Shown here: positions 1 through 33,798 of the stretch, one piece after another
Numbering within the stretch: the stretch's first letter is position 1
How the letters are laid out: each line of letters begins with the position of its first letter
Assembly (NCBI GenBank): GCA_905479635.1
Contig: CAJQNG010000207.1
Location: forward strand, 1 to 33,798
Direction of reading: 5' to 3'
From: an uncultured Boseongicola sp.
GTDB lineage: Bacteria > Pseudomonadota > Alphaproteobacteria > Rhodobacterales > Rhodobacteraceae
Length of the DNA: 33,798 bases
The notes under the pieces: generated by a model
The model's input: the letters and a program-made list of their open reading frames with translations, nothing else
Told to the model about the DNA's origin: nothing
Database searches by the model: none
Translations under genes and position numbers: made by a program

Positions 1-907
1 CACGACGGGGTTTGTCCCAAGATGCCGCCTGATACTCGAAGTCGCCGTAGATGCGCTTAACGCCTTTTGGTGGACGTCCGCCTGGACGCTTTAGAAGATG
101 CGCAATTCTGCCCTGAAGTACACGGTTGGTGCGCAGTCGAATGGCATAGTAATATCTTTCCGCTTCCAGAGTTTTGTATAGCTCCGGGATGGCGAACGCA
201 GCATCCCCCCGGAAGAACCGCATCAGGTGACAATCCGCATATCGCGCGATGACGGGCTTCAGAACCTCTTCCCATCCATCTGCGCTGTGAACATTGCCGG
301 GGCGCAGAGCGCAGCGTTCCAAATGGCCAAACTGGTTGAAGACGAATAGCGGATGATAGCACATGCAGCCGAAATGCCCGTTCCAAGCGGTGCCTTCTTG
401 CGCGCCGTGGGTGGGACTGACCGAGCTGTGCATGTCGAGCGTGATCCACTTGGGCGGTTTGCGATTGTGAACCCGGTCGATCCAATGTCCCGACATGTCA
501 GCCAGCGGCGTGCGATTGTCGCTCGTCGCCAGAACTTCGGTCTCGAACCGTCCCATCTGGCTCGCGGAAGCGGCCTTGGCATCAACGGCCCGTCCTCCGA
601 CCACCTGCCGCATCACCGGATCGAGCGCCAGACGATCTGCATCATTTACATCATCATATCCCGCCAGCCGACCGAAGACAGACTGGCGCAACAGACCAAC
701 CAGAGAATGCAGTCGATTGTGGCCAGTGCGCGTGTCTCTCAGAAATCCACCCGCGATGTCGTGCAGGCCCAGCACCTCATCCAGTTCCCGAAACAACAGC
801 AGACCGCCGTCCGAACTGATCTTCGAGCCATGAAATTCCAGCCGCACTCGCCGGTTAAACCCCAGCCGAACATTGACCGCTCCGTTTGCACCCTCCGGGT
901 GACCCAT
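1..907 (-). CDS. IS1380-family transposase, C-terminus outside the window
   Basis: The minus-strand frame is open from an ATG at 907 to the window edge, about 302 codons, so this is the N-terminal two thirds of a DDE transposase that would cut and paste its own element. Reading it directly gives the IS1380-type blocks: a GLLLFRELDE stretch near residue 35, ITLDMHSS with the presumed first catalytic aspartate at about 158, EGTAWNGHFGCMCYHPLFVFNQ near 171-192, and FFRGDAAF with a second aspartate near 235. The third acidic residue lies beyond the window. GGAG sits about 9 bases before the ATG. As I recall the family, DMDSS is more usual than DMHSS, so the His at 160 may be a substitution. Family call is from motif recognition and is fairly sure; whether the gene is complete cannot be seen. 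Confidence 0.82.
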   Translation of the reverse strand, partial: MGHPEGANGAVNVRLGFNRRVRLEFHGSKISSDGGLLLFRELDEVLGLHDIAGGFLRDTRTGHNRLHSLVGLLRQSVFGRLAGYDDVNDADRLALDPVMRQVVGGRAVDAKAASASQMGRFETEVLATSDNRTPLADMSGHWIDRVHNRKPPKWITLDMHSSVSPTHGAQEGTAWNGHFGCMCYHPLFVFNQFGHLERCALRPGNVHSADGWEEVLKPVIARYADCHLMRFFRGDAAFAIPELYKTLEAERYYYAIRLRTNRVLQGRIAHLLKRPGGRPPKGVKRIYGDFEYQAASWDKPRR

Positions 908-959
908 GAAATCTCGCTCCAGACTGCATTAACATACTGAAATGTAACACGTTACTAGG
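1..959 (-). mobile_element. IS1380-type insertion element, one end inside the window
   Basis: The partial transposase is followed outward by about 50 noncoding bases. They contain arms GTAAC and GTTAC around 2 bases (about 943-954), and the sequence read on the minus strand starts with CC at 959. That position is a plausible outer end, inferred only from IS1380 ends often starting with CC. The other end is not in the window, so neither the inverted repeats nor a TTAA-type target duplication can be checked. Confidence 0.5.
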
Positions 960-1097
960 CAGTCAGGGCGCAAAAATCGTCGGTCTACTTGGGGAATGCG
1001 GGCTAGAACAAGGTTGCGGAGCTGAAATTCACTATCATAAAATACAGATACGCAGTCGCGGAACTGCCTGTGCCGACAACGAGATGGAGTTTTGGTC

Positions 1098-1391
1098 ATG
1101 CTACGCCATATTGTTTTGGTGACCTACAAATCTGAAGCAAGCCTAGAAGAGCGTGCGGCGATGCAGGCAACAGTTGCTGCGTTTGCAGAACAAGTGCCAG
1201 AAGTGCGATCATTGACCTGCGGTGAAAATGTAGGGAGCGGACCGAACCACCATGACTTTGCTATTGTTGCGGATTTCGACGACCTACCCGCCTTTCGCCG
1301 CTATATCGAAAGCGATGCACATCAATCTTATGTCAACACCTATGCGAAGGCGATTGTCGGAAAGCTTGCAGCCATTCAGCATGAATGGTGA
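1098..1391 (+). CDS. Dabb (stress-responsive alpha/beta barrel) domain protein
   Basis: A 97-residue protein that matches the Dabb ferredoxin-like fold over its whole length. It opens with MLRHIVLVTYK, has the E-x-x-x-A-x-x-Q-type helix, then a central strand with NHHDFAIVADFDD, then FRRYIESDAHQSYVN and a closing helix ending HEW. Family members are small dimeric cytosolic proteins, some induced by stress and some acting as polyketide-type cyclases; nothing here fixes a substrate. The frame extends to a TTG at 1092, but GGAGT at 1086-1090 sits 7-8 bases before the ATG at 1098, so that start is chosen. It stands alone between the IS1380 end and the LysR gene, so context adds no functional clue. 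Confidence 0.85.
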   Translation: MLRHIVLVTYKSEASLEERAAMQATVAAFAEQVPEVRSLTCGENVGSGPNHHDFAIVADFDDLPAFRRYIESDAHQSYVNTYAKAIVGKLAAIQHEW

Positions 1392-1641
1392 ACGCGGAGT
1401 CTTAAGATTGGGTTTCTTGTATCATGCATATGGCATTTTTGTTTCTCGCTTCATGGCTGATCATCGGTAAAATTGCCGCTGCACCCAATCTCACGCCTAA
1501 TATTTTGGCTATTTGGTCCAGATCATCATCGGCGTCTGACAAGGCAGCTAAAAACCGTGATGTAAGGCCGTTCACGCGTCTCAGACTCAGGAACACGACA
1601 GTTGGTCATCGCGACGAGTGCGACGGTAGCTCTATCCCGCA

Positions 1642-2592
1642 TTACGGACCTTCGCCACGGTCTCCACGAATGACTGCTAAGCCGGACTTTCCAGACATTC
1701 GAACTGTGTCGGCTAGCCCTCGCGCCAGAAAGTCGAACACGACCCTGATACGACGGCTGGTTCTGAGTTCGCGATGCGTGACTAACCACACCGGGAATTC
1801 AAGCGATGGGAGATCGGGCAACACCTTTTCGATTCCGGGTGTGGCCTCCCCCAGCAGCTCTGGCATATACGTGATGCCGTAGCCCGCTTTGACCAATTCC
1901 CACTGGACGACGCCGCTTTCGCTGGACATCACGAAATTCTCGCTACGCACGGGAATACCCTTATCACGCAGCGTGGTCACCAACTGATCGGAGTTTGGAC
2001 TGCCGACAAAGGCATGGTCCGCCAACGCGCGCGGTGCGCGCGGGCGCCCTGCTTTGTCCAGATACGCGGAAGCAGCGTAAAGGCTGGCCCGAAAATCGCC
2101 CAGATGCCGCGCGATCAGGTCGGGTTCGGTGGGCCGGACGTGACGGATCGCGATGTCGGCCTCGCGCCGCATCAGGTTCGAGATGTCGTTCGATGCAATG
2201 ATCCGAAGATGGATGCCCGGTGCTGTTTCACGAAGGTCACCGAGCAGACCCGGAAGGATTGCTGCCGACACCAGATCGGTGGCGGAAACTGCAACCTCTC
2301 CGGTTACTTCCTGGGATTGGCCCGCCGCAACTGTCGAAATCAGCGTCGCCGTCTCGCCCATAACCCGCACGTGATCCAAGAGATCCCGCCCGGCCGCGGT
2401 CAGGGTCGGTCCTCGCACAGTGCGTTCAAACAATGTGACGCCAAGCGCAGCCTCCAGTCCGGATATCTGGCGCCCGATTGTCGGTTGCGTCGTCTTCAGG
2501 GCGCGGGCCGCACCACTGAACGAGCCTTCCTCTGCGGTCGCAAGGAAGGCCCGCACCTGGTTCCAATCAAAGGACATCGCCTGCCAGTTCAT
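1642..2592 (-). CDS. LysR-family transcriptional regulator
   Basis: 316 residues, normal for the family. The N-terminal winged helix-turn-helix is clear (about residues 8-66: WNQVRAFLATAEEGSFSGAARALKTTQPTIGRQISGLEAALGV in outline), followed by the linker helix and a periplasmic-binding-protein-like effector domain (about 95-300) with DLVSAAILPGLL and the IRHVRP strand. It is a cytosolic DNA-binding regulator whose ligand cannot be predicted. It is divergent from the methyltransferase at 2678/2714, and the roughly 85-120 bp gap is the likely shared operator region, so control of that gene set is a reasonable guess. A second in-frame ATG at 2577 (MSFDWNQV) fits the usual LysR N-terminus about as well; no strong ribosome binding site separates the two starts. 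Confidence 0.9.
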   Translation of the reverse strand: MNWQAMSFDWNQVRAFLATAEEGSFSGAARALKTTQPTIGRQISGLEAALGVTLFERTVRGPTLTAAGRDLLDHVRVMGETATLISTVAAGQSQEVTGEVAVSATDLVSAAILPGLLGDLRETAPGIHLRIIASNDISNLMRREADIAIRHVRPTEPDLIARHLGDFRASLYAASAYLDKAGRPRAPRALADHAFVGSPNSDQLVTTLRDKGIPVRSENFVMSSESGVVQWELVKAGYGITYMPELLGEATPGIEKVLPDLPSLEFPVWLVTHRELRTSRRIRVVFDFLARGLADTVRMSGKSGLAVIRGDRGEGP

Positions 2593-2713
2593 ATGCAGGC
2601 GTATAGCTAAAGTACGATTTTCCGCAATACCTCTTCGCTCAACGCATGGCTAGTGCTCCTGCTCAAGGAGATACGCAATGCAAGACCCCGTACCACGCTC
2701 AAAGGAAAACAAC

Positions 2714-3337
2714 ATGTCCGCCCAAGCCTTCTGGGACCGGCAAGCTATCAAGTATGCCAAGAAACCCATCGCCGATCTAACCGCCTACGAAGAAAAACTT
2801 CAGCGTATCCGGTCGGTCCTGCGCCCGACCGACCGGATCCTTGAAATCGGCTGCGGGACGGGTGGCACCGCACGGAAGATCGCGACCGGGGTCGCCCATG
2901 TCACCGCGACCGATCTCTCCGCCGAGATGATCCGAATCGCGCGGTCGAGATCAGATGAGTTCACCGCGAAGAAAATTGAGATTCTTCAGGCCGAAGCGTC
3001 GCAGGAGGTGTCGGGATATCCCTTTGACGCCATCTGCGCTTTCAGCCTTCTCCACCTGGTGGATGACATTCCCAACGTTCTGGACGCTGTGTACCGGCAA
3101 GTGAAGCCCGGTGGTCTTTTCTTGTCGAAAACCGTTTGTCTCAAAGACAGCTCGCGCTGGATCCAGGTCATCGTACGCATGCTAGTTTCATTGCGAATTG
3201 CTCCGAAGGTGGTGTGCATAAGTCGAGCCGAATTGACCCGACATCTCATCAGCGCCGGGTTCGAAATCGACCAGACGGTCTACTTTGATAAGAAACGTAT
3301 GAGTCCGTTCATCATCGCACGGCGACCGGCCGATTGA
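2714..3337 (+). CDS. class I SAM-dependent methyltransferase
   Basis: A 207-residue Rossmann-fold methyltransferase. The SAM-binding glycine loop is ILEIGCGTGGTA at about 42-53, the acidic residue ending strand 2 is in TATDLSAEM, the motif IV region is FDAICAFSLLHL and the post-core block is QVKPGGLFLSKT. The acceptor is unknown. Conserved sequence begins at SAQAFWD, and AAAGGA lies about 8 bases before the ATG at 2714. An in-frame ATG at 2678 has an even better AAGGAG 8 bases upstream and would add 12 poorly conserved residues, so either start is possible. It heads a plus-strand run with the membrane protein at 3400 and the methyltransferase at 3895, opposite a LysR regulator. Confidence 0.88.
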   Translation: MSAQAFWDRQAIKYAKKPIADLTAYEEKLQRIRSVLRPTDRILEIGCGTGGTARKIATGVAHVTATDLSAEMIRIARSRSDEFTAKKIEILQAEASQEVSGYPFDAICAFSLLHLVDDIPNVLDAVYRQVKPGGLFLSKTVCLKDSSRWIQVIVRMLVSLRIAPKVVCISRAELTRHLISAGFEIDQTVYFDKKRMSPFIIARRPAD

Positions 3338-3399
3338 GCGCAGATTTGCGGTAAGCACCCCAGCCCTTCCACCCATGAAAACATGAAAGACCCATTCCG

Positions 3400-3798
3400 A
3401 TGGAAACGATCGATACGAAAGCCAAACTCTCGGCCCTTTGGCTATTCATTCTTCTCAACATCATCTTCCGCGACATCCATCAGTATGCATTGAAATCCCA
3501 CCTCGAGATGCTGCTGACAGGGACCTACAACGGGACCGTGATTACCGACACGATAATGCTTATTGGCGGCTTTCTGGTCGAAGTCTTGATAGCCATGGTG
3601 CTCTTTTCTCTGCTTCTGGACCGTAGGATCGGGCGACCGGTTACCTTCTTCGCGGCCTTGACGACAACAGGCACACTCCTCTCGACCCCGCCGAGCGACC
3701 CCGATGACGTCTTCTTCTTGATTATCGAACTGGCTGCGATGTCTTCGATCCTCTGGACGGCGTGGACTTGGCCGGATCACGTCAGGTCCCCCGCATAA
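3400..3798 (+). CDS. small four-helix integral membrane protein (DUF6326-like)
   Basis: 132 residues with four predicted membrane segments: about 9-28 (LSALWLFILLNIIFRDIHQY), 49-73, 79-97 and 103-124, and short polar termini. The first helix with its L-N-I-I-F-R-D motif resembles DUF6326-type proteins, which have no established function; this assignment is from memory of the family. It would sit in the inner membrane. It starts 62 bp after the preceding methyltransferase and ends 96 bp before the next one, so co-transcription is likely. It could be a minor component of whatever the two methyltransferases modify, but that is speculation. Confidence 0.75.
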   Translation: METIDTKAKLSALWLFILLNIIFRDIHQYALKSHLEMLLTGTYNGTVITDTIMLIGGFLVEVLIAMVLFSLLLDRRIGRPVTFFAALTTTGTLLSTPPSDPDDVFFLIIELAAMSSILWTAWTWPDHVRSPA

Positions 3799-3894
3799 AT
3801 CATCTGCGCCCCAAGGCTCGCGTCGTCATCAACCATGGTTTGACGCGACTGGAGGGGGCCAACGAACGCCCAGCATTGGAGCAGGACCAACCAC

Positions 3895-4557
3895 ATGTTT
3901 ACACAGACGCCTGCACGCGACCTCGCCGATCACTACGACAGGATGGCGTCCAATTATGACAAGTTTCACCGCCGGTGGCTGCGGCATGCAGGTGGTGAGG
4001 CCCAGGCGGCATTGGAGGCTCTGGTGCGGGCACTTATCACGACAGACACGGATCTGCTTGATGCTGGTTGTGGCACCGGCACCTTGGCACGCACCTTGAT
4101 CGCGGAGGGCATGTCGCCAGCCAAAATGACCCTTCTCGATCCCTCAGACGCAATGTTGGCAAGATGCAGCGACATCCCGGCGGTGCAAGTTAAAGGACGA
4201 TTGGAGTCCCTGCCCTTTGAGGATGCAAAATTTGATATAGTGACCTGCGCTTGGGCGCTCGAAACCGTCCCGCATCCGAACCTGGCATTAAAGGAGCTTT
4301 GCCGTGTCGTTCGACCTGGCGGCGTGCTTTGTCTGGCGTTTTGCGCTAATTTTCCGGCACGTGGCCTTGCCGACGGTTTGATGCGCCAAGCCCTCTTGTG
4401 GCGCGGCAGTGGCCAATTCCTTTCGCATGGACACGTCATACACACCCTTGAAAATGCAGGGGAGTTTGTGGTTCGCTCAGTTCCAAGTACGGGGCCCGCA
4501 GCGACCCTCCTCGCGAAGCGAAAGGAAAAAATCGGCACGACCTCGATTGCTGTCTAA
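3895..4557 (+). CDS. class I SAM-dependent methyltransferase (Methyltransf_11 type)
   Basis: 220 residues. After a helical lead-in with HYDRMASNYDKFH (typical of UbiE/Coq5-like small-molecule methyltransferases) comes the SAM loop LLDAGCGTGTLA at about 54-65, then the acidic strand LLDPSDAML with Asp at 82, the motif SLPFEDAKFDIVTCAWALETV and the post-core CRVVRPGGVL. The protein is cytosolic. The YD-x-F start and the LPFEDAKFD motif favour a small or lipid-like acceptor over nucleic acid. AGGA lies about 9 bases before the ATG. It is the last gene of the run that begins at 2678/2714; the sequence after its stop is noncoding. Confidence 0.88.
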   Translation: MFTQTPARDLADHYDRMASNYDKFHRRWLRHAGGEAQAALEALVRALITTDTDLLDAGCGTGTLARTLIAEGMSPAKMTLLDPSDAMLARCSDIPAVQVKGRLESLPFEDAKFDIVTCAWALETVPHPNLALKELCRVVRPGGVLCLAFCANFPARGLADGLMRQALLWRGSGQFLSHGHVIHTLENAGEFVVRSVPSTGPAATLLAKRKEKIGTTSIAV

Positions 4558-5052
4558 GCGTGCCGCGCCCTAACTTCGCACCTCAGAAAGAGGTAGGGTA
4601 TCGGTTTGTATGACTGCCAAAGTCTGTTCAGCGAGTCGCTGCGTCAGCGGCAGGCAGCCGCTTACAGCCTAGTGACCGGCTAGATGCTGAAGGATTTGTC
4701 GTCAAGGATTTTTGAAAAGTGCGCAATTTGGCAATGCGGATATTTGTGGCGCCGCAGAACAGTGGCATTTTGGGATCCTAGCTGCCGTTCACTACTCATG
4801 CGATCTTTTGGTTCACAGGCGCGGCAATCTTGGTGTGCCTGGCGGGCGCACTGAGTGATCACGAAGATCGAATGCCCCCGCTATCAGCTTCCGGTTCGCC
4901 GAGGTGGCCATGATCAGAAACACAGTCAGTGCCGTCCTGGCTGCCTTGCACCGCCTTCGGTTGTCAACGTCCGGCGTTCTATCTTCTAAAACGACAAAGC
5001 ACTTGCGGAATGCCGGTTCAGTTGCAGCTTCGTGTCATGTTATGGGCCTGAC
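4558..5052. other. intergenic region without a recognisable gene
   Basis: About 495 bases. No convincing coding frame was found. One plus frame near 4790-4910 reads like the hydrophobic tail of a membrane protein (FWFTGAAILVCLAGALS) and stops at the TGA at about 4911-4913, but it has no start and no upstream continuation. At best it is a gene relic. No tRNA, strong hairpin or repeat was seen. Confidence 0.5.
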
Positions 5053-6396
5053 ATGGCAAACGAGACGCAAGAGACATCGATGCACCTCGCGCAGCAGCGA
5101 TTCAAGCTGCGGGTCTGGATTACATCCAGGCTCTGGGCGCAGGTGATGGCCGGAATGGTACTGGGTTTTGGCCTGGGCCTCCTGTTGAGTGAGTCGACGG
5201 GAGTCGTTCCGCCTGAAATCGCCGAGGTGATCGGACTTTGGCTGGCCTTGCCGGGCCAGATCTTTCTGGCGCTGATCGCCATGGTCCTCATCCCCCTGAT
5301 CTTTTCGTCGATCGTGGGCGGGCTTGTGGGGGCCGGGTCAGGTGAGGAGTTGCGCTCAGTTGGCCTGCGGTTGGCTGCGTTCATCCTAGCGACTACGACG
5401 GTGGCGGCGACCATCGGTGTAGCGCTTGCGCAGTGGCTGAAACCCGGTGTGGGTCTTGCCGGTTTTTCCGTGCCACCCGGGGAACCCGGCCCTCCTTCCA
5501 AAACCGGCCTTGTGAGCGAGATGCCCGATCTCAGCGAGCCTTCAACCCTGCCGAACCTGATCGCCAACATCCTGCCGTCCAATCCCACCGCCTCGATCGT
5601 GCAGGGGGACATGCTGGCCGTTGTCGTGCTGGCACTGCTGGTCGGCATCTCGGTCACACAGGTTCAGCGCAGCCGTGCCGCACCTTTCCTGGCACTGATG
5701 GAGGCGTTGCTTTCGATCTCGATGAATATCGTAAAATGGGCAATGTTTCTGGCACCCTTGGCGGTTTTCGGGCTGATGGCGCAACTGGTGATGCGCACGG
5801 GGCTTGAAACCATGCTTGGCATCTCGGGCTATGTGGGCGCCGTGCTGTTGGGGTTGGCCGGCCTGTTGGTACTGTATCTTTTGATCGCGCTGATCTTTGC
5901 TCGGGTGACGCCGTGGCGTTTCCTAAAGGTTGCGGGCAGCAACCTTTTACTGGCGTTTTCCACATCCAGTTCCTCGGCAGTGATGCCGGTGACGATCCAG
6001 TCGGCGCGTCAGCTTGGCGTGCCAGATAATATCGCCAACCTGGTGGTACCGTTGGGGGCAACGATGAACATGGCCGGCACTGCGTTGTATCAGGCGGTGG
6101 CCATTCTCTTTCTTGCGCAGCTTGCCGGGGTCGAGCTGACGGGGGCTCAGACCGCGGCTGTGATCGGGACACTTGTCGCCTCGAGTATTGGCGCGCCCGG
6201 CACCCCGGGCGTCAGCATTGCCATTCTGATCAACGTAGCCACAAGCATGGGCATACCGGTCGAAGGCATGGTGATCATTCTTGGCGTCGATCGCCTGCTC
6301 GACATGTGCCGGACGGTCGTCAATGTCACCGGTGATCTGGTTGCGGCGGTGCTGCTTCGCGCGGTGGGGCAAACACATACGGAAATCCCGGCATGA
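5053..6396 (+). CDS. dicarboxylate/amino acid:cation symporter (DAACS/SDF family)
   Basis: About 447 residues from the ATG at 5053; a GTG at 5032 and an ATG at 5080 are alternatives and none has a strong ribosome binding site. It is an inner-membrane elevator-type carrier that imports acidic substrates with Na+ or H+. Visible landmarks (from 5053) are the serine-rich hairpin STSSSSA at about 303-309, the TM7 motif NMAGT at 339-343, the second hairpin GAPGTPG near 381-387, and the TM8 substrate site DRLLDMCRTVVNVTGD at 413-428 with D413, D417, R420 and N424. The arginine is the one that reads an acidic side chain in GltPh-like carriers. The odd point is NMAGT where the family has NMDGT, so a cation-coordinating Asp is missing. 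No partner gene is adjacent. Confidence 0.93.
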   Translation: MANETQETSMHLAQQRFKLRVWITSRLWAQVMAGMVLGFGLGLLLSESTGVVPPEIAEVIGLWLALPGQIFLALIAMVLIPLIFSSIVGGLVGAGSGEELRSVGLRLAAFILATTTVAATIGVALAQWLKPGVGLAGFSVPPGEPGPPSKTGLVSEMPDLSEPSTLPNLIANILPSNPTASIVQGDMLAVVVLALLVGISVTQVQRSRAAPFLALMEALLSISMNIVKWAMFLAPLAVFGLMAQLVMRTGLETMLGISGYVGAVLLGLAGLLVLYLLIALIFARVTPWRFLKVAGSNLLLAFSTSSSSAVMPVTIQSARQLGVPDNIANLVVPLGATMNMAGTALYQAVAILFLAQLAGVELTGAQTAAVIGTLVASSIGAPGTPGVSIAILINVATSMGIPVEGMVIILGVDRLLDMCRTVVNVTGDLVAAVLLRAVGQTHTEIPA

Positions 6397-6446
6397 GCCA
6401 GGGTAGAGCTATCGTGCAGTGCGCGGATTGGGCCCAATCGTCGTAA

Positions 6447-7028
6447 CTATTCCGCGCGGAGATTGTGCGCTGACGCCCTAGTGGTGTGTGGCTGATGGTC
6501 GTCCGGTGCGCCAGCGGCGCTAAAGTCGCCTGACATCAGCTCCTCCATGAAAAGACTTACGAACTGTGCTCGGCCATGGGTGTCGGACTTTGAATAAATG
6601 CTGGTTGCTTGGGCGCGTACAGTCCCGGAGGCGGTCCTTCTAACTTGCCCGATGCTCTCATTGTCGAGACCCTTGAGGATCATAATAGCAATGTCGCGCT
6701 CTGCTTCGGTCAGGTTCCAGTCATCGAAGAAGCGATCCATCACCTCGGCCATTTGACCACGTGCGACCATCAACCCCGCATCCATGTCACCCATACGCGC
6801 CAGCAATCGACGCAACTCCACCATCAAGAACATGACGCCCCAAATGAGCACGACAGCCGCCAAGGCTTCAAGTCCAAGATGCAGGTCGTCAAGGTGACCA
6901 CCCTCGCGGAAATCTGTAATGATGTCGCCAATGAAGAATAGTGCGCAAAGGGCCTGCAGAATGATAATGCCTGCAAGCGCAGTTGCGCGCCGTTCCTTTG
7001 TCTTTGGAATCCGTTTTGGTCGCTTCAT
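6447..7028 (-). CDS. membrane-anchored LuxR-type helix-turn-helix regulator
   Basis: 193 residues. After a basic N-terminus come two membrane segments (about 17-38 and 51-71), a short coiled linker (ELRRLLARMGDMDAGLMVARGQMAEVMDRFFDDW) and a C-terminal GerE/LuxR-like helix-turn-helix at about 104-165 (NLTEAERDIAIMILKGLDNESIGQVRRTASGTVRAQATSIYSK in outline), then a polar tail. The family's S/T-P-R-E start is T-E-A-E here, and the recognition helix keeps TVRAQ. The frame extends to 7103, but the ATG at 7028 overlaps the stop of the cytochrome gene as ATGA, which marks translational coupling and decides the start. It probably senses a membrane or periplasmic redox state and regulates from the membrane; the target is unknown. 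Confidence 0.85.
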   Translation of the reverse strand: MKRPKRIPKTKERRATALAGIIILQALCALFFIGDIITDFREGGHLDDLHLGLEALAAVVLIWGVMFLMVELRRLLARMGDMDAGLMVARGQMAEVMDRFFDDWNLTEAERDIAIMILKGLDNESIGQVRRTASGTVRAQATSIYSKSDTHGRAQFVSLFMEELMSGDFSAAGAPDDHQPHTTRASAHNLRAE

Positions 7029-7609
7029 TCCAGCTTCGTTCCCTGGGGGACACGCTTTCGCCCGATTACCATGGCACGCACCAAATTGACACCAGATCGC
7101 CAACTATCGAACGCAACTCCGGCGACATGCAGCGCAACTGACAGGATCAGCCAGTTGAAGATCAACTCGTGCGCCTCTTCCACCCAGTCGATGCCAAAAA
7201 ACCGTATGGTCGTCATCATGTAGCCAGTCACGCCGATGCCGATTACCGTAAGCCAAAGGTTATAAATCATTATCGCACCCAGCGGATTGTGGGACAAATG
7301 AACGGTTTTGTCGCCGCTCAGAACGGACCGGGCATAGCTGATCGCCCGCGCCGGACTTGGCGGAAATGCCGTGAAACGTGCATATTGCGGCCCGATGATG
7401 GCCCAGACAAGCCGGATGCCGACCAGCCCCAGAGCAGCATATCCCACCCATTCATGCAGATTGCTTTCCTCCTCCAGTATCGCGCCGTTCAACAGAATTG
7501 TCAGAGCGAGAGACCAGTGAATCAACCGGACAAGCGGGTCCCACACGGCCACGTCGCGGGCGCTTGCGCGCCTGCTGCTGCGATCGTCCGAAGAAGCTGA
7601 CACCGTCAA
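7025..7609 (-). CDS. cytochrome b561 / Ni-Fe-hydrogenase-type cytochrome b
   Basis: About 194 residues with four membrane helices. It opens with VWDPLVRLIHWSLA, the signature of bacterial di-haem b-type cytochromes. Candidate haem ligands are H31, H52, H147 and H161, and the HNPLGA motif is at 107-112. The protein would carry electrons across or along the inner membrane between quinone and a periplasmic partner. The start is ambiguous: a TTG at 7609 directly follows the upstream stop, while a GTG at 7603 has AAGTGAG about 6 bases before it. It is sandwiched between a PepSY protein and a membrane-bound regulator, all on one transcript. PepSY plus b561 is a common small electron-transfer pairing. 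Confidence 0.92.
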   Translation of the reverse strand: MTVSASSDDRSSRRASARDVAVWDPLVRLIHWSLALTILLNGAILEEESNLHEWVGYAALGLVGIRLVWAIIGPQYARFTAFPPSPARAISYARSVLSGDKTVHLSHNPLGAIMIYNLWLTVIGIGVTGYMMTTIRFFGIDWVEEAHELIFNWLILSVALHVAGVAFDSWRSGVNLVRAMVIGRKRVPQGTKLE

Positions 7610-7610
7610 C

Positions 7611-7862
7611 TCACTTCATCTCGAGCTTGGTGATCTTGCCGGTCTCGGCACTCACGTAGGCTTCACCCATTTTGCCATCCTTGATGAAATAGACTTCAAT
7701 CTTTCCATCCTCCATTTCGGCTTTGCGCACTTCATAGCCCATTTCGGTCAGGGCCGCCTGTGCCTGCTCGATCGTCGTGCCAAGCACAGTGTCGGTATCA
7801 AGATCCAGTGCCAGTGCAGGGGTCGCCAGAGCGAGAAGTGTGATCAGTGCAAATTTACGCAT
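7611..7862 (-). CDS. periplasmic PepSY-domain protein
   Basis: 83 residues. An N-terminal signal peptide (MRKFALITLLALATPALA, cut near residue 18) is followed by one PepSY repeat: TTIEQAQAALTEMGYEVRKAEMEDGKIEVYFIKDGKMGEAYVSAETGKI. Single-PepSY secreted proteins are small binding or regulatory domains, often beside b-type cytochromes. The gene opens the operon with the cytochrome, one base apart, and the LuxR-type regulator. A dyad CTGA-N6-TCAG lies about 135 bp upstream at 7997-8010. The family call is sure; the role, perhaps a periplasmic partner of the cytochrome, is inferred from position. Confidence 0.9.
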   Translation of the reverse strand: MRKFALITLLALATPALALDLDTDTVLGTTIEQAQAALTEMGYEVRKAEMEDGKIEVYFIKDGKMGEAYVSAETGKITKLEMK

Positions 7863-7996
7863 TTTTTCTCTTCAGGTTTAATTGCTGCGTCGACGGGTGT
7901 TGGCGCTGAACATCAACTGGGCCTTTTGATCCGATGGCGCTATTGCCTTGCAGCTTACGCAGCCAAGAATAAGCGCATGCTTAGGGCGGAAAGGTG

Positions 7997-8010
7997 CTGA
8001 TCTAGGTCAG
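7997..8010. promoter_or_regulatory. FNR-like dyad, degenerate
   Basis: The 14-mer CTGATCTAGGTCAG is a near-palindrome, with only the T/G pair mismatched, and has the spacing of an FNR/FnrL box (TTGAT-N4-ATCAA). It differs from that consensus at three positions and lies about 135 bp from the PepSY start, so it is a weak candidate. It gains interest because two closer matches stand before the copper genes at 23165 and 23669. Confidence 0.35.
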
Positions 8011-8260
8011 TCTAAAGCGCGATCTCAAGGACATGGATTGCAAAAAGACGCTGGCCGAACTTGGTGATAAAGACCTAAAGTGGCGCAGGAAGTAGCCCCA
8101 AAAGTCGACGTTGGCGCGGCCACTGCCAAGGTCGCTTTTCCTCACAGCGGACCTTAGTGCACGCTGCCACGAATTTACGGTTCCCGCCCAAAGTGTCCAA
8201 TGCAGCGTTCAGCGCCAATGTCTTAGGAGGGCGGCGGGCTCAACCGGTCGAGGCAACACA

Positions 8261-8358
8261 TGAACTGATGCGGTGGATGCCTCCATCCAACGGCATCAAT
8301 TGTGCCAAAGTGGTTTCATATGAACCAAAGAGAGGGAGGCAGCCACCGCATCAGTTCA
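8261..8358. repeat. 98-bp imperfect palindrome with 16-bp perfect outer arms
   Basis: Bases 8261-8276 (TGAACTGATGCGGTGG) are the exact reverse complement of 8343-8358. Pairing continues inward with one mismatch through TGCCTCC, giving arms of about 24-28 bp around a loop that itself contains the near-palindrome GGTTTCATATGAACC. In single strand or RNA it would form a long hairpin. It may be a miniature inverted-repeat element or the fused ends of a lost insertion sequence. No clear target duplication is visible at its edges. Confidence 0.75.
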
Positions 8359-8461
8359 CAAAGCTGCCGCTTGCCGCTAGCACTTTGACGTCCGCTTTTT
8401 AGGTAAAACTTTATGACGCATAATCATCGTTGTGTGATCATTTCCCAGTATATGGCAAACC

Positions 8462-9214
8462 TCAGATATGGTTGATAAACGGCGTGACGCTTTCGGCACC
8501 CGCGCGTAACCGGCCATCTTCATCAAACGCATCATCAGGATTAAATCGCATCAGGGACAGCTGATCAAAACCCTCAATGACTTCGGAATGCGCGTAAAGC
8601 AGGGCGGCCAGCCGCGCCTCGGTTTTAACCTTTTCACGACCTTTCCAGTATCCATGGACGCCATGCACGACCCGCGGCTGTGCGACCTGACACCCAAGAT
8701 ATCGAAAGGTGTAGGCCAAAGGCCACAGCAGCATACGCACATCGCCTTCTTTCCCATCTGGCCCGCTTTCGCTTTCACGAGACCCAGTACTGACGCAAAA
8801 CAGCACGGTTTTGTCGCGGTATAGCCCCTTGTCAAACCGCTTGTCGGAGGTGTGCATGGCACCATTCGCGAGCACCCTGTCGCACCAACCTTTGATGATC
8901 GCAGGCGGTCCAAACCACCAAATTGGGAAATGCAAAATGATCCGATCGGCGGCCTGAAACTTGGCGATTTCCGCTGCAACATCCGCCGGAAGACGGCCGG
9001 TCTGCGACGCCTGCTCCTGACATTTCAGGACGTCGTGACCAGCGTTGCTCGCATAATGCTCAAACCGCTCAACCGGGTCGAAACCGTCTTGCACCAAATC
9101 CGACCGCGACACACGTCCCCCCGTTGCAAGGCTTGCGCGTTCAGTCTCTTGCGCCCAAGACCCCGTGAAGGAGCCGCTATGAGGATGCGCCGTCACGATT
9201 AATGTTTGCGTCAC
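8462..9214 (-). CDS. NAD(P)H-dependent quinone reductase, flavodoxin-like fold
   Basis: 250 residues of the Flavodoxin_2 family (NQO1/MdaB/KefF-like), which uses FMN or FAD to pass two electrons from NAD(P)H to quinones. The phosphate-binding loop is TAHPHSGSF at 8-16. The cofactor-side block ADRIILHFPIWWFGPPAIIKGWCDRVL lies at about 89-115, followed by the FCVSTGS loop near 140. The start is a GTG preceded by TAGGAGA about 8 bases upstream, which decides it. The gene stands alone on the minus strand with noncoding DNA on both sides. A role in quinone or electrophile detoxification fits the nearby pirin/DoxX cluster, but no shared operon is visible. Confidence 0.9.
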   Translation of the reverse strand: MTQTLIVTAHPHSGSFTGSWAQETERASLATGGRVSRSDLVQDGFDPVERFEHYASNAGHDVLKCQEQASQTGRLPADVAAEIAKFQAADRIILHFPIWWFGPPAIIKGWCDRVLANGAMHTSDKRFDKGLYRDKTVLFCVSTGSRESESGPDGKEGDVRMLLWPLAYTFRYLGCQVAQPRVVHGVHGYWKGREKVKTEARLAALLYAHSEVIEGFDQLSLMRFNPDDAFDEDGRLRAGAESVTPFINHI

Positions 9215-9548
9215 GTGCGGTCTCCTACCCTGGCTCGATGATTAATCTTAATCACAAGATCCGTATCCAAGGTCTAAGAAGGAATCCAGATCAGAGTGAG
9301 CTTTGACTGAATCTGGTGTTTTGGGTGTTTGTAGGTTGGCGGCGTATGTGGTTGATTTCTTGTTGAAAGATACGACGGCAACCGAAAGGCCGCCTCTCAC
9401 GCGATGACATGCTGCGATTTTGGGCTGCTTCGAAGTCGTTCGTCTGCCCGAGTTAGCGTGACAAATCCGGGCAGTTTGTCAGGGAGGGGAAAAATGCGAT
9501 GAAGGTGAACTGGTGGCACGAACATGCCACCAGATTTGGGTTTTAAGT
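9215..9548. other. intergenic region, terminator-like hairpin at its right end
   Basis: About 330 bases with no supported gene. A short open stretch at about 9331-9405 (reading RLAAYVVDFLLKDTT) has no start or homologue I recognise. The hairpin at 9510-9533 is the only clear structure. Confidence 0.5.
9510..9533. terminator. terminator-like hairpin beside the pirin genes
   Basis: CTGGTGGC pairs exactly with GCCACCAG around an 8-base loop. It lies 15 bp past the stop of the downstream pirin gene, which reads leftward. On the plus strand it is followed by ATTTGGGTTTT, a weak T tract; on the minus strand no T tract follows. It may end transcription of the pirin operon, but efficiency is doubtful. 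Confidence 0.45.
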
Positions 9549-10289
9549 CTATTGTGCGAGGTCGAAGAACAAGATCTCAGCAGCGTTTCCCTGATCAAAA
9601 GTCAGCGAGCCGCTGCCGTCGATGGCAAGACCGTCGCCCTTAGACAAAGCGATGCCATTCACGTTCAGAGATCCATCAGCAACCTGCACCCAACCTTTGC
9701 GTCCAGCCTTCAAATCAGTGCTAATTGCTTGGCCGCCGTCCAATGTCGCCGCATAGACATTTGCGTCTGCTTGGGTCGTCATAGAGCCATTGCGCCCATC
9801 TCGGGAAAGGAACAGTTTGAGCTTCCCACTCTTTGCGTCGTTTGTCAGATCAATAGTGTCATATGTGGGTTTGGTATTCTGCGTCGCGGGCAATAGCCAA
9901 ATCTGCAAAAACCGCATTGCTTCGGTCGAAGACGGATTGAACTCGGAATGGGTCACGCCAGACCCCGCGCTCATATATTGAACGCCGCCCGCGCTGACGA
10001 CCGATCCGTTGCCCAGAGAGTCCTTGTGCTCAAGCGCGCCCCCTAGCACATAAGAGAAGATCTCAGCGTTTTTGTGTGGGTGCTGCCCAAACCCCTTACC
10101 ACCCGCAACAAGATCATCGTTGATGACACGTAGATTTCCAAATCCCATATGCTTAGGGTCATGGTAATTTCCAAAGCTGAAACTATGGGCTGACTTGAGC
10201 CAGCCAAAGTCGGCCTGCCCGCGATCGTGGGCGGGGCGAACGGTTAAACTCATGCCACCTTGTTGGGTGGTGTTTTGATCAATAGTCAT
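9549..10289 (-). CDS. pirin family protein (YhaK-like)
   Basis: About 246 residues of a bicupin. The N-terminal cupin is complete: RPAHDRGQADFGWLKSAHSFSFGNYHDPKHMGFG, with the metal site GQHPHKN (H70, H72) and GVTHSEFNP (H114, E116). The second cupin is shorter and lacks the metal histidines, as in YhaK and YhhW. Some pirins oxidise quercetin-like flavonoids with molecular oxygen; others act as redox sensors, and the substrate here is unknown. The frame opens at 10430, but residues before 10289 overlap the upstream pirin gene and look noncoding. The ATG at 10289, or one at 10253 with AAGGTGG in front, is the real start. It lies 67 bp after the first pirin gene, so one operon is likely. Confidence 0.9.
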   Translation of the reverse strand: MTIDQNTTQQGGMSLTVRPAHDRGQADFGWLKSAHSFSFGNYHDPKHMGFGNLRVINDDLVAGGKGFGQHPHKNAEIFSYVLGGALEHKDSLGNGSVVSAGGVQYMSAGSGVTHSEFNPSSTEAMRFLQIWLLPATQNTKPTYDTIDLTNDAKSGKLKLFLSRDGRNGSMTTQADANVYAATLDGGQAISTDLKAGRKGWVQVADGSLNVNGIALSKGDGLAIDGSGSLTFDQGNAAEILFFDLAQ

Positions 10290-10356
10290 GTTGCTAATCT
10301 TTCTGAGGCTATCGGGTTTGTTGCGACCTTGCGTTGGGCAAAGGCGCGGCGCTTGC

Positions 10357-11292
10357 TTAATCGGGCAACGGGATGAATTCGCCATTGTCGGTTGGGGGCA
10401 ATTGGAAACGACCATGTTCCCAGTCACCATCGGCCCAAGCGTCCTTGGCGGCTTCGATCTTCTCTTTAGAAGAGGCGACGAAATTCCACCAGATGTGGCG
10501 TGGGCCGTTCAGTGTTTCGCCGCCTAGCAACATCAGCCTTGCACCGGTCGGACCGGCTTTGACAGTGATCGCATCTCCGGGACGGAACACCATCATTTGA
10601 CCGGATTGAAACGTGTCGCCTGCAACCTCAATCGAGCCATCGGTCACGTAAATGCCGCGATCCTCATGGTTGTCGGGCATTGGCAGCAAGGCATCGGCTT
10701 CCAGGGCCGCATCCGCGTAAAACATCTCGCAGAATGTCTTCGTCGGAGCACGTTCACCCCAAGCATTCCCAAGAATGAGACGAACGTGTTTGCCGTCGCC
10801 TTCAATGAAGGGAAGTGCGTCCTCTTTGTGATGCTCGAAATCTGCATCCATGTCTTCAGCTTCCTCAGGCAGCGCCACCCATGTCTGAATGCCGAACAGG
10901 CTACTAGGGCCTTTGCGGGTCTGGGCACTTGTGCGTTCTGAATGCGTGACGCCGTTACCGGCGATCATCCAGTTCACCTCGCCGGGGTAAATCATCTGGT
11001 TGGTGCCAAGGGAATCTTGGTGCTGAAACTCTCCCTTGTAGAGATAGGTCACCGTTGCCAAGCCGATATGGGGATGCGGACGCACGTCGATGCCTTGTTG
11101 TGTGATAAACTCGGCCGGACCCATTTGGTCGAAGAACACAAAAGGACCGACCATTTGGCGTTTGGCTGACGGAAGGGCGCGTCGGACCTCAAAATTTCCA
11201 ATATCACGCGCCCTCGGGACGATCAATGTTTCGATCGCATCGACGTCATCTGCACCGGGGCAGATTGGCTCAATTGAAGGATTCCAGCTCAT
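10357..11292 (-). CDS. pirin family protein, full-length bicupin
   Basis: 311 residues, slightly longer than the usual 230-300. The N-terminal cupin carries the four metal ligands expected from human pirin: H73 and H75 in RPHPHIG, H117 and E119 in GVTHSER. The C-terminal pirin domain spans roughly 190-290 with RGIYVTDGSIEV and GPRHIWWNFV. It is cytosolic, with a likely quercetinase-like or redox-sensing function. The ATG overlaps the stop of the FMN-reductase pseudogene as ATGA. When that reductase was intact the two were translationally coupled; the premature stop there could now reduce pirin translation through polarity. Confidence 0.93.
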   Translation of the reverse strand: MSWNPSIEPICPGADDVDAIETLIVPRARDIGNFEVRRALPSAKRQMVGPFVFFDQMGPAEFITQQGIDVRPHPHIGLATVTYLYKGEFQHQDSLGTNQMIYPGEVNWMIAGNGVTHSERTSAQTRKGPSSLFGIQTWVALPEEAEDMDADFEHHKEDALPFIEGDGKHVRLILGNAWGERAPTKTFCEMFYADAALEADALLPMPDNHEDRGIYVTDGSIEVAGDTFQSGQMMVFRPGDAITVKAGPTGARLMLLGGETLNGPRHIWWNFVASSKEKIEAAKDAWADGDWEHGRFQLPPTDNGEFIPLPD

Positions 11293-11893
11293 AACGTAAT
11301 TCTTTCATTCATTTGCAACGGTCCAGTCATGGCGCGCGTTGTCTTGATCAGTTGATCGACCGTAGCCTTAACCATCTGAGACTGCCGTTCGTCATTCAGC
11401 CCACCTGAATCATCAAATGCGCTCACCCCATTCGATATGGCGACTTGATTTGGCACGACCGTTACGCCGATATTACCCACCATCATGCGCAGCGCGACAA
11501 GACCCCGCAAGCCGCCCAACGCGCCGGAACCGACCGAACCTAGGGTTGCCACCTTGCCATTGTACGCCCAAAGAGAGGGCTCATTCTCGAAATGGCGGCG
11601 CGATATTCAATCCAGAGAGTTTTTCAACAACGGCGAAAGTGAGCTGTTGTATTCCGGCGATGCAATGAACAATCCATCAGGGTCGACGAAGAGCTGTTTC
11701 AGCCGCTTTGCGTTTTCGGGCAGACCAGAGTCGCTTTCGAGATCACAGCTGTAGAGGGGCATCTCAAAGTCTTTGAGATCGATCAGGGTAACATCGATGT
11801 CCGCGTCTCGGGCAATGCTCGCAGCCAAGATTGAGCGTTTTTTGTTGGTCGACGCGGTCCGCGCGCGATCAAGAACATAATAAGTTTGGGCAT
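11289..11893 (-). pseudogene. NADPH-dependent FMN reductase, broken by a frameshift and an in-frame TGA
   Basis: Read across two frames the protein is recognisable. MPKLIMFL from the ATG at 11893 belongs to one frame. From ARTASTNKK onward the second frame takes over, through LYSCDLESDSGLPENAKRLKQ and the flavin loop SPEYNSSLSPLLKNSLD. A TGA at 11607-11609 follows, and the same frame then continues ISRRHFENEPSLWAYNGKVATLGSVGSGALGG to the end. Homologues read LDWISR here, so TGA most likely replaces TGG. The frameshift lies close to the N-terminus, in the phosphate-binding loop. The family transfers electrons from NADPH to FMN. Sitting in the pirin/DoxX operon, the gene was probably its flavin-reductase member. 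Two independent lesions make a functional protein unlikely. Confidence 0.85.
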
Positions 11894-11928
11894 GGTCTTG
11901 GCTTTCTGATTGCGCCTAGGGGGTCGCA

Positions 11929-12360
11929 CTAGGCCTTTAAGATCTGCGGGACAAAACCGTCGATTACTGGCAGTTTGCGCAGAGCGAACGGGCCACTGCC
12001 CTGGAGGGCAACTGCGACTGCAAGTAACACCAGCAGTAATGGGAATTCCCAGCCGCCACCTTCTGCACTGAACACCCAATTGTTGCCCGCATGCACCCAG
12101 AGCGCACCCAGCAGCATCGGGATCGAGAGTAGCGAGGCCAGCCGCGTATAGAGCCCCAAAAGGATCACTGTCCCCCCCGCGATTTCGGCGAAGATCGTCA
12201 GATATGCTGCGATTGGCGGCAATCCGAGGCTGGCAAAAAAGCCGACCGTTCCAGGAATGGTGAAAACCAGCACCTTCAAAAGGCCGTGGGCCAAGAGGAT
12301 GCCGCCAAGGGAGGCGCGGGTAATGAATGCGCCGTAGTTTGGGTTGGTTTGCTTTGTCAT
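11929..12360 (-). CDS. DoxX family membrane protein
   Basis: 143 residues with four membrane helices. It starts at RASLGGILLAHGLLKV, has PGTVGFFASLGLPPIAAYLTIFAEIAGG, the DoxX hallmark helix-loop-helix, and LLLGLYTRLASLLSIPMLLGALWVHA. DoxX proteins sit in the inner membrane and are linked to thiol and oxidative stress or act as quinone-side subunits; the exact role here is open. The frame opens at 12702, but the ATG at 12360 with GGAA about 8 bases upstream fits the family N-terminus. It is the first gene of the leftward operon DoxX, FMN reductase (dead), pirin, pirin and is divergent from a LysR regulator. Confidence 0.9.
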   Translation of the reverse strand: MTKQTNPNYGAFITRASLGGILLAHGLLKVLVFTIPGTVGFFASLGLPPIAAYLTIFAEIAGGTVILLGLYTRLASLLSIPMLLGALWVHAGNNWVFSAEGGGWEFPLLLVLLAVAVALQGSGPFALRKLPVIDGFVPQILKA

Positions 12361-12471
12361 TGTTTTGTTCCATATGTGCTTGGGTCTGTTGAAGGATAGA
12401 TTGCATACCGCCATAGATTTGATAATACTTTCTTTTGGAAGATCACTCATTCCATTAGGTTGATAGTGTAG
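12361..12471. promoter_or_regulatory. divergent promoter region between doxX and lysR genes
   Basis: The 111-bp gap separates the LysR gene (plus) from the DoxX/pirin operon (minus). By the usual LysR arrangement it should contain both promoters and the regulator's binding site. AT-rich stretches such as GATTTGATAATACTTTC at about 12416-12432 are visible. I could not single out one T-N11-A operator with confidence. Confidence 0.45.
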
Positions 12472-13377
12472 ATGGATCATGTTTCCCGCGTCGGCGTCTT
12501 TATCGCCGTTGTAAAAGCGCAGAGTTTTGCAGGTGCTGCGCGGGCGTTGGGCATTACCAGTTCGGCAGTATCCAAGCAGATCCAAAACCTTGAGCAGGAT
12601 CTGCAGGTCAAGCTGCTCAACCGCACAACGCGAAACGTCTCTGTTACTGAAGAAGGGGCGGTCTATTATGAACGCGCTGCCCGCGCGTTGGAGGATTTGC
12701 AAGAGGCGCGAGAGCAGATTTATGATTTGAAATCGCGTCCAAGGGGACCGTTGAAGATCAGTTTTCCGCAGAGCCTAGGTATCAAATATTTTGGACAAGC
12801 AATTGCATCTTTTGCGGCGGAATATCCCGAGGTTGAGCTGGATGTGAGCCTAGATGAGCGCTTTGTCGATATCGTGAATGAGGGATTTGATCTGGCGGTG
12901 CGCATTGGTTCACTTAAAGATACATCCCTTATTGCACGCCGAATGGCATCTTGTCCGTTTGTGATATGCGCAAGCCCTGGTTATCTCAAAAAGCAGGGCA
13001 CACCTAAAATGCCCGACGATCTTGCGCACCATAATGTGTTGGCGTTCACCGGAAATAGCGGACTGCACGAGTGGCGTTATCAGGACGCGACTGGCCAGCA
13101 CGGCCAAGTCGGCTTGCGTGGAAACTTCAAATCTGATTCCGGGGATATACTATGTCGTGCGGCATTAGAGGGCGTCGGCATCGCCATTCTTCCCGTTTTC
13201 TACGTTGCCGAGCATATCAAAAACCAAGAGTTGCACGCGGTGTTATCTCACTATGTGACATCGCCCAAACGGGACATCTACGCCGTCTTCCAACCAAACC
13301 GCTTTCAGTCCACGCGGCAACGGTTGTTCGTGGATCATCTGGTTTCGACTTGCAAACAACTGCCGTGGGAAAGCTGA
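12472..13377 (+). CDS. LysR-family transcriptional regulator of the pirin/DoxX cluster
   Basis: 301 residues. The winged helix-turn-helix is at about 4-62 (RVGVFIAVVKAQSFAGAARALGITSSAVSKQIQNLEQDL in outline), then the linker, then an effector domain with the AaeR/DsdC-like features FDLAVRIGSL, FVICASPGYL and GVGIAILP. This subgroup (CrgA/AaeR-like LTTRs) often responds to aromatic acids, quinones or oxidants. Divergence from the DoxX, FMN reductase and pirin genes makes those the natural targets. Start ATG at 12472 gives the standard MDHVSRVGVF N-terminus. Confidence 0.93.
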   Translation: MDHVSRVGVFIAVVKAQSFAGAARALGITSSAVSKQIQNLEQDLQVKLLNRTTRNVSVTEEGAVYYERAARALEDLQEAREQIYDLKSRPRGPLKISFPQSLGIKYFGQAIASFAAEYPEVELDVSLDERFVDIVNEGFDLAVRIGSLKDTSLIARRMASCPFVICASPGYLKKQGTPKMPDDLAHHNVLAFTGNSGLHEWRYQDATGQHGQVGLRGNFKSDSGDILCRAALEGVGIAILPVFYVAEHIKNQELHAVLSHYVTSPKRDIYAVFQPNRFQSTRQRLFVDHLVSTCKQLPWES

Positions 13378-13504
13378 CGCAACAACGATAGAAATGCCGG
13401 GGTGTTTAGCTGGCCGAAACTCGACATCCATTTTGGAGAGATCGCAGTGAACGGCGGCTATAAGACCAAAAAATGCTAATCTCAACTTGGCCTTGAATGA
13501 CGAC

Positions 13505-14036
13505 TTACAAGACTTTGAACACATAGACCTTAGAGGTGACGTCAGGCTCTATAAAGTAGTAGGAGCGAAATATCAGTGACTGATCGACCATTTTCCAAGC
13601 GCCGGTTTCAGAAAATGCGTCGACCGCCTGTTTCAGCTCTTGCTCTGGATATGGTTCGGCACGGATGTTGAAAATAATGTGGCCGCCGGACCGGGTAATA
13701 CGCATAAACTCGTCCATACATTTTCCGGAAGATGATGACCTAGATCGTGCTCGTAAACCCGCTGATAGGCCGATATTTTCTCGGCGAATTTGAACATTTA
13801 TGGAGATGGATCAGAGACTGCGATGTTCTGAAATCCCACGAGATCCAACAAACCGCCAACGATCCAGGTGCCACAAGCGGCGTCATGGATAGGCCCGTCA
13901 TCAGGGTCGACATGGGGCGCGATCATCGCACAGCCATTGGTCGAAACCTTGTATCCGTTGCCAAGGTTTTCGGCATCATAGCCTTCCGCCCAACCATCAT
14001 AGGCAGAGCGCGCGACCTCAGCATTTTCCAAGCCAT
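13505..14036 (-). pseudogene. SAM-dependent methyltransferase, decayed
   Basis: Two fragments on the minus strand belong to one methyltransferase. The N-terminal part, from about 14031, reads ARSAYDGWAEGYDAE, then HDAACGTWIVGGLLDLVGF, where the SAM loop AACGTG has Trp in place of its last Gly, and ends at a TAA near 13799. The frame then continues YQRVYEHDLGHHLPE. After a shift the C-terminal part MDEFMRITRSGGHIIFNIRAE runs to the stop at 13505. The central catalytic region between the two is missing. AAGGAAG precedes an ATG at 14036, but that ATG is out of frame with the rest, as if one base were lost just after it. The gene is clearly dead; its former substrate is unknown. Confidence 0.75.
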
Positions 14037-14332
14037 TAAAACTTCCTTAGCTTCTGATTGCTTTCGGTCTTGGCCGTCATTGTGCCGCATCTTTCAAAAA
14101 GGTCAGCCACCTGTTGGGGCTAGCAAACACCGTATCCCAACTCTTCCATTTTTTCAAAACCAGACGTTGGATCCGCTGCTGCGAACAGCGGTTCAAAGTT
14201 CCGCATGGCGGACTTTAGTGCGGCCGGCAGCGAAGGCCCGCTTGGAGCCCAAACTAGACATCACAGGTCTCGGCTTGCTACGGTGTTCCAAAGAGACGAG
14301 CAGTCATTCACAAGGGCGGAGCTCCAGCAAAC
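14037..14332. other. intergenic region, nothing recognised
   Basis: About 296 bases between the methyltransferase relic and the sulfotransferase. No coding frame with known motifs, no RNA gene and no repeat were found. A short dyad CCGCTG/CAGCGG near 14169-14184 (CCGCTGctgcgaaCAGCGG in outline) is too weak to call. Confidence 0.4.
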
Positions 14333-15229
14333 ATGTCCACTGATACAGCCATTCTCGCTCCGGCAGGTCGAACCTATCGTGGCGACATCACTGATCCCGA
14401 CCGCTGGGCTACCTGGAAGCCAAACAAGGGCGATATCTTGGTCTGCACCCCCCCCAAATGCGGCACGACTTGGACGCAGACAATCCTTGCCATGCTCGTC
14501 AACGGAGGGCCGGACCTGCCCCAAAAGCTGCCAATCCTGTCACCTTGGGTTGATGCCGATTTAGGAATTTCGGCCAAAGAGGTCTCTGTCACGCTCGCCG
14601 GGCAGAAAGGACGGCGGGTCGTCAAGACGCACACCCCTGGCGATGGCTTTCCGATTTGGCAAGATGTCGTCGTCATTGCTGTCTATCGCCATCCGCTCGA
14701 CGTGTTCTTTTCGTTGCGTAAGCATGCCGCAAACATGAAGAATGCCGAGGAAGATCATATCATGCGCGCGCCAATTCCGCAGGCGATCCGTGCATTTCTT
14801 GAGGGCGCGTCAGACGTGAATGATTTTGATCGTGATACGCTCGCGACATTGGTCCACCATTATACGGAAACGGTTCTCTCAAGAAGATTTCCAGACCTCC
14901 GGCTTTTTCACTATTCTGACATGATACGGGACGGGCGGACCACGGTAGCGAGGCTGGCTAAAGCGGCTAATATTGATGCCGACGCCGCCTTATTGGATGC
15001 TGTCACCGAAGCGACAGCTTTTGGTGCGATGAAGGCAAACGCAGCGAGCTATGCGCCCGTAGGTGGCACCGGGTTTTGGATTTCTGATGAAGGTTTCTTC
15101 GATTCCGCCAGCTCCAAGAAATGGGAAGGCCAACTGAGTGAGGATGAGATCGAACTATATCACGAACGACTGGCCAATCTGATCCCAGACAATCGGGCAC
15201 GGGCCTGGTTGGAGAGCGGAGACGGATAG
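14333..15229 (+). CDS. PAPS-dependent sulfotransferase
   Basis: 298 residues of the Sulfotransfer_1 family, cytosolic enzymes that move sulfate from PAPS to a hydroxyl or amine. The 5'-phosphosulfate loop is TPPKCGTTW at 39-47. VVKTH at 96-100 supplies the probable catalytic His100. The 3'-phosphate site YRHPLDVFFSL is at 118-128, with R119 and S127. The C-terminal R-K-G-x-x-G-D-W motif of many homologues is degenerate here (GFFDSASSKKWEGQLSEDE). GGAG lies about 12 bases before the ATG. The gene has no operon partner: a methyltransferase relic lies upstream and the Tn3 element inserts 254 bp downstream. The acceptor is unknown. Confidence 0.92.
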   Translation: MSTDTAILAPAGRTYRGDITDPDRWATWKPNKGDILVCTPPKCGTTWTQTILAMLVNGGPDLPQKLPILSPWVDADLGISAKEVSVTLAGQKGRRVVKTHTPGDGFPIWQDVVVIAVYRHPLDVFFSLRKHAANMKNAEEDHIMRAPIPQAIRAFLEGASDVNDFDRDTLATLVHHYTETVLSRRFPDLRLFHYSDMIRDGRTTVARLAKAANIDADAALLDAVTEATAFGAMKANAASYAPVGGTGFWISDEGFFDSASSKKWEGQLSEDEIELYHERLANLIPDNRARAWLESGDG

Positions 15230-15478
15230 AGAACCGTAGGTTTGTTTTGTCTTGGGCATGAAATTCAAAGGTCGTTAATTCCCGCTTAGCAGACCTTGGT
15301 GAATCCCGCAGCAAAGGTCGGCTTTGAGCGGCGGTCACAATTGATCGACGCAACACTTGCATTGAAACGCTCGGCGGCGGTTTCGTATCCCAGCGTCATT
15401 CGGGTCGTTCGTTAAGCTGTCTGGGCGACAGCACTCAGCTTGGCTTCCCTATGTGTCAACAAATCCGTCCCTTTTTGG

Positions 15479-15483
15479 AAGTA
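15479..15483. repeat. 5-bp target site duplication AAGTA, left copy
   Basis: AAGTA directly abuts the left terminal repeat and is repeated at 20169-20173 against the right one. A 5-bp duplication is the hallmark of Tn3-family insertion. Confidence 0.85.
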
Positions 15484-15516
15484 GGCCTAGCTGGCCCGAA
15501 GCTGCATATTTGGGCT
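15484..15516 (+). repeat. Tn3 left terminal inverted repeat (33 bp)
   Basis: Exact reverse complement of 20136-20168. It starts with GGCC at the outer edge and ends with ATATTTGGGCT. Pairing stops on the inner side at base 34. Confidence 0.93.
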
Positions 15517-15558
15517 TTTGAGAGAACATATGCGAAACAGGTCGCTGGTTGACGGGCT

Positions 15559-15585
15559 GTCCTGATGCAGGACGATGCTATCGTC
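15559..15585. promoter_or_regulatory. two adjoining dyads before the transposase start
   Basis: GTCCTG-ATG-CAGGAC (15559-15573) and GACGAT-GCT-ATCGTC (15571-15585) share three bases and end 10 bp before the ATG at 15596. They could be operator half-sites or mutually exclusive RNA hairpins that limit transposase translation. The dyads are seen directly; the role is inferred. Confidence 0.35.
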
Positions 15586-15595
15586 TGAAGGTGTC

Positions 15596-18332
15596 ATGAC
15601 GGAGCAAGCATTTGCCACTATTTGGGGGCTTTCCTATTCCGATTTCGAGTTTCTGAGCCGGTATGGAGCGAGTTCCCGGGTCATGGTTGCGTGCCAGCTG
15701 CTTTTCTTTCGCCAGCATGGCTATTTTCCTGAGGACCGTTCTGCGTTTGATCCTGATGCGATCGAGTATGTTGCTGATCAAATTGGTATTGAAGACTGCC
15801 TTGCTTATAGCTTTGCCAGCGATAATGCCCGCCGCCAGCGTGCGGGCATTTTGGGTTTCCTTGGAGTCCGCCGGGCATCTGAGCGTGATCGCGCTAAACT
15901 TCAGGCATGGATGGGGAAGCACCTTGGCGGTCGCGACCTGAACTTGGCGGATTGGGTTGAGCGCGGCTATGCACAAGCCTGTCAAATGGGTGTTTTTGTT
16001 CCTTCGGAGCAAATCATGGAGCGCCTGGCCCGCGCGTCCCGCCGTGATTTTCGCAAAGGTTTTCTGGCGCAAGTGGGATTACAGCTATCGGTCGAGACTA
16101 TTGAGCAGTTGGAATGGGCGCTCTCTGAACCTTTGGCGGAAACGGGTTTTCAGCGGCTGAAGGACGATGTTGGTGCCGCATCGTTAGACAGCGTGTTGCG
16201 GGCGGCGCTGAGGGTGTCCTTTTTCGAGGGGCTCAATCTTCCGCTTGATATTCTAGTTGGCGTTGAACGCTGTTGGGTTTCGCGCCTGGCACGGTAAGTC
16301 GAGGGCGAAACCGCCTCAGAGATGCGGCGCCATGCGCTTGAGCGACGGTTGGGCCTTCTTGCCATCTATCTGATGCATCGCAAATCACAGCTGACCGACG
16401 GTCGGATCGAAGATGTCATTTACCCTATCGCGGGCGCGGCCAGGCTACATGCTGTTATCGAAGAACATCGGACCAAGGGGACGCTGGATGCGCGCATCCA
16501 ACAAGTCATGCGCAATTCTTATGCCAGCCACTATCGCCGGATCCTTCCGCCCTTGCTCAGCTCTTTGCAATTTCGCTCGAACAAAGCAATGTGGCACCCG
16601 ATATTGACCGCCTTGGACCCGATTGTCCGGTTTGCGGAAGCTGACTGCCGGGTTGTTGACGAAGACTACATTCCCTGTGGTATCATCCCCGGAACGTGGC
16701 GCAGCGCAGTCATCGATGAGAATGGCCGGGTCAGTGTTGTGTCCTTCGAACTCTGTGTGCTGACGCAGCTGCGAGAGCGCATCCGTGCCAAGGAAATATG
16801 GATAGAGTGCGCGGACCGCTACCGTAACCCCGGTGAAGACCTGCCCAGAGACTTCTGATGCGCGCCGGGATACCTACTACGCTGATCTGGGCTTGTCGCA
16901 GGATGCGAAGAGCCCAGTAGCAGGTGTGAAAGCAGAATTGGAACGGGAGCTGCACCTGCTGAATACAACCTTGCCCGACAATGACAAGGTGCGCCTGAGG
17001 TGGAGTGGAGAGAACCCTATTTCGCTTACGCAGTTGACGCCGGTTCCTCAGCCGCCCGGCCTGGGTGCGTTGAAGGCCGAGGTCGCCCGAGCATGGCCAA
17101 TGACGGGCCTACTTGATGTTCTGAAGGAAACGGCCCTCGACACCGGTTTCTTGAACGGCTTTCAAACCTCGGCCAGCCGGGAGGCGCTTCCTCCGACACT
17201 TCGGGATCAGCGCTTGCTGCGCTGCCTCTATGGTTTGGGCCCGAATGCGGGCTTGAAACGCGTAGCCGCTGGTTCACCCGATGTCAGCTATGATGAGCTC
17301 TTGCACATTCGGAGGCGGTATATTGATCCTGCTGCTTTGAAGGCGGCCTGTGCGCAAGTTTCCAATGCGACGCTTGCAGTCCGAAATCCAGATGTCTGGG
17401 GACCGCCAGGCACGACTTGCGCAGCGGATTAAACCAAGTTCGGGGCGTGGGATCTCAACCTGATGACCGAATGGCACGCACGCTATGGCGGGTGCGGCGT
17501 CATGATTTACTGGCATGTCGAGCGGCAAGCGACCTGCATCTATTCCCAACTGAAGCGCTGCTCATCCTCTGAGGTCGCCGCCATGATCGAAGGCGTTCTG
17601 CGGCACTGCACGGATATGGAAATCCAAAGACAGTATGTCGACAGCCACGGCCAAAACGCCGTTGGCTTTGCCTTCTGTCACCTTCTGGTCTTTGAGCTTG
17701 CACCCCGCCTGAAAGCCATCGCGCGTCAGAAGCTTGCCCTTCCCAGTGCGGGCATGCGAGGGCAACTGACCAATCTGCTGCCCATCCTGTCAGGTGTTGT
17801 TGATTGGGACGAAATTGAACGTCAGTATGACGAAATGGTCAAATACGCGGCGGCCAGCCAGCACGGGACGGCGGACCCTGAGGCCATCTTGCGCCGGTTC
17901 GCACGTTCAGATGTGATGCACCCTACCTACAAGGCGCTCGCCGAACTGGGTCGCGCCATCAAAACGATCTTCCTATGCCGCTATCTGCGCTCTGAGGCGT
18001 TCCGTCGGGAAATTCACGAGGGGCTGAACGTCGTCGCGAACTGGAACAGCACCAATAGCTTTGTGTTCTTCGGCAAGGGCGGTAAGATCGCCACTAACCG
18101 TTTGCGAGATCAGGAAACCGCTGCCCATGCGCTACAGCTGCTGCAATCATCTCTGGTCTACGTGAACACCCGGATGATGCAATCCGTCTTGCGCAACCCC
18201 GACGTGGTCGCGCGTCTGTCCCCCGAGGACTATCGCGGCCTTTTCCCGCTCATACACCTCCACATCAACCCCTATGGCCGGTTCGAGGTCGATCTGGAAA
18301 AGCGGATCGATTTCGAACCCATGGCCGCATAA
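15596..18332 (+). pseudogene. tnpA: Tn3-family transposase with two in-frame TAA codons and a frameshift
   Basis: Read through its lesions this gives a protein of about 911 residues. It has an N-terminal DUF4158-type domain (ATIWGLSYSDFEFLSRYG), a middle region and a C-terminal DDE_Tnp_Tn3 domain. Lesion 1 is a TAA at 16295-16297, after which the same frame goes on VEGETASEMRRHALERRL. Lesion 2 is one extra base near 16855: PRDF stops at TGA, while DARRDTYYADLGLSQDA continues in the +1 frame. Lesion 3 is a TAA at 17430-17432, exactly after the first catalytic Asp (CAAD), with [19 protein letters not shown] following in frame. The other catalytic residues are present: Asp in YVDSHGQN and Glu in [16 protein letters not shown] lies 5 bases before the ATG at 15596; an ATG at 15575 is also in frame. 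Confidence 0.92.
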
Positions 18333-18340
18333 AGGCACTC

Positions 18341-18958
18341 ATGGCGAAGAAAGAACCCCAAGTCCTGCGTTTGAAAATCACCCTTGGGCATGTCGACCCC
18401 GCACCGTGGCGTGAAATCGAGATCCGGTCGGACAAGACCCTGCCGCATCTGCATGACGCCATTCAGGCGGCCTTCCTGTGGAACGACATGCATCTGTGGG
18501 ATTTCGAGATTGGCGACCGGAAATACCAAATGAAAAGCGAAGAGTTCTGGATCGAACCGATGTTCGGCCCGCCTTTGATGGAGGTCACCACGAAGAGGCT
18601 GGACTTCTTTTTGAACAGCAAGGTGCCGCCTGTGATCTATACCTACGATTTTGGGGATGACTGGGTGCATCGCGTCGAACTCGTTTCAAAGCGTTCGGTT
18701 GAGCCGAATGAACTGCAGCCACGTTTTGTTGCTGGTCAGTGGGCAACACCACCGGAGGACATTGGAGGCCCGCCAATGTACGAGGTCTTCAAGGAGGCAC
18801 GTGCAGATAAAAACCACGCGGAACATGAATGGGCCAAAGAGGGTGGATACGTCGATTGGGATCACATCGAGATCCATGCCGACGCTATCGCCGAACAATT
18901 CTCCAAACTGCAGAAGCAGAAAATACGACGAACCTCACACTGGGTTCGGGAGAGATGA
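18341..18958 (+). CDS. plasmid pRiA4b ORF-3 family protein, transposon cargo
   Basis: 205 residues of the PRiA4_ORF3 family. Diagnostic stretches are LRLKITLGHVDPAPWREIEI near the start, TLPHLHDAIQAAFLWNDMHLWDFEI at about 44-68, and VIYTYDFGDDWVHRVELVSK at about 98-117, then EDIGGPPMYEVF. Some family members resemble a TnpR-like protein of IS1096, but no biochemical function is firmly established as far as I know. AAAGG lies 5 bases before the ATG, 8 bp after the tnpA stop, so it is probably co-transcribed with the transposase. The reading frame is intact, in contrast to tnpA. Confidence 0.9.
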   Translation: MAKKEPQVLRLKITLGHVDPAPWREIEIRSDKTLPHLHDAIQAAFLWNDMHLWDFEIGDRKYQMKSEEFWIEPMFGPPLMEVTTKRLDFFLNSKVPPVIYTYDFGDDWVHRVELVSKRSVEPNELQPRFVAGQWATPPEDIGGPPMYEVFKEARADKNHAEHEWAKEGGYVDWDHIEIHADAIAEQFSKLQKQKIRRTSHWVRER

Positions 18959-19077
18959 AGTGTCATCATGGGTATACCCATGGGGACACCTTCAATGACA
19001 CTAGAGCAATCCACTTTTGTGTTCACTTTGGGCCGATTTCTCGATAATGAACAAGCCATGTCGAGGGCACACCCAAA
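18959..19077. promoter_or_regulatory. probable res site of the Tn3-type resolvase
   Basis: The 119-bp gap before the recombinase gene contains two dyads. One is a perfect 16-bp palindrome, CATGGGTATACCCATG (18967-18982). The other is a 34-bp segment whose ends TGTTCA and TGAACA (19020-19053) are inverted. Resolvase sites usually lie just upstream of tnpR and consist of two or three such dyads, one holding the crossover dinucleotide. Position and structure fit; which dyad is the crossover point cannot be told. Confidence 0.55.
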
Positions 19078-19635
19078 ATGAACACTTATCAGGCCAAAAT
19101 CGGATATGCGCAGACCTCGACTGCGGATCAGAACCTCGATGCGCAGATTGCCGCCCTGAAAGCAGCCGGGTGTGGCATGGTCCGCACCGAGCAAAAGAGT
19201 GGTGCTAGCCTTGAGGGGCGGGCCGAGCTTAAGACGATCCTCGACTTCATCCACTCAGGTGAGACTCTGGTGGTCACCCGTATCGATCGGCTGGCCCGCA
19301 GCCTCAGTGACCTGCAGACAATCGTCGCCCAGCTGAAGTCCAAGGGCGCGCATCTGGCCGCAACAGAGCAGCCAGTGGACACCTCAAACGTCACGGGAAA
19401 GGCCTTCTTTGACATGCTCGGTGTTTTTGCCGAGTTCGAGACAAATCTGCGGCGTGAGCGGCAAGCCGAGGGCATTCTCGCTGCCAAGCAGCGTGGCGTG
19501 TATCGCGGCCGCCTCCCGAAAATCGATATGGCCACCATTCAGGCGAAGCTGTCAGAGGGCATGTCGCCTACGGAAATCGCACGTGACATGGGAATATCGC
19601 GGGGCACTGTTTATAAAGCAAAGGCTTTGATGTGA
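19078..19635 (+). CDS. tnpR: serine recombinase / resolvase (TnpR-type) with altered active site
   Basis: 185 residues, normal resolvase length. The catalytic domain has the nucleophile Ser14 in KIGYAQTSTADQ, then RIDRLARS (R68, D70, R71, R74), the dimer helix FFDMLGVFAEFETNLRRERQAEG and a C-terminal helix-turn-helix at about 152-183 (GMSPTEIARDMGISRGTVYKAK). It would resolve cointegrates at the res segment just upstream. The oddity is Gln12 where resolvases have the invariant Arg of Y-A-R-x-S; one base change (CGG to CAG) explains it. That Arg is part of the active site in gamma-delta and Tn3 resolvase, so catalysis may be lost or reduced. Its stop overlaps the start of the next gene. Confidence 0.92.
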   Translation: MNTYQAKIGYAQTSTADQNLDAQIAALKAAGCGMVRTEQKSGASLEGRAELKTILDFIHSGETLVVTRIDRLARSLSDLQTIVAQLKSKGAHLAATEQPVDTSNVTGKAFFDMLGVFAEFETNLRRERQAEGILAAKQRGVYRGRLPKIDMATIQAKLSEGMSPTEIARDMGISRGTVYKAKALM

Positions 19636-20111
19636 AAAAAAACAAGACAAAGCAGCGGCCTCCAGTGGCAAAGCCACCGGCCCAAACAAACACAAAAGTA
19701 CCACCCCCGCGCAATCTGACGCCCCCGCTCTGTGAGAAACTGCGCCGGGACATGATGCAAGCGTGTCTAAAGGTGGCGGAGACGCACGGGTTGACGGTTG
19801 AAGGCGGGGAGCTGAGTGACATCGACTTGCGTCATGGTTTTGACATCAGCTTCCGCGTCGGTATTCCGATGCCAGACGGCGCGATCTATTCCCCGGACAA
19901 AGCCCTTTTTGAAGTCCTTGCTCCACATTTTGGCCTTGAACCATCTGACTATGGACGGCCCTTCAGATTGCGTGGAGACCTCTACCGGATTGTGGCAATC
20001 AATCCCAACAGACCAAAGTACCCGATTAGCACTGAGCGTGTTTCCGACGGGCGCGGGTTTAAGATGCCAGCCGAAACCGTCGTAATGTATCTGCAGAACT
20101 CCAGCGCCTGA
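19632..20111 (+). CDS. unknown 159-aa protein, transposon cargo
   Basis: Not recognised as a named family. The start is a GTG overlapping the recombinase stop (GTGA), so the two are translationally coupled. The first 30 residues are basic and proline-rich (KKNKTKQRPPVAKPPAQ). The rest looks like a compact alpha/beta domain: a helix CEKLRRDMMQACLKVAETHGL, then DIDLRHGFDISFRVGIP, FEVLAPHFGLEPSDYGRPFRLRGDLYRIVAINPNRPKYPIS and FKMPAETVVMYL. The G-x-x-Y-R-I-V-x-x-N-P-x-R-x-K-Y-P-I pattern recalls small phage and plasmid proteins of unknown function. The coupling suggests a role with the recombinase or in element maintenance. Confidence 0.75.
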   Translation: MKKNKTKQRPPVAKPPAQTNTKVPPPRNLTPPLCEKLRRDMMQACLKVAETHGLTVEGGELSDIDLRHGFDISFRVGIPMPDGAIYSPDKALFEVLAPHFGLEPSDYGRPFRLRGDLYRIVAINPNRPKYPISTERVSDGRGFKMPAETVVMYLQNSSA

Positions 20112-20135
20112 CTGTTCACATATTGTTTCCGTCGG

Positions 20136-20168
20136 AGCCCAAATATGCAGCTTCGGGCCAGCTAGGCC
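20136..20168 (-). repeat. Tn3 right terminal inverted repeat (33 bp)
   Basis: Perfect inverted copy of 15484-15516, immediately followed outside by AAGTA at 20169-20173. It lies only 24 bp beyond the stop of the last cargo gene. Confidence 0.93.
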
Positions 20169-20268
20169 AAGTAGTGTCGCATCAGACGATTGGTATTTTC
20201 ACGAACTGTAGCTTTCCCTCGATCGCAGGCGCTCCATAACGGCTGACCAAAGGGCCGGCGCTGTGCGC

Positions 20269-21120
20269 TCAAAGCTTCTCTTCCGTCTCACGGTTGATCG
20301 GATAGCCGCTTGCCGGGCCTTTAACCGGCTGAACCAGCATCCGGTCGAGCCACAGTTCGCGCCTTGTGCGAAATTGCTCGATCCCGATCGACATTCCCTC
20401 ATGCCCTGCTGCCGGCTGCGCCTTGTACGTGCCGAGTAGCCTGTCCCACCAAGGGAGGTTAAAGCCAAAATTACTGTTCGTTTCTTCTGGTCGGATCGAG
20501 TGATGGACGCGATGCATGTCAGGTGTGACCACGATCAAGCGGAGGACTCGGTCCACAAGCGTCGGCAGCCGGATGTTGGAGTGATTGAACATCGCAGTTG
20601 CGTTCAACAGAACCTCGAAGATCAACACCGCGACGGCGGGTGGCCCCAATGCCACGACCACCGCCAACTTGATCCCCATCGACAGCAGAATTTCGACCGG
20701 GTGAAAGCGCAAGCCTGTGGTCACGTCAAACTCGAGATCCGCGTGATGCATTCGGTGCAACCGCCAGAGCGCGGGGACAGCATGGAACATCACGTGCTGT
20801 AGATAGATGACCAGATCAAAAACGATCACAGAGACGAGGATTGCACCCCAGCCGGGAACGTCGATGATATTAAACAGACCCCAGCCCTGGCTCTCTGCCA
20901 TCACCGCCAATCCGACCGCAAGGATTGGAAAACTTAATCGCAACAAGATCGTATCAACCACCACTAATGCCAGATTGTTCGTCCAGCGGATCAATCGTGG
21001 GATTTCCTGCCGTCGCCGCGGCGCAGCGAGTTCCCAAGAGGCCATCACCACCAAAACGCCTAGAAACACCGCAAGGCGAAGTTGCGGTTCGGCGGCAAGA
21101 ATGGACTCGGTCATTGGCAT
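20269..21120 (-). CDS. sterol desaturase / fatty acid hydroxylase superfamily protein
   Basis: 283 residues, a multi-pass inner-membrane di-iron enzyme. Membrane segments lie at about 13-31, 50-75, 90-108 and 148-172. The histidine clusters that bind the two irons are visible: HVMFH (109-113), HRMHH (122-126) and HRVHH (203-207), plus FNHSN near 179. Such enzymes oxidise C-H bonds in lipids, carotenoids or sterol-like molecules using O2; the substrate is not predictable. The ATG at 21120 lies 39 bp downstream of the multicopper oxidase stop on the same strand, so it is probably the last gene of that operon. The Tn3 element sits about 100 bp beyond its stop. Confidence 0.93.
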   Translation of the reverse strand: MPMTESILAAEPQLRLAVFLGVLVVMASWELAAPRRRQEIPRLIRWTNNLALVVVDTILLRLSFPILAVGLAVMAESQGWGLFNIIDVPGWGAILVSVIVFDLVIYLQHVMFHAVPALWRLHRMHHADLEFDVTTGLRFHPVEILLSMGIKLAVVVALGPPAVAVLIFEVLLNATAMFNHSNIRLPTLVDRVLRLIVVTPDMHRVHHSIRPEETNSNFGFNLPWWDRLLGTYKAQPAAGHEGMSIGIEQFRTRRELWLDRMLVQPVKGPASGYPINRETEEKL

Positions 21121-21159
21121 TGTCGGAGCTTCTGTGTTGCGGTCCGCGCGGCGCGGACT

Positions 21160-22566
21160 TCAGGTCACGGTGAACTGACCCATCATACCAGCATCTTCGT
21201 GTTCAAGGATATGGCAATGGAACATGAACGGTGTCTCGCGGCTGGCGGGTTGGTCAAAACGGGCGAGGAGATCGGCTTCTCCCGGAACGAGCACAGTATC
21301 CTTCCAGCCGATGTTTTCCGGTCGTGGCGGCGCACCATTCTCGCTCACCACCCTGAACCGGACGCCATGGACGTGGAGCGGGTGGGCAAGCATCGTGCTG
21401 CGAACATGCCAGCGTTCGACGGAACCGAGGGCGACTTCGAAATCTATACGGCGCATGTCGAAAGGACGCCCGTTGATCGCAAAGCCACCTCCTCTCATCA
21501 TCCTACCCATGCCCATATCCAGCGAGACCTGCCTGGTGTTTACCTCAGCTCCCAACAGGTCTTCGAGCACACCGTCCAGTTGCTCTGGCAGGCGGCCGAT
21601 GCGCGTAGGCAGCGTCGTATCGGTCGCGAACTGCAGAATCCCATAGGACTGGCCCGGATCGCTCATCAATATGGGAGCGTCGCCACCCGAAAAATCGACA
21701 AGGATCTCCGCCCGTTCGCCCGGGGCAAGGCGAAGCGTGTCCAGCGCTACCGGCGCTGGCAGGAAGCCGCCATCTGTTGCCACCAGATGCATTGGGCGCG
21801 CGTCATCGAAGAACAGCGTGTAAATGCGGGCGTTCGAGCCGTTGAGCAGACGCAAGCGCGTGATCCCTTTTGGCACGACCGCCGTTGCGCCTGCCTGGCC
21901 GTTTACGAGCATCCGATTGCCGGAGAAGCCGTGCATCACGTCCATCCTTGAGGCGGAATAGACCATTCGACCCGCCGCATCGAACCGGCGGTCCTGCAGA
22001 ACCAGCGTTAAATCGTCGATGCCGTAGGCAGACGGCAGGCCGCGAGCATCGTCCTGCCCGTCCCTCACGTGGATGACCCCGGCCAGCCCAAAATACACCT
22101 GCTCTGCAGTTTGTTCGTGGATATGCGAGTGATACCAGACCGTTGCCGGATCCTGCGCAATTGCTATCTCAGGACGCCATGTCTCGCCGGTCGCAATAGG
22201 AAGATGTGGTCCGCCGTCATGCTCTCCCGGCACCAAAAGACCGTGCCAGTGCGCGCTGATGGGATCACCGAGCGTGTTTTTCACCTCAGCGGCCAGCTCG
22301 CCGTTTTGAACGACGATGGTCGGCCCCAGATAGTCCTGATTGAACCCAGCCGTGGGCGTAGTGGCGCCTCCGAGAAAACTGGTGCTCCCGGCGCTTGTCG
22401 TCAGAGCCAAGCGACCGGTCGCCCGGGTGTCGAGAAGCGGCGGCATCGATAGACGCGTCAAGGGAGCCTTTGATTGGGCAAAGGCGCGCCGGGTGGGCAG
22501 CTGCGAAAGGGCCCCCGCGGCCCCAAGCATTGCGGACGATGAAGTCAGGAAGTGGCGTCGTTTCAT
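21160..22566 (-). CDS. multicopper oxidase, Tat-exported (CueO/CopA-like)
   Basis: 468 residues. A twin-arginine signal (MKRRHFLTSSSAMLGAAGAL, cut near residue 30) sends the folded enzyme to the periplasm. Copper-site blocks are all present: HWHGL (H106, H108), WYHSHIH (H146, H148), HPLHVHG (H395, H398, H400) and HCHILEHEDAGMM (H450, C451, H452, H456, M461). They cover the type 1, 2 and 3 coppers. A short Met/Gly stretch MGMGRMMRGGG near 350-360 could bind extra copper, as in CueO. Enzymes of this group oxidise Cu(I) or phenolics with reduction of O2 to water. The operon also holds a small secreted peptide and a SHOCT protein upstream, which points to copper tolerance. Confidence 0.95.
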   Translation of the reverse strand: MKRRHFLTSSSAMLGAAGALSQLPTRRAFAQSKAPLTRLSMPPLLDTRATGRLALTTSAGSTSFLGGATTPTAGFNQDYLGPTIVVQNGELAAEVKNTLGDPISAHWHGLLVPGEHDGGPHLPIATGETWRPEIAIAQDPATVWYHSHIHEQTAEQVYFGLAGVIHVRDGQDDARGLPSAYGIDDLTLVLQDRRFDAAGRMVYSASRMDVMHGFSGNRMLVNGQAGATAVVPKGITRLRLLNGSNARIYTLFFDDARPMHLVATDGGFLPAPVALDTLRLAPGERAEILVDFSGGDAPILMSDPGQSYGILQFATDTTLPTRIGRLPEQLDGVLEDLLGAEVNTRQVSLDMGMGRMMRGGGFAINGRPFDMRRIDFEVALGSVERWHVRSTMLAHPLHVHGVRFRVVSENGAPPRPENIGWKDTVLVPGEADLLARFDQPASRETPFMFHCHILEHEDAGMMGQFTVT

Positions 22567-22730
22567 TTTGGCCTTTCGATGCCGGGATGGGGTTATGAAG
22601 ATGCAAAAATCCTCGAGATGGGTCCTTAATAGTCAACACATTTCACAATTTTGACCGCAGTTCAGTAGGCGGCAAAAGGGGCGGCCCCAGCCTAGACAGG
22701 CGCTGGGGAAACTCTGGCCGCAGATTCAGA

Positions 22731-22940
22731 TCAGTCAGCCAGCAATTTCTTGCGTTCCTCGAATTCCTTGGAGTCGATCTCGCCCTTTGCGTACCGTTCC
22801 TTGAGAAGCACGATAGCCCTGTCATGCGCAGCATAACCGTTTCCAGCCAGTCCGGGCCCGCCGAACTGCCGCATAAGATAGATGACCCCCACAACGATTC
22901 CGACCAAGATCAGAATCATAAAAACTGGCCCGAGAAACAT
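22731..22940 (-). CDS. SHOCT-domain membrane protein
   Basis: 69 residues. One membrane helix (about 2-23: FLGPVFMILILVGIVVGVIYLM) is followed by a glycine-rich linker and a C-terminal SHOCT motif, AIVLLKERYAKGEIDSKEFEERKKLL. SHOCT is a short helical oligomerisation motif often found in small membrane proteins near metal-resistance genes. It begins 12 bp after the stop of the secreted peptide and precedes the multicopper oxidase by about 165 bp on the same strand. The function is not established; a scaffolding role in copper handling is a guess from the neighbourhood. Confidence 0.9.
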   Translation of the reverse strand: MFLGPVFMILILVGIVVGVIYLMRQFGGPGLAGNGYAAHDRAIVLLKERYAKGEIDSKEFEERKKLLAD

Positions 22941-22952
22941 GCCAAAACCACC

Positions 22953-23093
22953 TCATTGGCTGTCGCCCCACATCATGCCATGTTCGTGAGCATACGAACC
23001 GTAACGGTCCGGGATTTCCCCGACCTGCGCCATGCCAGACGTGGCGGCAGCGCCGACTAGGGCTGTCAGGCTCGCAATTGTCTTGAACTTCAT
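22953..23093 (-). CDS. 46-aa secreted peptide with His/Met tail
   Basis: From the ATG at 23093 the product is a cleavable signal peptide (MKFKTIASLTALVGAAATSGMA) plus a mature part of only about 24 residues ending SYAHEHGMMWGDSQ. GAGGAGC sits 7 bases upstream of this ATG, a strong ribosome binding site that excludes the longer frame beginning at 23141. The H-E-H-G-M-M cluster would suit Cu(I) or Cu(II) binding, and the gene heads the multicopper oxidase operon, so a periplasmic copper-binding or -sensing peptide is plausible. I recognise no named family. It is easily missed in annotation because of its size. Confidence 0.75.
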   Translation of the reverse strand: MKFKTIASLTALVGAAATSGMAQVGEIPDRYGSYAHEHGMMWGDSQ

Positions 23094-23164
23094 CTTATAG
23101 CTCCTCTTGCATGGGATTCCCTCTAACCACCTGTTTCTCATACAGAGAAATCAGCGCGCGATTC

Positions 23165-23178
23165 CTGATCTGGATCAA
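23165..23178 (-). promoter_or_regulatory. FNR/FnrL-type box before the multicopper oxidase operon
   Basis: On the minus strand the 14-mer reads TTGATCCAGATCAG, one base off the dyad TTGAT-N4-ATCAA. It lies about 72 bp before the ATG of the secreted peptide, a normal distance for an activator site near -40. CRP/FNR relatives such as NnrR and Dnr recognise similar dyads, so the regulator is not certain. Confidence 0.6.
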
Positions 23179-23668
23179 GTCGGCAGTTCCGAAATCCGAT
23201 ATCGTATTTCGAGGTTTTCCAGGCGCGGATCCGATCCCATGGCGTCGATGCAGGCGATAAAAAATCCAGAGCTGCACGCGGTCACAGGTCAGGTTCGCGA
23301 TCTCCCAAAGAAGGCAGTAGAGGCTATCTGAAAACAGAAGTTTCGGAGCGAAGGTGGAAAGCGACCATACATTCTGACCGCCAGGCGACTGATCTCCGGG
23401 CTGCTATGAAAGTACTTGAAGGGGTCTTTTTCGTCATGAGCAAAGGCTACGAAACCGCCCTGCCCGCCTCAACAAAATTTGTTCTGACAATGCCCACAGG
23501 CGTTCCCAACACCCAGGTGCGATCAAATCTCAACTTCGTTAGGGCGAGCCCTAGACAGCCTGATCACTCGTCTTTTGCCGTTCTGCGCTTTCCTAATAAT
23601 GCCGGCGTAAGAGTACAAAGAGCGCAGCTAGGCGGCGCCGCTTTGGCGGATTGTTTCGTTAGGCTACG

Positions 23669-23682
23669 TTGATCTACATCAG
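23669..23682 (+). promoter_or_regulatory. FNR/FnrL-type box before the cupredoxin gene
   Basis: TTGATCTACATCAG differs from TTGAT-N4-ATCAA at one base and lies about 80 bp before the ATG at 23763. Together with the box facing the other way at 23165 it suggests joint oxygen- or NO-dependent control of both copper transcripts. Confidence 0.6.
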
Positions 23683-23762
23683 CGCAAAATGCGGAGCAGT
23701 CACTTATAATGAGGTGTGCAGATGTGCGCGCTCAAACGTTTAACCTTTGAAAGGGTAACAAT

Positions 23763-24215
23763 ATGAAACCGCTGACAACATCGCTTGCCGTTCTAGTCGT
23801 ATCTCTTGCTGGCTCAGCATTTGCTGAGGGTGATCTGAGCCGCGCAAATGTCATGGACGTCGTGATCGAGATGGGGAGCAACGACGACGGTATGTATTTG
23901 AAGCCTGACCACTACGAGTTTGTAACCGGACAGGCGTACAAGCTAATTTTGACCAATGTCGATGAAATCAAACACGAGCTTGCGCTGAATGAGATGGGCG
24001 AGCGAATTTTTACCCGCAAGGTTGAGATCGCTGACGAGAACGGCGACCTGTTCGCAGAAATAAAAGGGAGTATCCGGGAGGTGGAAGTTGGTGCCGGAAA
24101 GACAGTTGAGTGGTTCATAGTGCCGATACAAACCACTGACGAACCGGTTGAGATCACATGCGAGATCCCTGGCCATCTGGAAGCAGGCATGCGTGCGAGC
24201 GCGATGATCAATTAG
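23763..24215 (+). CDS. periplasmic cupredoxin
   Basis: 150 residues. A signal peptide (MKPLTTSLAVLVVSLAGSAFA, cut near 21) leads into one cupredoxin domain. The type 1 copper ligands are in order: His71 in IKHELAL, then Cys133, His138 and Met143 in ITCEIPGHLEAGM. A charged insert at about 78-105 (GERIFTRKVEIADENGDLFAEIKG) separates the first ligand from the rest, which is longer than in plastocyanin. It would act as a one-electron carrier or copper store in the periplasm. It is divergent from the multicopper oxidase operon and has its own FNR-type box, so the two are probably used together. Confidence 0.93.
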   Translation: MKPLTTSLAVLVVSLAGSAFAEGDLSRANVMDVVIEMGSNDDGMYLKPDHYEFVTGQAYKLILTNVDEIKHELALNEMGERIFTRKVEIADENGDLFAEIKGSIREVEVGAGKTVEWFIVPIQTTDEPVEITCEIPGHLEAGMRASAMIN

Positions 24216-24793
24216 CAAGCTGCGTTTTGAATAACTGCAACTTAAAGTCTTAAAAAATCAGAAAGGGCCTATTTAAACTTGGGCCTATTCTTCCAAGCTG
24301 CGTACTTCGGACAATATCAAACGCCTTGAACCGACAGCGACTGTTGCTCCAAATCGCGTTCTACTCAAATGCACAAATGTCGGGTTGTCCGCTTAGCGAA
24401 CCTCCGCGCTCTGGGCGTCGGCCGATTGAAATCGCCGCGCTATCCTACAAAATTGCTGAAGAGCGACGTAGGTTAGTGACCGTCGGCAGAGTTTTTGGGT
24501 CCAAAGTGGCCTAAACTAAGAGAGTGTCTTGCTCATCTGGTTGATTGCATCATGCGGCGCGTGGGCGGTGATGCAATCGGCGCGGTTTACGGGCGTCTTT
24601 CGTTTGATCTTTTCCTTTTGTTGTAGAATGGCTTTGTCAGGTCCGAAGCAGACGTCAGACGGTGTGACGTTGACCACTACTTTTTTACACCGAACGTGTT
24701 CGTAAAATGAGACAGGACCGCACTTAGGAGGCGCGCAAACTCTAGAGACATACGGCTAGGCAGAAGATTATAGTTTCTAAACTAGGACGAGCG
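24216..24793. other. intergenic region with an IS3 relic
   Basis: About 580 bases. A direct repeat GGGCCTATT occurs at 24265-24273 and 24281-24289. An IS3 transposase tail is readable on the minus strand at 24516-24670. A 62-codon frame at 24326-24514 has no motif support. The remainder up to the next gene shows nothing recognisable. Confidence 0.6.
24516..24670 (-). pseudogene. IS3-family transposase, C-terminal fragment only
   Basis: The minus strand reads NVTPSDVCFGPDKAILQQKEKIKRKTPVNRADC in outline and stops at TAG (24516-24518). This matches the end of the IS3 OrfB integrase, where NVTPADVYFGR and a REKIKRKT run precede the C-terminus. Upstream of about 24670 the frame loses similarity and meets a stop. 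No terminal repeats were found, so only a scar of the element remains. Confidence 0.65.
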
Positions 24794-26380
24794 TTAGAAA
24801 CTCAGCGCGGCGCCGTCAGCACGTGGATCGGTTGCAGTCTCAACCAAGCCGTCTGAATGCAAAACAAGCGCACCTGCATGACCTGTCAAATCGCTGAATT
24901 CAGGTAGCAATTCAACATCATGCCCGGCATTTTTTAGCGCCATGACCAGATCGGGGTCAAACCTTGCCTCAAGCTTCAGGGATGTGGTGTCATCTCCCCA
25001 TGTCTTGCCCAATAGCCAGCGCGGTGCAGTAATCGCCGCCTGTAAATCCATCCCGAACTGAACGTAGCGTGTAAAGACTGCCGATTGTGTCTGCGGCTGA
25101 CCTTCGCCGCCCATCGTGCCATACGACATGACACGCCCGTCATTTAGAACGGCAATGGCGGGATTGAGCGTGTGAAAAGGTTTGCGCCCCGGGCCGACCT
25201 GATTGGGGCCTGGGCCCAGTGAAAAGCCAGCCCCCCTGTTTTGGAAAAACACACCTGTGTCTGGGCACGTCAGCCCTGAACCAAACTCCCAAAAAACGCT
25301 TTGGATAAAGCTGACAACGGTTCCTTCGCTGTCAGACGCCCCCATCCAAATTGTATCGCCCTGTGCGGGTTCATAGGGCCAAGACAACGCCTTTGCAGGA
25401 TCGATCTGGGCGGCCATCGCATCGAGTTGGGCGGCCTCAAGCCAGTCTTGCGCATGGACAGCCATGTGGTCTGGATCACCCAGTTCCGCATTGCGCCGGA
25501 TAAAGGCCTGTTTGGTGCATTCAATCAATCCGTGCAGATGATCAAATCCTTCGCCCTCGGTCACGCCAAGCCTGTCAAAAAGCCCAAGTATCATAAGGGA
25601 CGCAACACCCTGTGTCGGCGCCGTCATGTTAAAAAGTTGCCCCTGTGACGTCTTCAGGGTCAGCGGCGTAACCTCTTGCGCTTGATATGCCGCAAAATCC
25701 GACGCGCGCAGCGGGCTGCCGTTTGCTTCAAGATAGGCGGCATGGGCGCGTGCGGGAGCGCCCTCGTAAAAGCTGCGCAACCCGTTTTGGGCAAGATGTT
25801 CAAGCGTATCGCCAAGGGCGTATTGCACCAGTTTTTGGCCAGCACGTGGGATAGCGCCATCAATCAGATAGGTTGCTGCAAACCCTGGCACATCATGGAG
25901 GCCGTTCAGTTTTTCTGCTGTGCAATTCGCCTGATTGCTGGTGACTGCGATGCCGCCTTTCGCGTGACCGATAGCGTCTTTTAATAGAAGCGCCAAAGGC
26001 AGCCTTTTGTCTTTCGCTACCAAGGACAACGCCTTGTCCCATCCACTGATAGTCCCAGGAACAGTCAGTGCCGCAAGTCCACCCCGTGCAGGGATACTGT
26101 CTGTATGGGTCTTCGACGCGTAGAATTCTGGCGTTGCAAGCGCTGCTGCGGTGCCGCAGGCGGAAATGCCGATAGGCGCTTTGCCGCGGCGCTTGATCAC
26201 CCAAAACCCGTCGCCACCGATCCCGTTCATGTGGGGATAGACCACAGCGATTGTTGCGGCAGCTGCAACCATCGCCTCGATCGCGGTGCCACCCGCCGCA
26301 AGGATGTCGCGCCCCGCAAGGGATGCCGCGCGGTGCGGTGCAGTCATACCACCGCATAGGCCAAGTGAAGATTTCAACAT
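24794..26380 (-). CDS. hpxW: gamma-glutamyltransferase-fold Ntn hydrolase, probable oxamate amidohydrolase
   Basis: 528 residues of the GGT family, self-cleaving Ntn hydrolases. GGMTAPHRAASLAGRDILAAGG opens the large subunit, and HMNGIGGDGFWVIK is at 50-63. The cleavage site is QGDTIWMGASDSEGTVVSFIQS with the nucleophile Thr343. The small subunit shows FGSGLTCPDTGVFFQNRGAGFSL, the PGRKPFHTLNPA block and YGTMGGEGQPQTQ. No signal peptide is seen, unlike classic periplasmic GGT. DTIWMG in place of the GGT sequence TTHY/F resembles HpxW, which hydrolyses oxamate to oxalate and ammonia in oxalurate breakdown. A truncated hpxZ-like start lies divergently beside it (26695), which supports that reading. 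Family is certain; the HpxW role is inference. Confidence 0.85.
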   Translation of the reverse strand: MLKSSLGLCGGMTAPHRAASLAGRDILAAGGTAIEAMVAAAATIAVVYPHMNGIGGDGFWVIKRRGKAPIGISACGTAAALATPEFYASKTHTDSIPARGGLAALTVPGTISGWDKALSLVAKDKRLPLALLLKDAIGHAKGGIAVTSNQANCTAEKLNGLHDVPGFAATYLIDGAIPRAGQKLVQYALGDTLEHLAQNGLRSFYEGAPARAHAAYLEANGSPLRASDFAAYQAQEVTPLTLKTSQGQLFNMTAPTQGVASLMILGLFDRLGVTEGEGFDHLHGLIECTKQAFIRRNAELGDPDHMAVHAQDWLEAAQLDAMAAQIDPAKALSWPYEPAQGDTIWMGASDSEGTVVSFIQSVFWEFGSGLTCPDTGVFFQNRGAGFSLGPGPNQVGPGRKPFHTLNPAIAVLNDGRVMSYGTMGGEGQPQTQSAVFTRYVQFGMDLQAAITAPRWLLGKTWGDDTTSLKLEARFDPDLVMALKNAGHDVELLPEFSDLTGHAGALVLHSDGLVETATDPRADGAALSF

Positions 26381-26694
26381 GTCGTTGTCCCATTTTTAGG
26401 GACGCAGCGCGCCCCTTAAGTGCCTTAAAAGTATCCCTGCGAAACAAGGTTTTGCATGTCCGCTGTTTGCAATGACCACGCATCTTGTAGCACCATGAAG
26501 TCTTCGGTCCGCCACTATTTTCATCGCCTGTGATCGCGTTTGATGGAAAATGTGGAGTTTAGACGCGAGGCAATGCCCTATGCCGGTAGGTGGTCGTAAA
26601 AACAGGTTTAACCTTTCAGCCATCGTAAGAAGAAACATCAACTTAGATCCGATGATGTCTGAATTTTTACTGAAATTCTGGGGGCAGTTTACCA
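26381..26694. other. divergent promoter region between hpxW-like gene and hpxZ relic
   Basis: About 314 bases with no gene. It should hold the promoters of both genes. I found no clear operator, hairpin or repeat. Confidence 0.45.
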
Positions 26695-26802
26695 ATGGAT
26701 ACCAACATTCCCGAAATCATGGCTGAGGTCACGGATGCCTTTCAAGCCTATGAGGCGGCCCTTACCACCAATGGCCTTGTCACATTAACTCAGATCAACT
26801 GA
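26695..26802 (+). pseudogene. hpxZ: hpxZ-like (AtzH/DUF3225) gene, truncated by an IS6 element
   Basis: The first 27 residues, MDTNIPEIMAEVTDAFQAYEAALTTNG, match the N-terminus of DUF3225/AtzH-like proteins (HpxZ of oxalurate catabolism), which begin with an I-N-x-P-E-x-x-A-E-V-x-x-A-F-x-x-Y-E-x-A-L pattern. From base 26773 the frame enters the IS6-type end sequence and stops after 35 codons. Intact homologues are about 125-130 residues, so about 80 percent is missing, and no continuation is seen beyond the element at 27610. GGGGGCAG about 9 bases before the ATG shows the translation start survives. The match is from memory of the family; the truncation is visible directly. Confidence 0.65.
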
Positions 26803-27609
26803 ATTTGTTGGCATTATCACAGATTACGCAGCCACTATTTCAAACCATTCAGTGAATGCCTTGGCGCGCGTTTGATGGAGAGTTCTTCGGGAGACCAGAT
26901 GGCGCTGCAAATTGAAATGGTTGTAAATGGCATCGTGGGCGGACAGAAGCCGTTGCATTGACCCGGGCGATTTGAACCGTCCCATTCGGCGTTCTCGACG
27001 TCGGGTTGGCCTCCTATCATGGTTTTGCAAACAAACCACTGCCGGGCAATGGATGTGAAACCTCTGCCTGATTGTTCAATCGAACGCCCGCGACATGAAG
27101 CTGGGTCAAACCAAGCTCTCGAAGTGCCGCAGAATATGAACCCAGTTTGTCAGTGACAATTTCATCCGGAATGTACATCTGCTTTTTCAGGAGTTTCCGC
27201 ATGAGCTTAAGGGCCGTGCGCTTGTTTCGGCGAGATTGGGCCAGGACTTCAAGGACTTCGCCTTCATCGTCTACGGCGCGCCACAGATATGTCCGCTTGC
27301 CACCGATGCGGACAAAAACCTCATCAAGATGCCAGGTTCCCGACGGTTGAACTCTGCGGGCTCTGACGTTGGCGGCAATCGCCGGGCCAAATTTCAAAAC
27401 CCATCGGCAGATCGTCTCATAGCTGACATCGATTCCGCGTTCGGCCAGCATCTCCTCAACGTCACGAAAACTCAACGAAAAGCGAAAGTGGAGCCAGACT
27501 GCCCGTTGAATTGCTGATGCCGAAAATCGGTAGCGTACGTAAGATAGGTTGCTCATTCAAACACAATTACCGGCCTTCTGGCCGATCGTCGAGTTAATGT
27601 GACAATGCC
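26773..27609. mobile_element. IS6-family insertion sequence, damaged
   Basis: About 837 bp. The ends GGCCTTGTCACATTAACT (26773-26790) and the inverse of GGCATTGTCACATTAACT (27592-27609) agree at 17 of 18 bases. A second end-like copy, GGCATTATCACA (26810-26821), lies just outside the transposase stop, so the left side may carry two nested ends. No 8-bp target duplication is seen: CCACCAAT on the left, CTGCTGAG on the right. The lack of duplication, with hpxZ cut and not resumed, suggests the element took part in a deletion or cointegrate. Confidence 0.75.
26824..27556 (-). pseudogene. IS6-family transposase interrupted by a short insertion
   Basis: The N-terminal 160 residues are a clear IS6 DDE transposase: RYRFSASAIQRAVWLHFRFSLSFRDVEEMLAERGIDVSYETICRW, first Asp in WHLDEVFVRI, second in IVTDKLGSY. 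After NNQAEVSH the expected text is Q-P-T-R-R-R-E-R-R-M with the catalytic Glu. Instead about 40 extra bases (roughly 27009-27052) bring a stop after GLFAKP. The rest, PTRRRERRMGRFKSPGSMQRLLSAHDAIYNHFNLQRHLVSRRTL, continues in another frame to the TAA at 26824. All three catalytic residues survive but not in one frame, so the product is probably inactive. Confidence 0.85.
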
Positions 27610-28151
27610 CTGCTGAGAGCCCTAACGTGCCAATGCCACGCGCCTATGGGATGTCCGCTCTGGTTTGCCCGGGGTCTCAGCAGCGTCCGCGCGTTCAGCC
27701 TAGCGTTCCCTACGCCAAGGTCACCAAGACAAACAAATAACCGGCAACCAGAAATCGGAAAATCAACAGAGGATTCCTACATCACAGTTCCCATGCGGGA
27801 CGACGCCCCAGGGAGGGCGTGGAACATGGCGGCTATTGTGTAGCGACAGTCAAACAACCAACTGATCGCGGTTTCAACATTGCCACTCCACACCCAGCCA
27901 ACCCCATCATGAGCCAGCGAGCTCGACGAGAACCAAGGCAACCTCAGACGCCAAACAGCCCGCAAAGCGGGATAGCATGTTGACAGATTAGAGAACAGAA
28001 TAAGCCCAAGGCGGACTATCCCTTCTGACTGGCCTGTTCAATGGTTTCAATGACGCAGGGTATGGGCCAAAAAAACTCCGCCCACCCGCGCGGCTTCGCG
28101 AACTGGCTTCAACTATGTACCCGCTGGCTCGGTCATGATAGCGTCGTCGGT
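27610..28151. other. intergenic region, nothing supported
   Basis: About 540 bases after the IS6 end. Frames here (for example minus 27777-27965 and the extension of the next gene back to 28041) carry no family motif. No repeat, RNA gene or rest of hpxZ was recognised. Confidence 0.45.
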
Positions 28152-28967
28152 ATGGAAAGAAGCGCTGAAGAACTTGCCCAGACCGCTCGACTGGAAGATT
28201 TCTACATGCTTTCCCGATCACCGGTAATCCAGAACGTCACCGATCAAGTCTACGGATGCGGCTATATCGGTCACAGTTATACAACCCGTTCTGAAGCTGA
28301 TGAGATCATCGCTGAACTTGGATTGAATGCTGATTCCGCCCTTCTTGACTTGGGGGCCGGGGCCGGATGGCCGGGGCTGTATTTTGCGAAAAAGAGCGGT
28401 TGCACGGTTACCCTTTTGGACCTACCAGAAGCTGGTCTTCTGATTGCCCGAGAACGCGCGATTGAGGACGGCATGGCCAGCCGCGTCAAAACCGTCCAAG
28501 GTGACGCAACGAACATACCGTTTGATGCGGGCTCATTTTCAAACATCACCCACAGCGACGTGTTGTGTTGCCTGTTGTCCAAGAAACGGGTTCTCAAAGA
28601 ATGCCGGCGGGTTATTCTGGACACAGGGCGCATGGCATTTTCGGTCATTGACGCTGCTCCAAATCTTTCGAAGCCGGGGCGGGCAAAGGCATTGGATGCT
28701 GGCCCTGAGTTTATGGATTCAAGACAACCATACAGCAGTATGCTGAGCGAAACAGGTTGGCGGGTCGTCTCGCAAACGGACCTCACTGCGGAACTTGAAC
28801 TGGCGTACACGGCAATGATTAATGCGGAGCGCAGCAACGAGGCCGAACTGAGACGTCTGGGCGGCGATGACTATTATGACGACGGCCAGACAAATTGGGT
28901 CAAGAAGCTTTCGGCAGTCAGGGAGGGCCTCATCCGCCGAGACCTTTATATTGTGGCGCCGGCGTAG
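28152..28967 (+). CDS. class I SAM-dependent methyltransferase
   Basis: 271 residues from the ATG at 28152. The N-terminal helical cap is LEDFYMLSRSPVIQNVTDQVYGCGYIGHSYTT. The SAM loop is LLDLGAGAGWPGLYFA at about 64-79, strand 2 ends with VTLLDLPEAG, and the catalytic region is ATNIPFDAGSFSNITHSDVLCCL, then CRRVILDTGRMAFSV. G-A-G-A-G-W-P-G is a variant of the usual D-x-G-x-G-x-G loop. The open frame begins at 28041, but those extra 37 codons look noncoding; the chosen ATG lacks a good ribosome binding site, so the start is uncertain. Substrate unknown. It stands between the IS6 region and an ISKra4 element and may have come in with them. Confidence 0.82.
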   Translation: MERSAEELAQTARLEDFYMLSRSPVIQNVTDQVYGCGYIGHSYTTRSEADEIIAELGLNADSALLDLGAGAGWPGLYFAKKSGCTVTLLDLPEAGLLIARERAIEDGMASRVKTVQGDATNIPFDAGSFSNITHSDVLCCLLSKKRVLKECRRVILDTGRMAFSVIDAAPNLSKPGRAKALDAGPEFMDSRQPYSSMLSETGWRVVSQTDLTAELELAYTAMINAERSNEAELRRLGGDDYYDDGQTNWVKKLSAVREGLIRRDLYIVAPA

Positions 28968-29077
28968 TCGTCTTTTGATTTCGTCTGGACGATTTCGCCA
29001 CCACTGCGAATGTCCGCTTCGTCCCGTATTCTGTTGAAAAACTCTTGTTTATCTGTGGCCATGGCGCTGATTCAATT

Positions 29078-30531
29078 GGGAGTGGAAAGACCCTGCGGAT
29101 TCAGATTGATCTCGGCCTATCTTTTTGCCTTCGTTGCAGGAGGATTTGTTATGAAAGTTCGTATCAGGATTGAAACGGAGTTTGGCTGGGGCGAGCGCCG
29201 TTCCCATGAGATTGGCGTCATTGAACGGAGTTCTATTGATGCGTCGGAAGATAGCCTTGGTATCAGCCTCGCCGAGGGCAAATCGATCTTGGAAGAAGTC
29301 CAGCGCGCGGTTCTTCAGGATCACGTGGAAGACATCAGCGAAGTAGAGCGGGCATGCCCACACTGCCAGGCGTATTTGCGTGTACATGATCGTCGTAAAC
29401 GGCGGGTTGATACTCTTTTCGGTCGTGTGACTGTCGAAGCGCCTCGGATCCGGATGTGCATGTGCGGTTTGCCGGGCCTTCCCGAGTTCAAGGTGGGGCA
29501 TTCTCCGCTTACGCGGATTTTGAGAGACAATGCCATACCTGAGCTTAGGAGGCTTCAAGCCGAGCTGGGAAGCCGGCATAGTTTTCGAGAAGCCGCGCAC
29601 CTGCTGAACGAACTAACACCTTGCGCCAGCCAGAACCACGCAACGATCCGTAACCGACTTGCCTCGGTCGCCAAGGCTCTGGAAGAACGGTGCGACGAGG
29701 CACCGACGGGCACGGGTGTTCAATCAAATCCTTCCGAAGTGCCGGGTTTTCTAGACAGCGCATACGTTCGCTCACGCCCCGAATATCAAAGGCGAAACTT
29801 CGAAGTCATTGTGGGGTCTATTGAAAGCGAAACAGCTGAAAAACGGCGGTTTGGATTGAGCCAGATGGGTGCCGACCGCCCAACGGAATACTTGCGGTCC
29901 AACCTGAAAGCCGCTGGTTGGATGGATAGCGTTGCAGTGACCGTTTTTTCTGATGGCGATCCGGCACTGCCTCGCTTGGTTAAGAACGCGACGAGTGCTG
30001 ATGTTCATCACGCTCTTGATTGGTGGCATATATCGGTGCGCATCAGGCATGTGGAGACAACATTCCAACCGCTGCTGTCACAAATTGAACCGGACGGCGC
30101 CGCAGAGATCGCCGCACTTGTTGAGCGACTTCGCTGGCGCATATGGCATGGCCAGATAGACCGCGCGCTCGATGCGCTTGACGATTTGTTCCGCTTTGCG
30201 ATGCGAGCACGCGAATACACCTATCGTGAGTCAAACGATGCGGCGCTCTCGGCCGCCTCGCGCGCAATGGTTCTAAGGACATACTTGTGCCGCAACCTGT
30301 CAGCTATCGTCAACTACGGAGATCGACGTCAGCAAGGAAAAGCGGTCTCAACGTCGAGGGCAGAAGGTCTCGTCAATGAGATCGCCAATGTGCGCCTGGG
30401 AAAGAAACAGCGCATGAGATGGTCTCCAAAGGGGGCTCATCACGTTGCGATTGTCAGCGCCGCTGTCTTGGATGGAAGGCTCTCTTCAGGGCATCTGGCT
30501 GCGGCGTGATCCCCAGACTCCTTCCACCCCC
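29078..30531. mobile_element. ISKra4-family insertion sequence with degenerate ends
   Basis: The transposase is bracketed by imperfect inverted repeats: GGGAGTGGAAAGACCCTGCG at 29078-29097, and on the other strand from 30531 GGGGGTGGAAGGAGTCTGGG, agreeing at about 18 of 23 positions through GGAT. The right repeat reaches into the transposase stop codon. No target duplication was seen. Boundaries are therefore tentative, although the length of about 1.45 kb suits a single-gene member of this family. Confidence 0.5.
29151..30509 (+). CDS. ISKra4-family transposase
   Basis: 452 residues, apparently intact. The N-terminal part has a zinc-ribbon-like CPHCQAYLRVHDRRKRRVDTLFGRVTVEAPRIRMCMC (cysteines near 67, 70 and 101-103). 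The catalytic core holds FSDGDPALPRLVKNATSADVHHALDWWHISVRIRH, and the C-terminus has the family-typical KKQRMRWSPKGAHHVA. AGGAGG lies 7 bases before the ATG at 29151; the frame extends up to 29010 but that part is noncoding and contains the IS end. It moves its own element. It is one of the few transposase genes in the window with no visible lesion. Confidence 0.9.
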   Translation: MKVRIRIETEFGWGERRSHEIGVIERSSIDASEDSLGISLAEGKSILEEVQRAVLQDHVEDISEVERACPHCQAYLRVHDRRKRRVDTLFGRVTVEAPRIRMCMCGLPGLPEFKVGHSPLTRILRDNAIPELRRLQAELGSRHSFREAAHLLNELTPCASQNHATIRNRLASVAKALEERCDEAPTGTGVQSNPSEVPGFLDSAYVRSRPEYQRRNFEVIVGSIESETAEKRRFGLSQMGADRPTEYLRSNLKAAGWMDSVAVTVFSDGDPALPRLVKNATSADVHHALDWWHISVRIRHVETTFQPLLSQIEPDGAAEIAALVERLRWRIWHGQIDRALDALDDLFRFAMRAREYTYRESNDAALSAASRAMVLRTYLCRNLSAIVNYGDRRQQGKAVSTSRAEGLVNEIANVRLGKKQRMRWSPKGAHHVAIVSAAVLDGRLSSGHLAAA

Positions 30532-30864
30532 TGTCCTATGCTTGTCATGCAAGCCCATGGCTTGCGTATCCGTTCAGGTCTCATGCGAAAACGGCGGCTG
30601 ACCATACTCGGAAACGGTCCATTATGACCAAGCCCATATCGATCCAACCGCCGCCGGTGCCCGCCAAAATTGGCGTGGCGGGCACCGGCTCAATCTTCGC
30701 AGATCGATGGGAAAAGCATAAGACAGCCTAATGCGGAAACCTTCATAGATGTCAGTATAATACCCCAAGCCTGAGCACGCCCATTGCGACAGAGATGCGC
30801 CAAGCTGGGTTTGCTTTGTTAAGGACGAAAGACTACCGTCAATCATCTTCTTGGGAGGGCCACC
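30510..30864. other. intergenic region with strong hairpin and possible promoter
   Basis: About 355 bases. It contains the outer end of the ISKra4 element, the 14-bp-stem hairpin at 30653-30689 and a TATAAT at 30756-30761 that may be the -10 element of the nitrilase gene; the matching -35 (TGCGGA) is poor. Confidence 0.5.
30653..30689. terminator. hairpin with perfect 14-bp stem
   Basis: GCCGGTGCCCGCCA pairs exactly with TGGCGGGCACCGGC around a 9-base loop. It is very stable, but only TCAATCTTCG follows, so no proper U tract is present. It may stop read-through from the ISKra4 transposase into the nitrilase gene or be a relic of an element end. Confidence 0.5.
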
Positions 30865-31797
30865 ATGAAAATTGCCGCTGTACAGCAACCGCCGGTCTAT
30901 CTGGACAAGGCTAAATCCATTCAGCGCGCGGTTGAGTTAATGTCTGATGCCGCGAAGCAAGACTGTGGTTTGATAGTTTTTCCTGAGGCATGGCTTCCTG
31001 GGTACCCGACCTTCGTTTGGCGTCTGTCACCCGGAGCAGATATGAAAAAGACTGACGAGCTCTTTGCGCTTTTACAAGAGAACTCGGTCGACCTCAGCAA
31101 GGATGACCTGGCTCCCATTAAGGAAGCCGCAAAGGAACACGGTATTGTTGTCGTGATGGGTCATCAGGAACTGGATGGTGCTGTGAGTGGAAGCACCTTG
31201 TTCAACAGTGTGGCCATCATCGACGCTGATGGGAAACTTCTGAACAATCACCGAAAGCTCATGCCAACAAACCCCGAACGTATGGTGTGGGGCTTCGGTG
31301 ACGGTTCGACGCTTAAGGTTGTAGAGACTGCAGTCGGGCGCGTCGGGGCCCTGCTCTGTTGGGAAAATTACATGCCCCTCGCTCGTTTTGCTCTTTATGC
31401 CCAGAACATCGACATATATTGCGCACCAACTTGGGACAGTGGCGCATCTTGGCTAGCCACGATGCAACATATTGCGCGCGAGGGAGGGTGCTGGGTCGTC
31501 GGATGCGCCACATCATTAGAAGCTTCCGATATTCCGGATTCGGTTATCTACCGCGACGAGTTGTTTCCTAATGCCGATGAGTGGATCAACCCGGGGGACG
31601 CAGTGATCTACCAGCCTTTTGGAGGGCCGCTTGCTGGGCCGATGCACAAGAAAAAAGGACTACTGGTCGCTGAGGTCGATGTTTCGGCCGCAAAAGCATC
31701 CCGCCGCAAATTCGATGTAGCGGGGCATTACTCGAGACCTGATGTTTTCAAGCTGACCATAAACCGTTCGCGTCAGTCTCCCGTATCCTTCGATTAG
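30865..31797 (+). CDS. nitrilase / carbon-nitrogen hydrolase
   Basis: 310 residues of the nitrilase superfamily. The catalytic triad is complete: Glu41 in VFPEAWLPGYP, Lys131 in NHRKLMPTNPERMVWG, Cys165 in GALLCWENYMPLARF. C-W-E-N and the R-K-L-M-P-T-x-x-E-R block are typical of true nitrilases (nitrile to acid plus ammonia), while amidases usually differ there. It is cytosolic and the family forms spiral oligomers. GGGAGGG lies about 6 bases before the ATG. The gene faces a minus-strand set (GFA, OsmC, unknown) and ends 118 bp from it. The physiological nitrile is unknown; release of ammonia would suit nitrogen scavenging, as would the HpxW-like enzyme. Confidence 0.93.
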   Translation: MKIAAVQQPPVYLDKAKSIQRAVELMSDAAKQDCGLIVFPEAWLPGYPTFVWRLSPGADMKKTDELFALLQENSVDLSKDDLAPIKEAAKEHGIVVVMGHQELDGAVSGSTLFNSVAIIDADGKLLNNHRKLMPTNPERMVWGFGDGSTLKVVETAVGRVGALLCWENYMPLARFALYAQNIDIYCAPTWDSGASWLATMQHIAREGGCWVVGCATSLEASDIPDSVIYRDELFPNADEWINPGDAVIYQPFGGPLAGPMHKKKGLLVAEVDVSAAKASRRKFDVAGHYSRPDVFKLTINRSRQSPVSFD

Positions 31798-31915
31798 GTT
31801 GGCTTCGCGATGCGAACGTCTGTTCAAACCACCGCCAAAAGTGGGTGTTGACCGAAGTTGTAGCGGTCGGTCAATCGGGTAAAACTATCGCGAGCAAGCG
31901 AACTACCCGGGTGCT

Positions 31916-32422
31916 TCAGGAAATTTTGATGCCGGCGGATTCCTCGATCTTTAAGAGACGCTTAAGACTCGTGGGCTTCCAGGTCTTTCCGAACTCGTAA
32001 AATCGTTCAACGCGCAGGTCTGTTTCCGGCAGAATGACCCATGGTTGCTTTGAACTTGTGTAGATGTGCACATCCGGTGGGAACTGGTCCGGGTCATCAA
32101 GCGTACCGACGCGAATGAACCGGATGTGCTTCCGCAAGCCGCCCATATTGTAGTTACTCCAAACCGCAACTTTGCATTTCTTGCAGCGAGTAATGTCCTG
32201 ACCGGTGCCACTGGGCGTGGGAACGGAAATTTCCTCTTCAATGCCCGCGATAAGTTTGACGCGATCGGCCTCAAACAACGCGTTAATCGCAAAGGCAGAA
32301 CCAGAGTTCTTTTGGCATCCCCGGCAATGACAGCCGTGCACGATTAGGGGGTCTGCCACCACCTGATAGCGCACATGACCACATGTACAGCCCCCTTCGT
32401 TGGTTTGAGTTCTCGTGTTCAT
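31916..32422 (-). CDS. GFA-family zinc protein (glutathione-dependent formaldehyde-activating enzyme-like)
   Basis: About 168 residues. The zinc-binding cysteines of the GFA fold are in place: GGCTCGHVRY (C12, C14), HGCHCRGCQKNSG (C33 and C36, with C31 nearby) and RCKKCK (C80, C83). The family was named for binding S-hydroxymethylglutathione, but most members have no proven reaction. The C-terminus carries HIYTSSKQPWVILP, typical of longer members. Two ATGs compete, at 32428 and 32422. AAAGAG is about 8 bases from the second, which is chosen. It lies about 25 bp after the OsmC gene on the same strand, suggesting one thiol- or electrophile-related operon. Confidence 0.9.
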   Translation of the reverse strand: MNTRTQTNEGGCTCGHVRYQVVADPLIVHGCHCRGCQKNSGSAFAINALFEADRVKLIAGIEEEISVPTPSGTGQDITRCKKCKVAVWSNYNMGGLRKHIRFIRVGTLDDPDQFPPDVHIYTSSKQPWVILPETDLRVERFYEFGKTWKPTSLKRLLKIEESAGIKIS

Positions 32423-32447
32423 TGCCATACTCTTTGCTTCGGAGCCG

Positions 32448-32963
32448 TCAGGCTATTGTGACTTCTAATGTTGAAGGAGTTTCGCCGCGACAGCTGTCGG
32501 CGACAGGCGAATGGGTCACAGCATAGTCTACAATCTCCCAGAGAATTTTTTCGCTAACGCCCGCAGCGCCTATTTTCACTCGGGTTCGTAGGCTCAGCGA
32601 ACCAGCGCGAACCGATTGGTCTATACCGAACAGGCCGCGGTCGTCATCCACACTGTCCGTAATGACCTCAAGCGTGTCCAATGAAATCCCTAACTCAGCT
32701 GCACGTAAAGCAATTCTAGTGGCGTCACAGGATGCCAGTGCTGCGCGTGACAGCCAGCCCGGCGACGGCGCAGTCCCGCCACCGCCTATGGCTTGGGGCA
32801 TGTCGGTTACGACCGACTGTCCATTGTCACCGGTAGCTCTGCAGCGCAGACCGCCCTCCATGACTGCCGTGATTGGTGGACTAGTGCTAAGCGCGTCCTT
32901 TGGGTTATCTTTTAAGAAGGCGATAACGCCGTTGACTGAATTCTGGATGTGTTCAACCGACAT
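32448..32963 (-). CDS. OsmC-family protein
   Basis: 171 residues of the OsmC/Ohr fold, dimeric cytosolic thiol peroxidases for organic hydroperoxides. The first redox cysteine is C79 in LASCDATRIALRA, preceded by GGGGTAPSPGWLSRAAL, and the second is C158 in HSPVADSCRGETP. Both are kept, with S-P-V in the second motif where many have C-P-V. CAGGAG lies about 7 bases before the ATG, a clear start. It sits between the unknown periplasmic protein and the GFA gene on one strand, 27 bp and 25 bp apart, so the three probably form an operon. Confidence 0.92.
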   Translation of the reverse strand: MSVEHIQNSVNGVIAFLKDNPKDALSTSPPITAVMEGGLRCRATGDNGQSVVTDMPQAIGGGGTAPSPGWLSRAALASCDATRIALRAAELGISLDTLEVITDSVDDDRGLFGIDQSVRAGSLSLRTRVKIGAAGVSEKILWEIVDYAVTHSPVADSCRGETPSTLEVTIA

Positions 32964-32990
32964 CGTATGCTCCTGTTTTGTTGTTAAGGT

Positions 32991-33563
32991 TCAGTTGGTG
33001 TCTTCTTTGGTCTCGATGGGGGCCATGACATGGGCGAGCGGGGTTTCTCCCCACATGACATAAGGGCCGCCAGCAAATGGATCTCGCGGCAAGTCGGCCA
33101 ACATTTCCATGTTCGGGAATAGCATCATGAGGTGCGGCCCGTCTTGGACCCAAACGCCACCATCATTGGGGTCAGTTGCCATCGGGTTGTCGTTGTTCAC
33201 TAACGCGTCGCCCTGCAGCATGTAGGATATCCCAACGACATCAGTGGAGAACTCGGTCCCGGCCGCGACAGAAGCCATCCACTTCATCCAAACGGGGTCA
33301 TTGCACATGGGGTGCGTGTCGCCCGGGATTAAACCGACACCTGGCAGACAAACCCAGTCGCTGCTGCCTTCTCTAAGGATTGTACCATCCACGTCCATGA
33401 TTGTCGCGTTGGCGCTAATGTCAGCCGGAGCCGCCGACATAGCTCTGGCGATTTTTTCGTCATTTGACTCGGCGATCGCTGCACCGGCCAGTCCACCTGT
33501 CGCAACAATCGCGAGCGCTGTGCCGATATTGGAGGTTTTCAAAGCTTTCAATCGTAGTTCCAA
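32991..33563 (-). CDS. unknown secreted protein, TTG start
   Basis: 190 residues, no named family recognised. A signal peptide of about 31 residues (hydrophobic core TALAIVATGGLAGAAIA) is followed by a soluble domain. Its motifs are VCLPGV and HPMCNDPVWMKWM (Cys72 and Cys87), VVGISYMLQGDALVNNDNP, GPHLMMLFPNMEML and GGPYVMWGETPLAHVM. High Met, His and Asp content may bind a metal or small ligand. The start is a TTG at 33563 with AAGGGAG about 8 bases upstream; no ATG or GTG lies nearby in frame. It heads the operon with OsmC and GFA. I believe similar proteins exist in other marine proteobacteria, but the role is unknown. Confidence 0.78.
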   Translation of the reverse strand: MELRLKALKTSNIGTALAIVATGGLAGAAIAESNDEKIARAMSAAPADISANATIMDVDGTILREGSSDWVCLPGVGLIPGDTHPMCNDPVWMKWMASVAAGTEFSTDVVGISYMLQGDALVNNDNPMATDPNDGGVWVQDGPHLMMLFPNMEMLADLPRDPFAGGPYVMWGETPLAHVMAPIETKEDTN

Positions 33564-33798
33564 TTCAGATACTCCCTTTCGAAATTCGTCTGATATGTCC
33601 CATCGGTCATCTGTCTAGACCGAGATTTGAGCGAACGCCGGAATGGTCGTGAGCAGGGCGCCACTTTTAAGTTCGCATCAGACGCATGCAGAATACCTTT
33701 CATCCTGAAGTCACGCCCTTCCGCTAATAAATTATTTTTGTTTGATTTTTCGGATGTGTCAGGTCATTTATTCTTGAGAGGTATTAAGTAAAACTTTA

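What the first reader, a model, noticed from the sequence alone, without database searches (positions are those of the whole stretch)
15484..20168. Tn3-family transposon with perfect ends and TSD but a triply broken transposase
The 33-bp inverted repeats are identical and the AAGTA duplication is intact, signs of a young insertion. Yet tnpA has TAA codons at 16295-16297 and 17430-17432 and one extra base near 16855, and the second TAA falls right after the first catalytic Asp. Ends and coding region should decay together, so either the element moved in trans after tnpA died or the lesions are very recent. The GGCC-starting 33-bp ends also differ from the usual 38-bp GGGG pattern, so it may be an unclassified Tn3 subgroup.
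Basis: partly seen in the sequence, partly recalled or inferred. Interest (0 to 1): 0.72.

Follow-up and report, generated by a model that had tools for sequence, protein, structure and literature searches.

The report
Recently dead Tn3-family transposon copy
An alphaproteobacterium carries a jumping gene whose ends are still perfect but whose moving enzyme is ruined in several ways; the short ends are simply a small target for mutation, so this looks like an ordinary, recently dead copy from a group of transposons for which I found no name.

Summary
Window 15484-20168 has 33/33 complementary ends and AAGTA on both sides; a paralogous IS30 gene in the same genome shows the empty site with one AAGTA. 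Both tnpA stops and the extra base are there. tnpR has lost its conserved active-site Arg (now Gln).

The inference fails on arithmetic: the ends are 66 bp, tnpA 2.7 kb. About 1.0-2.7% neutral change since tnpA died (point estimates) leaves both ends unchanged with probability 0.18-0.59. Simple recent death suffices; movement in trans is possible but not required; assembly error is very unlikely.

The same 33-bp end occurs unchanged in seven relatives, four with full-length tnpA. TnpA belongs to a supported GGCC-ended clade (Rhodobacterales, Sphingobium, Mesorhizobium), 18-27% identical to the named Tn3 elements compared; Tn163, Tn5393 and IS3000 were not tested.

In passing: four relatives lack tnpA and join the same kind of tnpR right half to other left genes, and only 3 of 18 elements have an exact target duplication, which suggests module swapping near res.

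The parts
15321..15483 (-). remnant of an IS30-family transposase gene, the target of the insertion (left part)
   Evidence: 79-84% identical copies on contigs C55, C78, C172, C24 of the same genome; the C55 ORF scores 259 bits to NCBIfam IS30 (cut-off 80)
15479..15483 (.). left copy of target duplication AAGTA
   Evidence: single AAGTA at the empty site on C55
15484..15516 (+). left terminal inverted repeat, 33 bp
   Evidence: 33/33 complementary to 20136-20168
15517..15540 (+). subterminal end motif (GAACA-like pair)
   Evidence: shared, imperfectly, with relatives' ends
15596..18332 (+). tnpA remnant, Tn3-family transposase, broken
   Evidence: DUF4158 and DDE_Tnp_Tn3; aligned to the 962-aa TnpA of Octadecabacter sp. 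SW4
16295..16297 (+). in-frame stop TAA
16399..16427 (+). region of a 153-bp in-frame deletion relative to five relatives
16840..16860 (+). one-base insertion (frameshift), aligned at 16855
17430..17432 (+). in-frame stop TAA right after the first catalytic Asp
18036..18038 (+). codon of the catalytic Glu, here Ala
   Evidence: aligned with E881 of Tn4430 TnpA; Glu in 9 of 10 relatives, Gly in one
18341..18958 (+). pRiA4b ORF-3-like passenger gene, 205 aa, open
   Evidence: PF07929, E 1.3e-40
18959..19077 (+). probable res region: palindrome GGGTATACCC 18970-18979 and TGTTCA/TGAACA pair 19020-19053
   Evidence: read; function inferred from its place before tnpR
19078..19635 (+). tnpR, serine resolvase, 185 aa, open, conserved active-site Arg replaced by Gln at residue 12
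   Evidence: PF00239; Arg in all 8 relatives and all 4; aligned
19632..20111 (+). conserved ORF of unknown function, 159 aa, downstream of tnpR
   Evidence: no Pfam or NCBIfam match; model pLDDT 73, no PDB match at E<=0.001
20136..20168 (-). right terminal inverted repeat, 33 bp
20169..20173 (.). right copy of target duplication AAGTA
20174..20200 (-). IS30 remnant, right part

Best explanation
A single Tn3-family (paste-and-copy) transposon of a GGCC-ended alphaproteobacterial clade, with gene order tnpA, pRiA4b-like gene, res, tnpR, conserved ORF. It inserted into an IS30 remnant and left a 5-bp duplication (shown by the empty-site paralogue). Its tnpA then, or shortly before, lost function and is drifting: two stops, a frameshift, a 153-bp deletion and loss of the catalytic Glu (shown). 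Ends and TSD are still perfect because 76 bp is a small target for the about 1-2.7% neutral change since death (inferred from substitution counts). tnpR has an active-site substitution and is probably also impaired (inferred).
For: Ends, TSD and empty site. Lesions. More amino-acid changes at otherwise invariant sites than relatives: 57 missense and 34 synonymous in the window against 75 and 113 pooled in four relatives, Fisher p 5e-4. Expected stops from that decay 0.8-2.2, observed 2; expected end changes 0.7-1.8, observed 0, probability 0.18-0.59. Full-length uninterrupted tnpA in 9 of 14 relatives examined. No second copy of the ends or of this TnpA in the own genome.
Against: The excess of amino-acid change is not significant against the nearest relative L036 alone (p 0.48) nor by paired polarisation (87 N and 103 S in the window, 59 and 79 in L036, p 0.65), so the time since death is poorly fixed. 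Disabling lesions are confined to tnpA; the other three ORFs are open (probability of none there 0.09 at the tnpA rate), and tnpR plus the 159-aa ORF carry few changes (8 N, 19 S; not significantly different from tnpA, p 0.15). That pattern would also suit continued selection on the rest of the element. The order of insertion and death is not shown.
Confidence: 0.75

Rival explanations
1. The element moved in trans: tnpA died first and another element's TnpA, recognising the same ends, placed the dead copy here. Ends stayed perfect because they were still in use.
For: The same 33-bp end occurs in relatives with full-length tnpA (L036, L042, L043, L048). Relatives without tnpA keep both ends plus tnpR (L034, L037, L039, L054). 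Trans-mobilised tnpA-less Tn3 elements with a resolvase gene are known (TIME-RES, PMC4133298, passages read). tnpR and the last ORF are open and little changed.
Against: No helper TnpA of this clade and no other copy of the ends in the 71%-complete own genome. None of the four tnpA-less relatives has an exact TSD (L037 has 4 of 5). tnpR has lost its conserved Arg. Perfect ends need no such history.
Confidence: 0.2
2. The lesions are assembly or sequencing errors in a metagenome-type contig.
For: The genome is a draft of 269 contigs, 70.8% complete; reads could not be examined.
Against: Four different kinds of change plus many missense changes at conserved sites, catalytic Glu included, fall in one gene. 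Elsewhere in the window long genes match full profiles in one frame: symporter 1-384/387, gamma-glutamyltranspeptidase 1-512/512, ISKra4 transposase 2-422/422.
Confidence: 0.03
3. The element is a res-recombined hybrid: its right half (tnpR, ORF, right end) came from another element, so the ends do not share one age.
For: Identity to L036 changes along the element: 70-82% over 15484-17483, 92-96% over 18084-18483, 73-79% over 18484-19083, 85-94% over 19084-20083. L034 shares only the right half, at 90%. Left and right halves are mixed in relatives.
Against: The 92-96% block lies left of res, so one swap at res does not explain the pattern. The intact TSD means that any hybrid moved as a unit afterwards. 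This rival is compatible with the best explanation.
Confidence: 0.3

Closest known systems
Tn3-like element on plasmid pow41 of Octadecabacter sp. SW4 (NZ_CP042820.1, L014)
   Same: same gene order tnpA, pRiA4b-like gene, tnpR, ORF; TnpA C-part 89% identical
   Different: tnpA uninterrupted; ends 23/33 alike to each other; no exact TSD
Element of Roseovarius sp. ZX-A-9 (L036)
   Same: same gene order; 84% DNA identity over query 912-4685 and 76% over 1-927; right end 33/33
   Different: tnpA uninterrupted; no exact TSD
Cryptic Paracoccus Tn3-family transposons Tn6122 and Tn3434 (PMC3281130, passages and section 19 read)
   Same: Tn3 family of Alphaproteobacteria; Tn6122 has identical IRs and homologues in Sulfitobacter, Ruegeria and Roseovarius
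   Different: as described there tnpA and tnpR are divergent, IRs 38-39 bp, TSD 6 bp; here tnpA and tnpR point the same way and the TSD is 5 bp. P. halophilus JCM 14014, source of Tn6122, has no match to this TnpA clade at E<=1e-60
TIME-RES (PMC4133298, passages read)
   Same: tnpA-less Tn3-derived unit with ends, tnpR and res, moved in trans; resembles the short relatives L034, L037, L039, L054
   Different: the window copy still holds a tnpA remnant; ends unlike those of Tn5563a (recalled, not aligned here)

Membership tests
Tn3 family | large TnpA with Tn3-type DDE domain | tested here: met
   DDE_Tnp_Tn3 E 7e-20 and 7e-96 on two pieces, DUF4158 E 9e-15; NCBIfam transpos_Tn3 on two pieces tested alone, each below the whole-protein cut-off of 500 bits
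Tn3 family | D-D-E catalytic triad | tested here: not met
   in this copy both Asp are kept and the Glu is Ala; met in 9 of 10 relatives, so this marks a dead copy, not another family
Tn3 family | terminal inverted repeats of about 38 bp | tested here: met
   33 bp perfect, 38/45 identical with the subterminal part
Tn3 family | 5-bp (5-6) target duplication | tested here: met
   AAGTA; empty site on contig C55
Tn3 family | resolvase and res site | tested here: inconclusive
   resolvase gene present with its conserved Arg changed; res only inferred from sequence
Tn3 family | replicative transposition through a cointegrate | not testable with these tools
   needs an experiment
named Tn3 subgroups | TnpA falls with Tn21, Tn5403, IS1071, Tn4651 or Tn4401 | tested here: not met
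   18-26% identity; ten GGCC-ended rows form a clade, support 99/98, apart from all five; the named elements in the 60 rows shown (Tn3, TnAs1, ISPa38, ISArsp6, ISAcsp1, Tn5403) are at 24-27%
named Tn3 subgroups | TnpA falls with Tn163, Tn5393 or IS3000 | not tested
   no reference obtained; two record look-ups failed
TIME / TIME-RES | no transposase gene, ends and resolvase kept | tested here: not met
   the window keeps a tnpA remnant of 2.7 kb; met by relatives L034, L037, L039, L054
TIME / TIME-RES | moved in trans by a related TnpA | not testable with these tools
   no helper seen in the incomplete own genome

The most novel reading that the evidence does not exclude
In this GGCC-ended clade the lasting unit is the right half (res, tnpR, 159-aa ORF, right end). 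It swaps left halves near res, taking up tnpA plus the pRiA4b-like gene or other genes, and the product is moved in trans when a TnpA is at hand. The window copy would then be an element on its way from self-moving to passenger: tnpA free to decay, ends kept in use.
Probability: 0.15. Interest if true: 0.5.

Novelty: new member of a known kind. Interest (0 to 1): 0.25.

Why it matters
It shows that perfect ends do not date a Tn3 insertion and that a dead transposase with intact ends needs no special cause. It also points to a widespread alphaproteobacterial Tn3 clade without a name in the annotations seen here, some of whose members have lost tnpA and carry other genes, which is a natural place to test res-mediated module exchange.

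Tried and rejected
Excess decay of tnpA as proof of long death: strong by one count (59 amino-acid singletons against 34 synonymous in the window; L014 18/37, L048 15/31, L057 13/22, L036 29/23; the near-identical trio L042 0/2, L043 3/2, L062 2/4 was left out of the pooled test) and (32 window changes at conserved sites against 6 in L014), but not against L036 alone nor by paired polarisation. I therefore give a range and no firm age.

tnpR and the last ORF as still under selection while tnpA decays: suggestive, not significant (p 0.15). The shorter end of tnpR as a lesion: rejected, four relatives (L034, L036, L037, L038) also have 185 aa.

The 159-aa ORF as toxin-antitoxin part: only a chance-level PHROG hit (E 0.046), no Pfam, NCBIfam or PADLOC hit, no PDB fold match at E<=0.001.

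Copies elsewhere: no exact 33-bp match in viral contigs; one match each with up to 3 mismatches in 3 of 393 other genomes of the family; one plasmid record by megablast, covering 38%.

Papers: no paper of the held library contains the 13-letter core of the end or both 'Tn3-family' and 'pRiA4b ORF-3'. One search listed two papers with pRiA4b and Tn3, judged by title only. Whether ISfinder or TnCentral names this clade could not be searched. I found no passage confirming the resolvase Arg as catalytic, so that role is recalled.
Full report
WHAT IS THERE. Window 15484-20168 is a complete Tn3-family transposon: 33-bp terminal repeats that are 100% complementary, AAGTA on both sides, a tnpA region with DUF4158 and the Tn3 DDE domain, a pRiA4b ORF-3-like gene, a serine resolvase gene and a 159-aa ORF of unknown function. 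The target is the remnant of an IS30-family transposase gene. Four other contigs of the same genome hold 79-84% identical copies. The C55 copy codes for an IS30 transposase (259 bits, cut-off 80) and aligns across the junction of the joined flanks over 191 bp with one AAGTA, which proves the duplication.

THE BREAKS. Alignment to Tn4430 TnpA (PDB 7qd4), whose triad is D679, D751, E881 (PMC9579193, passages), shows that both Asp codons remain, the second stop directly follows the first, and the Glu is Ala; 9 of 10 relatives have Glu and one, L057, has Gly. In tnpR the Arg before the active-site Ser is Gln in the window only: Arg in 8 of 8 relatives and in 4 of 4. It aligns with the Arg of Sin and Gin; that this is gamma-delta R8 and catalytic is recalled.

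IS THERE A CONFLICT? They probably do, but the two ends are 66 bp and tnpA 2.7 kb. From the excess of missense over synonymous singletons I estimate 0.010 (reference L036), 0.024 (four relatives pooled) or 0.027 (three relatives) neutral changes per site since death, 95% intervals reaching from 0 to 0.039. Expected end changes are 0.7-1.8, probability of none 0.59-0.18; expected stops 0.8-2.2, observed two. So perfect ends are unremarkable. The estimate is weak: against L036 alone, or with paired polarisation, the excess is not significant. If death was even more recent, the ends are still less surprising.

PERFECT ENDS ARE NOT A CLOCK. A scan of 84,980 genomes with the 159-aa ORF (two peptide patterns) gave 31 loci, most of them Rhodobacterales by title. 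The window's 33-bp end occurs unchanged in six of them (L034, L036, L041, L042, L043, L048) and in Sulfitobacter sp. OXR-159 (L004), with aligned interiors of about 73-90% identity; four of the seven (L036, L042, L043, L048) have full-length tnpA. Elements with full-length tnpA can have unlike ends (L014, 23/33). So end identity does not follow transposase health.

WHO ELSE IS BROKEN. Of 14 relatives examined for tnpA, 9 are full length and uninterrupted, L055 lacks about 300 codons in frame, L045 is interrupted, and L035, L038, L040 are fragments.

CLASSIFICATION. TnpA sequences with GGCC ends from Rhodobacterales, Phyllobacteriaceae, Sphingobium and Mesorhizobium form a ten-row clade (support 99/98) apart from Tn21, Tn5403, IS1071, Tn4651 and Tn4401, at 18-26% identity to these. 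Named elements in the 60 rows shown of the 5000 records kept are at 24-27%; unnamed enterobacterial, Vibrio and Streptomyces elements at 40-44%. A sister at 46-48% identity in the same family (G228) shows an inverted pair that does not begin with GGCC, and one Vibrio end is GGCC-like. Annotation names the nearest relatives only 'Tn3 family transposase'. PMC7157771 (passages) lists seven subgroups; Tn163 and IS3000 were not obtained, so 'new subgroup' is open.

MODULES. Four relatives lack tnpA: L034 (1,616 bp), L037 (1,725), L039 (1,652), L054 (1,358). L034 and L039 share a left half with a divergent 94-aa ORF but have different tnpR-ORF right halves; L037 has another left ORF. The genomes holding them (G299, G302, G303, G304) have no TnpA of this clade at E<=1e-60; in all, 5 of 10 genomes searched had none. 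An exact 5-bp duplication is found in 3 of 18 elements with both ends: the window, L048 and L017 (L037 has 4 of 5). Exchange between elements near res would account for both facts; this is inference.

MECHANISM. Most likely an ordinary paste-and-copy insertion into an IS30 remnant, followed by loss and drift of tnpA. It now moves, if at all, only with a helper TnpA, and its own resolvase is probably impaired. A helper was not seen in the 71%-complete genome. The host belongs to the family of Octadecabacter sp. SW4, since family member G049 holds the same 108,352-base plasmid with the same coordinates.

VERDICT. Observation confirmed and extended; the puzzle dissolves; ordinary dead copy, with a side finding on module exchange worth following.

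Noticed in passing
L034 5422-7037, L037 2418-4142, L039 5387-7038, L054 2545-3902: Short relatives with both ends, tnpR and the 159-aa ORF but no tnpA; L034 and L039 share a left half with a divergent 94-aa ORF yet have different right halves, suggesting exchange near res.
   Followed up: partly
18 elements listed: Only 3 of 18 elements of this clade with both ends have an exact 5-bp target duplication; the rest have none, though several have full-length tnpA and near-identical ends.
   Followed up: partly
L057 (Falsigemmobacter intermedius): Full-length uninterrupted TnpA with Gly in place of the catalytic Glu: a dead transposase without any stop.
   Followed up: no
window 15321-15483 and contigs C55, C78, C172, C24 of G000: Several diverged copies or remnants of an IS30-family element in the host genome.
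   Followed up: partly
window 2-907, 27017-27556, 29010-30509: Further transposases around the element: DDE_Tnp_1_4 type at the window edge, a short IS240/IS6-type ORF, and a full-length ISKra4-family transposase: an IS-rich stretch.
   Followed up: no
window 19632-20111: Conserved 159-aa ORF always next to tnpR in the loci looked at in detail, no family match, predicted helix plus beta domain without a PDB match.
   Followed up: partly
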